Below, piece after piece: positions 1-64,000 of a DNA stretch of 64,000 bases. The notes beneath the pieces are model-generated. The model saw only the letters and a list, made by a program, of their open reading frames with translations. It did not search any database and was not told where the DNA came from. The stretch's first letter is position 1. Each line of letters opens with the position of its first letter. The stretch is from Muribaculaceae bacterium (GTDB lineage Bacteria; Bacteroidota; Bacteroidia; Bacteroidales; Muribaculaceae). The stretch spans positions 1 through 64,000 of the forward strand of contig JAIDXM010000106.1 in assembly GCA_029058745.1 (NCBI GenBank), in the 5' to 3' direction. The position numbers were made by a program, and so were the translations under genes.

Positions 1-394
1 CTGAAACATGGCCATTATGCCCTCGTTTTAATCTATTTTGACGGAAAGATGCCTAATACGTTTTAGAGGAAAGTTAAAGAAAATCCGCGATGTAAGCTTC
101 CCATCTCAGATATTATCGCTAACTGTTTCGCTAACTTTGTCATCGGATACTCTTCGGACTGTCCACGGTATTTTGGAAAAAAAGAAGCGTTATGCTCATC
201 TTGTTTGTTGAAAACGTGGGAAATTTTCAAATTGATGCAAGAGATAGCATAGTGGTTCTCACGCATATGCTTGGGTCACTATTGTTACATCTGCATCAAA
301 GGTTTCCTACGACCCTCAACAAAGACGTAGCATTGTTGGCTCACGAATTCTTATTATATAATTGTAGCTTATGAGTCAAGGGCGAAGAATCACA
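1..394. other. AT-rich left end with no recognisable gene
   Basis: I see no gene I can support here. Two short opposed open frames (about 60-67 codons) overlap across positions 63-374. Neither shows a family motif, a signal peptide or an extension beyond nearby stops. The next plausible start is at 395. The stretch may be decayed accessory DNA, in keeping with the truncated leucine-rich-repeat fragment that follows. Confidence 0.5.
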
Positions 395-781
395 ATGATA
401 CGACAATTCATTTTCATTACTTTAATACTATTTTCGGCAAGTGTATTATCTAATACCCAGAATGTAGTAATCAAATCTCCGGATTATTTCAAGTCCCCTA
501 TACGTGATGGGCATGAGCTGTTTCCTGACAGCCTTGTATATCCACGTGATGCAGAGTTGATTCATATCTCGGATATAGGAATGATTGGTCGCTTCGAGGA
601 TTATGGATTCACTAATCTGAAAAAGGTATCATTCGGCAATATTGATTATATGCCGGGAGGATTATTCCGCAATAATAACACGATAGAAGAGATTGAATTT
701 AACGGATTTATCGGCCATTTCGATTGCTCGTTGGTGTCCAATTGTCTGAGTCTCCGTAAGAACATATATTTGCTTTTGTAG
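395..781 (+). CDS. Truncated BspA-like leucine-rich-repeat secreted protein (fragment)
   Basis: An open frame of 128 codons. I place the start at the second in-frame ATG (395) because an uncleaved-looking polar leader (MSQGRRIT) precedes it from 371, while MIRQFIFITLILFSASVLS is a good Sec signal peptide. The mature part has two units resembling BspA-type LRR repeats (a 'NLKKVSFGNI...GGLFRNN' pattern), then stops abruptly after 'CLSLRKN'. BspA-family surface proteins normally carry many repeats, so this is probably a 3'-truncated remnant or a very short family member. A gene of opposite orientation ends 11 bp downstream. The repeat assignment is by eye and function is unknown; in other Bacteroidota such proteins are surface adhesins. 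Confidence 0.5.
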   Translation: MIRQFIFITLILFSASVLSNTQNVVIKSPDYFKSPIRDGHELFPDSLVYPRDAELIHISDIGMIGRFEDYGFTNLKKVSFGNIDYMPGGLFRNNNTIEEIEFNGFIGHFDCSLVSNCLSLRKNIYLLL

Positions 782-792
782 GGATAAAGTGG

Positions 793-1050
793 TTATGACG
801 TTGCCATGGCAAGTATGTTTTCAGGGATTCGGAAGAAGTAGTCGTATTTTATGTCGCCACACCGTGCATTGTAGATATTTCCGTCAATCTCATATTTGCC
901 GAATTCGAGTATCAGCATTACGTCTGTGTCTATTTCGATGTGGAAAACTTTGACATCATCGAATGCAGTCATTGACAGGGTTCCGTCAACACGTTCAAGG
1001 TTGGAGTTTATGCCTGGGAGTATTCCGAATGTTGTTTTTATTTCGTTCAT
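793..1050 (-). CDS. Hypothetical protein, 85 aa
   Basis: A small open frame read from the minus strand. I prefer the internal ATG at 1050 (MNEIKTTFGILPG) to the more distant upstream ATG at 1152, because the intervening 34 residues are Cys/Pro-rich and look non-coding. The product is acidic, has no signal peptide or membrane segment, and alternates hydrophobic and polar residues like a small beta-rich cytoplasmic protein. I do not recognise the family. No ribosome binding site is evident, which is usual in Bacteroidota. Its 3' end lies 11 bp from the end of the convergent LRR fragment. Confidence 0.4.
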   Translation of the reverse strand: MNEIKTTFGILPGINSNLERVDGTLSMTAFDDVKVFHIEIDTDVMLILEFGKYEIDGNIYNARCGDIKYDYFFRIPENILAMATS

Positions 1051-1346
1051 ATTAAATGGTGTTTTTATAGTCGCCACAGAAAGTATTTGTGCATTTCCGA
1101 GGTAGGGACATGCCTTTGGCATGTAGGATTCGCACAGGTATAAAATGCACATTTATTCTGTGTGCTGACTATAGTTATCGTTTTAAAGTAATAACGCATT
1201 TGGGGAGGTGACGGTTTGCTGGATTTTTTTATGTAAAATTATGTTAAAAATGATATTTGCCATTGAACCAAAAGGGTGGTTTGGTTGTCATATAATTAGA
1301 AAATCGTTTCATGATGTTAGGTTAGTTTGAAAATTAAGTATTATTG

Positions 1347-1380
1347 AAAAAGAAAGCGGTCGATGTGAATCGGCCGCTTT
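1347..1380 (-). terminator. Intrinsic terminator of the oxalate operon
   Basis: Arms 1353-1364 and 1369-1380 (AAAGCGGTCGAT / ATCGGCCGCTTT) pair over 12 bp with one G-U and a 4-nt loop. Read on the minus strand the hairpin is followed by CTTTTTC, so it fits an intrinsic terminator 13 nt after the stop codon of the flavin-reductase-like gene. Confidence 0.75.
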
Positions 1381-1392
1381 TGCTTTGTAGTA

Positions 1393-1959
1393 TTATTTCA
1401 ATTTCTTGCCTACAGAGAATGCTTTGGCAACCACAGGACCGAGAGTCCGGTAGGTGTTGGACTCTGAATCAAAAGTTATCGGCTTCAGTTTTGAGTAATC
1501 AACCTTTCCGTTTTCATCAAGTATCGTGTCATCTGCGACAGTCCTTACAACTTCAGCGACGATTCTTGTGCCACCGTCACCAATGTCGGTTATGGAAACC
1601 ACCTTGCATTCCATTGCAAGGATGAATTCCTCAATTATAGGAGCCATCACTTTTTCAGCAGGCACAACGGTGGCATGTACATGACTTAGTTTTGTCTTGT
1701 CATGTCCGGAGACGATTCCGAGATAATCGGCGAGTTCCACGCGTTCCTCGTCAGCTATATGCACAGTCATAGCCCCCGTTTTTCGTATGTTTTCCGTTGT
1801 TTTATGATTAGAAGAGATATTGATGGCGATTTTGTTGTCCCAACATTGTCCTCCCCATGCCACATTCATGGCATCCGGGTTCTTGTCTTTGTCATAAGTG
1901 GCTACAATCAATACGGGATGAGGTGCTATGATTGCGCGTGTCTTTATTTCCTTAAGCAT
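1393..1959 (-). CDS. Flavin reductase-like / flavoredoxin family protein
   Basis: A 188-residue protein of the FMN-binding flavin reductase-like (DIM6/NTAB, flavoredoxin) family. It shows the typical split-barrel opening 'APHPVLIVATYD...PDAMNVAWGGQCWDNKIAINIS', then a 'T.ENI..TGAMTVHIA' segment. Family members bind FMN and either reduce free flavin or act as electron-transfer flavoproteins. Length is normal. It is the last gene of the oxalate operon, 19 bp after the AEC transporter gene, and is followed by a terminator. Nothing in oxalyl-CoA decarboxylation or CoA transfer needs flavin, so its role there is unclear; a redox or detoxification link is inference only. Confidence 0.8.
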   Translation of the reverse strand: MLKEIKTRAIIAPHPVLIVATYDKDKNPDAMNVAWGGQCWDNKIAINISSNHKTTENIRKTGAMTVHIADEERVELADYLGIVSGHDKTKLSHVHATVVPAEKVMAPIIEEFILAMECKVVSITDIGDGGTRIVAEVVRTVADDTILDENGKVDYSKLKPITFDSESNTYRTLGPVVAKAFSVGKKLK

Positions 1960-1978
1960 ATTGCAAACTTTTTTAATA

Positions 1979-2953
1979 TCATATCATTTTTAGCGCCAAG
2001 TCGGTAATCCATATCCAGAGAGGGCAGAACCCAATGAAAAGGATTACAGACAGTGTGAGGGAAGATGTTCCCGTGGCAACGTAGCAGTTGTATTCATCCG
2101 CGATTATAATTCCGGAGAATGCGGGGGGGAGAGCCCCGGCCACAACAAGCATCTTAAGATTTTCCGGGTCCATCTTGAAAACAATTCCAAGTATGAGAAT
2201 AACGGCCGGCATCATAATCATCTTCATAATCGAACCAAGAACAGCTTGCCAGTTCAAAGAGAATTTAATAGCCGAAAGCGTTATTCCGGCAGAGAATACA
2301 GCCATTGATGCATTAGCCTTGGCGATAAGGTTGAACGAAGGGGATGCCCATTCAGGCCATGGAATTCCGACCACTACCCATATAACCGCCAATATCGGCG
2401 CCCAGGCAACCGGTTGTTCAAGGGCGTGTATCACAGGCGCCCAGGCGCTTTGTTTCTTTACGGCGCCGGTCTGTTGTGTTTCAAGAGATGCGTTCATGAG
2501 TGATAGTCCCACCGGGATGCCGATAGCGTTAACTATGATTCCTACAATTGCCACAACGAGAGCGACAGAAGGAGATGTCCCGAAAATAGGCTCAAGAACC
2601 GCGAATCCAAGGAATCCTATTGTCGGGGATCCGCTGATAAGCGCAGATACGGCAGCATCGGCACCTGTGTTTTTCTTGAAGCAAAACTTGAAAACAAAAT
2701 AGACGAGCATGAAGCAGGCCATTATTCCGATGGCGGAGACGACAGTGAGTTTGATGTCGCGCACCAGCATATCGCGACTTGCCTGAACGATGGAGACAAA
2801 CAAGGCGGCAGGCAATGCGTAGTCAAGCACAACTTTGTTGAACTTCTTAGCATCCTCACCCGAGAATATGCCCTTCTTTCCGGATATGAAGCCGGCAAGC
2901 ATCACCACAATGATAGGGACGATGGCATATAATATAACATGAGAAATGTCCAT
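1979..2953 (-). CDS. AEC (auxin efflux carrier) family transporter, probable oxalate/formate-type permease
   Basis: A 324-residue inner-membrane protein with about ten hydrophobic segments, opening 'ISHVILYAIVPIIVVMLAGFISGKKGIFS' and followed by the AEC signature 'FNKVVLDYALPAALF'. The AEC family includes bacterial malate and dicarboxylate carriers. In E. coli the AEC gene yfdV sits next to yfdW and yfdU, the formyl-CoA transferase and oxalyl-CoA decarboxylase genes. The same three-gene neighbourhood here suggests that this protein moves oxalate, formate or a related small acid. That substrate is inferred from context; the family call is firm. Confidence 0.82.
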   Translation of the reverse strand: MDISHVILYAIVPIIVVMLAGFISGKKGIFSGEDAKKFNKVVLDYALPAALFVSIVQASRDMLVRDIKLTVVSAIGIMACFMLVYFVFKFCFKKNTGADAAVSALISGSPTIGFLGFAVLEPIFGTSPSVALVVAIVGIIVNAIGIPVGLSLMNASLETQQTGAVKKQSAWAPVIHALEQPVAWAPILAVIWVVVGIPWPEWASPSFNLIAKANASMAVFSAGITLSAIKFSLNWQAVLGSIMKMIMMPAVILILGIVFKMDPENLKMLVVAGALPPAFSGIIIADEYNCYVATGTSSLTLSVILFIGFCPLWIWITDLALKMI

Positions 2954-3025
2954 AATTTAATTGTTTAAAAGTGATTTATAAATCCGTATATGCCGTACTT
3001 GCATCTTCAGCCCATCGAAGAGAGG

Positions 3026-4765
3026 CTATACGGTATATTCAATCAATGGTGCCGGATTCAGATAGCCGATATGTCCACTTTCCTTGCCGGCATCTGCGGC
3101 GAGCTGTACGTTTATGATTGCCGGCATTTTAGATGCAATTGCCTCTTCAAGAGCTTTTTTCAGTTCCATGGGGGATGAGACATAGTAGCCTTTCGCCCCG
3201 AACATGTCGCCCATTTTGTCGTATCGGGCATTGATGTCGAGGGTTGTTGGTGCCGGGTCATGTTCTATTGCGGGGTCTGATGAAGGATTGACACCAATGC
3301 TGTTATAGATTCCGCCATTGTTAAAGACCACAACAGTCACCGGAAGTCTGAAACGGCAGATTGTCGCGAAGTCCATTCCGGAGAAGCCGAATGCCGAGTC
3401 GCCTACTACGGCTACCACCTGTTTCCCGGTTGCGACGGAGGCACCGACACAAGATCCCATTCCCATTCCCATGATTGCCCATGTGGCGCAGTCAATACGA
3501 TGTCTTGGCAGTTTCATATCGATGGTGTCGCGTGTGTCATCAAGAGTGTTGGCCCCCTCGTTGACGAGAATGATGTCGGGATTGGCTGCGAGTACCGGTT
3601 TTATGGCACTTAGGGCGCTCCAATGGTTCATCGGGGAGAGGGACGCGGCTTCCGACAGCCTGGCCTCGAATTTCGCGTTTTTGATTTTCGTCTCGGCCTG
3701 CAGAGATTTCACCCAATCCGGGTCGGCCGCCATATTCTTGCCGTCAAGTGCGTTGAGCAATGCATTGAGAGATTCTTTGATGTCGCCGACAACAGGTGCG
3801 GCTATTGGTACGTTTACATCGATTTCAGAGGGTTCCACATCCAGCTGGACAAACTTAATCTCGGGATTCCACTTTCCTTTGCCGAAAGATAGCATCCAAT
3901 TAAGTCTTGCTCCGACAACAATCACGACATCCGATTTCTGCATGATGTCGGACCTGCAGGAAAGCGCACTCAGATTCCCATCGTCAGGAAGGAGGCCTTT
4001 TGCCATGGACATCGGAAGATACGGAATGTTGTAGGTGTCAACTAATTTTTTTATTTCGTTTTCAACCTGAGCGTAGGCCGCGCCTTTCCCGATTAATATT
4101 GCGGGACGTTTTGCAGAAAGGATAATCTCGGCAGCCCTTGCAATAGAATCATTGTTGGGGAGAGAGGGGGAATACACGTCAACCGGCGAGTAGAACAGTT
4201 TCTCGGCGTCAGATGCGTCCATAATCTCGGCAAGGGCAGGGGTTGTCATATCGATATACACTCCACCGGGGCGACCGCTGACAGCGGCTCTATAAGCACG
4301 GGCAACCGCTGACGGTATGTCGGAAGCGTGGCTGCATCTGAAAGCCACTTTTACCAAAGGACGTGCGGTGTTGAGCTGGTCAAGTTCCTCGTATGTCCCC
4401 ATTTTCATATCCACCATAGTGGGGTCGGAAGCACCGGAAATCTGAATCATGGGGTAACAGTTGACGGTTGCATTCGCAGTGGCGGTAAGTCCATTAAGAA
4501 ATCCTAAAGAAGATACGGTAAGCAGTACACCAGGCTTACGTGTGAGATAGCCGTGTGTGGCGGCTGCCATTCCGGCCTGTTGCTCGAATCTGAATCCTAC
4601 ATACTTGATTCCAACTTTCTGCATTGCATAGGCCGCTTCTGTGACGGGGATACCCACCAGTCCATACACATTGTCAAGGCCGAGTCGTTTAAGAGATTCG
4701 GCGAGAATATACATTCCGGTCACTTGTTCCGGGAAATGTGGTTTCGTATTGTTTGAAGTATTCAT
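3026..4765 (-). CDS. oxc: Oxalyl-CoA decarboxylase
   Basis: A 579-residue thiamin-diphosphate enzyme that decarboxylates oxalyl-CoA to formyl-CoA and CO2. The three ThDP-fold domains are present in order (N-terminal Pyr, central, C-terminal PP). Visible catalytic features match the Oxalobacter formigenes enzyme: the cofactor-activating Glu at 61 (RFEQQAG), the Tyr-Glu pair at 125-126 (GTYEELDQ), the ThDP/Mg motif GDSAFGFSG at 455-463 with NNGGIYN at 482-488, and the C-terminal ESGHIG segment. Length is normal for the family. It lies 79 bp after frc and 72 bp before the transporter on the same strand. This is more specific than a generic acetolactate-synthase-like call because of the Tyr-Glu and NEGAN motifs. 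Confidence 0.93.
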   Translation of the reverse strand: MNTSNNTKPHFPEQVTGMYILAESLKRLGLDNVYGLVGIPVTEAAYAMQKVGIKYVGFRFEQQAGMAAATHGYLTRKPGVLLTVSSLGFLNGLTATANATVNCYPMIQISGASDPTMVDMKMGTYEELDQLNTARPLVKVAFRCSHASDIPSAVARAYRAAVSGRPGGVYIDMTTPALAEIMDASDAEKLFYSPVDVYSPSLPNNDSIARAAEIILSAKRPAILIGKGAAYAQVENEIKKLVDTYNIPYLPMSMAKGLLPDDGNLSALSCRSDIMQKSDVVIVVGARLNWMLSFGKGKWNPEIKFVQLDVEPSEIDVNVPIAAPVVGDIKESLNALLNALDGKNMAADPDWVKSLQAETKIKNAKFEARLSEAASLSPMNHWSALSAIKPVLAANPDIILVNEGANTLDDTRDTIDMKLPRHRIDCATWAIMGMGMGSCVGASVATGKQVVAVVGDSAFGFSGMDFATICRFRLPVTVVVFNNGGIYNSIGVNPSSDPAIEHDPAPTTLDINARYDKMGDMFGAKGYYVSSPMELKKALEEAIASKMPAIINVQLAADAGKESGHIGYLNPAPLIEYTV

Positions 4766-4782
4766 AAATCAGTTTTTATAAA

Positions 4783-4822
4783 GGCTTGCGGAAATGAATG
4801 GATAAGATTCTTTCCGCAAGCC
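4783..4822 (-). terminator. Hairpin between frc and oxc (attenuator or processing site)
   Basis: A perfect 12-bp inverted repeat (GGCTTGCGGAAA at 4783-4794, TTTCCGCAAGCC at 4811-4822) with a 16-nt loop. It sits 22 nt after the frc stop and 17 nt before the oxc start codon. On the minus strand it is followed by TTTATAAAAA, a weak U-tract. It could act as a partial terminator or mRNA-stability element that lowers oxc relative to frc; that role is inferred. Confidence 0.6.
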
Positions 4823-4844
4823 ATGATGATAGAATAACAAGAGC

Positions 4845-6149
4845 TTATTTCTTGGCAATAGGAGCGGTGGTGCCGTTTGCCTTGAACTTGGCAATTTCGT
4901 CGGAGGAGTATCCAAGCCCGGAAAGTATTTCATCCGTGTTGCCGCCAAGTTCCGGACATGGCCCGTAGGCCGGTTGATAATTTGAAATTGTAAACGGACA
5001 CCCGACGGTTACGAACTCTCCGATTTCACCCCCTTGATTGATTTTGACGAGAGTGTTCCCGTCATAGAGCGACTCGTCGGACATGACCTCTTTTGTAGAT
5101 AAGACAGGACCTACTGGAACTCCAGCTTTGCCAAGGATTTCAGTTACCTCAAACTTTGTCTTGTCGGCAGTCCATTCGCCTATGCGTTTGTATATTTGCG
5201 GTTTATGCTTATCTCGGGCATCAGCGTTGTTGAAATCGGGGTTAGTGAGCCAATCCTGGAATCCTACAGCATTGCAGAATAGCTCAAAGTCTTTTTCGCC
5301 ACGTTGCAGGACAATATATACATAATTGTTGGCATCGAGTTCGGAGTCATATCCGCCGGCAGGCTTGCATTTGTAAGTCCATCCGAGCACACCGCCGCCT
5401 TCTATGTTGCCGGAACGAGGCACGCAGTCGCCGAATTTTCCATCGGGATATTGCGGGAACTGAGTAAGGTATCCGATTTTCTCAAGCGTTAGCTGGTCGC
5501 GGGTCTTGATTCTGCAAAGGTTCAGACAGGCATTGTGCATTGACTGATAAATGAAAGAACCCTCTCCGGTTTTTTCCCGTTGGCATATAGCCGCAAGTAT
5601 TCCGATTAGCAGATGCATTCCGGTATTAGAATCACCAAGGGCCGCCCCGCTTTGCGTAGGGATGTTGTAGTCGCCGTCATACCATCCGGTGGTGGATGCG
5701 GCGGCGGCAGTCACTTGCGCGATAGGTTCGTAGGCTTTCAAATCCTTGTATTTGGATGACTGAGGGAATCCCTTGATTGTCCCGTAGATACACTTGGGAT
5801 TGAGCTTGTGCACTTCCTCCCAAGAAAACCCAAGCTTATCCATTGCTCCGGGATGGAGATTCTCGATAAATATGTCGGCTTCCTTTATCAGTTTGGTGAG
5901 GATTTCTTTGCCGTCGGGCGTCTTTGCATCGAGCGCGAGTGATTTTTTATCAGAGTTGAGCTGCAGGAAGTAGTAGCTTGGAAGGTCGGGGTTGAACTGA
6001 AGCTCTTTTCTTGTGGCATCACCAACTCCGGGACGTTCAATCTTAATGACTTCGGCACCAAGCCATGCCAACATCTGTGTGCATGACGGGCCGGATTGCA
6101 CTTCGGTAAAATCTATAACCTTAATGCCTTGTAAGGGTGCTGTGTTCAT
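4845..6149 (-). CDS. frc: Formyl-CoA:oxalate CoA-transferase
   Basis: A 434-residue class III CoA-transferase that moves CoA from formyl-CoA to oxalate, making oxalyl-CoA for the next enzyme. The N-terminus (PLQGIKVIDFTEVQSGPSCTQMLAWLGA) is typical. The catalytic Asp, Asp169 in Oxalobacter Frc, is Asp173 here in the diagnostic LGDSNTGMH motif. The glycine loop that gates the active site appears as EGGGVLGW. It is the first gene of the minus-strand operon frc-oxc-AEC-flavin reductase. I found no exact TAnnTTTG promoter upstream. Confidence 0.93.
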   Translation of the reverse strand: MNTAPLQGIKVIDFTEVQSGPSCTQMLAWLGAEVIKIERPGVGDATRKELQFNPDLPSYYFLQLNSDKKSLALDAKTPDGKEILTKLIKEADIFIENLHPGAMDKLGFSWEEVHKLNPKCIYGTIKGFPQSSKYKDLKAYEPIAQVTAAAASTTGWYDGDYNIPTQSGAALGDSNTGMHLLIGILAAICQREKTGEGSFIYQSMHNACLNLCRIKTRDQLTLEKIGYLTQFPQYPDGKFGDCVPRSGNIEGGGVLGWTYKCKPAGGYDSELDANNYVYIVLQRGEKDFELFCNAVGFQDWLTNPDFNNADARDKHKPQIYKRIGEWTADKTKFEVTEILGKAGVPVGPVLSTKEVMSDESLYDGNTLVKINQGGEIGEFVTVGCPFTISNYQPAYGPCPELGGNTDEILSGLGYSSDEIAKFKANGTTAPIAKK

Positions 6150-6442
6150 AAAATAGTATAATTAACAAGATTTCGGTCTAAAGCGTATCGCTTATTTATG
6201 TAATAATAACCGTTTGTAAATGGAAAATGTTCAATTATAACGTTTGCATAGAATTGAGATTAGTAAAAAAAAGGTCAAATTGATTTGGGAAGCCGTCCCT
6301 TGGATTGTAATGCGGGGACATCCCCAAAGATTGTTTGATTGATTACTAAAATCTGAAATCGTGAAAAACAATCCTAGGGGATGTCCCTGCGTATATTCAA
6401 TAAATATGGAATCCTCTAATGAAATCCGTTTGTGATGTTGGG
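6150..6442. other. Intergenic region upstream of the oxalate operon
   Basis: A 293-bp AT-rich gap holding the frc leader and a long imperfect inverted repeat (6311-6391). A poor -7 match (CAATTATA at 6232-6239, minus strand) has no -33 partner, so the operon promoter is not assigned. It may need an activator. Confidence 0.4.
6311..6391. repeat. Imperfect inverted repeat with GGGACATCCCC core
   Basis: Arms 6311-6335 and 6367-6391 match in 21 of 25 positions around a 31-nt loop. Each arm holds a GGGACATCCCC core that is itself nearly palindromic. It lies downstream of the pectate-lyase gene (minus) and upstream of frc. It may end the lyase transcript. The same core appears in the stem of the hairpin at 39024-39091. 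Confidence 0.65.
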
Positions 6443-7885
6443 TTAAGGAATCATCACCTTCTGTCTGTTGTGTATGTATATCCCGTCAGATGGCGAAATA
6501 GTAGGAATCCCGTTCAGATTGTAGAAATTGCCAGAACAGTCTTCTCTGGATTCGACAGTAGGATTCAACGATGCCGTATCATCGCTGTCTGAGAATTGAC
6601 AACCTATTTTCAGAGCGGCGGCTTTGGAGTTGTCTTTAAGTTTCAGGAAAGTTATGTCGGGCAAAGAGCCGTCCTCATTACGCGGATAAAGGAGCTGGGA
6701 TGGGTCGAGGCTTAAAAAGTCAGAGTCATTAAGAGAAATCTCTGGCAAGAAGGAATTGTTCACGTAAGTGCTTGACGAAGTGTCTATGTTGACGCAATGC
6801 GCTCCCGACATGGTGGGGGAGTAGGAAAGATTGTTGGTCAGATGGTGGTCATATCCATCGACATCAACGGCTTTTTTGTGCGACTTCCTATTTACCATGT
6901 TGAAATTTCTCTTGTTGCGGAAGGATGTGTTGTTGTGGAAATCGAGACCTCCGAGATGGTGGTTGGCATAGAATCCCGCCTCTTTGTTGGACCATGCGAT
7001 ACAGTTGCGGACTACATTGCGAGGGACATTCTCTCCGGCTTTCACGTTCTGTTTCATTCCATATCCTCCGGATTTAAATCCGGTTCCGTCGCCACGGGAA
7101 ATCCGGTCGGCATCGTATCCGTTTTCCCAAGCCCAGCAGTTTTCGATTGTGACAGGTGCGAGATTGTTTATCAGGTCAAAGCCGTCGTCGCTGTTGCGCC
7201 ATGCCCTGCATCCTCTTATTACGTTCCCCGTGAAGCTCGCGTTGTTCATATGGAATCCGAATCCGTCGCAGTTCCCTCCTTTCCCATTTTCAGACACCGG
7301 GTCATAATTGTTGTAGGCATCACAGTTAAGTACAAGGTTGTTTTTCCCTCTTGTCGCATATACACCAATACCCATTCCATCGTGCATGTTCACACGTTCT
7401 ATGATGCAGTTATTTCCACCGAAGAGGGCTACGTTTATGCTCTGTGTATGTCCGGTCTGGGTGACTTGTATTCCGATTATGTCGAAATCACGAAGATGCC
7501 AATAGTCAGATTTGACGTGGAATCCTATCACTCTGGCGTCAGGCTTCACATCAGACAGGTCGATTGTTGCATTCTCACCGGGGTATCCGGATATTACTAT
7601 CGGAGATTCGGAAGAGCCATTAGAGGTAAGGTCATACACGCAGTCATAGACCCCTTCAGCTCCTTTTCTCATAACTTCTGATGGCTTCGGTCTGTATGTC
7701 CCTTCACGAAGAAAGATGGTTGTCCCCGGTTTTGCGGTTTCAATAGCCTTCCTTATAGAAAGGAACGGAGTGCCGAGGCTTCCATCATTGGAGTCATCTC
7801 CAGAAGGGGATACGTAATAGTCGGTGGCATGTGCCTGTAGAGACCATGATAATGCAAATAATCCGACGATAAAATGATTTTTCAT
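6443..7885 (-). CDS. Secreted PL9-like pectate lyase (right-handed beta-helix)
   Basis: A 480-residue protein with a signal peptide (about residues 1-20, ending QAHA) and the opening 'TDYYVSPSGDDSNDGSLGTPFLSIRKA' of parallel beta-helix lyases. Repeated turns rich in Asn ('NCIIERVNMHDGMGIGVY', 'NVIRGCRAWRNSDDGFDL', 'NVVRNCIAWSNKEAGFYAN') are typical of polysaccharide lyase family 9, which cleaves homogalacturonan. The last 30 residues (YNLNGIPTISPSDGIYIHN) resemble the short C-terminal tail often seen on exported Bacteroidales proteins. It stands alone with no SusC/SusD partners nearby. Substrate is inferred from the family. Confidence 0.8.
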   Translation of the reverse strand: MKNHFIVGLFALSWSLQAHATDYYVSPSGDDSNDGSLGTPFLSIRKAIETAKPGTTIFLREGTYRPKPSEVMRKGAEGVYDCVYDLTSNGSSESPIVISGYPGENATIDLSDVKPDARVIGFHVKSDYWHLRDFDIIGIQVTQTGHTQSINVALFGGNNCIIERVNMHDGMGIGVYATRGKNNLVLNCDAYNNYDPVSENGKGGNCDGFGFHMNNASFTGNVIRGCRAWRNSDDGFDLINNLAPVTIENCWAWENGYDADRISRGDGTGFKSGGYGMKQNVKAGENVPRNVVRNCIAWSNKEAGFYANHHLGGLDFHNNTSFRNKRNFNMVNRKSHKKAVDVDGYDHHLTNNLSYSPTMSGAHCVNIDTSSSTYVNNSFLPEISLNDSDFLSLDPSQLLYPRNEDGSLPDITFLKLKDNSKAAALKIGCQFSDSDDTASLNPTVESREDCSGNFYNLNGIPTISPSDGIYIHNRQKVMIP

Positions 7886-7918
7886 GAGCTGTTATTAAAT
7901 GTAGGGATTAGGAATTAT

Positions 7919-7962
7919 AATTATAAAGAACGGCGTCACATGTGACGCCGTTCTTTATAATT
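7919..7962. terminator. 44-bp perfect palindrome between the HU/SPOR gene and the lyase gene
   Basis: A perfect palindrome centred at 7940/7941 with two 22-nt arms and no unpaired loop (TTATAAAGAACGGCGTCACA plus its complement). It lies 9 nt after the stop of the upstream minus-strand gene. Its outer ends are A/T-rich, giving a U-rich tail, so it may serve as a terminator. Confidence 0.7.
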
Positions 7963-7971
7963 GGGATAATA

Positions 7972-8925
7972 TCAATTTCGGCTCCAGATCCAAGCGTTAG
8001 GAAACTTGGAGCTGATTTCTCTTGTGTTTAGATGACGACGAAGTTCCTCCTTGTCGTCAGATGATGCGACAGCCACCCGGCATACCCTCTTTGATGCTAC
8101 AGTGGAAAGGTGATACTCTTCAGAAGAATAGCGCGATGCATAATTCTCCGCTTCCTTAGCGGAAGAGAATGTAGCTACGATGAGATAATGGATGGGATCG
8201 TGAGACACGGCGGGACTCTTGGGTTCGGCAACAGTATTGATGGAATCCTGAATGGCCTCCTGCTTCGGCTTGATGGTCATCAGAGCCTCCACGGGCACCA
8301 CAGATGCCCTCTGTTCCTTTTCGTCATGTGGAATAGGATTCAGCAATATGGTGATGGCAACCGCAAACACAAGTATTAACGCGGCGGTCATTCTTGTGAA
8401 TGCTTTGTTGATTCTGATGTGATAGTATTTATTTTCAACCGTACGTTTCGCAGAATCGTCAAATCGGTTGTCATGTGTCAGGCATTTGTTGTTTTCAGAC
8501 AAAGACAGATTTGCGAAACATCCGACGGGATGATAACCCATATTCGCAGCCTGCAATTCGGATTTCATCATGGGAGAAAACATCAGTCTATTCTCCAATC
8601 CTAAAGATAGGGTGCCTAACTTTCCGCATTCATATTTCCCATTTTCGCGTATCTGCTGAAGCAGAGTGTTGACATCACGCAAGATTACCATTCTTGCTTC
8701 CTCAAAAGACAGTCCATGTTTTCGGGAATAAGAATTAGCGAGCAGACCGTCATCTATCGTGACAGCCTGATTGAACATGATTGCACGCGCAGGAGGGAAA
8801 ATCATACCAGCCTCCATATCAATCCTTGCAGACGATGTCGTGGCTATGAATGCACCCAAGCCAGGCACAATCACGCAGTCGTGGTGCAACAATAGGAATT
8901 CGATATGTCTGAAAAGGTTGTTCAT
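7972..8925 (-). CDS. HU-CCDC81-like and SPOR domain membrane protein
   Basis: A 317-residue protein. The start at 8925 (MNNLFRHIEFLLLHHDCVIVPGLGAFI) is preferred to the ATG seven codons upstream because the family begins this way. Residues 1-125 form the two prokaryotic CCDC81-like HU modules common in Bacteroidota; a transmembrane segment follows (LILVFAVAITILL), then a periplasmic linker and a C-terminal SPOR domain ('HYLIVATFSSAKEAENYASRY'). SPOR domains bind denuded septal peptidoglycan, and HU-like modules suggest DNA or chromatin contact, so a link between nucleoid and division site is plausible but unproven. A TAACTTTG -7 box lies at 8967-8974. Confidence 0.8.
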   Translation of the reverse strand: MNNLFRHIEFLLLHHDCVIVPGLGAFIATTSSARIDMEAGMIFPPARAIMFNQAVTIDDGLLANSYSRKHGLSFEEARMVILRDVNTLLQQIRENGKYECGKLGTLSLGLENRLMFSPMMKSELQAANMGYHPVGCFANLSLSENNKCLTHDNRFDDSAKRTVENKYYHIRINKAFTRMTAALILVFAVAITILLNPIPHDEKEQRASVVPVEALMTIKPKQEAIQDSINTVAEPKSPAVSHDPIHYLIVATFSSAKEAENYASRYSSEEYHLSTVASKRVCRVAVASSDDKEELRRHLNTREISSKFPNAWIWSRN

Positions 8926-8966
8926 GTGTAGATAGTCTCCACCCAAGACGGCTGGGTTTTCAGGTG

Positions 8967-8974
8967 CAAAGTTA
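8967..8974 (-). promoter_or_regulatory. -7 box of the HU/SPOR gene
   Basis: CAAAGTTA on the plus strand reads TAACTTTG on the minus strand, matching the Bacteroidota -7 consensus TAnnTTTG. It lies 42 nt upstream of the chosen start. No clear TTG is seen at the usual -33 spacing. Confidence 0.5.
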
Positions 8975-9012
8975 GTAATTATTTTTTTAACTCATGTAAT
9001 AAAATGATGAAT

Positions 9013-9843
9013 TTATCTTCGTCTTTCAGGTATGAACTGTTCAACAAGTTGTGGGTCAGCTCCTTTGTCAAGAGCTATTTTCCTGTCGATACTTGCTTCT
9101 TGATTCCTGAAATTCAAGAGGTGAAGATACCCCCTCGCAATGTAGAAGTCGGGGTGTTCGGGATAGATCTTTATTGAATTCACTATGTCTTGGGAAGCAT
9201 CGCTGTAGTTTTCCAGATTAATCTTCAGCAGGATTCTGGAGAATCTGGTTTCCGGATTGTCGTCAATGTTTATGGCCTCGTCATAAAATTTGAGGGCATC
9301 ATTAAAATTGCCTTCCTTCTCGGCAACCCTCGCAAGTCCGGCCATGGCAGTGCTGTTGCGAGGATTTAGCTTCGAAAGTCTTGTGAAATCTTTTCTCGCC
9401 TTCTCAATCTCATCGTTTCCAAGGAGGAGGAGCCCCCTCATCTGCAGAGGCCATTCTTGTATTGAGTCGATTTCGAGGGTTTCGTTAAGGTCGGAGAGTG
9501 CGTTCTCATAGTCTCCCATGAAAAGGAAAGTTCTTGCCCTATTTGTCCTTATAACGGAAGATTTCGGTGCAACCGACAGGCCGAGCCTGAATGCTTCGAG
9601 AGCTTCCTCCATTTTGCCGAGATTTGTCCTGACCACTCCGAGGTTGGAGAGCAAGAGCGCGTTTGAAAAATTGCCCGGTTCGAGTCTGAGAGCGGATATG
9701 ATTGTCGATTCTGCGTCACTCCATCGTTCTCGCTTTATGTAATTGTCGGCGGAGTCTGCCAGTTCCATATATTTAGGGGAGGAGGCATTGGCACCGAAAG
9801 AGAAAGCCACAAAGGCCAGTGTTGAAATCAGAAAATGTCTCAT
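9013..9843 (-). CDS. Secreted/periplasmic TPR-repeat protein
   Basis: A 276-residue protein with a signal peptide (about residues 1-20, ending FGANA) followed by roughly six tetratricopeptide repeats, for example 'SDAESTIISALRLEPGNFSNALLLSNLGVVRTNLG' and 'GNFNDALKFYDEAINIDDNPE'. TPR arrays are protein-binding scaffolds, and no catalytic domain is present. It lies downstream of dsbD on the same strand, separated by a strong hairpin that ends 9 nt before the start codon. Its partner cannot be predicted from sequence. Confidence 0.82.
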   Translation of the reverse strand: MRHFLISTLAFVAFSFGANASSPKYMELADSADNYIKRERWSDAESTIISALRLEPGNFSNALLLSNLGVVRTNLGKMEEALEAFRLGLSVAPKSSVIRTNRARTFLFMGDYENALSDLNETLEIDSIQEWPLQMRGLLLLGNDEIEKARKDFTRLSKLNPRNSTAMAGLARVAEKEGNFNDALKFYDEAINIDDNPETRFSRILLKINLENYSDASQDIVNSIKIYPEHPDFYIARGYLHLLNFRNQEASIDRKIALDKGADPQLVEQFIPERRR

Positions 9844-9852
9844 ATCTAAGGT

Positions 9853-9899
9853 AACGTAAGAACCCCGGCCGTAATTGCGTAGGTCGGGGTTCTTACGTT
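9853..9899 (-). terminator. 18-bp hairpin between dsbD and the TPR gene
   Basis: Arms 9853-9870 and 9882-9899 (AACGTAAGAACCCCGGCC and its complement, one G-U) flank an 11-nt loop. The hairpin begins 24 nt after the dsbD stop codon. It ends 9 nt before the TPR start codon, so it could both end dsbD transcripts and cover the translation start region of the next gene. No U-tract follows it. Confidence 0.65.
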
Positions 9900-9923
9900 G
9901 TGTAATACGATGAAATAACGGTT

Positions 9924-11966
9924 CTATTTTTTGTAGTTGCTTATTCCTTGGTTAAGGAAACGCATGTAGGCCGGGATGTCCTCATTATATGCGAACGCCG
10001 GAGCGAGAGGTTTTCCGTTATCGTCAACAATCACATGGAAAGGTTGGGCATTTGCTCCGAATTTCGACCTCTGCAGATAGCTCCATTTGTCGCCATATGT
10101 GCGAAGGGTTCTGACAGTCCCGTCTTTTTCAGTCACCTTTATCGGTTCGGGAAGTGCTTTTTTCTCATCTACCATGAGTGTGATAAGAACAAAATCGTTG
10201 TCGATTGAAGCTTTGACCTCCGGATCGGTCCAGACTGCGGCTTCCATTTTCCGACAGTTGACACATCCATATCCTGAGAAATCGATGAGAGCGGGTTTGC
10301 CGAGTTTTTTTGCGAGTTTCATACCCTCTTCGAAATCATCCACTTGTGCGTGCACATCACCATCGTACAGTGAGAAATCCTGGGTGGATATTGGCGGCGA
10401 GAACGCGCTGATGCTTTTAAGCGGTGCACCCCATAGGCCGGGAATCATATAAACCGCAAATGCGAAAGAGACACAGGCGAGCATGAAGCGGGTGACACTT
10501 ATTTTTTCCACTTTGTCATCGTGGGGGAATGTGAGTTTCCCGAGCAGATATACACCCAGAAGGGCAAATATGACAATCCATAGGGAAATGAACACTTCTC
10601 GGTCAAGAATCCTCCATCCGTATGCGAGATCTGCGACAGAGAGGAATTTAAGGGCAAGAGCAAGCTCAAGAAATCCGAGCACAACTTTTACGGTATTCAT
10701 CCATCCACCGCTTTTCGGCATTGATTTCATCATGGTGGGGAACATCGCGAAAATTGAGAAAGGGAGAGCCAGTGCAAGAGAGAATCCCAACATGCCGATA
10801 GCGGGAGATATGAAATTGGATGTAGATGCGGCTTCCACGAGCAGAGTGCCGATAATCGGGCCAGTGCAAGAGAACGAGACAAGTACAAGCGTGAACGCCA
10901 TGAAGAATATGCTCAGCCATCCGGTTGTGGAATCAACTTTTGAGTCCATCTTGTTTGTCCATGATGCGGGAAGGGTGAGTTCGAACCCGCCCATGAAAGA
11001 AATGGCGAACAGCACGAGAAGAAGAAAGAATATAATGTTGAAGACAGCGCTTGTGGCAAGTTCGTTGAGTGCGGAAGCCCCGAACAGGGCTGTCACGACG
11101 AGGCCAAGCCCGACATATATAACGATAATGGAGAGACCATATACGGCGGCGGTAGCCACAGATTTTTTCTTTGTCTTGTTTTGCTTAAGGAAAAAGCTGA
11201 CGGTCATTGGAATCATCGGCCAAACACATGGCGTGACAAGGGCGATGAGCCCACCGAGGAATCCGGCAAGGAAAATATATAAGAGAGAGCGTTCCTGCTG
11301 GGTAGGATTGTCGGAAAACTCTTTAAGTTCCGTCTCGACATTGTCCCACCATGAGGATGTTGTGTCAGGATTGTCGATAGAGCTGACCGCAAGTTCCGAT
11401 GTCTTGTCTGTATTTCTTAGCGAGTCGCCAGATTCAGTGGAGGAAACCTCTTTGGTCTTGTCAGATTCGTTTTCCGGAGTATCTTTTTTTTCAGGAATGT
11501 CTGTCTGAGATATTTTTTCCTTGATAATGGCATTCCCGTCAAAGGAATGCGACGCGAAAACCGGGAAGCATCCTTTGTCATCGCAGGCTTGTCCTTTCAA
11601 CTCCACATTAATCGAGAATTTTTTTGAGGAAGGTTTTATCTTCTGGGTGAAGGTTACACTCCCTGTATAGAAATGTTGGTCAACTTCAAAAATCTCGTCA
11701 AACTGCTTGGTATAAGGTTTGTTTGCCACCGGTTTGCCATCGAGGGAGCATCCTTGGGTTTCAAACAGGAATTCCAATGGATTTGAACCCCCTGGAGGGT
11801 TGTCGGGTGAAAACAGATGGAATCCCGGAGAAATCTGCGCAGACATCTCAATCGCAGGATTCTCGGTGTTGTCTCCGATTAAGCGGAAACTCCAGTTTAC
11901 GGCATCTGCAGCCATCACCACAGTCGCGAAACAGAGGAGACAGAGTGTCAGAAAATACTTTCTCAT
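9924..11966 (-). CDS. dsbD: Thiol:disulfide interchange protein DsbD
   Basis: A 680-residue inner-membrane reductant conduit carrying electrons from cytoplasmic thioredoxin to periplasmic partners. It has a signal peptide (1-20); an N-terminal alpha domain with Cys128 and Cys133 (QACDDKGCFP); a Ser/Thr/Asp-rich linker (about 150-225); an eight-helix core with the paired cysteines Cys247 (VTPCVWP) and Cys367 (SFSCTGP); and a C-terminal thioredoxin-like domain with the redox pair Cys568-Val-Asn-Cys571. All six cysteines of a working DsbD are present. It appears to be transcribed alone or with the downstream TPR gene. Confidence 0.93.
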   Translation of the reverse strand: MRKYFLTLCLLCFATVVMAADAVNWSFRLIGDNTENPAIEMSAQISPGFHLFSPDNPPGGSNPLEFLFETQGCSLDGKPVANKPYTKQFDEIFEVDQHFYTGSVTFTQKIKPSSKKFSINVELKGQACDDKGCFPVFASHSFDGNAIIKEKISQTDIPEKKDTPENESDKTKEVSSTESGDSLRNTDKTSELAVSSIDNPDTTSSWWDNVETELKEFSDNPTQQERSLLYIFLAGFLGGLIALVTPCVWPMIPMTVSFFLKQNKTKKKSVATAAVYGLSIIVIYVGLGLVVTALFGASALNELATSAVFNIIFFLLLVLFAISFMGGFELTLPASWTNKMDSKVDSTTGWLSIFFMAFTLVLVSFSCTGPIIGTLLVEAASTSNFISPAIGMLGFSLALALPFSIFAMFPTMMKSMPKSGGWMNTVKVVLGFLELALALKFLSVADLAYGWRILDREVFISLWIVIFALLGVYLLGKLTFPHDDKVEKISVTRFMLACVSFAFAVYMIPGLWGAPLKSISAFSPPISTQDFSLYDGDVHAQVDDFEEGMKLAKKLGKPALIDFSGYGCVNCRKMEAAVWTDPEVKASIDNDFVLITLMVDEKKALPEPIKVTEKDGTVRTLRTYGDKWSYLQRSKFGANAQPFHVIVDDNGKPLAPAFAYNEDIPAYMRFLNQGISNYKK

Positions 11967-12100
11967 TTTACGTTAGTTTGGGTTGAAATTTTACGCTAAG
12001 TTACAAATAAATATCCGAAGGAGAGGTAGGAACCGGTTAAATAATGATAAAATAGGGAGAGGATGTCCCATCGAGTGCGGGTGAGAGTGATGATGATGGG

Positions 12101-12131
12101 TTGGGTAATTCAATGAAAAGGTTTATATTTG
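12101..12131 (+). promoter_or_regulatory. lipA promoter
   Basis: A TTG at 12101-12103, a 20-nt spacer and TATATTTG at 12124-12131 form a good Bacteroidota sigma-AB promoter. Transcription would start near 12136-12140, so the possible upstream TTG and ATG codons (12101, 12113) lie outside the mRNA. This fixes the lipA start at the ATG at 12149. Confidence 0.75.
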
Positions 12132-12148
12132 CAGAAAAAATCCTATTC

Positions 12149-13075
12149 ATGGAACGAGATAATAAAAATGAAGTTAGGGAGGAAGGCCATTCTTTATGTA
12201 AGGAAACCTCTGATAATTCCCGGAGTAGGGCAGACTTCCGTCGCAAGCCGGACTGGCTGAAGATTAAATTGCCAAGGGGGTTCAAGACAAGTCAGGTGCT
12301 CGGACTTCTGAATGAGAAGCATATCCATACGATATGCAGTAGCGGAATGTGTCCCAACCGGGCGGAATGCTGGGGAAGCGGCACCGCAACGTTCATGATA
12401 GGAGGTAATATCTGCACAAGGAATTGCCGTTTCTGCAATGTGCCGAGTGGCCGACCGCTCCCATTGAATCCCGGAGAGATAGAAGATATAGTCGAATCTG
12501 TGAAAGAACTCAGGCTCAGACATGTGGTGATTACATCTGTTGACCGTGATGACCTTCCTGATTTAGGAGCCGGTCATTGGGCGAGAATGATAAGGAGTCT
12601 GAAAGGGGAGTGCCCGGGAGTTACGATGGAGGTTCTTATACCGGATTTTCAAGGGCGAGAGGATTTGCTTGACATGGTCATTGCTGAGCATCCTGATGTC
12701 ATATCACATAATCTTGAGACTGTGAGACGCCTTACTCCGGAAGTGCGTACATTTGCCACTTACGACAATTCGTTGAAAGTTGTGGGTTATGTGTCCTCAC
12801 ATGGTATCCGTTCGAAATCGGGAATAATGCTCGGACTTGGAGAGACCCGTTCTGAGGTGCTTGAGACAATGGATGACCTTTTGAGAGTTGGCTGTGAGGT
12901 TATGACCATCGGGCAGTATCTACAGCCGGCAAAGACAAACTATACGTTGAGAGAGTACATCCATCCGGATGTGTTTGCGGAGTATGGACGTATCGGGAAA
13001 GAGAAAGGATTCCGACACATTGAGAGCAGTCCGATGGTAAGGTCAAGTTATCATGCGGAAAAACATGTATATTGA
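12149..13075 (+). CDS. lipA: Lipoyl synthase
   Basis: A 308-residue radical-SAM enzyme that inserts two sulfurs into protein-bound octanoyl groups to make lipoyl cofactors of 2-oxoacid dehydrogenases and the glycine cleavage system. Two Fe-S cluster motifs are intact: the auxiliary-cluster triplet Cys63, Cys68, Cys74 (CSSGMCPNRAEC) and the radical-SAM triplet Cys89, Cys93, Cys96 (CTRNCRFC). The C-terminal 'RSSYHAEKH' carries the serine that ligates the auxiliary cluster (RSSYHA). The start is set by the promoter just upstream. lipB follows and overlaps by about 23 bp, so the two enzymes of the endogenous lipoylation pathway are co-expressed. Confidence 0.95.
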   Translation: MERDNKNEVREEGHSLCKETSDNSRSRADFRRKPDWLKIKLPRGFKTSQVLGLLNEKHIHTICSSGMCPNRAECWGSGTATFMIGGNICTRNCRFCNVPSGRPLPLNPGEIEDIVESVKELRLRHVVITSVDRDDLPDLGAGHWARMIRSLKGECPGVTMEVLIPDFQGREDLLDMVIAEHPDVISHNLETVRRLTPEVRTFATYDNSLKVVGYVSSHGIRSKSGIMLGLGETRSEVLETMDDLLRVGCEVMTIGQYLQPAKTNYTLREYIHPDVFAEYGRIGKEKGFRHIESSPMVRSSYHAEKHVY

Positions 13076-13769
13076 CAGCCGGAATATGGAAGTGCTTGAT
13101 TTCGGGAGGATGAGCTATGGCAGATGCCTGGAGTTGCAACATGCCTATTTTGACTCGATGGTGTATGCCCGGAAGCACAATAAAGATGTAAGGGAACGTC
13201 TTATACTTGTGGAGCATAACCCTGTTGTGACTCTTGGCCGTCATGCGCAAGATTCGAACCTGCTTCTGTCAGAAGAGTCGCTGAGAGGAAGAGGCATAGA
13301 CTGTTTCAGGGTAGGACGTGGCGGAGATGTCACGTATCATGGCCCGGGACAGCTTGTGGCATATCCACTGTTGAATCTTGATTCACATGGCCTTGGAGTA
13401 AAGGACTACGTGAAATTGCTTGAGGAGACAGTGATTCGCACCATAGGGATATATGGAATAATTGGAGAGCGTGTTGAAGGTGCCACGGGAGTCTGGATTG
13501 GCAAAGGAGGCTCCCGAGAACGTAAGATAAGTGCTATCGGAGTCAGGTGTTCAAGGTTCTGCACCATGCATGGAGTCGCCTTGAACGTAAATGTTGACCT
13601 GTCTGGTTTTACGGTCATCAACCCTTGCGGTTTTACAGACAAGGGTGTGACATCGATGTCTGCAGAACTTGGACAATCGCTTGATTTCAGAGAGGTGAAA
13701 AAGTTGTTTTCAGATATTTTCCTCCGCCTCGTATTCTCTTTTAAGAAAGGTTTTTACCTCTTTGAATAG
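13053..13769 (+). CDS. lipB: Octanoyl-[acyl carrier protein]:protein octanoyltransferase
   Basis: A 238-residue enzyme that moves octanoate from acyl carrier protein to target lipoyl domains, the step before LipA. Signature motifs are present: 'LGRHAQDSNLL', 'GRGGDVTYHGPGQLVAYPLLNL', the catalytic Lys158 (RKISAIGVR) and the catalytic Cys192 (NPCGFTDKG). Numbering is from 13053; ATGs at 13065 and 13086 are possible alternative starts. It overlaps lipA at its 5' end and overlaps the convergent mlaF-like gene by 60 bp at its 3' end, an unusually long tail-to-tail overlap. Confidence 0.93.
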   Translation: MRKNMYIDSRNMEVLDFGRMSYGRCLELQHAYFDSMVYARKHNKDVRERLILVEHNPVVTLGRHAQDSNLLLSEESLRGRGIDCFRVGRGGDVTYHGPGQLVAYPLLNLDSHGLGVKDYVKLLEETVIRTIGIYGIIGERVEGATGVWIGKGGSRERKISAIGVRCSRFCTMHGVALNVNVDLSGFTVINPCGFTDKGVTSMSAELGQSLDFREVKKLFSDIFLRLVFSFKKGFYLFE

Positions 13770-14492
13770 TTTGGAGGCAAAAACAAAATCATTAAGGTCT
13801 TCATTTGTGCTCCTGAAAATGTTCCGGTCGCTGCCGGTCCAGTCGCAATGTCCTTTATTGATGAAAACGATGTGTTCACCGATTCCCAAAACGGAATTCA
13901 TGTCATGGGTGTTGATTATGGTAGTGATTCCATACTCATGTGTTATATCGCTGAGCAACTCGTCAATCAGGATTGAAGTCTTGGGGTCAAGACCGGAGTT
14001 GGGTTCATCGCAGAACAGATACTTAGGATTCAATGCAATCGCGCGGGCGATTGCCACACGTTTCTGCATACCCCCGGAAATCTCGGAGGGAAATTTCTCA
14101 TCGGCATTCGACAGGCCGACTCTGTTTATACAGAAATGAGCCCTTTCCAACTGTTCGTCGCGAGAAAGCTGGCTGAACATTTTCAGCGGAAACATCACGT
14201 TTCCAAGTACAGTCTCATTGTCGAAAAGGGCGGATCCTTGAAAGAGCATGCCGATTTCGGTTCTGAGCGTCCTTTTTTCCTGCGCATTCATAGTGCGGAA
14301 CATTCTCCCGTCATACAGGATGTCGCCTTCCTCCGGAGAGAGGAGCCCGATAAGACATTTCATGAAGACAGTTTTCCCGGAGCCGCTTTGTCCGATAATC
14401 AGGTTTGTTTTCCCGGTTTCGAATTCAGCGGAAATATCGTATAGCACTCTTTGTCCGTCAAACCATTTTGAGACGTTTCTTGCTTCTATCAT
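13710..14492 (-). CDS. MlaF-like ABC transporter ATP-binding protein
   Basis: A 260-residue ABC ATPase of the MlaF/MkL group that powers MCE-type phospholipid transport across the envelope. Walker A is GQSGSGKT (34-41), the signature is ISGGMQKR (138-145) and Walker B ends CDEPNSGLDP with Asp162/Glu163. The 'GMLFQGSALFD' Q-loop is characteristic of MlaF. It follows the MlaE-like permease gene by 26 bp. The MCE-domain substrate-binding protein (MlaD) that usually completes the set is absent here because the convergent lipB gene follows. Confidence 0.87.
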   Translation of the reverse strand: MIEARNVSKWFDGQRVLYDISAEFETGKTNLIIGQSGSGKTVFMKCLIGLLSPEEGDILYDGRMFRTMNAQEKRTLRTEIGMLFQGSALFDNETVLGNVMFPLKMFSQLSRDEQLERAHFCINRVGLSNADEKFPSEISGGMQKRVAIARAIALNPKYLFCDEPNSGLDPKTSILIDELLSDITHEYGITTIINTHDMNSVLGIGEHIVFINKGHCDWTGSDRNIFRSTNEDLNDFVFASKLFKEVKTFLKREYEAEENI

Positions 14493-14518
14493 AACACGGA
14501 TGGAATTTTAAAGATTAA

Positions 14519-15265
14519 TCATTGGAGGAGGAGTTTTGTAAGAATAACGTCAGCGAGAAGGATAATAATAGAACTTGACACAACCGCCTTGGTGCTTGCC
14601 TGTCCCACTTCAAGAGCCCCGCCTTTCACATAATAACCATAGAATGACGCGATTGTGGTGATTATGAAAGCGAAAATCACGGTTTTGATGATGCCGTACC
14701 AGACATACCATTCATTGAAGAAGGATTGGATTCCGAATACATAGTCCTCAACGGATACCATTGAAGTGAATTCCGCGATGAACCATCCCCCTACAAGCCC
14801 CATGAACATTGAGAGCACGCATAAAACCGGGACAAAGAAAACGAAACCTATTATTTTGGGGAGCACTATAAAATTAGCGGAGTTTATGCCCATAATGTCA
14901 AGAGCGTCAATCTGCTCAGTGACTCTCATGGTTCCGATTTCCGACGCAATGTTGCTTCCTACTTTTCCCGCGAGAATCAGGCTCATCATAGTGGATGAGA
15001 ATTCCAGGAGAAGAATCTCGCGTGTTGTGAGTCCTGTTGCATAGGATGGAATTAGCGGTGAGACTATGTTTATGGTCATCTGGATTGTTATCACAGCACC
15101 AATGAACAGGGATATGATGATTACCAAAGGAATGGAATCAACTCCAAGCTTTGAGATTTCAAAAACGAGACGGTCAAAAAAAACCTTCCCTTTTTCAGGG
15201 AGGCGGAACACCTGTTTGAGGAACAGGCAATATCTACCGAATGAAGCAATTGACGAGACAATCAT
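14519..15265 (-). CDS. MlaE-like ABC transporter permease
   Basis: A 248-residue polytopic protein of the MlaE/YrbE family with five to six membrane helices and the conserved loop 'VTEQIDALDIMGINS...LVLPKIIGF'. The family forms the membrane core of lipid-transport ABC complexes. It is the first gene of a two-gene unit with the ATPase. A -7 box on the minus strand (TAATTTTG, 15389-15396) is the likely promoter, giving a leader of about 120 nt. Confidence 0.88.
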   Translation of the reverse strand: MIVSSIASFGRYCLFLKQVFRLPEKGKVFFDRLVFEISKLGVDSIPLVIIISLFIGAVITIQMTINIVSPLIPSYATGLTTREILLLEFSSTMMSLILAGKVGSNIASEIGTMRVTEQIDALDIMGINSANFIVLPKIIGFVFFVPVLCVLSMFMGLVGGWFIAEFTSMVSVEDYVFGIQSFFNEWYVWYGIIKTVIFAFIITTIASFYGYYVKGGALEVGQASTKAVVSSSIIILLADVILTKLLLQ

Positions 15266-15388
15266 TTTTCAGATTTTTAAATATGATTCTATATCCGCAC
15301 TCAAACAGCCGGCAATAATAAAACGGAAGAAATCTTTTTAGAGTTCAATCGTTGCAGGTGTAAGAGAGGGGATGTGTTTAAATCCGTG

Positions 15389-15396
15389 CAAAATTA
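15389..15396 (-). promoter_or_regulatory. -7 box of the mlaE-like gene
   Basis: CAAAATTA on the plus strand reads TAATTTTG on the minus strand, an exact Bacteroidota -7 match. No clear TTG lies at the normal -33 distance. Confidence 0.5.
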
Positions 15397-15465
15397 ATAA
15401 AAAAAAGCCAATCTCGCTTATTCTCCGACAAAAGGAATAGATTATCGGTGTTGCGGATTTGTTGA

Positions 15466-15489
15466 TGAGAGTAAGAATGAGAGTAAGAA
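15466..15489 (+). repeat. Tandem 12-bp direct repeat upstream of udk
   Basis: The unit TGAGAGTAAGAA occurs twice in direct tandem (15466-15477 and 15478-15489), ending 9 bp before the likely -33 box of udk. It may be an activator site or a replication-slippage product. Confidence 0.6.
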
Positions 15490-15498
15490 CGCGTTTGG

Positions 15499-15530
15499 TT
15501 TGCTTCCGTGATGGAATTTTATTAATTTTG
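15499..15530 (+). promoter_or_regulatory. udk promoter
   Basis: TTTG at 15499-15502, a 20-nt spacer and TAATTTTG at 15523-15530 fit the Bacteroidota promoter consensus. Transcription would start near 15537, leaving a leader of about 70 nt. Confidence 0.7.
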
Positions 15531-15605
15531 CAAACGTGGGAGGCTCTGTGTTGTCAGACGTGTGTGACTCATAGAGAATTCCCGTTTAATCAAAAACAAG
15601 AAAAA

Positions 15606-16229
15606 ATGTTGGTAATAGGAATTGCCGGAGGAACCGGTTCCGGGAAGACTACAGTTGTGAGGCGAATCATCGAGTCTTTGCCCAAGGATGAAGTGGCGGT
15701 CATTCCGCAAGACTGCTACTACAGGGACAACGCACATATCCCTCTTGAGGAAAGGCTCAAGATGAATTATGATGAACCTGCCTCGATAGAGTGGACATTA
15801 TTGTGTTCCCATCTTCAGTCGTTGAAGGAAGGGAAGACGGTTGAGATGCCTACGTATGACTTTATAACATGTTCCCGCCTTAAGGAGACGGTTACGCTTC
15901 ATCCCAGGGAGGTTGTAGTTGTGGAGGGTATTCTTGTGCTGACCGATAAGCCACTGAGAGACATGCTTGATGTTAAGGTTTTTGTTGATGCCGATGCAGA
16001 TGAGCGCTTGATCAGGGTGATATCAAGGGATTGCATTGAAAGAGGACGCACGCCCCAGATGGTGATTGACAGATATCAGGAGACTCTCAAACCCATGCAT
16101 GAGCTATATATTGAACCTTCGAAACGTTATGCCGACCTGATAATCCCGCAGGGAGGCAACAATAATGTGGCCATCAAACTTCTGACAGATTACATACGTT
16201 CGTTGTTGTCTTCAAGTTCAGAGAGATAA
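15606..16229 (+). CDS. udk: Uridine kinase
   Basis: A 207-residue P-loop kinase that phosphorylates uridine and cytidine in pyrimidine salvage. The start is the ATG at 15606 (MLVIGIAGGTGSGKTT), with the Walker A loop at residues 7-15; the frame is open from 15459 but that part covers the promoter. Other family features are 'IPQDCYYRD', 'NYDEPASIEW' and 'VEGILVL'. Length is normal. A 100-bp gap separates it from lptB. Confidence 0.92.
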   Translation: MLVIGIAGGTGSGKTTVVRRIIESLPKDEVAVIPQDCYYRDNAHIPLEERLKMNYDEPASIEWTLLCSHLQSLKEGKTVEMPTYDFITCSRLKETVTLHPREVVVVEGILVLTDKPLRDMLDVKVFVDADADERLIRVISRDCIERGRTPQMVIDRYQETLKPMHELYIEPSKRYADLIIPQGGNNNVAIKLLTDYIRSLLSSSSER

Positions 16230-16329
16230 AGGGGAGGGAAATATGCGGAGCGAAATCCGTGTTTTCACCAGAATTGTCCAGATGGAGACAATCCAATGAA
16301 ATATAAATTAGTTATTGTCAGCAACCTAA

Positions 16330-17253
16330 ATGAAAATATTCCCATTTTATAAAAAGCAGACAGAGCTGACTCCGGAAGAGAGGGAGGCATCTAAGAGGAT
16401 TGAGACGGAAAGCGTTGATGATATGCGTTCTGTCGAAATAAGAGAGGACATTGAACTACATGAAGGTGGTTCTTCTGTCAAGGAAGAGATAGATGTCGAA
16501 CTCCCGATGAAAGGGGAGTTGCGAACCGACAACCTTGTGAAACGATATGGAAAAAGAACTGTCGCGAATCATGTCTCCATTAATGTGACCCAGGGAGAGA
16601 TTGTAGGTTTGCTCGGGCCGAACGGAGCCGGCAAGACCACCACTTTTTATATGACCACGGGACTAATCACGCCCAATGAGGGAAAGATATATCTTGACAA
16701 TAAGGATATTACAGGCTACCCGGTGTATAAGCGGGCTCAGCTTGGAATCGGTTATCTTGCTCAGGAACCCTCGGTGTTCAGGAAACTGAGTGTTGAGAAC
16801 AATATAAGGGCAGTTCTTGAAATGACACCGACTACGAAGGAATATCAGAAAGAGAAGCTTGAGAGTCTTCTGGATGAATTCCGGTTGCAGAAGGTCAGAA
16901 AGAATCTTGGAGACCAATTGTCGGGTGGCGAGAGACGTCGCACGGAGATAGCCCGATGTCTCGCCATCAATCCGAAGTTTATAATGCTTGATGAGCCATT
17001 TGCCGGGGTTGACCCTATTGCTGTGTCAGATATTCAGGAGGTGGTATATAAACTTAAGTCTAAGAATATAGGGATTCTCATCACAGACCATAATGCACAG
17101 GAGACATTGCGGATTACCGACCGAGCCTATTTGCTGTTTGAGGGGAAGATTCTGTTTCAGGGAACGAGCGAACAGCTTGCGGCGAATCCTGTGGTCAGGG
17201 AGAAATATCTTGGGCGCGATTTCATATTCACAAGAAAAAGTTTCGATGTCTGA
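16330..17253 (+). CDS. lptB: LPS export ABC transporter ATPase LptB with acidic N-terminal extension
   Basis: A 307-residue ATPase powering lipopolysaccharide extraction from the inner membrane by LptB2FG. The ABC domain starts near residue 64: Walker A GPNGAGKTT (96-104), signature LSGGE (197-201) and Walker B with Asp221/Glu222 followed by 'PFAGVDPIAV', which is diagnostic for LptB. Ordinary LptB is about 240 residues; the first 63 residues here are rich in Glu, Asp, Ser and Lys and look disordered. The CPBP protease gene begins 8 bp before the lptB stop codon, so the two are translationally linked. Confidence 0.92.
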   Translation: MKIFPFYKKQTELTPEEREASKRIETESVDDMRSVEIREDIELHEGGSSVKEEIDVELPMKGELRTDNLVKRYGKRTVANHVSINVTQGEIVGLLGPNGAGKTTTFYMTTGLITPNEGKIYLDNKDITGYPVYKRAQLGIGYLAQEPSVFRKLSVENNIRAVLEMTPTTKEYQKEKLESLLDEFRLQKVRKNLGDQLSGGERRRTEIARCLAINPKFIMLDEPFAGVDPIAVSDIQEVVYKLKSKNIGILITDHNAQETLRITDRAYLLFEGKILFQGTSEQLAANPVVREKYLGRDFIFTRKSFDV

Positions 17254-18142
17254 GTCAGGTGTATTTAGTGTCAGGACTTCCACGGCGTTCCGCCTGATGG
17301 TATTGTTCTCCTCTTTTTTCGTTTTGCTTATTGTAGCGGGCGGAATCGGGGCTGCCGTCGCGTCTATTCCCGGGATTGGAGAGCGTGATGCGATATTGAT
17401 TACCTCGGCGGTGCAATGTGTGGTTGCATTCTGTATTCCCGCGTGGATAACCGGCAGATTCTCGTCGCCACATCCCTCGTGCTTCCTTGGATTACGAAGG
17501 AAGTCGTCGTATAAGGCGTATGTAGGGGTTGTGATAGTATATTTTCTTGCACTTCCGGCCATGAACCAGCTGATAGAATGGAATGCCTCGATCCATTTTC
17601 CTGAATGGGCATCAGGAATAGAGTCAACCTTAAGGGGATGGGAAAAGGCTGCCGGCGATGTCTCATCTAAGGTGCTTGCATCCGGGAGTGTCTGGGAGAT
17701 GTTGTGTGGTGTGGCGGTCGTAGGTGTATTGACCGGTTTCTCGGAAGAGATTTTTTTTAGGGGAAGCCTACAGAAGATATTTTTGGAGTCGGGCATAGGC
17801 AGAGGTTGGGCCATATGGTGTGCGGCGGCAATCTTCAGTGCGGTTCATTTCCAGTTTTTCGGATTCCTCCCCCGGTTGCTTATGGGCGTTTTCTTCGGGT
17901 ATCTTTTCGTGTGGAGCGGAAGCCTTTGGCCGGCAGTGTTCGCTCATGCGCTCAATAATTCCATAGTTGTGGTTGGCGGATGGTTATATGGAGATAATGT
18001 GGAATCCGGAATCGACCGCTTTGGTCTGATGGAAGATGGAGGAATCCCCTGGACAGCAGTTGCGAGTGTGATTGCGACAGTCCTGTTTTTTTATAGATTC
18101 CGGGAATCTTTTTTCAAGGGAGGCATCTCGGAGTCACAATAA
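17246..18142 (+). CDS. CPBP family intramembrane metalloprotease
   Basis: A 298-residue protein with about eight membrane helices. The CPBP (Abi/Rce1-like) motifs are complete: Glu167-Glu168 with Arg172 (SEEIFFRG), His201 (AVHFQFFG) and His234/Asn238 (HALNNS). The start is the ATG at 17246 (MSESGVFSV), overlapping the last 8 bp of lptB; the same frame is open upstream but runs inside lptB. Family members cleave prenylated or membrane peptides or act in immunity to bacteriocins; the substrate here is unknown. holA follows 11 bp later. Confidence 0.88.
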   Translation: MSESGVFSVRTSTAFRLMVLFSSFFVLLIVAGGIGAAVASIPGIGERDAILITSAVQCVVAFCIPAWITGRFSSPHPSCFLGLRRKSSYKAYVGVVIVYFLALPAMNQLIEWNASIHFPEWASGIESTLRGWEKAAGDVSSKVLASGSVWEMLCGVAVVGVLTGFSEEIFFRGSLQKIFLESGIGRGWAIWCAAAIFSAVHFQFFGFLPRLLMGVFFGYLFVWSGSLWPAVFAHALNNSIVVVGGWLYGDNVESGIDRFGLMEDGGIPWTAVASVIATVLFFYRFRESFFKGGISESQ

Positions 18143-18153
18143 GATAGTTTTAT

Positions 18154-19197
18154 ATGGCAAAGAAATCAAGCGGCCCCACCTTCCGTGAGGTCATGACATC
18201 GATAAAGAAAGGGAAATTCTCACCTGTGTATATCCTGATGGGAGAGGAACCTTATTACATAGACCAGATATCCCGGGCATTAGAGAATAGTGTGGTGGGG
18301 GAGGATGACCGTGATTTCAACTCCATAATCTATTATGGCGCCGATGCGGAGATTGGGAAGGTTATAGGAAGCGCACAACAGTATCCTGTCATGGCGGAAC
18401 GTCAGCTTGTGATGCTGAAGGAGGCGCAGACTATGTCGCAGGCCAAGAGCCAGCTTGACAAACTCGCGTCTTATCTGGTTCATCCCAATTCTACCACAGT
18501 CCTTGTGGTTGTGTATAAGGGGGACTCATTGCCGTCAACATCCCAACTCATGAAGAAGGCTAAGGATGCGGATTGTGTGGTCTTTAGAAGTGATAAGTTG
18601 CGTGATTATCAGTTGTCCGGTCCGATAACTGACTATTGCGCGTCGAAAGGGGTAGGAATAGATGAGAAGGCGGTTTCACTATTATGTGATTATATCGGAA
18701 ATCCGCTTAGCAAATTGTTTGGGGAGATTGACAAACTAATCGTTTCGGCGGGGAGTGATGTCAGGCGTATATCTGCAGAGCTTATAGAACGCAATATAGG
18801 CATATCAAAGGATTTCAATACATTTGAACTGGTAAAGGCTCTCGCCCGTAAGGATTATGCCAAATCAATGATGATTGTGGAGTATTTTTCAAGGAATCCG
18901 AAACAGAATCCCGGTGTCATGACCGTGGCTACTCTGTTCGGTTTTTTTTCCAAGCTTTTTATCGCCACGGTGACCCGCGACAAAAGCGATAAATCGCTGA
19001 TGGAGGCTCTTGAACTAAAGACTCCATATGCGTTGAAAGACTATCGGGATGGACTACAGCATTATAATGCGCGTCAGGCTTTGGCGGCAGTCCATTCGTT
19101 GAGGGAGTATGATGCGCAGAGTAAGGGGATAGGTTCTACACAGAATGAGTTTGAGCTGTTGAAAGAATTGATATTCAAGATATTTACGGCGGTATGA
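18154..19197 (+). CDS. holA: DNA polymerase III subunit delta
   Basis: A 347-residue clamp-loader subunit that opens the beta clamp. The N-terminal segment 'SPVYILMGEEPYYIDQISRALE' and the central 'YIGNPLSKLFGEIDKLIV' followed by 'ISKDFNTFELVKALARKD' are characteristic of the family. Length is normal. It is the third gene of a tight unit (lptB, CPBP, holA, flavodoxin-like); the stop codon overlaps the next start by 4 bp (ATGA). Confidence 0.92.
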   Translation: MAKKSSGPTFREVMTSIKKGKFSPVYILMGEEPYYIDQISRALENSVVGEDDRDFNSIIYYGADAEIGKVIGSAQQYPVMAERQLVMLKEAQTMSQAKSQLDKLASYLVHPNSTTVLVVVYKGDSLPSTSQLMKKAKDADCVVFRSDKLRDYQLSGPITDYCASKGVGIDEKAVSLLCDYIGNPLSKLFGEIDKLIVSAGSDVRRISAELIERNIGISKDFNTFELVKALARKDYAKSMMIVEYFSRNPKQNPGVMTVATLFGFFSKLFIATVTRDKSDKSLMEALELKTPYALKDYRDGLQHYNARQALAAVHSLREYDAQSKGIGSTQNEFELLKELIFKIFTAV

Positions 19198-19976
19198 TAT
19201 TTTATTTTTCAGGCACTGGAAATTCCAGATATGTGGCTCAATGTTTGTCGGAGAAACTTGGATGTGTCGTTGCAGACATGCCATCGTGTGATATCGGGGG
19301 AATTGAATGGAGTCGTTCAGATTTTTTCGGATTTGTATTTCCCGTGTATTCGTGGGGAGTGCCGCCCAATGTAATGCGGTTCGTAGAGAGTCTTCCGGAA
19401 TCTATGATACATCATATAAATGTCAGTGATATTCCTGTGTGGTGTGTCATGACATGTGGTGATGAGGTGGCCCTTGCCCCGGAGATGTTTATGAAGGCAT
19501 TCTCTATGCGGGGTGTGGCGGTGGAATCCATATGGAGTGTCATTATGCCTAACAATTATGTCTTGCTTCCCGGATTTGATGTTGACAGCACAGATGTGGA
19601 GAGGAGGAAATTGGATGAGGCTCCTTCACGTATAGCAGAGATAGCGGAAGGAATAAGTCAGCATAGAAAAACTGTCGATGTGGTGAGGGGCGGACAAGCG
19701 TGGATTAAAACCAAGGCTGTTTATCCACTTTTTAGGAGATGGGGGATTTCCCCAAAAAAGTGGCATTCTACACCATCGTGTGTTGGATGTGGCAAATGCG
19801 TCCGGAGTTGTCCGGTAAATAATGTTGTCATGGAAGGGGGACATCCGGTATGGGGCGAAGGCTGCTGTTCATGCCTTGCATGCTATCACAGTTGCCCGCG
19901 CCACGCTGTTGAGTATGGTAAGCTTACTAAAAAGAAGGGTCAGTATTATTTATTGACGGGTAAACCTACGGATTGA
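19194..19976 (+). CDS. EFR1-type flavodoxin/ferredoxin protein
   Basis: A 260-residue redox protein. The N-terminal flavodoxin-like domain carries the FMN phosphate loop SGTGNS (6-11); the C-terminus has two 4Fe-4S motifs, Cys196/199/202/206 (CVGCGKCVRSCP) and Cys224/227/230/234 (CCSCLACYHSCP). This fusion is called EFR1 in anaerobes and probably passes electrons between an FMN and low-potential clusters. Its partner is unknown. The 4-bp overlap with holA indicates co-translation; it ends 8 bp from a convergent gene. Confidence 0.88.
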   Translation: MIFYFSGTGNSRYVAQCLSEKLGCVVADMPSCDIGGIEWSRSDFFGFVFPVYSWGVPPNVMRFVESLPESMIHHINVSDIPVWCVMTCGDEVALAPEMFMKAFSMRGVAVESIWSVIMPNNYVLLPGFDVDSTDVERRKLDEAPSRIAEIAEGISQHRKTVDVVRGGQAWIKTKAVYPLFRRWGISPKKWHSTPSCVGCGKCVRSCPVNNVVMEGGHPVWGEGCCSCLACYHSCPRHAVEYGKLTKKKGQYYLLTGKPTD

Positions 19977-19984
19977 AACAGTAA

Positions 19985-20515
19985 TCAGAAAAACTTTGTG
20001 ACAGCATTGTCGTAGGTCATAACAATCGGTCCGTTGCCCATATCTACAAGAGAGTATGCGGGGTTTCCTTTCTCATCGAAAAAGATTATTATATTGCCGA
20101 AGGCTTTTCCGGGAAATGTCTTGCCGTCAGTAGATGCCTTCCATACATTGCCATTATTTTCTACTTTAAGCATCTCGGTAGCTTTGTTGGCCACTTTATA
20201 TGTCCCGGCCTTGGGTTGAAGGCATTTGGAATGTTTCACCTGGTCGGAGATATATCCCCTCAACCCTGGAGAGTATTCCACCATGTTCCATCCCTGTTTG
20301 CTTTCAAAAGATTTAAAGACCATTCCAGGCAGAATGGAAACTTCCTCGTTATTCTGGTTGAGAGTGACATATCCGGTGGCTTTCGGCTGGTCGAACACTT
20401 TTCCGTTTTTGTTTATGACAATGTAGTCATCAGCCATAGCCGACGAGAAAGCCATGGAGGCGAATATGCATATCGAGGATATATATCTTAATCCGCGAAT
20501 TCGTGCCTTTTTCAT
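19985..20515 (-). CDS. Secreted protein with SH3-like region
   Basis: A 176-residue protein with a signal peptide (about residues 1-28, ending SSAMA). The first half, 'VINKNGKVFDQPKATGYVTLNQNNEEVSILPGMVFKSFESKQGWNMVEYSPGLRGYIS', has the pattern of a bacterial SH3 domain (binding-site tryptophan, GYI end strand). The second half ('GNVWKASTDGKTFPGKAFGNIIIFFDEKGN...') looks like a small beta-sheet domain of unknown type. It probably acts in the periplasm. No other function is evident. Confidence 0.72.
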   Translation of the reverse strand: MKKARIRGLRYISSICIFASMAFSSAMADDYIVINKNGKVFDQPKATGYVTLNQNNEEVSILPGMVFKSFESKQGWNMVEYSPGLRGYISDQVKHSKCLQPKAGTYKVANKATEMLKVENNGNVWKASTDGKTFPGKAFGNIIIFFDEKGNPAYSLVDMGNGPIVMTYDNAVTKFF

Positions 20516-20674
20516 AAAATCGATTTTTGAATTATGAATCTAAATTAGCAAAAAAAAGCAATGTAAACATCACACAATCCAATAAAAAGTAAAATAGAAC
20601 TCAATTAGTGGAAATAAGGATAGTGAGGAGAATCCAAATACGCTTGCGACAGAGCGTGGATAAGGATTATATAT

Positions 20675-20709
20675 AGCGAATCCATAGCACTAATTGCCAT
20701 GGATTCGCT
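20675..20709 (-). terminator. alaS terminator
   Basis: A perfect 11-bp inverted repeat (AGCGAATCCAT at 20675-20685, ATGGATTCGCT at 20699-20709) with a 13-nt loop, starting 35 nt after the alaS stop. It is followed on the minus strand by TATATATAAT. Confidence 0.65.
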
Positions 20710-20743
20710 GGATGATTTGTGAGATGTCTTCGGGAGGATTGCA

Positions 20744-23362
20744 TCAAACCTTGAGAAGTTCAAAGATCTTGTCTGCCGCAGCCGATAGCCCGTCAGAGTC
20801 CTTTCCTCCGGCTTGGGCGAAGAATGGCTGTCCGCCACCGCCACCCTTGATTAGCTTGGCTGCTTCTCTTACAATCTGCGAAGCATTTAGGCCTTCCTTT
20901 ACAAGGTCGTCGGTGAGCATGAGTGTCAGCAGAGGCTTGTCGGCGGATATGGTAGCGCCAATGAACACAGTGTGCTCCGGAGATTCCTTCCGTATAGTGA
21001 AGGCTATATTCTTCACGACTTCGGGGATTCTCGGCCCGGCTATCCTGCATATTTTCACTCCATTCTCAATCTTTGCATTGTCAAGAATATCCTTTGCAAG
21101 ATTCCTCACACGCTCTTCCATATATTCATCAACCTGTTTCTTCAGGTCGGAATTCTCTTTGATGGCTTTCTCAACAGCCACCTTTACATTGGAAGCGTTT
21201 CCAAGGAATGAGGCGACATCCTTCATTGTGTCCTGCAAGCCATCAAGCATGTCCTCGACACCAGCGGCGGTCACAGCCTCAATTCTTCGTATTCCGGCGG
21301 CTATAGAGCTTTCCGAGATTATGCGCACCATCCCGATGTTGCCCGAATTGGCGACATGCGTGCCTCCACAAAGCTCAACAGAAGAACCGTACTTCACCAC
21401 TCTCACCTTATCGCCATATTTTTCACCGAACAAAGCCATCGCCCCCATCTTTCGTGCTTCCTCAATCGGCATTTCACGAGCTTCTTCAAGGGGCATTGCC
21501 TTCCTGACACGAGAGTTTACAATGTGTTCCACTTTTCGTAGTTCTTCGGGAGTTACCTTCTGGAAATGCGAGAAGTCGAAACGCAATACCTCCGGAGAAA
21601 CGAAAGAACCTTTCTGTTCCACATGCGAGCCGAGCACTTCACGAAGGGCTTCGTGGAGAAGATGTGTGGCGGAATGATTGGCCGAAGTGGCGGCACGTGC
21701 GTCTTCATTGATGGCGGCGACAAACGTGTCCTCAGGATTTGAAGGCAGTTTATGGGTGAGATGGACGCCTATATTATTCTCTCGTTTGGTGTCGAATATC
21801 TCGATTATTTCACCGTCAGAACTCTTGATATGGCCACTGTCGCCGACTTGACCTCCCATTTCGGCATAGAACGGAGTCTTTGACAGGATAATCTGGAAAT
21901 ATTCCTTCCCTTTTTGTTTCACCTTCCGATAACGCAGGATGTTTGTTTCAGCCACAGTGGAATCATATCCTACGAATTCCTGTTCTCCGGGAGCGACGAC
22001 AGTCCAGTCGCCGGTTTCCATGGCGGCGGCATTTCGGGCGCGTTCTTTCTGTTTCTTCATCTCGGAATCGAATTCCTGTTGGTCAAGATCCATACCATTT
22101 TCACGAAGAATCAGTTCAGTAAGGTCGAGAGGGAATCCGTATGTGTCATAAAGAGTGAAGGCATCTTTCCCCGGGAGAGTCCTGGAACCGGCATTCTTGG
22201 CTTTTTCCATGAGAGAGTCAAGAAGTTTGATGCCATTGTCGAGAGTGCGGAGGAAGGATTCTTCTTCTTCTTTTATAACCTTTTTGATAAGTTCCTTCTG
22301 AGCCTTGATTTCCGGATAAGAATCACCCATTTGTTCAACAAGACGGTCAACAAGCTTATATATGAACGCCTCCTTCTGGTTGAGGAAAGTATATGCATAG
22401 CGCACGGCACGGCGAAGAATTCTACGAATCACATAGCCGGCCTTTGCATTTGAGGGGAGTTGAGAGTCGGCGATTGAGAATGCGATGGTGCGAAGGTGGT
22501 CGGCCACAACGCGCATTGCGACATCCACTTTATTATCGGCGCCATATTTCATGCCTGTAAGCGATGATATCACATCGATAATAGGGGTGAAAACGTCAGT
22601 GTCGTAGTTTGACTTTTTACCTTGAAGTGCCATGCAAAGGCGTTCAAATCCCATGCCGGTGTCGATGACTTTTGCCGGAAGCGGGGAAAGCGAGCCATCA
22701 GCTTTTCTGTTATATTGCATGAAAACGAGATTCCATATCTCAATGACCTGCGGGTTGTCTTTGTTGACAAGAGAAGCTCCATCCACAGCCTCCCGTTCTT
22801 CATCTGAACGAAGGTCTATGTGAATCTCGCTGCAAGGGCCACAAGGGCCGGTGTCGCCCATTTCCCAGAAGTTGTCATGACGGTTTCCGTTGATGATGTG
22901 AGACGCGGGGAGGTGTTTTTCCCAATAAGAGGCGGCTTCATTGTCACGTTCGAGACCTTCCGGAGCGTATCCTTCAAAGACAGTCGCATATAGTCTGTCG
23001 GGATTCAGCTTTAGCACATCCACAAGGTATTCCCATGCCCAGTCGATTGCTTCTTTTTTGAAATAGTCCCCAAACGACCAGTTGCCGAGCATTTCGAACA
23101 TAGTATGATGGTAGGTGTCGTGTCCTACTTCCTCCAGGTCGTTGTGCTTTCCGGAGACACGGAGACATTTCTGGCTGTCGGCTACTCTTTTTGAAGAAGC
23201 CGGACGGTTTCCAAGAATAATATCTTTGAACTGGTTCATTCCCGCGTTGGTAAACATCAGCGTGGGGTCGTCTTTAATCACCATCGGGGCTGAGGGCACA
23301 ATCATATGTCCTTTGTCGCGAAAGAAAGACTTAAACGATTCTCTTATTTCGTTGGATGTCAT
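20744..23362 (-). CDS. alaS: Alanine--tRNA ligase
   Basis: A full-length (872-residue) class II synthetase charging tRNA-Ala. The N-terminal catalytic core opens with '[34 protein letters not shown]'. The editing domain has both zinc-binding motifs, HSATH (about residue 560) and CGGTH (about 663). The C-terminal DHHA1/C-Ala domain ends with '[14 protein letters not shown]'. It is transcribed from a symmetrical promoter shared with the divergent M23 peptidase gene, with a leader of about 115 nt. Confidence 0.96.
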
Positions 23363-23480
23363 TATGTGTATAGTGTTATTTTTTGTTTCGGAAAATATAC
23401 CGCGACTGATAGGCCAGCGTAACTACGGCAAAATCGAGCCGGAGATGGCGCCCATAAGTCACTGTCCTTGGGTAAATATG

Positions 23481-23514
23481 TTGCAAAATTAGTCGATTTT
23501 CAATAATTTTGCAA
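23481..23514. promoter_or_regulatory. Symmetrical bidirectional promoter for alaS and the M23 peptidase gene
   Basis: TTGCAAAATTA (23481-23491), a 12-nt spacer and TAATTTTGCAA (23504-23514) form a perfect inverted repeat. To the right, TTG 23481-23483 is the -33 box and TAATTTTG 23504-23511 the -7 box with 20 nt between. To the left, the complement of CAA 23512-23514 is the -33 box and of CAAAATTA 23484-23491 the -7 box, also 20 nt apart. Two RNA polymerases could not bind at once. Confidence 0.75.
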
Positions 23515-23572
23515 AATGAAGTTGCTTAAACTTCCGGCTACTGTCGAAAAATAATTTAACACAGACACGAGA

Positions 23573-24541
23573 TTGGCAAAAAAAGTCTATTATAGTTATA
23601 ATCCAGAGACGGATAATTTCGAGAGAGTTTATCCGTCATTCCGCATGCGTCTTGGGTCATGGCTTAGAGTTTGGGTCAAGGCGGTCGTTATCGCTGTAAT
23701 GATGTTTCTTATAGTGTTTTATTGTTTTGAGTCACCCACGGAAGAGAATCTCCGAAAGGAAAACGCGCAATTGCGGACACAGTATGGAATCCTCGGACGA
23801 CGTCTTGAAAATTCACTGAAAGTTATGGCCAGAATCCAGGAAAGGGATGATAATTTTTACCGGGTCATGATGCAGATGGATCCCATGAGCAATTCAGAAC
23901 GTCATGCCGGCCTTGACAATGAGAACCGTTACCGAGAACTTCAGGAATTGAGTGACGCCGGGTTGGTGACACGTCTGACCCAAAGTATGGACCTTCTTGA
24001 GCGTCAGTTGTATGCCCAGTCCCAGAGTTTTGATCAGCTCAGAACTGTGCTTGGAACACAAAAAGACAAGATTGCACATATTCCTTCGATTTTGCCGATA
24101 AATGTCAAAGACTATACCATGTCATCGGGCTATGGCTATCGCCGCGATCCGATATATGGTTCGTCGAAGTTTCATGAAGGACTTGATTTCGCGGCTTCGA
24201 CAGGGACAGATGTCTTTGCCACGGCAGACGGCAATGTAAGTGTGGCACGCCGTGCCGCAGGCTACGGCAATTGTATTGACATAGACCATGGTTACAACTA
24301 TATGAGCCGTTATGCGCATCTTAGCGAAATTCTTGTAAAGGAAGGCGACAGCGTGAAGAGGGGACAGCTTATAGGCAAGGTGGGCTCGACTGGAAAATCT
24401 ACCGGGCCTCATCTTCATTATGAGGTGAGATTCAAGGATGAGGCTCAGAATCCGGTGAATTATTATTTTATGGATTTGTCGCCAGAGGAGTATGCGGATA
24501 TGATACAGGCGGCAGACAACGCCGGTCATGTGATGGATTGA
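23573..24541 (+). CDS. M23 family metallopeptidase (murein hydrolase)
   Basis: A 322-residue envelope protein. It starts at a TTG codon: MAKKVYYSYNPETDNFERVYPS matches the start of Bacteroidales homologues better than any downstream ATG. Residues 33-51 are a membrane anchor, 55-165 include a coiled-coil region, and the LytM domain carries the zinc ligands His201 and Asp205 (HEGLDFA) plus His280 and His282 (GPHLHYE). All active-site residues are present, so it is likely an active endopeptidase or a divisome activator. A MerR-type gene follows by 42 bp. Confidence 0.88.
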   Translation: MAKKVYYSYNPETDNFERVYPSFRMRLGSWLRVWVKAVVIAVMMFLIVFYCFESPTEENLRKENAQLRTQYGILGRRLENSLKVMARIQERDDNFYRVMMQMDPMSNSERHAGLDNENRYRELQELSDAGLVTRLTQSMDLLERQLYAQSQSFDQLRTVLGTQKDKIAHIPSILPINVKDYTMSSGYGYRRDPIYGSSKFHEGLDFAASTGTDVFATADGNVSVARRAAGYGNCIDIDHGYNYMSRYAHLSEILVKEGDSVKRGQLIGKVGSTGKSTGPHLHYEVRFKDEAQNPVNYYFMDLSPEEYADMIQAADNAGHVMD

Positions 24542-24583
24542 TACTATTGTGAAGATTTGTGTAGGATTTAAGTTGAAAAGGAG

Positions 24584-24922
24584 ATGGCCTCTGACCTTAC
24601 AAAAAAATATTATAAGATAAAGGATGCGGCAGAGATATTGAATGTGTCGCAACCCACGTTGCGTTATTGGGAGAGTGAATTCCCAGAGATAAGACCCTTG
24701 CGGAGCACATCAAACCAGCGTTACTATACGCCGGACGATATAGAGACTCTCAGAATCATATATTACCTTGTAAAGGTGAGGGGGTTAAAAATTGAGGCGG
24801 CAAGAGAGCAGATGCGCCTTAACCGCAAGAATATAACCAAACGGATGGATGTCATAGACAAATTGTTGGATGTACGCGATGAACTTGAGATGATTCTGAG
24901 GGGCTTGGAGAAAAGGCGATGA
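24584..24922 (+). CDS. MerR-family transcriptional regulator
   Basis: A 112-residue protein with the MerR winged helix-turn-helix: 'YYKIKDAAEILNVSQPTLRYWESEFPEIRP', then 'NQRYYTPDDIETLRIIYYLVKVRGLKIEAAREQMR'. The C-terminal helix is short and has no cysteines for metal sensing, so the effector, if any, is unknown. It is in the same direction as the M23 peptidase gene 42 bp upstream and probably shares its transcript. It ends 15 bp from the convergent CYTH gene. Confidence 0.85.
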   Translation: MASDLTKKYYKIKDAAEILNVSQPTLRYWESEFPEIRPLRSTSNQRYYTPDDIETLRIIYYLVKVRGLKIEAAREQMRLNRKNITKRMDVIDKLLDVRDELEMILRGLEKRR

Positions 24923-24937
24923 GAATCAGGATATATC

Positions 24938-25381
24938 TCAACCCAGATTGGAGTTGTAGTAGTCTGGATTCCCGGTTACGTTTTCTCCGACGAATGGAGG
25001 CTTCTCGTATTCATATCCGGAATAAGGTATTTCTACTTCAGCGACTACCAGGCCTTTCCGAGAGCCATGGAATTCATCCACTTCCCAGACCATCCCTTTG
25101 AAGCTTACCTGGAAGCGGGTCTTATCGATAATGCCGGGTTCGCACATATCCAGGAGTTTTACCGCATCATCATATGGTATCTCATATTCAAATTCCAGAC
25201 GTGTGTCGCCGTTGTTTTTACCTTTGACAGTTAAGAACCCCTTTTTGCCAATAGTCCTGACACGCACTGTCCTTTCCGGAGTCCGACACAGATATCCTTG
25301 GAGAATCTCTTTCCGTTCTGAAGCCATATGCCGATAGCAATCGCCAACGACAAGATACTTATGTTCGATTTCTAAAGCCAT
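24938..25381 (-). CDS. CYTH domain (triphosphate tunnel) protein
   Basis: A 147-residue protein starting MALEIEHKYLVVGD. The hallmark ExExK motif (Glu4, Glu6, Lys8) is present, followed by 'GYLCRTPERTVRVR' and 'FEYEIPYDDAVKLL' and a C-terminal 'VAEVEIP' strand. CYTH enzymes hydrolyse inorganic triphosphate or make cAMP; short bacterial ones are usually tripolyphosphatases. The frame is open for 16 more codons upstream, but that part contains the promoter. The -7 box ends only 4 nt before the ATG, so the transcript is probably leaderless. Confidence 0.88.
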   Translation of the reverse strand: MALEIEHKYLVVGDCYRHMASERKEILQGYLCRTPERTVRVRTIGKKGFLTVKGKNNGDTRLEFEYEIPYDDAVKLLDMCEPGIIDKTRFQVSFKGMVWEVDEFHGSRKGLVVAEVEIPYSGYEYEKPPFVGENVTGNPDYYNSNLG

Positions 25382-25385
25382 GGTG

Positions 25386-25393
25386 CAAAAGTA
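25386..25393 (-). promoter_or_regulatory. -7 box directly before the CYTH start codon
   Basis: CAAAAGTA on the plus strand reads TACTTTTG on the minus strand, an exact TAnnTTTG match. Only four bases (CACC) separate it from the ATG at 25381. In Bacteroidota transcription begins a few bases after this box, so the mRNA should start at or next to the A of the start codon. Confidence 0.6.
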
Positions 25394-25471
25394 AGTAAAA
25401 AAAGTTATCCGGACAAAATGCGGAGGCATTTATATCCGGATACTGATTCATTAACGACATGATAGCTATGG

Positions 25472-25924
25472 CTATTCTTCCAGTACAGTCCCTTTGTAGA
25501 TTCCAAGCAGGTCGTATTTAACGAGGACACCATCAGACAATCCGATTTCATAACCGGAAGATTTTTTCTTTACACTCACTATTTTTGCTCCATTGAATTT
25601 TTTTGACACGTTGTTGCGTATAGACTTCATCACAAGACCTTCAGGCACCTCTCTCTTCTTGCAGTCAACAGATGTCCATTTCCCTTTGTTGTTAAATTCA
25701 ATTGTTGTGCCGTTCACAAGGCGTACATCATAGTCGGTCTTCTTAAGAAGATGCTTGTCAATCTTTATCATTCCGATTTTAGCTTTCGGGAAATACTCAT
25801 CGAGCATATTACGGGCTTCCTCCGGGAGATCCTCTCGGGAAAGGGTGTATTTGTCGAAGATGGACGCATTCGCGCATGTGGCCGATGCCAACAAGACAAG
25901 GATGATTAAAAATAATTTTTTCAT
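25472..25924 (-). CDS. Secreted PepSY-like (BLIP-fold) protein
   Basis: A 150-residue protein with a signal peptide (about residues 1-20, ending CANA) and two PepSY-like repeats typical of Bacteroidota ('LPEEARNMLDEYFPKAKIGMIKIDKH...YDVRLVNGTTIEFNNKGKWTSVDC' and 'VSKKFNGAKIVSVKKKSSGYEIGLSDGVLVKYDLLG'). Such proteins are periplasmic with no proven activity. It lies 127 bp downstream of the FNT channel gene on the same strand but is separated from it by a strong hairpin. Confidence 0.78.
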   Translation of the reverse strand: MKKLFLIILVLLASATCANASIFDKYTLSREDLPEEARNMLDEYFPKAKIGMIKIDKHLLKKTDYDVRLVNGTTIEFNNKGKWTSVDCKKREVPEGLVMKSIRNNVSKKFNGAKIVSVKKKSSGYEIGLSDGVLVKYDLLGIYKGTVLEE

Positions 25925-25966
25925 TCTATTTTGTGATTTTATTGTAACACTCCTTTGTATTGAAAA

Positions 25967-26012
25967 CGTCCTGCGGGCATAGCTTGTTTAAACAGGCTAT
26001 ACCCGCAGGACG
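25967..26012 (-). terminator. 23-bp hairpin after the FNT gene
   Basis: Arms 25967-25989 and 25990-26012 (CGTCCTGCGGGCATAGC ... GCTATACCCGCAGGACG) pair almost completely with no separate loop. It starts 39 nt after the stop of the FNT gene and is followed on the minus strand by TTTTC, fitting a terminator. Confidence 0.75.
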
Positions 26013-26051
26013 GAAATTCATTTATTTAACAAAAGGAGATTTCCCGAGAGT

Positions 26052-26831
26052 CTAATTCTTTTTGTGAAGACATGTAGAGACGCAACCGACGAGCAATGCG
26101 CCTCCCACAATATTCCCGGCTGTGACGACAATAAGGTTGACCCAAAGTGAAGCCATGTCAACCTGAGCACCCTCCAGCATCCCCGCAGGGATAAAGAACA
26201 TGTTTGCGATGCAGTGTTCATAACCGAGAGCGACAAATGCGAAAACGGGAAGCCAACATCCGGCGATTTTATCACACAAGGTCTTTCCTGCCATTGCCAT
26301 CCATACAGCAAGGCATACACACCAATTGGCTCCGATTCCTCTAAGGAACATTGTTCCGATAGGGAGAGAGGTTTTCGTCTCGGCAATTTTGATTATGGCG
26401 GAATGATATGGTTCCGGTTCCGTCAATCCACTCCAGAATACGAGCAATAATGTTACCGCGAGTGCCCCGATGAAATTACCGACCCATACAATCACCCAGT
26501 TGCGCAAAAGATTTCCGGCCGATATTGTGTTCGCCATATATCCTGGAATCAAAACAGCGTTGTTGCCTGTGAATAATTCAGCACCTTGTGTGACAACCAA
26601 GACGAGTCCGACAGGGAAGACCAATCCGGCAAGCAATTTTTGTAATCCGGGATTTCCGGCAGTTATTTCTGGGAATCCATATCCTATAACAAGAGACAAT
26701 ATGCCGCCAAGGGCTATGAAAGCGCCAGCGAGAATTGACAATGCTGTTGTACGGGAAATTGAGAGAGAGGATTTTGCGAGTCCGACAGCTATCGCGCTGT
26801 CGATTATCTCCGCCGGATTTTTTAATGCCAT
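26052..26831 (-). CDS. Formate/nitrite transporter family (FNT) channel
   Basis: A 259-residue pentameric channel protein with six membrane helices and a conserved opening 'GLAKSSLSISRTTALSILAGAFIALGG'. The loop motif 'LVVTQGAELFTGNNAVL' corresponds to the FNT 'GSELFTGN' signature, and 'GANWCVCLAVWMA' matches the second half repeat. FocA-type members pass formate. Formate is the end product of the oxalate pathway encoded at 3.0-6.1 kb, so it may export that formate, although it is not in the same operon. Nitrite or another small anion is possible. Confidence 0.88.
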   Translation of the reverse strand: MALKNPAEIIDSAIAVGLAKSSLSISRTTALSILAGAFIALGGILSLVIGYGFPEITAGNPGLQKLLAGLVFPVGLVLVVTQGAELFTGNNAVLIPGYMANTISAGNLLRNWVIVWVGNFIGALAVTLLLVFWSGLTEPEPYHSAIIKIAETKTSLPIGTMFLRGIGANWCVCLAVWMAMAGKTLCDKIAGCWLPVFAFVALGYEHCIANMFFIPAGMLEGAQVDMASLWVNLIVVTAGNIVGGALLVGCVSTCLHKKN

Positions 26832-26873
26832 GTTGGATAATTGAGAAATTTAAAGAATAGATTGTCGTGTTTT

Positions 26874-26907
26874 CTGCAAAATTAGGTTTTTTTTAGTAAG
26901 TTTGCAA
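26874..26907. promoter_or_regulatory. Symmetrical bidirectional promoter for the FNT and GH92 genes
   Basis: CTGCAAAATTA (26874-26884), a 12-nt spacer and TAAGTTTGCAA (26897-26907) form a near-perfect inverted repeat with the same geometry as the alaS/M23 promoter. Leftward: -7 TAATTTTG (26877-26884) and -33 TTG (complement of 26905-26907), 20 nt apart. Rightward: -7 TAAGTTTG (26897-26904) with only CTG at the -33 place. Confidence 0.65.
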
Positions 26908-27008
26908 GACCGATATGTCATATATGAATCCGGTTCATAATAAGCAACCGGTTGATATTATATGTATTCGGCAACTGACCAATTGCAAACGACACATGAA
27001 AGAGTAAT

Positions 27009-29279
27009 ATGAGATCATCACTATACGCATTATCAATAGTTTTTTTGGTATGTCCCTCGATGGCGTTCTCCGGAACAAGGCTTGTGGATTATGTGGATCC
27101 GCGGATAGGGTCAGAGGGCCTCGGACGTGTGGTGGTAGGCCCGTGCGCCCCTTTCGGAATGGTCCGTCCGTCGCCGGATTGTACCCCCTCTCCAAATAGC
27201 GGATGGCTGCCAATGCCGGAGCGTGTGGATGGTTTTTCGCAGGTGCATGTCAGCGGGACCGGAGGCGGCCCTAAGTATGGCAATATTTTGCTGCTGCCAT
27301 TTAACGGAGGTTCTGACCATACGGGCATGTATGATTATCGTGAAAATGAGACGATATTGCCGGCATATTACAGTTGCAGTTTCAAGAGTGGGATAAAGAC
27401 AGAAATCACATCCACAGAAAGAAGTGTGGCATACCGGTTTGTATATCCTGAATCCGGAACGCGGAATCTTAAGATAGATGCCGGTTTTTTTCTTGGAGAA
27501 ACGCCGGTTCCGGATGCCCGGGAAGCTCAGCAGTTTGTCGGTTCGGAAATACAGGTGATTTCAGATTGTGCGGTTTCGGGATACTCGAGAATCCGAGGTG
27601 GATGGAACAATGGTAGGGCATATACGGTATATTTTTATTTGGAAAGTGATGTTCCTTTTTCAGAGACCTCCACATGGAAGGGTGAGAATGTTACAGACTC
27701 GAAATTCCAGATAGATACAGGGGAGAAGACCGGCGCATTGTTGAGATTCGGAGAAAAAGGCGACACTGTCAATGTACGTGTCGGCATATCGTTCATAAGT
27801 GAGCTTAAGGCCCGTTATAATTGTGAAAAAGAGACAAAAGGGAAAAGCTTTGGTCAAATTCGTGAAGAATTGCTCGGACGTTGGGAAGAGTTGCTCAAGA
27901 GAGTGGAGATTGACCCTACAGCACAGGAAGAGCATAAAAGGATGTTCTATACCGCACTCTATCACACAATGCTGATGCCAAGCGATCGCAGTGGTGAGAA
28001 TCCATTGTGGAGTGATCCGGTGCCATATTATGATGACTTCTATGCTTTGTGGGATACTTACCGGACATCTATGCCACTGATGACACTGATAGATTCCGGA
28101 CGCGTGTCGGAAATCGTGAATTCTCTTGTGAATATCTGTAAGAGAGATGGCTTCATGCCTGATGCCAGAAGTGGCAATTGCAACGGCAGGACGCAGGGAG
28201 GATCAACAGCCGACATAGTCATTGCCGATGCGTGTGTGAAAGGGGTGGCGGGGATAGATTATGATGAAGCGTTGAGAGCGATGCTCGTGAATGCCACAGT
28301 TCCACCGGGAGGAAATGAAGAGGCCGAGGGAAGAGGAGGACTCCGCGAGTATCTTGAGCTTGGCTATATCCCTCACGGCATAGCAAGAGCCGGCAATCGG
28401 ACCGTAGAGTATTCTTTGTGTGATTTCGCCATACATCAGGTGGCAAAGTGTCTTGGAAATGATTCATTGGCATCTTTTTATCTTCGGCAATCGGAGTCTT
28501 GGAAAAACTTATGGCGAGATGACTACGAGCATGACGGTGCAAGAGGCTTTATTATGCCGAAGGATGCATCGGGCAATTGGCTTGACGAGTTGCCGTTCGG
28601 ACATTCCAAATCGCAGCGTCCGACCTATCGCTACACTCCGCTGACTTTTGAAGGCCCCTGGTACACACCGTGGTGGAACATGTTTTTTTATGAGGCATCA
28701 TCATGGGAATACTCACTGAGCATCCCTCATGATGTTCCGGGGCTTATAGCAAGATGTGGCGGTAATGAGGCATTCGACAGACGGCTGGACACTTTTTTCG
28801 AGAAAGGATATTTCAATGTTAACAATGAGCCGTCGTTCATGTCACCCTGTCTGTATCATTGGATTGGGCGCCCCGACAAATCCGGTGAAAGAGTTTTGGA
28901 TATAATCCGTGAGAACTATGACGATTCTCCTCAAGGGCTTCCCGGAAATGATGATTCGGGAGCCATGTCTTCGTGGCTTGTGTTCAATATGTGTGGCATT
29001 TACCCGAATGCGGGGCATGATTATTATCTTATCCATACACCGGTTCTGAAATCTGCTGCGTTCAAATTGGAGTCTGGAAAGACTTTCAAGATTACGGCTG
29101 ATAACCTTTCTGCTGATAACCGATATATAATCCAGGCTTATCTGAATGATGTCCCGTATGATTATTCCACGATAAGACATTCGGATATAATGAAGGGAGG
29201 AGAGCTTAGACTTGTGATGGGAGCTATGGCCGGAAAGTGGGGAGAACGGATGTTCGAAGAATCAGAAGTTAAGAAATAA
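27009..29279 (+). CDS. Secreted GH92 family alpha-mannosidase
   Basis: A 756-residue glycoside hydrolase of family 92, calcium-dependent exo-alpha-mannosidases (often alpha-1,2) acting on mannans and N-glycans. A signal peptide covers about residues 1-20. The N-terminal domain motif 'LGRVVVGPCAPFGMVRPSPD' is diagnostic. In the (alpha/alpha)6 domain, 'GNDDSGAMSSWLVFNMCGIYP' (about residues 645-665) carries the catalytic-base Asp pair, and 'SWEYSLSIPHD' lines the sugar site. Length is normal. There is no SusC/SusD pair nearby. The small secreted protein downstream is 9 bp away and probably co-transcribed. Confidence 0.93.
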   Translation: MRSSLYALSIVFLVCPSMAFSGTRLVDYVDPRIGSEGLGRVVVGPCAPFGMVRPSPDCTPSPNSGWLPMPERVDGFSQVHVSGTGGGPKYGNILLLPFNGGSDHTGMYDYRENETILPAYYSCSFKSGIKTEITSTERSVAYRFVYPESGTRNLKIDAGFFLGETPVPDAREAQQFVGSEIQVISDCAVSGYSRIRGGWNNGRAYTVYFYLESDVPFSETSTWKGENVTDSKFQIDTGEKTGALLRFGEKGDTVNVRVGISFISELKARYNCEKETKGKSFGQIREELLGRWEELLKRVEIDPTAQEEHKRMFYTALYHTMLMPSDRSGENPLWSDPVPYYDDFYALWDTYRTSMPLMTLIDSGRVSEIVNSLVNICKRDGFMPDARSGNCNGRTQGGSTADIVIADACVKGVAGIDYDEALRAMLVNATVPPGGNEEAEGRGGLREYLELGYIPHGIARAGNRTVEYSLCDFAIHQVAKCLGNDSLASFYLRQSESWKNLWRDDYEHDGARGFIMPKDASGNWLDELPFGHSKSQRPTYRYTPLTFEGPWYTPWWNMFFYEASSWEYSLSIPHDVPGLIARCGGNEAFDRRLDTFFEKGYFNVNNEPSFMSPCLYHWIGRPDKSGERVLDIIRENYDDSPQGLPGNDDSGAMSSWLVFNMCGIYPNAGHDYYLIHTPVLKSAAFKLESGKTFKITADNLSADNRYIIQAYLNDVPYDYSTIRHSDIMKGGELRLVMGAMAGKWGERMFEESEVKK

Positions 29280-29288
29280 GAGGTCGAT

Positions 29289-29828
29289 ATGATAAAAAAA
29301 ATTGCTGTATTGTTTTCTGCCATGTTGTTTTCATATATGGTTTTGCGGGCAGATGTCATGCCTGGAGACACTATAAATGTGGCTTATAAGTTACATGGAC
29401 AGACGAGACGCTTCAAATTTGTGTATGATTTGGAAGGAGATGGTGGGATAACACTACATTGGAGCATAATGCGAAATCTAAGATTATGGAAAGGTAGTTA
29501 TTCGATGTCCCCTGAGTCTGTTGAGAGAGGAAGCCGGCAGAGCTGTCTAATGCCTGAGGATGGAAACCACATTACATTGAAGGGGTGTGAGACGTTCGGC
29601 ATGATATCCGCTGACAGTTTTAATGAATTGTGTGAAAAGGGAAAATTTATATACAATGGTGTAGAATATGTAAAGACAGGAGAGGGTGTTAGCGATCTTG
29701 GCAATGTCATAGAGGTTGTGGATGAAGAGGAGGGTGCGAGAATGCAGATACTTGACAACGGGAAATTGCCGCTAATAGTAAGGATGAGCGATAATCCTCT
29801 TGAGATAGACTGGACAATGACGAAATGA
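29289..29828 (+). CDS. Secreted protein of unknown function
   Basis: A 179-residue protein with a signal peptide (about residues 1-21, ending VLRAD). The mature part is beta-rich and acidic ('VYDLEGDGGITLHWSIMRNLRLWKGSYSM', 'VEYVKTGEGVSDLGNVIEVVDEEEGARMQILDNG'). I do not recognise the family. It starts 9 bp after the GH92 gene, so it is likely expressed with it in the periplasm or outer membrane. Confidence 0.7.
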   Translation: MIKKIAVLFSAMLFSYMVLRADVMPGDTINVAYKLHGQTRRFKFVYDLEGDGGITLHWSIMRNLRLWKGSYSMSPESVERGSRQSCLMPEDGNHITLKGCETFGMISADSFNELCEKGKFIYNGVEYVKTGEGVSDLGNVIEVVDEEEGARMQILDNGKLPLIVRMSDNPLEIDWTMTK

Positions 29829-29996
29829 TGGCAGTGATATGCCCGGGATAATTCCGTGATGTCGATTATAGAATATTTGATTTTCTAAGAATAATTAACA
29901 GGCCGCGAATGAAGCTGTTGGATGATAGGATTGTTATAAATTGAGAAAGTTGTCGCCAGACGACTACGTAATTATCAGTTATAAAAATGTATTGTT

Positions 29997-30404
29997 ATGG
30001 ACTATAAGATTATCGACATAGAGGGAGTGGGAGAGAGCTATGCCTCCAAACTGAAGGAATGTGGCATTGACACTGTGGCAAAGCTTCTTGAGGTAGGATG
30101 TATGCCTAAAGGACGCGAAGAGCTTTCGGAAACGACCGGCATATCAAAAAAACTTATCCTTAAATGGGTAAACCATGCGGATTTGTTCCGTATTGATGGA
30201 GTAGGGCCACAGTTCGCAGAATTACTTGAGGCATCAGGAGTGGATACCGTAAAGGAGTTGCGCCACAGGAATGCGGGGAATCTCGCAGATAAGGTGACTG
30301 AGGTTAATGAGGAGAGACATTTGTGCCACCGTGTTCCGTCGGAGAAGGAGTTGCAAAAGATGATAGATCAGGCAGGAGAGATTGAGCCTTTGGTGAGATA
30401 CTGA
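29997..30404 (+). CDS. DUF4332 helix-hairpin-helix protein
   Basis: A 135-residue cytoplasmic protein made of two helix-hairpin-helix units: 'IEGVGESYASKLKECGIDTVAKLLEVGCMPKGREELSETTGIS' and 'IDGVGPQFAELLEASGVDTVKELRHRNAGNL'. This is the DUF4332 arrangement. Such units usually bind DNA without sequence preference; a role is not known. A strong intrinsic terminator lies about 85 nt downstream. Confidence 0.85.
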   Translation: MDYKIIDIEGVGESYASKLKECGIDTVAKLLEVGCMPKGREELSETTGISKKLILKWVNHADLFRIDGVGPQFAELLEASGVDTVKELRHRNAGNLADKVTEVNEERHLCHRVPSEKELQKMIDQAGEIEPLVRY

Positions 30405-30488
30405 TATAGCCGAAAAAAGAGAATTGTCGCAGATAAGATACATTCTGCAAGTCCGGCCGTATATACAAAAGTATGATTCTTGCGTTAA

Positions 30489-30535
30489 ACACAAGGTGAT
30501 TGTCCGATTTGGACGGTCGCCTTGTGTGTTTTTGT
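30489..30535 (+). terminator. Intrinsic terminator after the DUF4332 gene
   Basis: A 17-bp stem (30489-30505 with 30511-30527, three G-U pairs, 5-nt loop) followed by TTTTTGTATT. It fits a plus-strand intrinsic terminator. Confidence 0.8.
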
Positions 30536-30551
30536 ATTAAGGCACTGAAAC

Positions 30552-33146
30552 GTGAATAAATTAGACAGTATTATAAAGGTAGTATTTTTGAGATTGCAAA
30601 CGATGGCCATATCTATATGCATGTGTGGCTTGTCGGCAGTCATGTGTAATGTTGAGATGCAAGCGGCAGTTCCTGTGATAGTGAAAGGGGTTGTCGCCGA
30701 TTCAATTACCGGGGAAGTTTTGCCGTATGCCACTCTGTCTTCATTGAGTAATGTGAAGAACAATGCAGTGGCAGACAGCGAGGGAAGATTCCGGCTCAAG
30801 ACTACAGACAGTTCAGAAGAATGGAGAGTGACTTATACCGGTTACAAAACAAAGACGATTCTCTCCCCTTTATCCGACAGTGTCGTGAAAATACTACTCT
30901 CTCCGCTCGAAATGAGCCTGGAAGAGGTGGTGGTGAGGCCGCGTAAGGAGAAATACTCGAAGAAAAATAATCCGGCTGTTGATTTTGTCAGACGGCTCCG
31001 ATCCGAATCAGGAAGACATGACCCGTTGAAGAGCGCTTATTACAGTTATGACAAATATGAGAAAACGCTCATAGCCCTCAATGATTTTAAGAGTGACTTC
31101 CAGGGAGGTTTGCTTTCGGGGAGAGGCAATTTCCTGAAGAATTATGTTGATACATCCTCTTGGACTGGAACCCGTATTTTGGACCTGATGTTAAAGGAGA
31201 AAGCCTCAACCCGTATAACCGGACGGAATCCTAAGATAGACAAGGAGGTTACACGTGGCTATCGCAGGGCAGGTCTGGATGAGGTGCTTAATCAGGAAAA
31301 CATGCAGCTGATTATGGAGGATGTGATTCGGGAAGTTGATATTTTTGGGAATGACATAATTTTTCTCCAGAATCGTTTCGTGAGTCCTCTCTCTTCCATA
31401 GGCCCGGATTTCTATAAGTATTATCTGAGCGATACTGTCTATATTGGCAAAGACCGGTGTATAGAGCTTAGTTTCGTGCCTCATAATCCACAGTCGATGG
31501 GTTTTAATGGAAAGATATATGTCCCTGTTGATGATACAACGATGTTTGTTAAGAAGATAACCATGAGAGTTCCGCAGGCCATCAATCTGAATTACGTGGA
31601 TAATATATTCGTAAATCAGACTTATGAGAAGGATAGTCTCGGAAACCGGCATAAGACCTATGACGATGTCTGCATTGAGATGCAGATTGCACCGGGCACA
31701 CCACGCCTTTATGGAAGAAAGACCACTTCATATGACAATTTCAGTTATGACAGGAGAGAGGATATGGCGGGATATTATAGTCGTCTCGGTCGGTATCATG
31801 AGCTTGAGGATGCAAGAAACCGAGACAGTAATTTCTGGTTGGCAGAGAGGAAGACACCGCTGACGAATGCGGAGGCACGAATGGGAGAGATGATGGGACA
31901 GATGAGGAAGGTGCCGTTGTTTTATTGGGCGGAAAAGACAGTCGGACTGCTTGAGAGCGGGTATTTGAGAACCGGGAAACCGAGCAAGGTTGATTTAGGT
32001 CCTGTCAATACTCTTTTTAGTGGCAATACGGTGGAAGGTCTGCGCATAAGGATAGGAGGTATGACTATGTCTCCCCTGAATCCTCATGTATTCGCGAAGG
32101 GTTATGTGGCTTATGGAACCAAGGACCGCAAGTGGAAATATAAAGGAGAACTGGAGTATTCATTCAGCAGAAAGAAGAACCACTCATATGAATGGCCACG
32201 TCATGGATTCTATGGGTCTTATTCCTATGACCTTGATATGATTGGACAACACTATCTATTTACTAATCAAGATAATGTATTTTTGTCGTTGAAGAGGAAA
32301 AAGAGTGTCCTTGTCACTTATCGTCGTCAGGCAAAGGGGGGATATATCCTCGAATTACCAAACAACTTTTCTGTAGAGGCCGGTATAAAACATGAGATTC
32401 AGGAGGCAACACAGTGGCTTCCTTTTATATATCCGGATGGCAGTGTGTCGGGTAAATATGTTCAGTCATCGTTTGGATTGACTCTAAGATGGGCTCCCGG
32501 AGAGAAATTCGTGCAAGGACGCACCACCCGTCTTCCTGTCAATCTTGATTCATGGGTGTTCCAGTTTAGCCATGAATACTGTCCCAAAGGAGTCCTGGGG
32601 TCAGCGTTCACACTTAACAGAAGTGAATTATCGATTCAGAAACGTCTGTGGCTGTCAGCGTTTGGATATACGGATATAATCTTGAAAGCCGGAAAGATAT
32701 GGAGTGGCGTATATTATCCGGCATTGATGTGGCCTAATGCCAACCTGTCATACACCATTCAGCCGGAGAGTTACTCTCTTATGAATCCCATGGAGTTTGC
32801 CAACGACCATTATGCATCGGTGGATTTTACATATTTCGGCAACGGAGTTCTGTTCAACCGTATTCCATTGCTGAAGAAGTTGAAGATAAGAGAAGCCGTG
32901 ACATTCAAGGGATTGATGGGAGGCCTGACAGACCGCAATAACCCGGAAATAAATGAAAACCTGTTGCTATTTCCTGTTGACTCCCATTGTAGGATTATGG
33001 GGAAACGACCGTATATGGAAATAGGAGCCGGAATAGATAATATACTTACGGTGCTAAGGGTTGATTATGTATGGAGGTTGACTTACCGTGACACTCCGGG
33101 ATGTGACAAAAGCGGAGTGCGTATTTCACTCCATTTCTCTTTCTGA
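30552..33146 (+). CDS. DUF5686 outer-membrane protein with carboxypeptidase-like regulatory domain
   Basis: An 864-residue protein. A signal peptide occupies about residues 1-39; a CarboxypepD-reg-like beta domain follows ('VKGVVADSITGEVLPYATLSSLSNVKNNAVADSEGRFRLKT', about 43-115). The rest matches the DUF5686 family: aromatic-rich beta strands and a C-terminal 'GVRISLHFSF' that ends in Phe, as outer-membrane beta-barrels do. It is therefore probably an outer-membrane barrel; the function of the family is unknown. It converges on the YjbQ gene with a 27-bp gap. Confidence 0.87.
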   Translation: MNKLDSIIKVVFLRLQTMAISICMCGLSAVMCNVEMQAAVPVIVKGVVADSITGEVLPYATLSSLSNVKNNAVADSEGRFRLKTTDSSEEWRVTYTGYKTKTILSPLSDSVVKILLSPLEMSLEEVVVRPRKEKYSKKNNPAVDFVRRLRSESGRHDPLKSAYYSYDKYEKTLIALNDFKSDFQGGLLSGRGNFLKNYVDTSSWTGTRILDLMLKEKASTRITGRNPKIDKEVTRGYRRAGLDEVLNQENMQLIMEDVIREVDIFGNDIIFLQNRFVSPLSSIGPDFYKYYLSDTVYIGKDRCIELSFVPHNPQSMGFNGKIYVPVDDTTMFVKKITMRVPQAINLNYVDNIFVNQTYEKDSLGNRHKTYDDVCIEMQIAPGTPRLYGRKTTSYDNFSYDRREDMAGYYSRLGRYHELEDARNRDSNFWLAERKTPLTNAEARMGEMMGQMRKVPLFYWAEKTVGLLESGYLRTGKPSKVDLGPVNTLFSGNTVEGLRIRIGGMTMSPLNPHVFAKGYVAYGTKDRKWKYKGELEYSFSRKKNHSYEWPRHGFYGSYSYDLDMIGQHYLFTNQDNVFLSLKRKKSVLVTYRRQAKGGYILELPNNFSVEAGIKHEIQEATQWLPFIYPDGSVSGKYVQSSFGLTLRWAPGEKFVQGRTTRLPVNLDSWVFQFSHEYCPKGVLGSAFTLNRSELSIQKRLWLSAFGYTDIILKAGKIWSGVYYPALMWPNANLSYTIQPESYSLMNPMEFANDHYASVDFTYFGNGVLFNRIPLLKKLKIREAVTFKGLMGGLTDRNNPEINENLLLFPVDSHCRIMGKRPYMEIGAGIDNILTVLRVDYVWRLTYRDTPGCDKSGVRISLHFSF

Positions 33147-33173
33147 TGCAGTGCGACATAACATTGTCGATGA

Positions 33174-33590
33174 CTATCCTTCACCTGCTATTGTGGCGAC
33201 AATTTTCCTGGCCCCGCCGAATTTGCGGAATTCGCAAAGATATATACCTTGCCATGTGCCAAGATTGAGTCTTCCGGCGGTGATTGGAATAGTGACGGAG
33301 TTTCCTATGATAGAAGCCTTCGCATGGGCGGGCATGTCATCCGGGCCTTCCATTGTGTGCGTATAGTAAGGTTCTCTCTCTCTCACAATACGGTCGAAGA
33401 TGCTTTTGAGATCTGTCCTTACATCCGGGTCTGCGTTTTCATTTATGGTCAGGGCCGCCGATGTGTGCTTGATAAATAGATTCAAGATTCCTGTAGTAGG
33501 GAGTGACGGCAATTTGGCTACAATCTCGCCGGTGATGAGATGGAATCCAGCTTTTCGAGGCGATAAGGAAAATTCGACTTGTTGGTACAT
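33174..33590 (-). CDS. YjbQ family protein (UPF0047)
   Basis: A 138-residue protein of the YjbQ/UPF0047 family. The start at 33590 (MYQQVEFSLSPRKAGFHLITGEI) is preferred to the ATG at 33650, because the upstream part overlaps the promoter. Family motifs are 'GILNLFIKHTSAALTINENADPDVRTDL' and 'HAKASIIGNSVTIPITAGRLNLGTWQGIYLCEFR', with the conserved His in TSAAL-type and HAKA motifs. Some members show weak thiamine-phosphate-synthase activity; the true role is unsettled. Confidence 0.9.
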   Translation of the reverse strand: MYQQVEFSLSPRKAGFHLITGEIVAKLPSLPTTGILNLFIKHTSAALTINENADPDVRTDLKSIFDRIVREREPYYTHTMEGPDDMPAHAKASIIGNSVTIPITAGRLNLGTWQGIYLCEFRKFGGARKIVATIAGEG

Positions 33591-33647
33591 AGGGGTGTAT
33601 ATTGGTGATTTATAATATATATATCTTTGATGGAAGTGTTTCGGATG

Positions 33648-33655
33648 CAAAAATA
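33648..33655 (-). promoter_or_regulatory. -7 box of the YjbQ gene
   Basis: CAAAAATA on the plus strand reads TATTTTTG on the minus strand, matching TAnnTTTG. It overlaps the more distant possible ATG (33650), supporting the start at 33590. Confidence 0.5.
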
Positions 33656-33723
33656 ATAAAAAAAGGTTGATATTGAAACTATCTTTTTAAGGATGCGTCT
33701 AATCTTTTATTCAAGGATAATAA

Positions 33724-34341
33724 ATGAAATATCAGGTGATGAATTCAATGACAGCGGGGATTCTGTTTCAAGGGGTTGTACCAGACTCTTCCAGGTTACG
33801 CAGAATAGCGGCGATGCTGTTTGCGCGTTTTTCGACCAAAACGGGTTCGCGTATTGTGCAGGCCAGAGTCGAGGAATATGAGTGCATAATGGAGAGATAT
33901 GGTGGTCTGATAAAAAAGGTATGCTATTATTATTCCAGTTCAGCCCAGGAATATGAGGATTTTATGCAGGATACGAGCGCGAATATTTGGCGAGGACTTG
34001 ATTCGTTTAGAAAGGAATCGAAGCAGTCCACCTGGATATACAGGATATGTCTGAATACGTGTATATCCGGATGGCGTAGGAATTCTCGCCATAATAACCT
34101 TCAGACACTTGATTCTATTGTGGAGCCAGGAATGAATGATGGAAATGATAAGGAAGAGGTGGAGGCTCTTCATTATCTTATTTCGTTGCTTGCACCGGAG
34201 GAAAAGGCATTGATAATGCTTTGGCTTGACGAGAAGAGCTACGAGGAGATTTCAGATGTGACAGGCTACAATCGCAATACTGTGGCGACAAAGCTGAGAA
34301 GAATCAAGGATAAGCTCGCCAAAAAAGCGAGACACCTTTAG
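33724..34341 (+). CDS. ECF-type RNA polymerase sigma factor (first of three)
   Basis: A sigma-70 region 2 ('YECIMERYGGLIKKVCYYYSSSAQEYEDFMQDTSANIWRGLDSFRKESKQSTWIYRICLNTC') is followed by a region 4 helix-turn-helix ('LLAPEEKALIMLWLDEKSYEEISDVTGYNRNTVATKLRRIK'). The frame is open from 33724 (205 residues), but the first 30-45 residues lie before the sigma domain and may be untranslated; the ATG at 33814 is a good alternative. The next gene, a small membrane protein 57 bp downstream, may be its anti-sigma partner. Confidence 0.85.
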   Translation: MKYQVMNSMTAGILFQGVVPDSSRLRRIAAMLFARFSTKTGSRIVQARVEEYECIMERYGGLIKKVCYYYSSSAQEYEDFMQDTSANIWRGLDSFRKESKQSTWIYRICLNTCISGWRRNSRHNNLQTLDSIVEPGMNDGNDKEEVEALHYLISLLAPEEKALIMLWLDEKSYEEISDVTGYNRNTVATKLRRIKDKLAKKARHL

Positions 34342-34398
34342 ATGAGTGAGCATGAATGCTGTTGATATAAAATTATCAATCTCTTAAAGTAACACTAT

Positions 34399-34974
34399 AT
34401 GGAATGGAAGGATATGACGCCGGATGATTTGAGAAATGCCTGGCGAAAGAGTGCGGAAAGAATTCAATCTCCTTGCCCTTTAATGAATACATGCTGTGAT
34501 ATTGATGCGCTCATGTCACGGCAGACTTCACAGCAGCGTCTTGTAAGGAATTATCGTCGTTTCTCAATTATAAGTTGTCTGATGACATTTTCCAGTACAT
34601 TGTTTTATTATTCTGAGATTTTTCCTAAATCAGGACGTATTGTCGTGACATTATTGTTGATATTTTATTTTGGAATATGTTGCGGTATGGACTATTGGTT
34701 ATACAAGAAGACCTCGTCGATAAATATCTATGATATGTCGGTGGAAGCTGTTGCAACAATAGCGAATCTTTGTCGCAGACGTCATCAACAGTTTATGCTT
34801 GTCCTTATACCATATGCGGCTGTCTTGCTTGGAGTGTTCATTTACTTTCCGTTAAAAGAAGGTGAAGACGGATTATGGTATGGCGCTGTAGCCGGTGGGA
34901 TAGTTGGAGGTTGTATAGGTTTTCGGAAATATCTGGAGATTATGAGGGACTACCGGCATCTCTCGGATGAATGA
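34399..34974 (+). CDS. Small membrane protein, possible anti-sigma partner
   Basis: A 191-residue protein. Residues 1-60 are soluble and charged ('MEWKDMTPDDLRNAWRKSAERIQ'), followed by four hydrophobic segments in two hairpins (about 61-78, 84-105, 138-156 and 163-178). It has no catalytic motif I recognise. A soluble N-terminal arm before membrane helices, directly behind an ECF sigma gene, is a common anti-sigma layout in Bacteroidota, but that is inferred. Confidence 0.7.
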   Translation: MEWKDMTPDDLRNAWRKSAERIQSPCPLMNTCCDIDALMSRQTSQQRLVRNYRRFSIISCLMTFSSTLFYYSEIFPKSGRIVVTLLLIFYFGICCGMDYWLYKKTSSINIYDMSVEAVATIANLCRRRHQQFMLVLIPYAAVLLGVFIYFPLKEGEDGLWYGAVAGGIVGGCIGFRKYLEIMRDYRHLSDE

Positions 34975-35029
34975 GGCAATGGCAGAATCAGAAAATGAAT
35001 GGTCAGATTAAAGTCTATTTGTCGGTAAT

Positions 35030-35063
35030 ATCTAAAAATTCAGGCCGGTTAATCACCGGCCTG
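35030..35063 (-). terminator. Intrinsic terminator of the second sigma gene
   Basis: A perfect 9-bp stem (CAGGCCGGT 35041-35049, ACCGGCCTG 35055-35063) with a 5-nt loop, followed on the minus strand by AATTTTTAGA. It lies 33 nt after the stop of the minus-strand sigma gene. Confidence 0.8.
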
Positions 35064-35096
35064 TGTAACATATAAGAATATAATAGTTAAGTTAAA

Positions 35097-35603
35097 TCAT
35101 TGGTAGTCCTTGAGTTGTTCCCTCAGACGTTTGCGCGCGAAGAATATGCGGCTTTTTACTGTTCCGAGTGGAAGATTCATTTTCTCGGCAATTTCATTAT
35201 ATTTATAACCAGCTACATACATGTTGAATGGGATTCTATAATCATCCGAAAAACTTTCAAGAGCAGCTGATATTTCTTTAACGGCGACAGTGCCTTCCGG
35301 AGTTGAGAGGCCTGATTCCTGGGAAATGTTGAGATGGTAAAGATCTTCAGTCTGGTCGATGACCGTAGCTTTCCTAACAGTCTGACGATAATTGTTGATG
35401 AAGATATTACGCATTATTGTGAATATCCACCCTTTAAAGTTTACGTTGTCAACGTATTTCTCTTCATTATCAAGTGCTTTAAGGGTTGTGTCTTGCAATA
35501 AGTCGCGTGCTTCTTCTTTGTTGGTTGTCAATTGATATGCAAAGCTAAGGAGATTTCCTTGAAGCCCCAGGATTCTTTGTTTGAAAGTTTCGTTAGTTTT
35601 CAT
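35097..35603 (-). CDS. ECF-type RNA polymerase sigma factor (second of three)
   Basis: A 168-residue sigma factor. Region 2 is 'LLSFAYQLTTNKEEARDLLQDTTLKALDNEEKYVDNVNFKGWIFTIMRNIFINNYR'; region 4 is 'IPFNMYVAGYKYNEIAEKMNLPLGTVKSRIFFARKRLREQL'. It is the only one of the three on the minus strand and has its own terminator, so it forms a single-gene unit. It is well conserved in form with housekeeping-like ECF factors of Bacteroidales. No anti-sigma gene is next to it. Confidence 0.92.
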   Translation of the reverse strand: MKTNETFKQRILGLQGNLLSFAYQLTTNKEEARDLLQDTTLKALDNEEKYVDNVNFKGWIFTIMRNIFINNYRQTVRKATVIDQTEDLYHLNISQESGLSTPEGTVAVKEISAALESFSDDYRIPFNMYVAGYKYNEIAEKMNLPLGTVKSRIFFARKRLREQLKDYQ

Positions 35604-35876
35604 GTTGTTTATATTTGGTTGTTTTAATTAATACACGGATATAACATTGCACAGTACGAAAAAGTTTCCATAATTTGAAAAAATTTCTTTAAATACGGTT
35701 AAATAATTTAAAGATATAATGTTTAGGGTTATTATACAGCATGTGGAGGATGTCAATTTCCCTAAAAATATAGCCGCCGTCGATTGATAAAAGGAGAAAA
35801 AAACAGAAGAGGTGCAACCTGAGAGTGGAAAGCGCGTCAAAAGAATGAAAATACAAACCAAATCATATAACAAGGT

Positions 35877-36698
35877 ATGAAATTAAAATCTATTTTGATT
35901 GCAGGAATTATGGCAATAGTGTGCAATACATCCTGTACGACTATGGATCTTGAGCCAAGTGAATGGGATAAGAACGGCTTCAAGAGAGAGGTACGTCAAG
36001 CTATGCGAGAGGCGGTCAATTCCCCGGGTATAGACAATGGCAGCACATTGGTGGTGACAATGGAAGGTGACACGTTGTTGGCTCCAAAAGACAGTATTTC
36101 CCGCCTCGCTCCATCAAGAACCGTATATGTGGATATAGAATCTCCGTCTTTTCCAATGGGACGTGTCTCTGAGCAGAAGATGAAAATAATGATAATAGCG
36201 AGTGGAATAGGAATTGTGGCATTGATTGTGGCGCTTGTATTTCTTGGGATATTCGTGACAATCTGGCGACGTCAGTCGTTGCGCAACAAAGTGTTGAATG
36301 AGGCGATAGTTAATGGTTATGAGTTGCCGGAGTCGTATTTCACGGGCAGTCCCGCACATCCGTCCATCCAATATATTTCAAGAGAGCGAGAAGTTTGCAA
36401 GGACATTATGGAAGGGGATAGCGGAAATAATATAGACGATTCGGAAAAAGGATTCGAAACAGTGAATGAGGAATTTCGGGAAGGAATCCGGAAGAAGATT
36501 AAGGGAGTAATATCGATAGCTCCTGAAGATAATCTGCGCAACTTACGGAATGGTTTTATTCTTGCAGGTATAGGTCTTGTGTTTCTTTGGGGGTTGTCAA
36601 TAGGAGGCGCAGACGTGGCTGGCATCATTGCCGGCGGGTCGCTGATGATAATAGGTATGTCAAAAGTGCTTACCGTATATTTTTCGAAACGTTTGTAA
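35877..36698 (+). CDS. DUF6249-type membrane protein with lipoprotein-like leader
   Basis: A 273-residue protein. The leader 'MKLKSILIAGIMAIVCNTSC' could be a signal peptide ending at Cys20. A soluble region to about residue 100 is followed by a membrane helix (IMIIASGIGIVALIVALVFLGIFV), a basic/acidic stretch ('VLNEAIVNGYELPESYF'), and two more helices near the C-terminus. The central part resembles the DUF6249 family often found beside ECF sigma genes. The next sigma gene starts 13 bp downstream, so the two are co-expressed and this protein may regulate it. Confidence 0.75.
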   Translation: MKLKSILIAGIMAIVCNTSCTTMDLEPSEWDKNGFKREVRQAMREAVNSPGIDNGSTLVVTMEGDTLLAPKDSISRLAPSRTVYVDIESPSFPMGRVSEQKMKIMIIASGIGIVALIVALVFLGIFVTIWRRQSLRNKVLNEAIVNGYELPESYFTGSPAHPSIQYISREREVCKDIMEGDSGNNIDDSEKGFETVNEEFREGIRKKIKGVISIAPEDNLRNLRNGFILAGIGLVFLWGLSIGGADVAGIIAGGSLMIIGMSKVLTVYFSKRL

Positions 36699-36711
36699 CG
36701 AACTTATCAAG

Positions 36712-37260
36712 ATGCTGACCAAAATCCAGGAGCTTGCCCTAATTGCCCGATGCATAGCCGGAGATGACCGCAATGCATATGGACATCTGGTCAAAGCATA
36801 CGCCGATGATATCCGGCGTATGCTTGACCGGTTGACATCGGGAGACTCCGCACTTGTTGACGACCTTGCTCAGGAGACATTTGTGAAAGGGTATCTTTCG
36901 CTCCGGTCGTTCAAGGGTGTATCAAGATTTCGGACGTGGCTCTTCAGAATCGCCTATAATGAATTCGTAAACCATACCCGGTGTTCACGAAGGATTATGG
37001 AGGTAGGTATCGACAGTGTCGAGCAAGTCTGTGAGGATGCCGATGAAGATGAGTCTATAATTGACTCAGACATGCTTGCAGAGGCTATAGACAAATTATC
37101 TCCGACAATGAAGGCGGTGATTCAATTGTATTATTACGAGGGTTTTACAGTTGCCAGAATCAGTACGATACTCCAAATGCCACAAGGGACAGTGAAGTCA
37201 TATCTGCACAGGGCTCGGACAAAACTTGCGTTAACGCTTGAAAAGTATGAAAATTGTTGA
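36712..37260 (+). CDS. ECF-type RNA polymerase sigma factor (third of three)
   Basis: A 182-residue sigma factor. Region 2 includes 'YGHLVKAYADDIRRMLDRLTSGDSALVDDLAQETFVKGYLSLRSFKGVSRFRTWLFRIAYNEF', and region 4 is 'MKAVIQLYYYEGFTVARISTILQMPQGTVKSYLHRARTKL'. It lies between two small membrane-protein genes in a tight three-gene unit (gaps of 13 and 25 bp). Its target regulon is not visible in this window. Confidence 0.92.
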   Translation: MLTKIQELALIARCIAGDDRNAYGHLVKAYADDIRRMLDRLTSGDSALVDDLAQETFVKGYLSLRSFKGVSRFRTWLFRIAYNEFVNHTRCSRRIMEVGIDSVEQVCEDADEDESIIDSDMLAEAIDKLSPTMKAVIQLYYYEGFTVARISTILQMPQGTVKSYLHRARTKLALTLEKYENC

Positions 37261-37285
37261 CATCAGATATAAAGATAGTTGAGAA

Positions 37286-37609
37286 ATGGGGAAAAAAGAG
37301 AAAGACATAGACAATCGCATACGACGAATGATAAGGGAAAATTCTCCGGAGCCATCCAGAAATCCTTGGCTTGAGAGAAAAGTCCTGAACCGTCTACCAC
37401 CGTCGATTCGTCCGGTTTTCGGATTGCCGGAAATAGTAGGTATGGGAATTGTGATTGTAGCAATCATTTTAATGATAAATAGCGAGATACAAAAATTGTA
37501 TAACTGGGATAGTGTTGTCGAATTTGACTATTCTGTGCTTGTCTGCTGTCTGTTGTCGGGATTGTCTGTTGCGACATATGCTGTCTTGACAATGCTCAAG
37601 AAATGTTAG
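37286..37609 (+). CDS. Small membrane protein behind the third sigma gene
   Basis: A 107-residue protein: a basic soluble N-terminus (1-50, 'NRIRRMIRENSPEPSRNPWLERKVLNRLP') and two membrane helices (about 53-69 and 83-103). The short cytoplasmic arm with a helix pair, directly downstream of a sigma gene, fits a small anti-sigma-like protein. I see no family motif that proves it. Confidence 0.7.
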   Translation: MGKKEKDIDNRIRRMIRENSPEPSRNPWLERKVLNRLPPSIRPVFGLPEIVGMGIVIVAIILMINSEIQKLYNWDSVVEFDYSVLVCCLLSGLSVATYAVLTMLKKC

Positions 37610-37678
37610 GGAGATATTTACAGCGTATATCGCGATAAAATATTGAACAATCACATCAGGATAAATAAAAAAATTCCG

Positions 37679-37686
37679 TAAATTTG
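37679..37686 (+). promoter_or_regulatory. -7 box of the DEAD-box helicase gene
   Basis: TAAATTTG, an exact TAnnTTTG match, 57 nt upstream of the start codon. No TTG is seen at the usual -33 spacing. Confidence 0.5.
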
Positions 37687-37742
37687 CAGTTTAGATTGAG
37701 AGTGTATAAACAACAGACGCACTCTATAAACAAAAAGAGACG

Positions 37743-39020
37743 ATGAAATTTGATGAAATCCTGACAAATGATGACCTGCTGGATGCATTATATGACATGC
37801 ATTTCGATGAATGTACCCCGATTCAGGAACTGGCTATCCCCCCTGTCCTTGAGGGGCATGACCTGCTTGCGGTGGCACAGACCGGCACCGGCAAGACCGC
37901 CGCATATCTGCTTCCTGTGATAGAACGACTTGTCAACGACAATTACCCGCAAGAAAATGTGAACTGCGTGGTTATGGCGCCGACACGTGAGCTTGCCCAA
38001 CAGATTGACAGACAGATGCAGGGTTTCTCATATTTTATGCCTGTAAGCAGTATGGCTATATATGGCGGGACAGATGGCCACACTTATGAACAGCAAAGAC
38101 GGGGACTCAAGATGGGGGCGGACGTTGTAATCGCTACCCCCGGACGTCTTCTCGCACATTTGAGCATGGGTTACGTTGATTTGTCGAAGGTCTCTTTTTT
38201 TATACTTGATGAGGCCGACAGGATGCTCGACATGGGATTTATAGATGACATCATGCAGATTGTCGGTCATCTTCCCAAAGAGAGACAGACATTACTTTTT
38301 TCAGCGACAATGCCTCCAAAAATCCAGCAGCTTGCCGGCAACATCCTCAGGAATCCTGTGGTGGTAAAGATTGCCGTTTCGAAGCCTGCGGAGAAAATCC
38401 GACAGGCGGCCTATGTATGTTATGAACCTCAGAAGTTGCCTATTCTACAGAAAATTTTTGCGGAGACTCCACCACAGAGAGTTGTCGTATTCTCATCGTC
38501 GAAGCAGAAGGTAAAGGAACTTGCCAGGACGTTGAGGCGGCTTAATATAAAGGTGGGGGAGATGCATTCCGACCTTGAACAGGATGAACGGGAAGAGGTG
38601 ATGCTGAAATTCAAGGCAGGGAGGATAAATGTTGTGGTTGCCACAGATATAATCTCGAGAGGCATTGATATCGACAACATTGACACTGTAATAAACTATG
38701 ATGTGCCTCGCGAAGGGGAGGATTATGTTCACCGCATCGGAAGAACCGCGAGGGCGGATAAAGACGGAAGTGCCTACACATTCATAAGTGACAAGGAGAG
38801 ATCGAGGTTCAAGGCTATTGAGCGTCTTCTTGGAAAAGACGTGGAAAAACTGCCGGTTCCGGCTGAATTGGGAGCTGTCCCTGATTATGGAGGAGATGAT
38901 GCAATAAGACGACGGAGATATGGCAAGCCGAAGGGAAACGGCACACGTCAACGCGGACGCCGTAATGGCGGACGCAAAAAGAATGGAGAAAAGCGGCCAT
39001 CCGAGAAGTATAAAAAGTGA
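37743..39020 (+). CDS. DEAD-box ATP-dependent RNA helicase
   Basis: A 425-residue RhlE-like RNA helicase. Motifs in order: Q motif 'CTPIQ', Walker A AQTGTGKT (45-52), 'PTRELAQQ', DEAD at 156-159 (LDEADRML), 'FSATMP', and in the second RecA domain 'TDIISRGIDI' and 'HRIGRTAR'. The last 40 residues are a Gly/Arg/Lys-rich tail ('RRRRYGKPKGNGTRQRGRRNGG') that likely adds non-specific RNA binding. Such helicases act in ribosome assembly, cold adaptation or RNA decay. It is monocistronic and ends at a very long hairpin. Confidence 0.95.
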   Translation: MKFDEILTNDDLLDALYDMHFDECTPIQELAIPPVLEGHDLLAVAQTGTGKTAAYLLPVIERLVNDNYPQENVNCVVMAPTRELAQQIDRQMQGFSYFMPVSSMAIYGGTDGHTYEQQRRGLKMGADVVIATPGRLLAHLSMGYVDLSKVSFFILDEADRMLDMGFIDDIMQIVGHLPKERQTLLFSATMPPKIQQLAGNILRNPVVVKIAVSKPAEKIRQAAYVCYEPQKLPILQKIFAETPPQRVVVFSSSKQKVKELARTLRRLNIKVGEMHSDLEQDEREEVMLKFKAGRINVVVATDIISRGIDIDNIDTVINYDVPREGEDYVHRIGRTARADKDGSAYTFISDKERSRFKAIERLLGKDVEKLPVPAELGAVPDYGGDDAIRRRRYGKPKGNGTRQRGRRNGGRKKNGEKRPSEKYKK

Positions 39021-39023
39021 GAC

Positions 39024-39091
39024 AGATTACAGTACGGGACATCCCCCCCATATGCGAACGCATATGGGGGGGATGTCCCGTACTGTAATCT
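39024..39091. terminator. 32-bp perfect hairpin between convergent helicase and BASS genes
   Basis: Arms 39024-39055 and 39060-39091 are exact complements (32 bp, 4-nt GAAC loop). The stem includes GTACGGGACATCCCCCCCAT. It begins 4 nt after the helicase stop, and its far end overlaps the stop codon of the BASS gene. No U-tract follows on either strand, so it is not a textbook intrinsic terminator. Confidence 0.8.
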
Positions 39092-40025
39092 AACTTGGTT
39101 TTGTGGTATTCAATCCTCGGGAGGCTCGTTCGTGGCGCATCAGTTGCCAGGAATTGATGGAGTTTTGCCATGCCACATATGCGGCAGGCGCCAGGGAAGC
39201 CAGAGGATTCAGATAGGCCAATGCAAGCCATACGGCGAGGACTGTGTTTTTTTGTCCGAGAGCTTGTCCTCCAGAAACCTTGTCTCCGAAACGACCTCCG
39301 ATGATTCTTCCGATTTTGAACTGTGCCAAACAGGCTATCAGCGCAGCCAGAGCGAGAAGAATCATCGTTTTAGTGGAAGCGGGACTCCAGTTCTTTATAG
39401 CAAAGCTGACGCAACTTCCCACCACAATAAAAAGAGAAACAGCCCATAGATAGAATGACAATTGCTGCAATCCAACTATCTTGGAGTGGAGAGCGGGCAT
39501 GCTGTATCTAAGGGCGAGTGCCAGGGCGAGGGGCATAAGAATCAGAGGAAACACTTGCAGGAGTATGATCTTGAACGATTGCATGAATGTCATCTCGGTA
39601 TGCTCACCTATAGCCGCGAATACAAGCGGCCCTGCAATTGCAATTATGCAATTGCATAACAGGCTGTAGGTCGCCACTTTTGAAATGCTGCCCCCCAGCA
39701 TCCCTGTGATTACAGGGGCTGCCGTTGCAGTGGGGATGAAGAAACATATGAAGAAACCTTCAGCGAGGGTCCGGTTCCAGAAGAAGGTCAGTCCATATGC
39801 TGTTGCTGATAGAACCATCTGAGAGGTAAGTAATACAATCTCAAACCGATTCGGCTTGAAGTCGGATATCTTCAGCTTGCAGTATGTAATGAATAGCATC
39901 GCGAAGATGAGGTAAGGGGAGAGAAATGTGAGATAGCCCATCCATTGATAGAATATGGCACCCCCGGCCATGGCCATCGGAAGCATCAACGTTTTTATAC
40001 GGGATCGTTTTAAGGCCAGACGCAT
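39090..40025 (-). CDS. BASS family (bile acid:sodium symporter-like) transporter
   Basis: A 311-residue membrane protein with about nine to ten helices. Family features include 'FFIPTATAAPVITGMLGGSISKVATYSLLCN', the crossover region of the fold, and 'GGQALGQKNTVLAVWLALAYLNPLASLAPAAYVAWQN' near the C-terminus. BASS members move organic anions with sodium; the substrate cannot be told from sequence. It is the last gene of a minus-strand unit, 11 bp after mtnN. Confidence 0.85.
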   Translation of the reverse strand: MRLALKRSRIKTLMLPMAMAGGAIFYQWMGYLTFLSPYLIFAMLFITYCKLKISDFKPNRFEIVLLTSQMVLSATAYGLTFFWNRTLAEGFFICFFIPTATAAPVITGMLGGSISKVATYSLLCNCIIAIAGPLVFAAIGEHTEMTFMQSFKIILLQVFPLILMPLALALALRYSMPALHSKIVGLQQLSFYLWAVSLFIVVGSCVSFAIKNWSPASTKTMILLALAALIACLAQFKIGRIIGGRFGDKVSGGQALGQKNTVLAVWLALAYLNPLASLAPAAYVAWQNSINSWQLMRHERASRGLNTTKPS

Positions 40026-40036
40026 ATTTCTGATTA

Positions 40037-40711
40037 TTAAAGATTGTCAATCAGTTTTCTGACGGCCATAAAAGTCTTTCCGGGGGCTTCTGTCCAGAAG
40101 TTTTGATATTGCGAGACGTTTTCTCCCTCACCGGGCGTATCGCTCACCACTCTGATTATAGCGAACGGGATTCCTTGAGAAATGCATGTCTGTGCGATTG
40201 AGGCAGATTCCATGTCAACGGCAGACACATCCGGAAACTTTGACCGAATAAAAGCAATCTCTTCAGGGGTTGATACAAATTTGTCGCCACTGCATATGAG
40301 ACCATAGGCGGTGGTGTGGTCAAGAATCCTTTTGGCAAGCCCCACGACATTTTCATCCGGAAGCAGGCAGACCGGAAATCCGTCGGCCGCGCCATACTGA
40401 GTCCCCGGACCGCACCATACATCATGATATGCCACAGAATTTGCCACCAGTAAGGTTCCGATTGGCAATCCGGCGCCCCCTGCCACACCCGAATTGATAA
40501 TGAGGTCAGGAGCGACAGCCTTTATGATTCGATAGGCATTTAGTGCGGAGTTTACTTTTCCAATGCCACATTTAGCCAGAAAAATCTCATGTTCCTTAGT
40601 TTTTCCATAGTAGAAACGGATTCCTTCGCATTCCATCTCGACAGGAGAATCGAGAAGAGAAGCAAGAAGAGCCATCTCTTTGTCCATGGCTGCAAGAATT
40701 GCTATTTTCAT
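40037..40711 (-). CDS. mtnN: 5'-methylthioadenosine/S-adenosylhomocysteine nucleosidase
   Basis: A 224-residue nucleosidase that splits adenine from methylthioadenosine and S-adenosylhomocysteine, for methionine salvage and autoinducer-2 formation. Catalytic residues align with the E. coli enzyme: Glu12 (MDKEMALL), Met167-Glu168 (DMESASIAQ) and Asp191 (VVSDTPGEG). Also seen is 'INSGVAGG'. Length is normal. It lies 44 bp after dus on the same strand. Confidence 0.94.
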   Translation of the reverse strand: MKIAILAAMDKEMALLASLLDSPVEMECEGIRFYYGKTKEHEIFLAKCGIGKVNSALNAYRIIKAVAPDLIINSGVAGGAGLPIGTLLVANSVAYHDVWCGPGTQYGAADGFPVCLLPDENVVGLAKRILDHTTAYGLICSGDKFVSTPEEIAFIRSKFPDVSAVDMESASIAQTCISQGIPFAIIRVVSDTPGEGENVSQYQNFWTEAPGKTFMAVRKLIDNL

Positions 40712-40755
40712 AGTTTCTGTATTATGTAATATATGGTTGTCAAATAGGATTGCAT

Positions 40756-41676
40756 TTATGAGATTGAGGCCACCGCAGAATGATACTTTGCGATATTGAC
40801 AGCTTTTTTTATTGCTTTCCAGGGTTTTCTGCCAATTTCTTCTTCAGCGTATTCCCAGAAAGGTTTTATTTTAGAAATAATCTGGCTGTCACCACATAAC
40901 TCATTGGAATAGTGTTCAAGAAGCTGGTTATGGAAGAATAGCATGGTTTCTATTCTTTTAGATTTATCCCATTCAGTTCCTTCACAAAATTCAGCCACAA
41001 GGGAAGGCCGTGCAAGCAATCCTCGTCCAATCATAACTCCGTTTATCCCATTAAACTTTTCGCAGACATCCGCAATATTTTCCGGAGTCTTTATCTCTCC
41101 GTTGAAAACCACCGGATTCGCACTCTCATTGAGAATTGCGTAAAAACGGTCGAGATATAAATCACCGGAATATTGTTGCCGAGCAACTCTTGGATGGACT
41201 GCGATGTGGTCGAGTCTTACACGATTGAGGAATGGAATGAGGATTTTCCATTCGTCAGGGTCAGAGAGACCAAGTCTCATTTTCAAAGAGAACCTGATAT
41301 CCGGGTTTTCTTTTACCACCTGTTCAACTGCCTCTCCGAGCTCAGGGCGAGCCACTGTGGCCGCACCTCTGCCATGTCCTGTCTGGAGAGGGAAAGGACA
41401 CCCCATGTTCAGGTTGATTTCGGAAGCCCCATTGGCTTTCATGAGTTCCATGAGTGTTTTCAATTCCTCTTTGTCGCGAAATATAATTTGAGGGATTGTG
41501 TGGGAATCCGAATTGAGTGGGGATGAGAAATCTCTGATGTCGCGGGGGCGTAGCTTGCCATGCTCAAGACGGATGAATGGAGTGTAATAATCGGATAGAT
41601 TGCCGTAAGACTCACGATGGAAGTGTCGATACGGGGCATCAGTGTGTCCCTGCACCGGAGCGAAATGAAAAACCAT
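40756..41676 (-). CDS. dus: tRNA-dihydrouridine synthase
   Basis: A 306-residue FMN enzyme reducing uridines in tRNA D-loops. The start at 41676 (MVFHFAPVQGHTDAPYRH) is preferred to the ATG at 41721, which lies inside the end of the upstream gene. Motifs: the catalytic Cys93 in NMGCPFP, 'SLKMRLG', 'HPRVARQQYSG' (HxR at the FMN site) and 'VFNGEIKTPEN...GVMIGRGLLARP'. Length is normal. It sits in a minus-strand unit with a DUF486 protein, mtnN and the BASS transporter. Confidence 0.94.
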   Translation of the reverse strand: MVFHFAPVQGHTDAPYRHFHRESYGNLSDYYTPFIRLEHGKLRPRDIRDFSSPLNSDSHTIPQIIFRDKEELKTLMELMKANGASEINLNMGCPFPLQTGHGRGAATVARPELGEAVEQVVKENPDIRFSLKMRLGLSDPDEWKILIPFLNRVRLDHIAVHPRVARQQYSGDLYLDRFYAILNESANPVVFNGEIKTPENIADVCEKFNGINGVMIGRGLLARPSLVAEFCEGTEWDKSKRIETMLFFHNQLLEHYSNELCGDSQIISKIKPFWEYAEEEIGRKPWKAIKKAVNIAKYHSAVASIS

Positions 41677-41683
41677 ATGAAGT

Positions 41684-42061
41684 TTAGTTTTTAGGAATGA
41701 ATGTGAAACAAACTGCGCCAACCAGACAGATAAACGCCGCGAGATGGTTCCAGTGAAGTTTTTCTCCAGAGAAAAAGAACATGGCCAGAACCGTGAAAAC
41801 GGTGAGGGAATTAACTTCCTGTATGATTTTCAACTGAAAAAGAGAAAACGGGCCACCATTCCCTTGGAAGCCGATTTTATTAGCTGGAATCATGAAGCAA
41901 TACTCCAGGAGCGCGATTCCCCAAGAAAGAAGAATCACGGCGAACAGAGGCCAGCTTTTTATTATTCCCGTATTCTGCAATTTAAGATGTCCGTACCAGG
42001 CAAATGTCATGAATACATTGGAAATAACGAGAAGGATGATTGTTGCAACAGATGTTTTCAT
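41684..42061 (-). CDS. DUF486 (DMT-like) small membrane protein
   Basis: A 125-residue protein with four membrane helices: 'TIILLVISNVFMTFAWYGHLK', 'LFAVILLSWGIALLEYCFMIPANKIG', 'VNSLTVFTVLAMFFF' and 'LAAFICLVGAVCFTF'. The FAWYGHL and EYCFMIPANRxG-like motifs are typical of DUF486, a small relative of drug/metabolite transporters. Its substrate is unknown. It is the first gene of the unit with dus; a -7 box lies at 42203-42210. Confidence 0.87.
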   Translation of the reverse strand: MKTSVATIILLVISNVFMTFAWYGHLKLQNTGIIKSWPLFAVILLSWGIALLEYCFMIPANKIGFQGNGGPFSLFQLKIIQEVNSLTVFTVLAMFFFSGEKLHWNHLAAFICLVGAVCFTFIPKN

Positions 42062-42202
42062 ATTATTATAACAAAGAATGTTTTCATTTTGCCATCCTGA
42101 GATTGTCCAAAATTCGATTATGTCTCTTGAATCATTATAGGCATTATTTCGTTTTGGTCAAGGGTGGGATTGACAAAAGCAGACACATTCTTAAACAAGA
42201 TG

Positions 42203-42210
42203 CAAAATTA
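42203..42210 (-). promoter_or_regulatory. -7 box for the DUF486-dus-mtnN-BASS unit
   Basis: CAAAATTA on the plus strand reads TAATTTTG on the minus strand, an exact -7 match about 142 nt before the DUF486 start. The -33 box is not clear. Confidence 0.5.
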
Positions 42211-42358
42211 CTCAAAAAATGTTTCAAATTTCTCATATGGTTGAAAAACCTTTACAACTGATACGCTTTCTTTACCACGGGGCTTATGTTATCCAGGCGA
42301 AGAAAAGTGCATATAAGTCTGATTATACGGAATAAATGCAGATTAAACCATTAGTGTA

Positions 42359-42389
42359 TTGGGAATAATCGCAAATTTGCGTAATTTTG
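42359..42389 (+). promoter_or_regulatory. Promoter with internal palindrome before the flavodiiron gene
   Basis: TTG at 42359-42361, 20 nt, then TAATTTTG at 42382-42389 give a full Bacteroidota promoter. The spacer holds a 12-bp perfect palindrome CGCAAATTTGCG (42370-42381) ending exactly at the -7 box, a good position for a repressor operator. The leader would be about 80 nt. Confidence 0.7.
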
Positions 42390-42477
42390 CAGAATGAAGA
42401 GACATCTTTCTGATTAGATTGTCAGATTGGATTTTTATCCCTAATCTGACATGATGTTTTAATATAAGAAAAAAGAG

Positions 42478-43671
42478 ATGAATATTCGTGAAATCAAAAG
42501 CGGCATACTGTATGCCGGGGTTAACGATAGGGTTACAGATAGATTTGAGGCGCTATGGCCACTTCCATACGGGGTCAGTTATAACTCATATATAGTGAAG
42601 GGAGCTGAGAAAACCGCGCTTATCGACACTGTGGAAGTCGGCACTGTACTTGATTATCTGAAGGCAATCCGTGAACTGATAGGGCATGAGGGTATAGATT
42701 ATGTTGTCGTCAATCATATGGAGCCTGATCATTCCGGAAGTATCCCATTGATATTGTCTTATTTCCCGAAGGCGAGGATAGTAGGCAACCGGCAAACATT
42801 AGGAATGGTAAAGGGTTTCTACGGTGTTGAGGAGAATCGTCTTATGGAAATCACAGATGGCTCTACACTTGATTTAGGAGGAAAGACATTGAAATTTTAC
42901 CTTACACCTATGGTGCATTGGCCAGAGACAATGATGACATATGTGGAGGAGGATAAAGTGCTATTTTCCGGAGATGCGTTCGGATGCTTCGGAGCGTTGA
43001 ACGGGGGAGTGGTTGACACAGAAATGGAGACCGGGTGGTATCGTGATGAAATGTATCGGTATTATTCGAATATCGTTGGAAAGTATGGTAAATTTGTAGC
43101 ACGCGCATTTGATAAGCTCAGGGGGTTGGAAATCGATTATATCTGTTCAACCCACGGGCCGGTATGGCATGAGAAAATAGGGGAGGTGACAAGGTTATAT
43201 TATGATTTGTCGCAATATAAGAGTGAGCCGGGAGTGACCATTATATATGGCACGATGTATGGCAACACGGCGGAGGTTGCAGAGGAGATTGCCAGAAAGC
43301 TATGCGAGCGAGGTGTGAAGAATATAAAGATACATAATGCGTCAAAATCAGGAATGAGCTATATGATATCCGATGCCTTTCGGTATGAGGGGCTTATTGT
43401 TGGTTCGGCAACATATTCAATGCACATACTTCCACCGGTGGAGCAGTTTATGATAGCAATGGAGACCAGGGAAATTAAGAATAAGGTTCTCGCGACATTC
43501 GGGTCGTTCACATGGGCATCAGCAGCCGGGGCCAAGCTCAATGAGTATGCTGCCAAGATGAATATCGAGGTGGTTGATTCGCTTGTGATGAAGCAAAGTC
43601 TGAGTGAAACCACACACTCAGAGATAGATCGTCTTGTGGATAATTTTGTGTCAGCTCTTCAGCTGAAATAG
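42478..43671 (+). CDS. Flavodiiron protein (FprA-type oxygen/NO reductase)
   Basis: A 397-residue A-type flavoprotein that reduces O2 or NO in anaerobes. The N-terminal metallo-beta-lactamase domain has the di-iron ligands His80, Glu82, Asp84 (NHMEPDHSG), His in 'MVHWPETM', Asp in 'FSGDAFG' and His in 'STHGPVWH'. The C-terminal flavodoxin domain begins 'TIIYGTMYGNTAEVAEEIA' and binds FMN. There is no fused rubredoxin. It is the first gene after a promoter with a palindrome in its spacer and is followed by a hairpin, so it is probably a single-gene, oxygen- or NO-responsive unit (inferred). Confidence 0.94.
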   Translation: MNIREIKSGILYAGVNDRVTDRFEALWPLPYGVSYNSYIVKGAEKTALIDTVEVGTVLDYLKAIRELIGHEGIDYVVVNHMEPDHSGSIPLILSYFPKARIVGNRQTLGMVKGFYGVEENRLMEITDGSTLDLGGKTLKFYLTPMVHWPETMMTYVEEDKVLFSGDAFGCFGALNGGVVDTEMETGWYRDEMYRYYSNIVGKYGKFVARAFDKLRGLEIDYICSTHGPVWHEKIGEVTRLYYDLSQYKSEPGVTIIYGTMYGNTAEVAEEIARKLCERGVKNIKIHNASKSGMSYMISDAFRYEGLIVGSATYSMHILPPVEQFMIAMETREIKNKVLATFGSFTWASAAGAKLNEYAAKMNIEVVDSLVMKQSLSETTHSEIDRLVDNFVSALQLK

Positions 43672-43690
43672 CGGAGAGAGAATAAAAATG

Positions 43691-43724
43691 ACGGATGACA
43701 TAACCTTTCTGTTGTGTCATCCGT
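43691..43724 (+). terminator. Hairpin after the flavodiiron gene
   Basis: A 13-bp stem (43691-43703 with 43712-43724, one G-U) and an 8-nt loop, followed by a short TTTCC. It fits a terminator 20 nt after the stop and ends 9 nt before the next start codon. Confidence 0.65.
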
Positions 43725-43733
43725 TTCCATCAT

Positions 43734-44315
43734 ATGGAATTAGAAGAATTAATAATTGAATATCATCCTTGGGAGCCTTTTGTGCCGCCAAATGCCAGAA
43801 TCTTGATAATGGGGACATTCCCTCCTCAGAAGAAACGTTGGTCAATGGATTTCTATTATCCGAACCGGACTAACGATTTCTGGTATATGATGGGACTTAT
43901 ATTTTTCCATGACCGTAACTATTTGCTTGATTCCACAGGAAAGAACTTTGATGTTGACGCAATCAAAAGGTTGCTTACCGAAAAGGGAATCGCATTGAAT
44001 GACACAGGAAGAAAGGTCAGAAGACTCAAGGGGAATGCCTCGGACAAGTATCTTGAGATTATAGAGCCGGTGCCGTTATACACCCTTCTTGAGAGTATGC
44101 CACAGTGTCATGTGGTGGCTACGACAGGAGAGAAGGCCGCATCGGTTATAGCCGGAATTACTGGAACCGTAGTCCCGGCGATGGGGAAGAAGCTTGAGGC
44201 AGACGGAGGCCTGGAGATATGGCGGATGCCGTCAACAAGCAGAGCGTATCCTTTGAAACTTGAGAAGAAAGCTGAGTATTATGCCCGCATGTTCCGGGAT
44301 GCCGGCATATATTGA
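43734..44315 (+). CDS. Uracil-DNA glycosylase superfamily protein
   Basis: A 193-residue protein with the UDG-fold opening 'ARILIMGTFPPQKKRWSMDFYYPNRTNDFWYMMG', which matches the family-4/Mug-like 'GtfPs...FYYPnprN.FW' motif, and a later 'VVATTGEKAAS' strand and 'RMPSTSRAYPL' end, corresponding to the second active-site loop. It may remove damaged bases, but in some members the catalytic residues are lost, so activity is not certain. Confidence 0.8.
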   Translation: MELEELIIEYHPWEPFVPPNARILIMGTFPPQKKRWSMDFYYPNRTNDFWYMMGLIFFHDRNYLLDSTGKNFDVDAIKRLLTEKGIALNDTGRKVRRLKGNASDKYLEIIEPVPLYTLLESMPQCHVVATTGEKAASVIAGITGTVVPAMGKKLEADGGLEIWRMPSTSRAYPLKLEKKAEYYARMFRDAGIY

Positions 44316-44363
44316 GAATGAAAAACAGCAAACGATAATTTGTCACCTTATTAGTCTATTTTA

Positions 44364-46025
44364 ATGGATTGGTTGCAAAGTGTTTTTATAGAGCAGTCGG
44401 CGGTTCAGGCAGTCATCGTATTGTCTATCATCATCGCAGTAGGGCTCGCGCTTGGAAAGATTCAGGTGTTTGGAGTGTCGCTCGGTGTCACATGGGTATT
44501 TTTTGCCGGTATTCTCGCGGGTCATGTGGGACTGTCGATAGATTCCGACATGCTTGTCTATGCGGAGAGTTTCGGATTAGTCCTGTTTGTGTATGAACTC
44601 GGGCTGAAGGTCGGCCCTGGCTTTTTCAGTTCATTCCGCAAGGGAGGTGTGCGATTGAATCTGTTGGGACTTGCCACCGTTCTTCTTGGCACGGTGACAG
44701 CAGTCGGCCTGACATATGTCTTCAGGATTCCGATGGCGGATATGGTAGGCATACTCAGTGGAGCCACCACAAATACGCCATCGCTTGGCGCCGCGCAGCA
44801 GGCATTGTCGCAACTTGGAGAGTCGGCCAGTGGCGCGGCATTGAGTTGTGCGGTGACATATCCGCTTGGAGTGATTGGAGTGATACTTGCTATAATATTA
44901 GTAAGGAAAGCCATGGTGCGACCTTCGGATATCACCACGACTATGGATGAAGAGGATAATCATACATTCATAGCCACTTATCTTGTGAAGAATCCCGGAG
45001 TGTATGACAAGAGTGTCAGGGATATAGTGAGGATATCAAATCTGAAGTTTGTGATTTCACGTTTGTGGCGAGACGGTGATGTAAGTATCCCCACTTCAGA
45101 CACAGTTGTGAAGGAAGGCGACCGTCTGATGGTCATAGCTACAGATAAGGATGGGGATGCGCTCACATTGTTGTTTGGAGAGCATGAGAGCCGCGACTGG
45201 AATACGGGAGATATAGACTGGAACAAGATAGACAGTAGTCTGACATCAAGGCATATAGTAGTGAGCAAGCCAGAAATCAACGGGCATAAACTTGGCTCAT
45301 TGAAACTAAGGAACAATTATGGCATAAACATCACGAGAGTGTCGAGAAGCGGAGTCAGTCTATTGGCCACTCCGGGCCTTATACTTCAGCTTGGCGACAG
45401 GTTGACAGTAGTAGGAAAAGAAAACCAGATAGAGAAGGTTGCCAAGGTGGTGGGCAATACGGAGTCGAAACTGAAGGATCCTAATCTTGCGGTTATATTT
45501 GTAGGGATGGTTCTTGGGTTGCTTCTCGGGTCAGTCCCGGTGGTTATTCCGGGAATCTCGGTGCCGGTAAAGCTTGGACTCGCAGGCGGCCCTATAGTCG
45601 TAGGGATTCTGATGGGACGTTACGGTCCGCGTTTCCATATGGTGACATACACGACAAGGAGCGCGAATCTGATGTTGCGGGGTATCGGCCTGTCGCTCTA
45701 TCTTGCCTGTCTCGGACTTGATGCCGGGGCACATTTCGTGGAGACAATCATGCGAGGTGACGGACTGTTATGGATTGGGGCAGGATTTATCATAACGTTG
45801 ATTCCTGTAGTGATAATGGAGCTTGTTGCGATGCGTTTTTTCCATCTTGATTTCGGGTCAACATGCGGCATGGTTTGCGGAGCTATGGCAAATCCTATGG
45901 CAATGAACTATGCGAGTGAGACATTGCCAGGCGACAATCCGGCAGTCAGTTATGCTACTGTGTATCCCCTTGCAATGTTCACAAGGGTTGTGATAGCTCA
46001 GATTCTTGTCCTTGTGTTTCATTAG
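44364..46025 (+). CDS. AspT/YidE/YbjL-type transporter with two RCK_C domains
   Basis: A 553-residue membrane protein. An N-terminal block of about five helices (1-185) and a C-terminal block (about 375-553) are the paired AspT/YidE/YbjL duplication domains, each with the 'SGATTNTPSLGAA...' or 'CGAMANPMAMNYA' loop. Between them lie two regulatory RCK_C (TrkA-C) modules ('VREGDRLMVIATDKD'-like at about 205-270 and 'LQLGDRLTVVGKE' at about 290-365). Relatives include aspartate:alanine exchangers; the substrate here is unknown. Confidence 0.87.
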   Translation: MDWLQSVFIEQSAVQAVIVLSIIIAVGLALGKIQVFGVSLGVTWVFFAGILAGHVGLSIDSDMLVYAESFGLVLFVYELGLKVGPGFFSSFRKGGVRLNLLGLATVLLGTVTAVGLTYVFRIPMADMVGILSGATTNTPSLGAAQQALSQLGESASGAALSCAVTYPLGVIGVILAIILVRKAMVRPSDITTTMDEEDNHTFIATYLVKNPGVYDKSVRDIVRISNLKFVISRLWRDGDVSIPTSDTVVKEGDRLMVIATDKDGDALTLLFGEHESRDWNTGDIDWNKIDSSLTSRHIVVSKPEINGHKLGSLKLRNNYGINITRVSRSGVSLLATPGLILQLGDRLTVVGKENQIEKVAKVVGNTESKLKDPNLAVIFVGMVLGLLLGSVPVVIPGISVPVKLGLAGGPIVVGILMGRYGPRFHMVTYTTRSANLMLRGIGLSLYLACLGLDAGAHFVETIMRGDGLLWIGAGFIITLIPVVIMELVAMRFFHLDFGSTCGMVCGAMANPMAMNYASETLPGDNPAVSYATVYPLAMFTRVVIAQILVLVFH

Positions 46026-46036
46026 GAATTTTTCAG

Positions 46037-46067
46037 TTGGATATTTAATATAAAAACAGTAAATTTA
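46037..46067 (+). promoter_or_regulatory. Likely promoter of dedA-rpe
   Basis: TTG at 46037-46039, a 20-nt spacer and TAAATTTA at 46060-46067 (one mismatch to TAnnTTTG). Transcription would start close to 46073. Confidence 0.45.
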
Positions 46068-46087
46068 CCAAGTAAAAAAAGTGACAT

Positions 46088-46768
46088 ATGCTTGAACTTA
46101 TTCCTTTGGCATTGTTTGATGCCAGCCAGTTCTTCCAATGGTTTGTAGAGAATGCGAACTATTTGTTTGTGTTTGTGTTCATGGTGATAGAGAGTTCGTT
46201 TATCCCTTTCCCCTCAGAGGTGGTTGTTCCCCCTGCGGCGTATCTGGCATGTACGAATACCGGCGCCGGGAGTGACATGAACATATTTCTCGTTGTTGTG
46301 TTCGCGACACTCGGAGCCTTGTGTGGGGCATTTATCAATTATTATATTGCATTATGGATAGGTCGTCCGGTGGTGTATAGTTTCGCCGACAGCCGATTGG
46401 GACATGCCCTACTGATAGACAGGGCGAAAGTGGAGAAGGCAGAGGCTTATTTCGACAAACACGGAGCGATTTCCACATTTATCGGGCGTCTGATTCCAGC
46501 TATACGGCAACTGATATCGATACCGGCAGGCATATCACGGATGAATATCGGTCAGTTCGCATTGTTCACATCCCTTGGAGCCGGTGTATGGAATGCGGTT
46601 CTGGCGTTACTCGGATATTGGCTATCCAAGACAGTAAGTCCCGACCAGCTGTTTGAGAAAGTCGAGGAATATAACCAATATCTGACATGGGTAGGGTATG
46701 GTATAGCGGTTGTTTGTATTGTGTTCATACTATGGAACGCATTCAAGCCGAGAAAAGAAAGAGCATGA
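46088..46768 (+). CDS. DedA family membrane protein
   Basis: A 226-residue inner-membrane protein with the DedA/SNARE-associated domain: 'FVFMVIESSFIPFPSEVVVPPAAYLA', 'GALCGAFINYYIALWIGRPVV', and the motif 'FIGRLIPAIRQLISIPAGISRMN' with its conserved Gly-Arg and Pro. DedA proteins act as lipid (undecaprenyl phosphate or phosphatidylethanolamine) flippases. It is 27 bp upstream of rpe and probably in one unit with it. Confidence 0.92.
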   Translation: MLELIPLALFDASQFFQWFVENANYLFVFVFMVIESSFIPFPSEVVVPPAAYLACTNTGAGSDMNIFLVVVFATLGALCGAFINYYIALWIGRPVVYSFADSRLGHALLIDRAKVEKAEAYFDKHGAISTFIGRLIPAIRQLISIPAGISRMNIGQFALFTSLGAGVWNAVLALLGYWLSKTVSPDQLFEKVEEYNQYLTWVGYGIAVVCIVFILWNAFKPRKERA

Positions 46769-46795
46769 ATTAAACCACCTAACATAATGTAGCCA

Positions 46796-47440
46796 ATGAA
46801 AGTCTCACCGTCTCTTTTAGCAGCAGATTTCGCTCACCTTTCCTCAGAAATCGATATGATAAACACATCATCGGCCGATTATCTTCATCTTGATGTTATG
46901 GATGGGGTGTTTGTGCCTAATATCTCATTTGGGTTTCCTGTGCTCAAGACAGTCGGGAAAATCTGTTCCAAGCCACTTGATGTCCATCTGATGATTGTGA
47001 ATCCCGACCGATGGATTTCTCATGTGAGGGATATAGGTGCAGAGATAATGAATGTGCATGTCGAGGCCACAACGCATCTCCATAGCACAATTATGCGAAT
47101 CCATGATTCGGGTATGAAGGCCGGGGTGACACTGAATCCGGCTACCCCTGTGTCATCACTTGAGGATATAATAGCTGATGTGGAACTCGTGTTGCTTATG
47201 TCTGTCAATCCTGGATTCGGAGGACAACCATTTATCCGTCATACGCTTGACAAGGTGAGGCAGTTGCGTAACCTTATAGAGAAAAGCGGTTCAAACGCTC
47301 TGATAGAGATTGACGGAGGTGTGAATGAACGCACGGGAGCGGAACTTTCTGAGGCAGGAGCAGACATCCTGGTGGCGGGAAGTTATATATTTGGAGCCGA
47401 AGACCCTAAGAGGAATATCGATTTGCTTAAGAGTCTATGA
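46796..47440 (+). CDS. rpe: Ribulose-phosphate 3-epimerase
   Basis: A 214-residue TIM-barrel enzyme interconverting ribulose-5-phosphate and xylulose-5-phosphate in the pentose phosphate pathway. Motifs: 'SPSLLAADFAHL', the metal-site 'LHLDVMDGVFVPN' (His31, Asp33), 'DVHLMI', 'MSVNPGFGGQPFI' and 'IDGGVNERTG' with the catalytic Asp. Length is normal. It converges on the GH2 gene, with a long perfect hairpin between them. Confidence 0.95.
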   Translation: MKVSPSLLAADFAHLSSEIDMINTSSADYLHLDVMDGVFVPNISFGFPVLKTVGKICSKPLDVHLMIVNPDRWISHVRDIGAEIMNVHVEATTHLHSTIMRIHDSGMKAGVTLNPATPVSSLEDIIADVELVLLMSVNPGFGGQPFIRHTLDKVRQLRNLIEKSGSNALIEIDGGVNERTGAELSEAGADILVAGSYIFGAEDPKRNIDLLKSL

Positions 47441-47452
47441 GGCGACAGCCAT

Positions 47453-47517
47453 CATGCGTTCCATACCACAAGGGGGATACATCTATGATGTATCCCCCTT
47501 GTGGTATGGAACGCATG
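47453..47517. terminator. 31-bp perfect hairpin between convergent rpe and GH2 genes
   Basis: Arms 47453-47483 and 47487-47517 are exact complements (31 bp, 3-nt loop TAT). The stem includes CCATACCACAAGGGGGATAC. It starts 12 nt after the rpe stop and ends right at the GH2 stop codon. Neither strand has a U-tract afterwards. Confidence 0.8.
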
Positions 47518-50241
47518 TCAGAAGAATTCAAATAAAAGATTTATGTGGAACCCTTCATCGCCAGGTTTGATTCGAATGTTGTCTGGTTGGGCGGATGGCC
47601 CGAGTTGTTCAAGTGGTTTGTAGCTTCTCATAGGGGGTATGGAAAGCAGGAAGGATATGTCACCATCCGGGAATTTTATCATAGATTTTTCTTGTCGGCG
47701 CTTCACTTCGGGCATCCCTTCCATTTCTCCCGGAGTCTGGTCGATTGCTTCCTCCGGGGTGAACAATCTTACATAAAGACCATCGGTAAGTGATGTCAGT
47801 CGGAAATCGGGGAACTCCATCCAATATACATTGGAATGGTATCCCTTGAATTCCGGATACACCGGTGGCTCAGCCGAATTGTATTGTCCGGTCACGGTAT
47901 TGTTATATTGTTTTGTCCATTTGCCGAATAGCTGACCTTTATGCCTGTTTCTCCATACTCGATACGGACCGTTGCCGAGATAGGTCAATCCTTTGTCGAA
48001 ATCATAGAATGCACTTTCAGGATAGTCGAAAGAGAAACCTATTTGCCATTTGCCCTCCTCTGTTATGAAGTCAGTACCGAAGCCGTGCCCTTTCGGGCTG
48101 TTAAGTATAACGGCATCCATGAATAATTTGCCATCCGGAGTCAGTCTCCATTGTATGCTGTCAACCCCACCCTTATAACGGAATGTGTTGACGATGTCTC
48201 CATTTGGCTCGATTCTTGAATTCCTGCCGATACATTCAGCAATCATTCCGACAGGGACAGGTCCTTTCCCAAGATAATATTTCTTGCCTTTTTTCGAAAT
48301 GCTTTCGATGGTGCCATCATCAGAGAAAATTATATCAAGAGGTTGCTTTTCAGATTTTGTTGATATTTTGGACATTTGTTCGGCGGCACGGTGAATAGGG
48401 GCAGTCCAGGTGCATATCTCTTCACTATTATCCTTATGGAAAGCAGACACGCTAAGGATGTCGCCATCGAAGAAAGCATCATCAATGTCAATGACAGCGA
48501 AGCTGCGTTCTCCGGGACATATGTCTGGAAGAGACGCAATTCCCGATGTGATGGTGTCTCCGTTTTCTGTCGTGACCGCGTACGTCATGCTGTATTCAGA
48601 TAACCGTGAGAACAGGCTTCTGTTTTCGACCGTGATTTTCCCATCGAATGAGGGAGTGACATGAATCTTGTCAATATACACGGGACTCCAGATTGAACGT
48701 ATGGTGAAAAAGCTGGCTTCCGGCTGTCTGTATGGGTCAAGTACTCCGTCAGGGCCGTTGCCACCGTCACTGTCGAGGATATACCCGAGATCAGTGCGTC
48801 TTACCGCCTCGTCGATAAAGGCCCATATGAAACCTCCGGCGAAAAGCGGAGAGCGTGTCCAGTGGTCCCACATGTCTTCAAGAGCAGCTCCTCCTCCACG
48901 GTCGTACTTGCTATGTAGGAATTCTGTGGGCATAAAGACGTTTCTGCCGTTCTGCAGTCGGTATGTTCCTGTCTGATAGGCAGGGTAGTGGTGGGTGTCG
49001 AGTCCGTTATAATCGCTCCAGGGATGAATCACCATACGTTTCTGTGGGTCAAGTTTTGAGAAAACCGAATCCACGGATGTGTTCCATCCGCTTTCATTTC
49101 CGTTGCTCCACATGAAAACAGAGGGATGGCATACATCTCTGTAGATGAACTCCGGCATAAGTTTCATGGCGGTCGTATCGTCATAGGCAGTCTGCCACCC
49201 CGGGAATTCATCGAGATAAAGCAATCCTATCGAATCGCAGATTTCAAGAAAATGAGAGTCTGGCGGGTAGTGGGATCTCACGGCGTTCATATTCATCCGT
49301 TTGATGAGCCTTGCATCTTCCAGACTCAACGAACGGGAAGTGGTCCGGCCTGTTTCCGGATGAAACGAATGGCGGTTTATCCCTTTCACCACCAGTTTGG
49401 TTCCGTTGAGATATATCCCGTCGTGCGGACGGAATTCGATTGTCCGGAATCCGATTTTGCGAGTGATTGAGTGGCCACTGTCATCCATCCGGAATGTTGC
49501 GGTATGTAGATTGGGATGTTCAGGATCCCATTTGGAAACATCACCGCAATGGAAACATCCGTCCTCTTTGTCAAAAGGAATCTCTTTCCCGTCAAGAATA
49601 AGGGACAGGCCATTCTGATTGACATAAAGGTCGCCATTTGCTTTGGCGTCAATGGCAAGATTTTCGATATATTTTTCCGGTAAAGCCTCAATATAGACCG
49701 GGCGATATATTCCTCCGAACAGCCACCAATCGGCACGTCGTTCAGCGGAGTTCACACTGTTGTTTTGAGATTCCTTGTTGACAAGCACTTCGAGTTTGTG
49801 TTTCTTGCCCGGAGAAACAAAGTCGGTGATATCATATGAGAAGCAGGTGAATCCACCCTGATGTACGTTTCCTACAGGCTTTCCATCAATCCATAATCTG
49901 GTATCGGTCATGGCTCCTTCAAAAGTTATTCGGATTTTCTTCCCTTTCCAGGATTTCGGGATATTGAAGCTTGTACGGTATTTGCCGCTTTCAGCACTTG
50001 GCCTCAGCCCCTTCGTAGTATAGAAACGTCCATATGTATAGTTGCCGAATCCCTGAAGCTCCCAACATGACGGGACATCGATTTTCGACCATTTTCCAGA
50101 GTTTTGTCCTTCAGAGCAAAAGAAATCCCATTTACGAGTGTCATCGCATCCGGTGCCGGATATGTATATTCTTTCTGCATAAGCAGGTAACGTTAGACAG
50201 CACAGGGCGAAAGTGGCCCATTTGGTTATGTGATGGTTCAT
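47518..50241 (-). CDS. Secreted GH2 family beta-galactosidase-like hydrolase
   Basis: A 907-residue glycoside hydrolase family 2 enzyme. A signal peptide covers about residues 1-22 (ending PAYA). The jelly-roll sugar-binding domain ('WKGKKIRITFEGAMTDTRLWIDGKPVGNHQGG'-like), an Ig-like domain and the TIM barrel follow. Key residues: 'GINRHSFHPETGR', acid/base Glu383 in SNGNESGWN, and nucleophile Glu440 in MPTEFLHSKYD. A C-terminal beta-galactosidase small-chain-like domain completes it. LacZ-like length and motifs favour beta-galactosidase, but glucuronidase or other exo-activity is possible. The DUF362 gene is 16 bp upstream. Confidence 0.9.
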   Translation of the reverse strand: MNHHITKWATFALCCLTLPAYAERIYISGTGCDDTRKWDFFCSEGQNSGKWSKIDVPSCWELQGFGNYTYGRFYTTKGLRPSAESGKYRTSFNIPKSWKGKKIRITFEGAMTDTRLWIDGKPVGNVHQGGFTCFSYDITDFVSPGKKHKLEVLVNKESQNNSVNSAERRADWWLFGGIYRPVYIEALPEKYIENLAIDAKANGDLYVNQNGLSLILDGKEIPFDKEDGCFHCGDVSKWDPEHPNLHTATFRMDDSGHSITRKIGFRTIEFRPHDGIYLNGTKLVVKGINRHSFHPETGRTTSRSLSLEDARLIKRMNMNAVRSHYPPDSHFLEICDSIGLLYLDEFPGWQTAYDDTTAMKLMPEFIYRDVCHPSVFMWSNGNESGWNTSVDSVFSKLDPQKRMVIHPWSDYNGLDTHHYPAYQTGTYRLQNGRNVFMPTEFLHSKYDRGGGAALEDMWDHWTRSPLFAGGFIWAFIDEAVRRTDLGYILDSDGGNGPDGVLDPYRQPEASFFTIRSIWSPVYIDKIHVTPSFDGKITVENRSLFSRLSEYSMTYAVTTENGDTITSGIASLPDICPGERSFAVIDIDDAFFDGDILSVSAFHKDNSEEICTWTAPIHRAAEQMSKISTKSEKQPLDIIFSDDGTIESISKKGKKYYLGKGPVPVGMIAECIGRNSRIEPNGDIVNTFRYKGGVDSIQWRLTPDGKLFMDAVILNSPKGHGFGTDFITEEGKWQIGFSFDYPESAFYDFDKGLTYLGNGPYRVWRNRHKGQLFGKWTKQYNNTVTGQYNSAEPPVYPEFKGYHSNVYWMEFPDFRLTSLTDGLYVRLFTPEEAIDQTPGEMEGMPEVKRRQEKSMIKFPDGDISFLLSIPPMRSYKPLEQLGPSAQPDNIRIKPGDEGFHINLLFEFF

Positions 50242-50257
50242 ATTGTACTCCGATTAT

Positions 50258-51514
50258 TTATTTTGCAAGTATATACTGAAGGTCGAGTTTGATATAATTC
50301 CTCATGTCATCGCAATGCTCAAAAAGACCGAGAGGCTTGTCAAGCGGTTTTCCGTCACGTTCCGGGTCGTATTGAACGCCGGAATTTGTTGTCGGTATCC
50401 CGGCCGCCTCAAGCAGGTATTCGTCACAATAATTGAAGCTTCCGAAATCGGGCCATTCGTTTATAAGCATATCCATGCCCACGGCATCAATCGCCACGCC
50501 GTCCTGTGAAGCCAGCAAGGAGCAGCACCAATCGTTGTTGAATGGCGCCTTGACCCATTTTGGATGAGGCTTGCCGTTGACATCACGTGATCCATATGTC
50601 CCGTCGATTAAATAAAGCAACGTCTTTCCACCAAGATTCTTATGCCCCATAAAATCAACAAAAGTCTTGTATGACGGAGTTCCGTTCTTTTTATCGGCAG
50701 AGAATCCGTTATGCGCGTTTTTCCTCCACATAAGAGCGATGTCAGTGGCTCCATACCAGTTTTTCGCGGTAAGTGTCACTCCCGGCCCTTTATGGGTTTT
50801 GAGCAACGCGCTGTTTATGAGATACGAAGCATCCACGATGCATTTAGCCAGGCCGCGTGCAAGTTTCCCGTTATCCTGGGAGTACAGAATCATATCGTCA
50901 TAGTATTCACATTTTTCTCACCCATCACCGCCAATATTGTCAACGAATCTAATCAAGGGGAACTCACGATGGATTTTATTGAAAATACTGTCGGTTATGG
51001 CACGGCTTGGCTCGCAGACCACAATATCCTGTTGCCTGACTTTCGCATCGTTCACAAGACTTCTTACGAGAGCAAGAGTTATAAAAGGGGATGAATTAAG
51101 TTCAATTGTGTCACGATGGGTCAGCGCGTTATTCATGTTGAGTTTTATGGCAATCGTTTCACCTTTGCGATATCCGCGTTTCCCTTTGCCATGATTCGTG
51201 TTGAAATATTCGAACAAGGCCTTCCATGCTTTCTTGTCGTCATTTTCTCCGGAGACACTCCTTATGGCTTCTCTTATCATACGGTCAGCCTTTTCCTGGC
51301 TGTTCCATCGGTTTTCTACCCAAAGGCCAGACTCACCGTCCCATGCCGCCACTCCCGGAGAATGTACCCATGCCACTCTGGCAGGATGAATGCCTTTCCC
51401 ATCCCCGATGGGCATGTTTTGTTCTCGGAACAGCTTAGGCCTTTTGGGTATGTCTTGTGCCGCGAGGGGAGAGGTTGCCAATATGGCAGAGATAATAAAT
51501 GAAATTGTTTTCAT
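50258..51514 (-). pseudogene. DUF362 family secreted protein interrupted by one in-frame TGA
   Basis: Two open frames, 50918-51514 and 50258-50893, lie in the same reading frame, split by one TGA at 50918-50920 and then 8 sense codons before an ATG at 50893. Together they make about 418 residues: a signal peptide (1-19, ending PLAAQ), the DUF362 core 'IAIKLNMNNA...DIVVCEPSRAITD...VDNIGGDG', and after the stop 'DMILYSQDNGKLARGLAKCIVDASYLINSALLKTHKGPGVTLTAKNWYG'. The intact-looking domain on both sides implies a recent nonsense change (CGA to TGA is the simplest), read-through, or a sequence error. Function of DUF362 proteins is unknown. Confidence 0.8.
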
Positions 51515-51558
51515 AAGTAGGATTAGAATAATAAAAAAGTTGAAAGCAGGAGTTCAGG

Positions 51559-51828
51559 TCATCTGTCTTTTTCAGGAATCCTGCAGAAAAATTTTTTTAA
51601 TTTTTGAATTCCGGTTTTTCCCAATATTAAAATGGCCGTGTATTGGGAAGCTTTCGCGAGCCCGAAAAAAATGGTCCATAACGCCGCCTTCGTTATCGGA
51701 GACAGCGGGAGAAGCATTTGGGCGAAAGAAATGAGATAGAAGGATACGCAAAAGGCTGCCACAATCAGGCCTGTCCTAAAGGATAGGGATTGCAGCAGTT
51801 TTTTTAATGTATGAATATTTTTCCACAT
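51559..51828 (-). CDS. Small conserved membrane protein
   Basis: An 89-residue protein starting at 51828 (MWKNIHTLKKLLQSLSFRTGLIVAAF); an ATG 11 codons upstream is less likely because it would begin only 3 bp after ligA. Two membrane helices ('GLIVAAFCVSFYLISFAQMLLP' and 'TKAALWTIFFGLAKASQYTAILILG') precede a basic tail ('IQKLKKFFCR'). I believe similar proteins occur after ligA in Bacteroidales, but the function is unknown. Likely co-transcribed with ligA. Confidence 0.7.
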   Translation of the reverse strand: MWKNIHTLKKLLQSLSFRTGLIVAAFCVSFYLISFAQMLLPLSPITKAALWTIFFGLAKASQYTAILILGKTGIQKLKKFFCRIPEKDR

Positions 51829-51864
51829 TATTGCGTATATCACATATATTGTATTGGACAAAGG

Positions 51865-53910
51865 TTAACCCCCCTGGCCGTCGTGGTCAGAATCATCACT
51901 TCTGCCGACCATATTTAGAAATTCCGTCTCGGAAATCATCGGGATTCCAAGTTTCTCGCATTTCTCACGTTTGGATGGCCCCATATTTTCACCCGCGAGT
52001 ACAAATGAAGTCTTTTTTGAGATGCTTCCGGCGTTTTTACCACCCTCCCGTTCGATTATGTCTTTGTATTCATCGCGGGAATGACTCGTGAAAGTGCCGG
52101 AAATGACGATTGTTTTTCCGGCAAGTATGTCCCCCTTGGAAGCGAGTTTCTCTTCCGACAGCGACATCTTGACACCTGCGATTGTCAGGCGTGAGATGTT
52201 GTCAACGTTCACAGGGTTTCTTAGATACTCGAAAATACACTTTGCTATTATGGGGCCGATGTCAGGTATGGCTGTCAGTTGGTCTTCAGTCATAGACAGG
52301 AGATTATCCATTGATTTCACGGCAGAGGCAAGTCTCTTTGCAGTAGTCTCGCCTACGTTAGGAATCGACAGTGCATATATGACACGCTCAAATGGGATGC
52401 TTTTCGAATCCTCGATACCATCGATTATCCTTTTGGCCGATTTTTCACCCATGCGTTCGAGAGACATGAGATTTTCCTTTGTGAGGTCGTATATGTCGGC
52501 GATATGAGTCACCAATCCGCAGTCGAACAGCATTTCGGCAGTCTCTTCACCAATGCCGTCAATATTCATCATTCGTCTTGCGCAGAAGTGCTCAATCTTA
52601 CCGGTAATCTGAGGCCTGCATCCATCATGATTGGGGCAGCACCATGCCGCTTCTCCAAATATCCTCACCAGTTTCGAGCCACATACCGGACATTTATCGA
52701 CAAACTGAATTCTCTTGGCATCGGCCTGACGTTTCGATAATTCCACTCCTGTGATTTTTGGGATAATCTCTCCCCCTTTCTCGACATAAAGCCAATCGCC
52801 TTCATGTATGTCGAGTTGTCGGATGATATCGTCATTATGAAGGGAAGCGCGTTTGACTATAGTGCCTGACAGAAGGACCGGCTCAAGGTTTGCAACTGGA
52901 GTGACGATGCCCATTCTTCCAGTCTCAAAAGATACATGCCTCAACTGGGTACACGCGTTTTCAGGGTTGAACTTGAATGCAATCGCCCAACGCGGAGATT
53001 TTGCAGTGAACCCCAGGTTAAGCTGCTGACGCAGTGAATTCACTTTAAACACGAGGCCATCTGTAGCAACAGGCAATTCCTTGCGGTGTATATCCCAATA
53101 ATTCACGTATTCATTGACATCTTCGATAGTGTGGAGAATTCTCATGGAATCTGATACCTTGAACCCCCATTTTCGTGCCGCCAGCATGTTGTCATAATGG
53201 TTTTCGGCAGGGAGATTCTCGCTGAGCAGATAGTAGAAACAAGCATCGAGATGACGTTTCGCCACTTCCCTTGAGTCCTGCATCTTCAGGGTTCCTGATG
53301 CCGCATTGCGAGGATTGGCAAATAGTGGTTCCTCATTGTAGGCTCTCTCGGCATTCAATTTTTCGAAGACATCCCAAGGCATAAGAATCTCTCCTCTGAT
53401 TTCAAACTCCTCAGGCCAGTCACCGGGCTGTAGCCTCAATGGTATGCTTCTTATGGTCTTGACATTGGCAGTGACGTCATCACCTTGAGTGCCGTCGCCA
53501 CGTGTCACGGCCCTGACAAGCTCTCCGTTCTGATAGGTGAGTGAAATGGATGTTCCGTCGAATTTCATTTCTCCTGTGATTTCGAAACTCTCGCCTTCAA
53601 GGGCTTTTCTGATTCTTAGAAACCAGTCGTCAACTTCTTCAATGGAGTATGAATTTGACAGAGACATCATGGGTCGTGCATGAGTCACGTGCTCGAACCC
53701 TTTTGAAAGGTCGGACCCGACTCTTTGTGTAGGTGAAAGAGGGTCGCTGAATTGCGGGAATTCATTTTCAAGTATCTCAAGTTCCTTGAGCATCATATCG
53801 AATTCCTTATCGGAGATTTCAGGAGAATTGAGCACATAGTAATTATGGTTGTGGCGATGAAGGTCAGACCTCAGCGTCTCAATTCTGTTTTTAGCTTCGG
53901 AAGGTGTCAT
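51865..53910 (-). CDS. ligA: NAD-dependent DNA ligase
   Basis: A 681-residue ligase sealing nicks in replication and repair. The adenylation Lys116 is in EMKFDGTS. The zinc finger has four cysteines (CPVCGSKLV...CCPNHDGC). Helix-hairpin-helix repeats follow ('[23 protein letters not shown]', '[13 protein letters not shown]', '[13 protein letters not shown]') and then a BRCT domain ('[30 protein letters not shown]'). All expected domains are present. It is in a minus-strand unit: speA, truA, EamA, ligA and a small membrane protein. Confidence 0.96.
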
Positions 53911-53934
53911 TTTTTATAAAGAGCTTTGAGGCGT

Positions 53935-54879
53935 TTAAATGTTTGTATGTTTTCTTTTTCGTGGAAAGAGTTTCCTGATATGTACCAGATGTCCGGTTAG
54001 TCTGTTCCCCGCGATGACGAGTGTCACGGCAATCAGAATCAAAAGTATTCCGATTGTTATTCTAAGAGATATGTCTTCACCGAAGACTAAGACTCCGATA
54101 ATCACTGCCGTAAGTGGCTCAAGAGCACCGAGAATCGCGGTAGGAGTAGGTCCGATGAGTTGTATCGCGTAGGTGGTGCATACGAAAGACAGGGCTGTAG
54201 GAATGATGGCAAGTCCCATGATATTTAGCCATAATACAGGCATGGATGGGACTTGGAAGCTACTCCCGCAGGCGAATCTGATAATAAAAACAGACAGCCC
54301 GAAAGAAAGGACATATAATATCACTTTCAGGGTTGGCAGGTTCTTTAATTCCGATTGGTTGACCCCGACGATGTATATCGCATATGTGAGAGACGATGCC
54401 ATCACCAGCATGGTTCCTGTAAGACTTATTGTTGATCCGTCGGACGAACGATATAACAATCTGATTCCAGATAGTGCTATAACGATGCATGCGACGGTTG
54501 ACATAGTCAGCTTCTCCTTAAATAATGCGCTCATGATAAGAGCCACCATAATCGGATACACAAACAATAATGTCGAGGCGATTCCGGCGTCCATATAATC
54601 GTAGCTTATGAAAAGCGAAAGAGAAGAGAGGGCCACCATAACGCCCATTATCGCGAGTTGCCAGGTTTCCTTTCCGGATACGCCGAATTCATCTTTACCT
54701 CGTCTTAAGAACAACATTATCCCCATCACCGGTATGGCAAGGAGATAACGCAGGAACAATACGGAATCTGGATTCATGCCGTCGGAATAAAGGGGGAGTG
54801 CGAAAAGTGGATTTGTGCCGTAGCTTGCGGCAGCGACGGCACCGATGATATAGCCTTTGACTTTATTCGAGAATGTCAT
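53935..54879 (-). CDS. EamA/DMT superfamily transporter
   Basis: A 314-residue inner-membrane protein with ten helices in two EamA halves: 'GAVAAASYGTNPLFALPLYSDGMNPDSVLFLRYLLAIPVM' in the first and 'LSFVCTTYAIQLIGPTPTAILGALEPLTAVIIGVLVFGEDIS' in the second. Such carriers export amino acids or other metabolites; the substrate is unknown. It lies 6 bp after truA and 24 bp before ligA in one unit. Confidence 0.87.
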   Translation of the reverse strand: MTFSNKVKGYIIGAVAAASYGTNPLFALPLYSDGMNPDSVLFLRYLLAIPVMGIMLFLRRGKDEFGVSGKETWQLAIMGVMVALSSLSLFISYDYMDAGIASTLLFVYPIMVALIMSALFKEKLTMSTVACIVIALSGIRLLYRSSDGSTISLTGTMLVMASSLTYAIYIVGVNQSELKNLPTLKVILYVLSFGLSVFIIRFACGSSFQVPSMPVLWLNIMGLAIIPTALSFVCTTYAIQLIGPTPTAILGALEPLTAVIIGVLVFGEDISLRITIGILLILIAVTLVIAGNRLTGHLVHIRKLFPRKRKHTNI

Positions 54880-54885
54880 TCCAAA

Positions 54886-55671
54886 TCAGGGATTATTGTC
54901 GATAAAAGGATATTTCACGTCCCACAGAAACAATGCTTCTCCGGGCATTGAAGATCCAGCCGCGCATCGGTCTTTACGTTCTACGATATTCTTGAATCCG
55001 TCGAGATTCAGTTTTCCTCTTCCGACATCGACAAGCGTTCCGACCACAGCTCTTACCATGTTTCTTAGGAATCTGTCGGCGGAAATTGTAAATACAATGC
55101 CATCTGTGGGGATTGACAGCCCCGAGTTTATGGAATCTCCATTCAAAGGAGTCCATATCGCTTTTCTGACATCGCAAATGTTTGTCTTGCTGTCGGAATG
55201 CAGTTTCGCAAAGGAGGAAAAATCTTCAACCTCCAGCAGAAATTCGGCGGCTTCATTCATTTTGACAATGTCAAGTCGGGTAGGAGAGAACCAACTGTAA
55301 GGGTACAGGAATGGGGACTTGGCATATGTCACGAAATACTTGTATGACCTTTCGATGGCATCGAATCTCGCATGAGCGTCATCGTTGACCTCAAACACAT
55401 CAAGGAAAGAGATGTCTTTACCGGCAAGCCTGTTGAGGGAAAGCAACAATCTCCGTTTGTCCTCAATAGGATGCTCGAGGTCGAAGTGGGCATACATACA
55501 TCTCGCGTGTACGCCGGCATCAGTGCGTCCGGCACCCGTTATGGGCACCGGACGTCTGAGTATTGTTGCCAACGCTGTCTCGATTGTCTGCTGTACGCTT
55601 ACCGCGTTTGGCTGCGACTGCCATCCGTGAAATCTCAGACCGTTGTAAGATAATTTCAGAAAATATCTCAT
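54886..55671 (-). CDS. truA: tRNA pseudouridine synthase A
   Basis: A 261-residue enzyme making pseudouridine at positions 38-40 of tRNA anticodon stems. The catalytic Asp51 is in GAGRTDAGVHA, and 'YNGLRFHGWQSQPN' and 'FLRNMVRAVVGTLVDVGRG' are typical. Length is normal. It is 9 bp after speA and 6 bp before the EamA gene. Confidence 0.94.
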   Translation of the reverse strand: MRYFLKLSYNGLRFHGWQSQPNAVSVQQTIETALATILRRPVPITGAGRTDAGVHARCMYAHFDLEHPIEDKRRLLLSLNRLAGKDISFLDVFEVNDDAHARFDAIERSYKYFVTYAKSPFLYPYSWFSPTRLDIVKMNEAAEFLLEVEDFSSFAKLHSDSKTNICDVRKAIWTPLNGDSINSGLSIPTDGIVFTISADRFLRNMVRAVVGTLVDVGRGKLNLDGFKNIVERKDRCAAGSSMPGEALFLWDVKYPFIDNNP

Positions 55672-55680
55672 ACAGGTATG

Positions 55681-57579
55681 TCAGTCTCTTTCCAGGTAAG
55701 TTATTCCATACAGTCCGGACTTGTAGTTGTTGAGGAACTGGCGTCCCTCCTCCGGAGATATGATGCCTTGCTTCATGGACGCGGACACCCATGTCTCAAG
55801 GTTGCGCACAAGTTTTTTGGGGCTATATTCAACATAGTCAAGCACGTCGGCAACGGGTTCCCCGTCAATTACCTGCTCAATATGATACCTCTCCTTGTCA
55901 ACGGAAATATGCACCGCGTTGGTGTCGCCGAACAGATTGTGTAGGTCGCCGAGAATCTCCTGATATGCACCAACAAGGAACACTCCGATATAGTACTTGT
56001 CGTTCTGTTTGAATGAATGTACGGGAAGTGAGTATGACATACCCTGTGGAGAAACAAATCTGTTGATTTTTCCGTCGGAATCGCAGGTGATGTCTTGTAT
56101 GGTGCATCTCCGTGTCGGTTTCTCGTCAAGCCTTGAAATTGGCATTATCGGAAATAACTGGTCAATCGCCCATGAGTCGGGGAGGCTTTGGAAAAGCGAG
56201 AAATTGCAGAAATACTTTTCAGGGAGCATACGGTCCACCTTTCGCAGTTCTTCCGGAGGATGCTTCATGCTTCGGGTGAGGTCATTCACATCTCGAGCAA
56301 CAGACCAGAAAAGTTTCTCAATCTGAGCACGGGTGCGAAGATCAAGCAGACCGAGGCTGAACAGTTCAAGAGCCTCTTCCCTTATCTGAAGAGCGTCGTG
56401 CCAATCCTCGAATAGGGTAGTGGCGTTGATTCTGTCCCAGATGTTGTAGAGTTCCTTTGTCAGTTCGTGGGCATTCTCGTCGATGGTCTCATTGTCAAAC
56501 CATATTGGGAGTTGTGTTGTCTCCAGGACTTCGATAATGAGTACGGAGTGATGGGCAGAGAGAGATCTTCCGCTTTCAGTGATGATGTTTGGCTGATTCA
56601 GACCGTTTTTCACACATACATCAACAAGGGCGGAGACAGAGTCGTTGACATATTCCTGGATGGAGTAGTTCATCGAATTCTCACCCATTGATGAGCGTGT
56701 CCCGTCGTAATCCACACCAAGTCCTCCACCGATGTCAACAAATTCAATGTTGAATCCCATTTTAGATAGTTGCACATAGAATTGCATTGCTTCCCGGAGT
56801 GCATTTTTTATGCGTCTGATTTTAGTGATTTGACTACCGATATGGAAATGTATCAGTTTGAGAGACTCTGTAAGGTTGTTTTTCTCAAGAAAAGATAACG
56901 CATCAAGCAACTCAGAGGAGTTGAGACCGAATTTGCTGACATCGCCTCCGGATTCTTCCCATTTCCCGCTTCCAGAGGATGACAGTTTGATTCTTATTCC
57001 GATATTCGGGATTATGTTCAGCCGTTTTGCAACGTCTGCAATGAGTTTCAACTCGTTAAGTTTTTCGACCACAAGAAAAATCCTGCGACCCATTTTCTGC
57101 GCCAGCAACGCGAGTTCCACGTAATCTTCGTCCTTATAGCCATTGCAGACAATTAAGGAATTCGAGTGGGTGTTGACAGCAAGCACAGCATGCAGTTCCG
57201 GCTTGGAGCCGGCCTCCAGACCGATATTGTATTTATTTCCGTGGCTGACTATTTCTTCAACCACCTGACGCATCTGGTTCACTTTTATCGGATAAACGAT
57301 AAAATTCTGGCCAGTGTAAGAATACTCATTGGCTGCTTTCTTGAAGCATGACGATATTTTCTGAATCCTGTCGTCAAGGATGTCAGGGAAACGCAACAAG
57401 ACAGGAGCCGAGACGTCGCGAATCTTCAGCTCGTCAATCACCTCTTTGAGGTCAACAGGCGCGCATCCAACACGAGGAGTGACTTGGACGTGTCCTTTTT
57501 CATTGATAGAAAAGTATTTCAACCCCCAGCCGCTGATGTTGTAAATCTCAGCTGAGTCTTCAATTCGCCATTTTCTCAT
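55681..57579 (-). CDS. speA: Biosynthetic arginine decarboxylase
   Basis: A 632-residue PLP enzyme (alanine-racemase-fold class) that makes agmatine from arginine, starting polyamine synthesis. The PLP Lys99 is in YPIKVNQ; other motifs are 'FHIGSQIT', 'DIGGGLGVDYDG' and 'ITESGRSLSAHHSVL'. Length and domains match bacterial SpeA. It is the first gene of the unit speA-truA-EamA-ligA. A perfect 20-bp palindrome lies about 100 bp upstream. Its position next to the ArgR/ArgC-like genes suggests shared arginine regulation, but that is inferred. Confidence 0.95.
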   Translation of the reverse strand: MRKWRIEDSAEIYNISGWGLKYFSINEKGHVQVTPRVGCAPVDLKEVIDELKIRDVSAPVLLRFPDILDDRIQKISSCFKKAANEYSYTGQNFIVYPIKVNQMRQVVEEIVSHGNKYNIGLEAGSKPELHAVLAVNTHSNSLIVCNGYKDEDYVELALLAQKMGRRIFLVVEKLNELKLIADVAKRLNIIPNIGIRIKLSSSGSGKWEESGGDVSKFGLNSSELLDALSFLEKNNLTESLKLIHFHIGSQITKIRRIKNALREAMQFYVQLSKMGFNIEFVDIGGGLGVDYDGTRSSMGENSMNYSIQEYVNDSVSALVDVCVKNGLNQPNIITESGRSLSAHHSVLIIEVLETTQLPIWFDNETIDENAHELTKELYNIWDRINATTLFEDWHDALQIREEALELFSLGLLDLRTRAQIEKLFWSVARDVNDLTRSMKHPPEELRKVDRMLPEKYFCNFSLFQSLPDSWAIDQLFPIMPISRLDEKPTRRCTIQDITCDSDGKINRFVSPQGMSYSLPVHSFKQNDKYYIGVFLVGAYQEILGDLHNLFGDTNAVHISVDKERYHIEQVIDGEPVADVLDYVEYSPKKLVRNLETWVSASMKQGIISPEEGRQFLNNYKSGLYGITYLERD

Positions 57580-57677
57580 TATTGACTGGTATGTTTTATT
57601 TCCAAATTGAAAAGAATCGAAGTCGCAATGCCTTTCAAATCGGATAAATGTAAATTCTTAATTATTATAATGATTCA

Positions 57678-57697
57678 AATGTTGCCATGGCAACATT
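57678..57697. promoter_or_regulatory. 20-bp perfect palindrome upstream of speA
   Basis: AATGTTGCCATGGCAACATT is an exact palindrome lying 99-118 bp before the speA start. The intergenic gap is 210 bp. It looks like an operator for a dimeric regulator; no exact TAnnTTTG box was found near it. Confidence 0.55.
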
Positions 57698-57789
57698 ATT
57701 GTCTATAAAACGCTTTAACCCATTGTGTCGTTCTCAGACATAGGGACATAGTTGTCCAAAGTGGATAGAGGGAAGTGGAAAACCGGATT

Positions 57790-58110
57790 TTATTTTCTGC
57801 CGAGAATCTCAAACTTTTCAACTATAATCTCGGTTTTACGCCTCACAATCTTCATACGGTCTTCGTATTCCCTTGTGCGAAGGTAGCCCTCGACATAAAG
57901 CATGGAGCCTTTCCTCACATACCTTTCCACAATGGATGCATTCTGACCTCCGAATACAAGAGAATGCCATTCGGTTATTTCCACTCTGGCGGTTCCTCTT
58001 GTTTCGTTTGTAGCGAGAGAAAGATATGCTATGGGCCGGTCCTTTTCCGGATATCTCATCTCCGGATCAGCTCCCACATGACCGATAAGAATTACTTTAT
58101 TGACTGACAT
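57790..58110 (-). CDS. ssb: Short single-stranded DNA-binding protein
   Basis: A 106-residue protein with the SSB OB-fold opening 'MSVNKVILIGHVGADPEMRYPEKDRPIAYLSLATNE' and 'ITEWHSLVFGGQNASIVERYVRKGSMLYVEGYLRTREYED'. It stops after the OB-fold (...FEILGRK) and lacks the flexible tail and acidic C-terminal tip (DDDIPF-like) that standard SSBs use to recruit repair proteins. It may be a short paralogue or a PriB-like protein; another ssb may exist elsewhere. It is 9 bp after the ArgC-like gene. Confidence 0.87.
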   Translation of the reverse strand: MSVNKVILIGHVGADPEMRYPEKDRPIAYLSLATNETRGTARVEITEWHSLVFGGQNASIVERYVRKGSMLYVEGYLRTREYEDRMKIVRRKTEIIVEKFEILGRK

Positions 58111-58119
58111 GTTGACAAT

Positions 58120-59079
58120 TTAAGCAAACCAGGAGGTCTGTTGATTCGATTCGTTTTCATTTCCGTAGCATGATGGCTTCATGTTCAATCCGATTTTCTC
58201 ATCGAGAGAGAAAAACAGGTTCATGATGTGAACGGCGTCGCCCGCTCCCCCCCTCATATGACTGTCTCCTATAGATGCCAGTTCAAGTTGAGACTGGGAT
58301 GCCTTACAGAAAGTCACCACACATTTTTGAGTTCCCTCCACCTCTCTGAATCCAACTTCAGATATCCCCGTGAAGGTAAAACTGTGGTCGTCGTATATTG
58401 AATTATATACTCGGTCTATTTCCGTGATGTCGAGCGGGCATTTAAGGGAAATCCTCACTCGCATCGAACGGACGAGGTCATCTGGGATTACATCGATTTC
58501 AATTTTGCTGTTGAAACTTGTCTGTGTTTTTGCAAGCATAGCGGAAATCTCTTTGGCCACATTTTCCTTATCGATTTTCCTTGAGATTGCTTTAGAGGCT
58601 TCAACGCGAATCTTTATATCGGAAGATATAAGTAGATTTGAGGCAAGAGGATAGAGAGCATTCAATGCAAGTGCCGCTACGGAAGATGGCACCATTGCAA
58701 GCCTGGCTCCTCTCACAAGACATTTCCTGTTCATCTCGGAAAGTCCGTATTCCATTCCATTTGATTCCCAGAAATCGAATCTGTGAGGCGACATATCTAC
58801 GATGCGAAGATTCGGCCACTCGTCAGATCTCCTCATAAGAGAACGTCCGGTGTCGGAGTCATCTGCGATAAACACAATATCGTATTCCGACGGATTGAGC
58901 TTATCGGAGAAGTTCAAGGATTCCTCACCGATAAAACCGTGATGGCAGGAAGACAACAGTCTGCCTGATAATTTAGGGGCATACAGACATTTGATTACCA
59001 CCTCCGGATGATGGATGAGGATTCTTAAAAGTTCACCGGCGTCCGGACTGTCGGCACCGATAATTCCGACTTTGATCAT
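58120..59079 (-). CDS. ArgC-like protein lacking the catalytic Cys and His
   Basis: A 319-residue homologue of N-acetyl-gamma-glutamyl-phosphate reductase. The dinucleotide-binding start (VGIIGADSPDAGELLRILIHHPEV), 'IVDMSPHRFDFW', 'YGLSEMNR' and the C-terminal 'RGGAGDAVHIMNLFFSLDEKIGL' align with ArgC. But the active-site segment normally reading PGCYPT is PSSVAA, with Ser133 in the place of the nucleophile Cys, and the usual HRHxPEI and TPHL segments are missing. The gene is intact, with no stops. It cannot make arginine by the normal mechanism and may be a regulatory or altered-function protein. It lies between argR and ssb. Confidence 0.82.
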   Translation of the reverse strand: MIKVGIIGADSPDAGELLRILIHHPEVVIKCLYAPKLSGRLLSSCHHGFIGEESLNFSDKLNPSEYDIVFIADDSDTGRSLMRRSDEWPNLRIVDMSPHRFDFWESNGMEYGLSEMNRKCLVRGARLAMVPSSVAALALNALYPLASNLLISSDIKIRVEASKAISRKIDKENVAKEISAMLAKTQTSFNSKIEIDVIPDDLVRSMRVRISLKCPLDITEIDRVYNSIYDDHSFTFTGISEVGFREVEGTQKCVVTFCKASQSQLELASIGDSHMRGGAGDAVHIMNLFFSLDEKIGLNMKPSCYGNENESNQQTSWFA

Positions 59080-59106
59080 AACATATCAGGGGATAAGGAT
59101 TAATGA

Positions 59107-59598
59107 TTAGAGTTGGTCAGGGTCGATTGATAGAATCGCGGCGAGCACTTCCTTTGCTCGTTCCTTTTCCACGTCTTCCCGTAACACAGCGAATATAGTG
59201 TCGCTTCCGGGAATGGTGCCAATAATCTCAGGCGATCCGCTTACGTCAATATCATATGCAAGACCAGAGGCATAGCCGTTTCGGGTTTTTATCACAGCGA
59301 TGTTTCCTGAAAACTGCATTGAGAGGAATCCGCTTTGGTAGTTTGCCCGGATGGGTGCCCTTCCGGTGGTGAGAATCTTATCCTTCAAGGAATTGCTTTC
59401 AGGGAGCACATACATGTATGTGCCTCTGTCGGTGGGCACTTTCGTTGTGCGAAGCATCTTGAGGTCGCGAGAGAGAGTCGCCTGAGTGACATTATGTCCT
59501 TTTTCAGCCAAAATATGGGCGAGTTCTTCCTGACTGCCAATACATTGGTTGCGTATGAGCTCAACAATTATATCAATTCTTTTTTTTCTGTTCTTCAT
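59107..59598 (-). CDS. argR: ArgR-family arginine regulator with altered effector motif
   Basis: A 163-residue regulator. The winged helix is normal ('QEELAHILAEKGHNVTQATLSRDLKML', with the Ser-Arg pair that contacts the operator). The C-terminal oligomer domain has 'GTIPGSDTIFAVL', where E. coli ArgR has GTIAGDDT; the first of the two arginine-binding Asp is Ser132 here, and Asp133 is kept. Arginine sensing may be weaker or changed. Its start overlaps the stop of the bifunctional nuclease gene by 4 bp, and the ArgC-like gene is 27 bp downstream. Confidence 0.9.
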   Translation of the reverse strand: MKNRKKRIDIIVELIRNQCIGSQEELAHILAEKGHNVTQATLSRDLKMLRTTKVPTDRGTYMYVLPESNSLKDKILTTGRAPIRANYQSGFLSMQFSGNIAVIKTRNGYASGLAYDIDVSGSPEIIGTIPGSDTIFAVLREDVEKERAKEVLAAILSIDPDQL

Positions 59599-60185
59599 GA
59601 CTTATCGTTATTTTCTTTGCGATTGTCAATTTCAGCCTTTATGCGGGCCGCCTCTTCATAGTCTTCTTTTTCGGCCGCTTTCATCATAGCCTCCGAAAGT
59701 TCTGACAAGGACATCGCGGAGAGTTCGTCTCCGGGAGCCTTTTCATCATTGTCGGGGCCATATTTCCCTGTGTTGTCGGGTTCGAATCCTGATTCTGCGA
59801 GCACAGATTCCGAAGTGTATATGGGGGCTCCCACTCTAATAGCCAGGGCTACGGCATCTGATGACCTTGAATCAATGATTTTTTCAGTGTTGCCGTCAGA
59901 GAATATAAGGTTGGCGGCAAATACTCCGTTGGGGAGTTTCCTGATTTCCACTTCAATCAGGGAAATACCAAACGCGGCCAGTGTGGTCACCATTGTGTCG
60001 TGTGTCAGTGGACGAGGGGTTGCTACTTCCTGCAGCTTACACTCGATGGCCTGAGCCTCCGGAAAGCCAATGATAATGGGTATTCTCCTTGAGCCTCCGG
60101 CTTGCTGAAGAATGAGGGCATACACTCCCGATTCAATCTGATTGTATGTTATCCCCACCAATTCAAGTCTATATCTATTGTCCAT
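59595..60185 (-). CDS. Bifunctional nuclease family (DUF151) protein with UVR motif
   Basis: A 196-residue protein. Residues 1-135 are the BFN/DUF151 domain ('LVGITYNQIESGVYALILQQAGGSRRIPIIIGFPEAQAIE' and 'DSRSSDAVALAIRVGAPIYTSESVL'). The C-terminal 'LSEAMMKAAEKEDYEEAARIKAEIDNRK' is a UVR motif, as in UvrB/UvrC and Clp partners. The family has plant and archaeal members with nuclease activity; its bacterial role is unclear. It is 15 bp after mnmA and overlaps argR by 4 bp. Confidence 0.88.
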   Translation of the reverse strand: MDNRYRLELVGITYNQIESGVYALILQQAGGSRRIPIIIGFPEAQAIECKLQEVATPRPLTHDTMVTTLAAFGISLIEVEIRKLPNGVFAANLIFSDGNTEKIIDSRSSDAVALAIRVGAPIYTSESVLAESGFEPDNTGKYGPDNDEKAPGDELSAMSLSELSEAMMKAAEKEDYEEAARIKAEIDNRKENNDKS

Positions 60186-60200
60186 ATCGAGAGGTTATTT

Positions 60201-61373
60201 TTATGAGAGACTTTGTAGCATGTCTGGAGAACCGTGATGTGGATTCTCGCGGTTCTCATTCATATAATTGTCGTTTTTTTGGGGTTTTCTATGTTTTTTT
60301 CTTGGTTGGGCTGCTGAAATCATCCCAGACCCCAGACATATTATCCTGTCAGGAGTATATATGATGGCAAATTGACCGGGAGCTATTCCTTGCACGTCGG
60401 AGTCGGAAACAATCCTTGCTGAATTTCCCTCCTTAATTAGGATGCCGGAATAAAACTCCGGACTGTGACGGGTCTTGAAGCATATCCTTGTCGATTCTGC
60501 AGAGGTGCTACAGAATGGCGACCTTGAAATCCAGTTAATCTCCTCCAGAGGTATTTCCCTTCCATATTGCAGTCGGGTGTCATAACCATTTGAGACATAT
60601 ACCACATTGTCTCTGACGTTTTTCTTCACCACAAACCATGGGCCTCCACTCATCCCAAGCCCTTTTCGCTGTCCGATTGTGTAGAACCAGTATCCTTTGT
60701 GGACACCGATTTTTTTCCCGGTGGCTATGTCGATGATGGGTCCCTCCTTTTGTCCGAGATGTCTTTCGATAAAGTCATTATAGTCGATTTTTCCCAGGAA
60801 GCAAATTCCTTGCGAGTCTTTTCTCGAAGCATTCGGCAATGCGGCTTTACGGGCAATTTCCCTCACTTCCGACTTGTCGAGGTTTCCAAGCGGGAACATT
60901 ATATGAGACAGCTGTTCATATGAAATCTGAGCAAGGAAATCCGTCTGGTCTTTGACCGGGTCTTTGGCGGTGGCCAGATATAATATCCCGTCGCGTTCCA
61001 CGATAGATGCGTAGTGTCCTGTGGCGGTCTTGTCAAAATCTTTCCCCCATCGTTGTTCAAAAAAACCGAATTTGATGATTTTATTACACATCATGTCTGG
61101 ATGTGGAGTGAGACCCTCTTTGACCGTGTTCAAGGCGTATTCCATGACATGGTCCCAATATTCTTCATGAAGAGACACCACATTTAAGGGCAAGGAGTAT
61201 TTGCGGGCAATCAGTTGGCACATCTCGATATCTTCATCGGCAGAACAGTCACCCTCTCCATTGTCCATTCCGATACGGATATAAAACAGATGTAGCTCAT
61301 GTCCTTCCTCATGAAGTTTATGCACCACGACAGCGCTATCGACACCGCCCGAAATTAAAACAGCAATTCTCAT
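60201..61373 (-). CDS. mnmA: tRNA-specific 2-thiouridylase MnmA
   Basis: A 390-residue enzyme adding sulfur to U34 of tRNA for Lys, Glu and Gln. The PP-loop SGGVDSA (8-14) binds ATP, and the catalytic cysteines are Cys96 ([11 protein letters not shown]) and Cys191 ([11 protein letters not shown]). The last 35 residues ('[26 protein letters not shown]') are a basic, Asn-rich tail not usual in the family. Its start overlaps the DoxX gene stop by 4 bp. Confidence 0.93.
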
Positions 61374-61879
61374 ACTTCCTCAAGTTCAGCTTCGCTTTTG
61401 TTTTCAGTGTGGATAATATGCAGGGACAGAAAATAATCTACCGATATTTTCCCAGGTCCGACGAGAATCAGGAAGAAATAAATGCCAAGGAACATTATCG
61501 GCAAGTAGCCTTGTTGTTGCCAGTCGAGCAGATATGATGCCTTATCAACGTAATTGTGCAGGAGATGATATTCAGCGGCGATCATTGCGACAAATGGAGG
61601 GATTATCATGAGGCGCGTCAGAAATCCAACCATTATGAACAGAGAGCAAATCACCTCAATGCATATCATAATGATGAGAGACGTCTCCGAATCCATGCCG
61701 AATACGGAAGGGAACACGTGTTGAGTGTCATAGAATCTCGCGATTTGTCTGATTCCGAACTGCATAAGCATTATTCCCACGAAGAAGCGTAGGAAAAGTC
61801 GTCCGAGATTTGTATATGAATATCCCGTGGTTCTAAAGTAGAGACTTTTAATGAATCTCGACAAACTGAATCTCTTCAT
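61370..61879 (-). CDS. DoxX family membrane protein
   Basis: A 169-residue inner-membrane protein with four helices: '[22 protein letters not shown]', '[23 protein letters not shown]', '[17 protein letters not shown]' and '[26 protein letters not shown]'. The last is the DoxX 'GPGxxSLD' signature. DoxX proteins are linked to quinone or thiosulfate redox or to membrane stress, without a settled role. It is translationally coupled to mnmA. Confidence 0.87.
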
Positions 61880-61908
61880 AACAAGAATGAGGGAGAGGTC
61901 CTGAATTT

Positions 61909-62817
61909 TTATTTCGCCTGAGTGATTACTTCGTTTATGGCATTTTCGGGGGTTACATTTTTGAGAATGATTTTCCCGTCAGCTCCTATTACATATATGG
62001 ATGGCATCACACGTAGGTCGAAAGATTCTCCAATCGTGGGTGCGTATCCGACTGTCCATTTGTCCGAGTAGTCGGATATCTCATTTTTCCAGTCGGGGTT
62101 TTCGGAGGATACGATATATATTACATTTACCTTTCCTTTTTCGACAGCCTGGGATAGGGCGGTGTTGGATTCCATTCTGAGTCTTGACAACCTCCAGTCG
62201 GTCAGTGAGGGATTGCCGAAAATCAGTATCGTCGGTGTCGTCATCGGGAAATAGGTTGCATCCTTTCCATGTCTGTCTGTGAATTTGAATTCCGGGACAG
62301 GGCTCCCTATAATTGTCTTTTCAAGAGAGGCGAGCTGAATCCTGTACTTGTTTTTCCGTGAGTCCGGAATCTTCTTGTTCTTAATGAAAGCGTTCAGGAA
62401 TTTGACATATACCTCATCAATCCATGCCTCAGCGCGAGGTCCGTAAAGAGCCTCCTCCGCCGCTTTCATGAACTGAATCATCAGCGTCGGATTTTTTGAT
62501 ATTTTCTCAATCAACCTGTCGGCCGAAGCGAGAGTCTTAGTCTTGTCAGCCCATCTCATGGGCACGGAGTAAACGCTGAATGCATCGTTAAGGGCATTCT
62601 GGTCAACTGTTTTTTTCGACTTGAAATCCATAGCATCCCAGAAATGGTCAACCAGATAGTTTGACTTGTCGTTTATGGATTCAATTTCTTGAGGAGCAGA
62701 CGGATATTCAAACAGAGGGGCAATTTCAACCGGATCTTGGGCATATGAGGGAATTGCGCAGAGAATAGAAAGAGACAGGAATGTTGTCTTTAAGGTATTG
62801 TTGAATTTTTTGGTCAT
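61909..62817 (-). CDS. DUF5106 protein with thioredoxin-like domain lacking CxxC
   Basis: A 302-residue secreted protein (signal peptide about 1-26, ending PSYA). The helical N-terminal domain ('SNYLVDHFWDAMDFKSKK...FMKAAEEALYGPRAEAWIDEVYVKFLNAFI') is DUF5106, common in Bacteroidota before a thioredoxin fold. The C-terminal half (about 170-302, 'IGSPVPEFKFTDRHGKD', 'VMPSIYVIGADGKIILKNVTPENAI') is thioredoxin-like with the cis-Pro loop, but the redox CxxC is replaced by 'NPSLTDW', so it is not a standard disulfide enzyme. It is 29 bp before the DoxX gene. Confidence 0.82.
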   Translation of the reverse strand: MTKKFNNTLKTTFLSLSILCAIPSYAQDPVEIAPLFEYPSAPQEIESINDKSNYLVDHFWDAMDFKSKKTVDQNALNDAFSVYSVPMRWADKTKTLASADRLIEKISKNPTLMIQFMKAAEEALYGPRAEAWIDEVYVKFLNAFIKNKKIPDSRKNKYRIQLASLEKTIIGSPVPEFKFTDRHGKDATYFPMTTPTILIFGNPSLTDWRLSRLRMESNTALSQAVEKGKVNVIYIVSSENPDWKNEISDYSDKWTVGYAPTIGESFDLRVMPSIYVIGADGKIILKNVTPENAINEVITQAK

Positions 62818-62861
62818 TTCTTTATTGGTTAATCGTTTTTAGAATAAGACTCGCTATCCGG

Positions 62862-63536
62862 TCATTGTTCCACAAGATTCCTTATGGCGTCAGCCCATGC
62901 CTGATATCCGGAACCAAGGAGATGGAGTCCGTCGTTGGTGAATTCTTTCCTTAATTTGCCGGAGACAGGGTCTGCAAGGCATTCCCAAAGGTCTATGTAA
63001 GAGGCGTCATTCTCATCGGCGATCCTTTTCAGTCTGGCGTTAAGTCTGCGGATGTCTTCCTCCTTTCCGAATAGTTTCTTATACCGTGCGAAATCATTGT
63101 TGACAGGCATTACAGACTGGATGTATAGTTCAGTTTCCGGAGCCTGTGTCCTGATGTCTTCCACAAGGAGACGGTATTCATCTGCTATGGAATCAATCGT
63201 CCGGTCGTGGGATATGTCGTTAATTCCGATCAGGAGAAATATTTTTGCAGGAGAGTTGCTTGTGACTTGTCGCAGGCGCTCCCTGACTCCTGCGATAACA
63301 TCAGATGATATTCCTCGATTTTTGATTTTTCCGTTGCCAAACAGTTCAGAAAATTCTCCGCCATCAGTGATGGAATTGCCAAGGAACACAATATCTCCGG
63401 GATTGACAGGCAGTCGGTCGAACAGACTCACTTTTTGTTCCCAGTATTCACTCCTTGCAACGGCTGTTGAACTGAAGCAAGTGAATGCCACAGACAGTAT
63501 GATGGTGGTTGCGTGATGAAGGAAGACTTTATGCAT
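62862..63536 (-). CDS. Secreted SGNH/GDSL hydrolase
   Basis: A 224-residue esterase-like protein starting at 63536 (MHKVFLHHATTIILSVAF); a longer frame from 63572 overlaps the upstream gene. A signal peptide is present (about 1-28). SGNH blocks: Ser55 in FLGNSITDGG, GIND (104-107), and Asp202/His205 in NDGLHLLGSGY. The catalytic triad is complete. Related Bacteroidales enzymes deacetylate sugars or peptidoglycan or are acylhydrolases acting on glycans; the substrate is not known. The ATG lies one base after the stop of the kinase-like gene. Confidence 0.88.
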   Translation of the reverse strand: MHKVFLHHATTIILSVAFTCFSSTAVARSEYWEQKVSLFDRLPVNPGDIVFLGNSITDGGEFSELFGNGKIKNRGISSDVIAGVRERLRQVTSNSPAKIFLLIGINDISHDRTIDSIADEYRLLVEDIRTQAPETELYIQSVMPVNNDFARYKKLFGKEEDIRRLNARLKRIADENDASYIDLWECLADPVSGKLRKEFTNDGLHLLGSGYQAWADAIRNLVEQ

Positions 63537-63537
63537 T

Positions 63538-64000
63538 TCAGATGACGTTTTTAGCTGAATGATACTCGACAAGTCCTTTTAAGGGAGTCCTTGCGATACA
63601 ACCGGTCTTGAATCCGTTTTTTTCCAATACCTCGTTAAGTATGCTTTCAAAATGAAAGGCAATAGAGCCGACAAAGGAGACAGGGAGCGACATTGTCGGG
63701 TCATATCCAGCTACATTTCGCTTGATGAAAAGCTCGAATTCGTCGAAGACAATTGAGCGGATTGCGGGAATTTCGATGTTCTCCTTTAGGAAAGGAGCGA
63801 AAGAGGCGAGGAATCTGCTTGGAGATGCACTGCGATAGGTCTTGTGTAATATCTCAGGGAGATCCAAGCCATATTGACGTGTGAAAATATCAATTACATT
63901 GTCGGGTAACTGGCGTTTGAAAATGGCGCATAGGAGTTTTTTCCCAAGGGCGGCGCCGCTTCCTTCGTCGCCAAGCACATAACCGAGCGAAGGTGTGTGC
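63538..64000 (-). CDS. BadF/BadG/BcrA/BcrD (N-acetylglucosamine kinase-like) ATPase, 5' end outside window
   Basis: The C-terminal part of a sugar-kinase-fold protein that runs off the window edge; the frame is open to base 64000, reading 'PSLGYVLGDEGSGAALGKKLL'. The GDEGSGAxLG motif is the family's adenosine-binding loop, and 'AGYDPTMSLPVSFVGSIAFHFESIL' is the second half of the ATPase fold. Related proteins phosphorylate N-acetylglucosamine or are activators of dehydratases. The missing N-terminus prevents a firmer call. Confidence 0.82.
   Translation of the reverse strand, partial: HTPSLGYVLGDEGSGAALGKKLLCAIFKRQLPDNVIDIFTRQYGLDLPEILHKTYRSASPSRFLASFAPFLKENIEIPAIRSIVFDEFELFIKRNVAGYDPTMSLPVSFVGSIAFHFESILNEVLEKNGFKTGCIARTPLKGLVEYHSAKNVI

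Follow-up and report, generated by a model that had tools for sequence, protein, structure and literature searches.

A stretch of 64,000 nucleotides from a Muribaculaceae genome (hereafter, the window) contains, next to argR, an intact gene for a homologue of the arginine-biosynthetic enzyme ArgC, in which the catalytic cysteine is replaced by serine. We consider it likely that this protein, called pseudo-ArgC below, represents an ArgC pseudoenzyme widespread in the family, a remnant of the native arginine operon, which has been kept for a second, non-catalytic role independent of arginine synthesis. It is supported by computation: the fold is predicted to be kept, key motifs are lost, the gene descends from the native argC and is under purifying selection, and it persists in genomes where argR or the arginine-synthesis genes were not found.

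The gene and its family assignment

58120..59079, minus strand: pseudo-ArgC gene (Cys-less, ArgC-derived; 319 aa), identified by ORF search, a TIGR01850 match below the cut-off, and an AlphaFold model with a fold match

The reading frame starts with ATG and contains no internal stops, so that the full-length, uninterrupted gene of 319 residues described in the initial annotation is real; its strand is minus. The match to the ArgC profile TIGR01850 (E 4.2e-23) extends over residues 2-302, i.e. almost the full protein, in accordance with the good overall alignment noticed from the start, and its score of 82.1 bits is below the equivalog cut-off of 233.6. PF01118 is matched above its cut-off (34.9 bits vs 26). 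According to the AlphaFold model, pseudo-ArgC is predicted to keep the ArgC fold, and it shares common descent with ArgC (see below). Aspartate-semialdehyde dehydrogenase and malonyl-CoA reductase (3pyl, 4dpk) are farther from it than ArgC in both structure and sequence. In contrast to the ArgC structures 1vkn, 2cvo, and 2i3g, it lacks the catalytic Cys, the His arm, and the dinucleotide loop and, unlike canonical ArgC, it persists where the searched genes of the pathway were not found.

Loss of catalytic and cofactor motifs

58681..58683, minus strand: codon 133, Ser in place of the catalytic Cys (alignment with 1vkn; alignment of 155 ArgC-like proteins)
58555..58575, minus strand: residues 169-175, where a deletion has removed the substrate arm that bears the catalytic His (alignments)
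59032..59058, minus strand: degenerate dinucleotide-binding loop, residues 8-16, GADSPDAGE, canonical GGAGYTAGE (alignment)
58372..58395, minus strand: YDDHSFTF motif (residues 229-236), similar to its counterpart in native canonical Muribaculaceae ArgC and different from YKDAPFTV in the working ArgC of this genome
58177..58266, minus strand: conserved C-terminal motif, residues 272-301, containing RGGAGDAVHIMNLFF, with R276 and A279 newly fixed relative to canonical ArgC

For the comparison of motifs, 70 Cys-less rows (66 from the genus sample and four named public records) were set against 56 canonical ones; the split was made by motif residues and coincides with the split by source locus. 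The replacement of the nucleophile by Ser133 (PSSVAA), proposed initially, is borne out by the alignments with PDB entry 1vkn and within the 155 proteins: the (N)PGC[YF]xT signature is missing, PGC being found in none of the 70 rows from the pseudo-ArgC locus, and only the Pro and one Ala of the NPGCFAT segment are kept in the Cys-less rows. A cysteine hidden by a shifted alignment was considered and rejected, as the 31 PGC rows of the genus set all come from loci of canonical matches and none from the 70. A stray Cys occurs in one of these 70 rows (L025, VPDCVAS).

As for the HRHxPEI and TPHL segments, both reported absent in the initial annotation, the loss of the former stands. A deletion after about residue 169-172 has removed the segment that bears the catalytic His (HQH in the ArgC of Bacteroidales); H174, Y185, and H190 (L001 numbering) are gapped in all 70 Cys-less rows and H192 is kept in none, and H[RQ]H is thus missing from the window protein and from every one of the 70. 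The absence of TPHL is uninformative: in our alignments, the canonical ArgCs of Bacteroidales are without it too and read IPxRG at this place.

Further losses had not been noted before. The dinucleotide loop has changed from GGAGYT to GADSPD: its G11 occurs in none of the 70 rows of the Cys-less genus set vs all 56 canonical rows, while G8 is kept. The S-x-S motif that follows, which we take to be a part of the NADP site, is lost as well, S34 and S36 each being retained in 11 of 70 rows. Judging from these alignments, pseudo-ArgC appears to have neither the NADP Gly loop nor the Ser motif. Altogether, 77 positions conserved in at least 90% of the canonical rows are lost in the Cys-less ones; in the latter, 36 positions are retained in at least 90% of the rows, and nine have acquired a new fixed residue (88% or more). 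Since nucleophile, catalytic His arm, and NADP loop are all lost, the protein is not expected to reduce acyl phosphates by the known mechanism; the early suggestion that acetylglutamyl-phosphate cannot be reduced as usual thus gains support, the parts that an ordinary ArgC needs being apparently missing, and pseudo-ArgC probably lacks reductase activity.

One might suppose instead that the ArgC fold was rebuilt into a new enzyme with other chemistry and perhaps another cofactor, acting via R204, H46, D231, H232, H284, and R276. All six residues are invariant in a 62-row alignment of Cys-less proteins, and the fixation of R276, E246, and G249 is new in comparison with canonical ArgC. However, these residues need not mark a new site: canonical ArgC already shows conservation of H46, R204, and N287, and the native canonical ArgC possesses D231, H232, and H284. 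Given also that both the dinucleotide loop and the catalytic arm are gone, and that no metabolic neighbour is constant across genera, we regard a new catalytic activity as unlikely.

Occurrence and selection

Profile search detected pseudo-ArgC in 93 of the 101 sampled genomes of the window's genus, including all 42 good ones (completeness at least 90%, contamination at most 5%); most of the sampled genomes are apparently draft or metagenome assemblies. The search profile (A2) was built from 62 Cys-less proteins, and 93 is a profile count, the Cys-less state having been read directly in 66 distinct sequences of the genus. Canonical ArgC scored over the cut-off in 41 of 101 genomes, argB in 44 (57 with weak matches), and argG was matched strongly in 42 (46 with weak matches).

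A canonical argC is co-resident in 41 of the 93 carriers, which could be taken to mean that pseudo-ArgC joins the working arginine enzymes (ArgC, ArgB, or others) as a subunit with an allosteric or structural function. A parallel is provided by a pseudoenzyme reported in the indole biosynthesis of eudicots (PMC12727527), likewise an amino-acid-linked pathway; that protein, however, comes from plants, and in the genus about every second carrier of pseudo-ArgC lacks the searched pathway genes. Precisely, 50 of 93 (24 of them good genomes) have neither argB nor argC over the cut-off and no strong argG match, i.e. nothing for such a subunit to act on, and this makes the subunit function highly improbable.

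Our estimates of dN/dS for the pseudo-ArgC gene, obtained from 66 distinct genus copies, are about 0.02-0.15 (0.017-0.148 in the 25 pairs listed; pairs sharing few words were skipped). These values are rough because most dS exceed 1 and are saturated, two listed pairs having dS below 1, and none of the values is near 1. The two closest pairs (dS 0.27 and 0.60) gave 0.020 and 0.017, and the pair G008 and G056, from genomes without argR, gave 0.11; canonical argC, for comparison, yielded 0.029-0.174, also over 25 listed pairs. Hence the conserved Cys-less clade with dN/dS far below 1, proposed in the initial annotation as a check, does exist.

Relaxed selection on a dying gene is rejected by these values together with the open frames of at least 299 codons at 92 of the 93 matches. 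Admittedly, a neutral relic, that is, a superfluous argC in the course of being lost, would be in line with the many conserved positions lost, with the second, canonical argC in the 41 carriers, and with the fast divergence of the protein (36-50% identity to the window across the genus loci vs 81-89% for speA). However, considering the low dN/dS and long frames, the retention of the gene in every good genome of the genus, and the 50 carriers without the other searched arginine genes, we give this explanation almost no credence. Pseudo-ArgC is an enzyme homologue devoid of catalytic residues, intact and under purifying selection, and in this sense a putative pseudoenzyme.

Across the family, 287 of 297 genomes, among them 201 of the 205 good ones, gave a match to an argC-like gene, canonical or Cys-less (the profile search giving no match in the remaining four good genomes); argG, weak matches included, was found in 163 (101 of the good ones). 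By a hand tally, the Cys-less form occurs in at least one member of 14 of 30 genera, the window's genus included; in the 29 other genera, the Cys is missing from 25 of the 49 argC-like rows. We are inclined to think that Muribaculaceae ArgC had a second, nearly indispensable function that outlived arginine biosynthesis, argC often being the sole arginine enzyme gene kept and having been stripped of catalysis in one or several lineages. In the order sample, the profile matched 59 of 198 genomes, three of the 59 belonging to Muribaculaceae. All eight loci fetched from outside the family encode NPGCFAT and HQH, and the five order rows of the 155-protein alignment have the Cys and the second His (G035 is common to both sets). 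Cys-less forms were thus seen only in Muribaculaceae, a distribution that appears family-specific on the few outside genomes read and on a search with a Cys-less profile, which divergent canonical ArgCs may escape.

Origin from the native arginine operon

In a 32-row tree, the native canonical and the Cys-less proteins form one clade with 100/99 support. Grouping of pseudo-ArgC with the ArgC of the second operon (see below), a topology named after the 86-row tree had been seen, is rejected by the AU test (p 0.0011), and with it the origin of pseudo-ArgC as a duplicate of the genome's own working argC. Pseudo-ArgC descends from the native argC of the family operon. Parsimony places the loss of the Cys at three changes on the 86-row tree and at five on a 28-row tree without rows from the window's genus; on the latter, a single Cys-less clade is not rejected (AU p 0.158). 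The 86-row tree was derived from the 155 aligned rows and six second copies and comprised 20 Cys-less and six canonical rows of the genus, all four named public records being left out; the partial locus L195 and copies with an identical C-terminus were dropped. Rows of the 28-row tree, as well as of the 32-row one, were picked by hand.

A second, Cys-containing argC in the same genome, which the initial annotation advised looking for, was indeed found. It lies on contig C33 in an operon of the order GNAT-argG-argC-argD-carbamoyltransferase-argB-deacylase-argH (loci L001/L071, C33:1-12000, genes at 920-9273), with no argR nearby. The same contig, and not contig C9, to which the window belongs, holds the sole argG match and the over-cut-off argB match of the genome as well as an identified argD, so argB and argG were correctly stated to be missing from the window. 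This ArgC lineage is also present in the genera g23, g24, and g37 (L196-L201), and the second operon may have been acquired horizontally.

The intact native operon, argR-GNAT-argG-argC-argD-proC-ssb, is preserved in the genera g21, g27, and g30 (L131, L137, L139, L142), and a shorter one, without argD and proC, in g22 and g28 (L133, L141); in g22 it sits after kdtA and gltX. Family searches support the assignments of argD, proC, gltX, kdtA, argH, the ArgE/DapE-type deacylase, and the ornithine-carbamoyltransferase-type gene, several of them under curated cut-offs. The GNAT gene, presumably an acetyltransferase-family gene as its label implies, had no match in these searches. An N-succinyl route of Bacteroidetes, with ArgA2 as the proposed first enzyme, is described in PMC9026213, and ArgA2 would fit this gene of the operon.

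Elsewhere argC is often the only arginine enzyme gene left at the old operon site. The remnants (argC* standing for the altered gene) are argR-argC*-proC-ssb (L138), argR-argC*-proC (L208), argR-argC*-ssb (L140, L206, L209, L211, and the window), gltX-kdtA-argR-argC* (L134, L145), gltX-kdtA-argC* without argR (L127, L129, L135, L204, L205, L207, L210), and gltX-argC* (L136, L143, L212), the g23 loci L136 and L212 among the last retaining the Cys. In the window's genus, the argR-argC*-ssb block is located between mnmA-BFN and speA and not after gltX-kdtA, so that argR and ssb are the only neighbours relative to which it has stayed in place; since the upstream flank is mnmA-BFN, either the block has moved or the flank has been replaced. 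Isolate-037, a culturable Muribaculaceae isolate, has pseudo-ArgC in the same gene arrangement (L039).

The native canonical ArgC of other genera (e.g. L131, L137) resembles pseudo-ArgC in its position between argR and ssb and in the signatures NRKxxVRGA and Y[SD]DHNFTF, and differs from it in having NPGCFAT and HQH and in adjoining GNAT and argG. The replaced forms vary between genera: NPGSFAT with HQH in g37, NPGAFAT with HSH in g32, NPGNIAT in g41, and NPGGFAT with HRH in g33. Both types are found in g41, the Cys form beside argG (L171) and the Asn form without it (L145). These forms make up a natural graded series, with canonical ArgC at one end, fully stripped proteins at the other and, between them, proteins that retain one His or more but have Ser, Ala, Asn, or Gly instead of Cys. 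In such a series, the loss of catalysis and the retention of function can be told apart.

Association with argR and other neighbours

59107..59598, minus strand: argR (TIGR01529, E 1.7e-33, 115.7 bits, cut-off 130.45; PF01316 and PF02863 over their cut-offs)
59595..60185, minus strand: BFN, bifunctional-nuclease-domain gene (PF02577, 119.2 bits; synteny)
57790..58110, minus strand: short ssb, 106 aa, directly downstream of pseudo-ArgC (family searches, synteny)
55681..57579, minus strand: speA, biosynthetic arginine decarboxylase, next downstream of ssb (NF003763, 880 bits; synteny)

The only argR match of the genome lies in the window, directly upstream of pseudo-ArgC and 27 bp from its start. 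In the genus, argR was found in 83 of 101 genomes and is directly upstream on the same strand in 82 of them, the two genes being on separate contigs in the 83rd. Such proximity is what would be expected if pseudo-ArgC were a sensor or co-regulator of ArgR, as suggested in the initial annotation, which also asked whether the two genes always stand together. They do in the 82 genomes; however, no argR was found in ten of the 93 carriers, and in nine of these ten the gap has closed, the upstream neighbour BFN abutting pseudo-ArgC at a distance of -5 to 48 bp. In the tenth (G013), neither argR nor BFN is present in the 737 bases before the contig end.

In a search of 29 chosen genomes, ArgR is clear in eight, two of the eight carrying a canonical native argC; among the 23 from other genera with Cys-less or His-altered ArgC it is clear in six and not clear in 17, in a choice of genomes that leaned towards loci without a neighbouring argR. 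Dependence of pseudo-ArgC on ArgR is thereby rejected, since in its own and in other genera the gene has carriers where argR was not clearly found. Inheritance from the intact operon explains the adjacency better than partnership does. Taken together, these points leave a role as an ArgR partner quite improbable. At the expected place of argR in the G013 locus (L154), the last 737 bases contain a fragment of another, unrelated reading frame; it includes a stretch rich in GREEG and may come from a mobile element.

The nearest neighbours of pseudo-ArgC differ between genera, and in the compared loci no partner gene common to all genera was found among the neighbours beyond the old operon. BFN, which overlaps argR by 4 bp, stands between mnmA and argR or pseudo-ArgC in most of the genus loci compared, and ssb also closes the native arginine operon in other genera. 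The main SSB of a bacterium is expected to bear an acidic tail; the window SSB ends in ...KFEILGRK, without such a tail, and the product of the neighbouring ssb in L140 (145 aa) ends in ...PGEVPF.

Proposed role

Our preferred reading, an ArgC pseudoenzyme kept for a non-catalytic role, suggests the following course of events. A second arginine operon or arginine available in the gut would have made the activity of the native ArgC dispensable; the neighbouring arginine enzyme genes would have been deleted, with argC left between argR and ssb; and argC would have been retained for a non-catalytic job of the ArgC fold, probably older than the loss of catalysis. Because the catalytic and cofactor motifs are lost yet purifying selection is strong, the protein would be expected to act through binding, most likely in the form of a folded oligomer whose partner or ligand is bound so as to regulate or scaffold something encoded outside the arginine operon.

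Searches of the open-licence literature in PubMed Central revealed neither a description of ArgC as a pseudoenzyme nor one of its retention. Usg-1 reportedly constitutes a precedent, and no paper on it was found in the same literature. PMC4271523, on ProA, had no bearing on the question. If our supposition is true, an enzyme known from textbooks for biosynthesis also has another, hidden role, which can be studied apart from its chemistry in gut bacteria.

Diverged relatives in other genera

In g23, where the other arginine genes are gone from the locus, the remnants of native argC (L136, L166, L167, L186) keep the Cys (NPGC[VL]AM) and have Gln for the second His; possibly, they represent an intermediate stage. 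In g39, Cys-less relatives with insertions were found (L202 and L203; 366 and 352 aa), beside which no neighbour from the old operon was recognised; speA is located about 5 kb downstream in L203. Extreme divergence was observed in g20 (L187/L205 and L179/L204), with end branches of 3.1 and 2.44 changes per column; these remnants, of about 300 aa, still reside beside kdtA and gltX.
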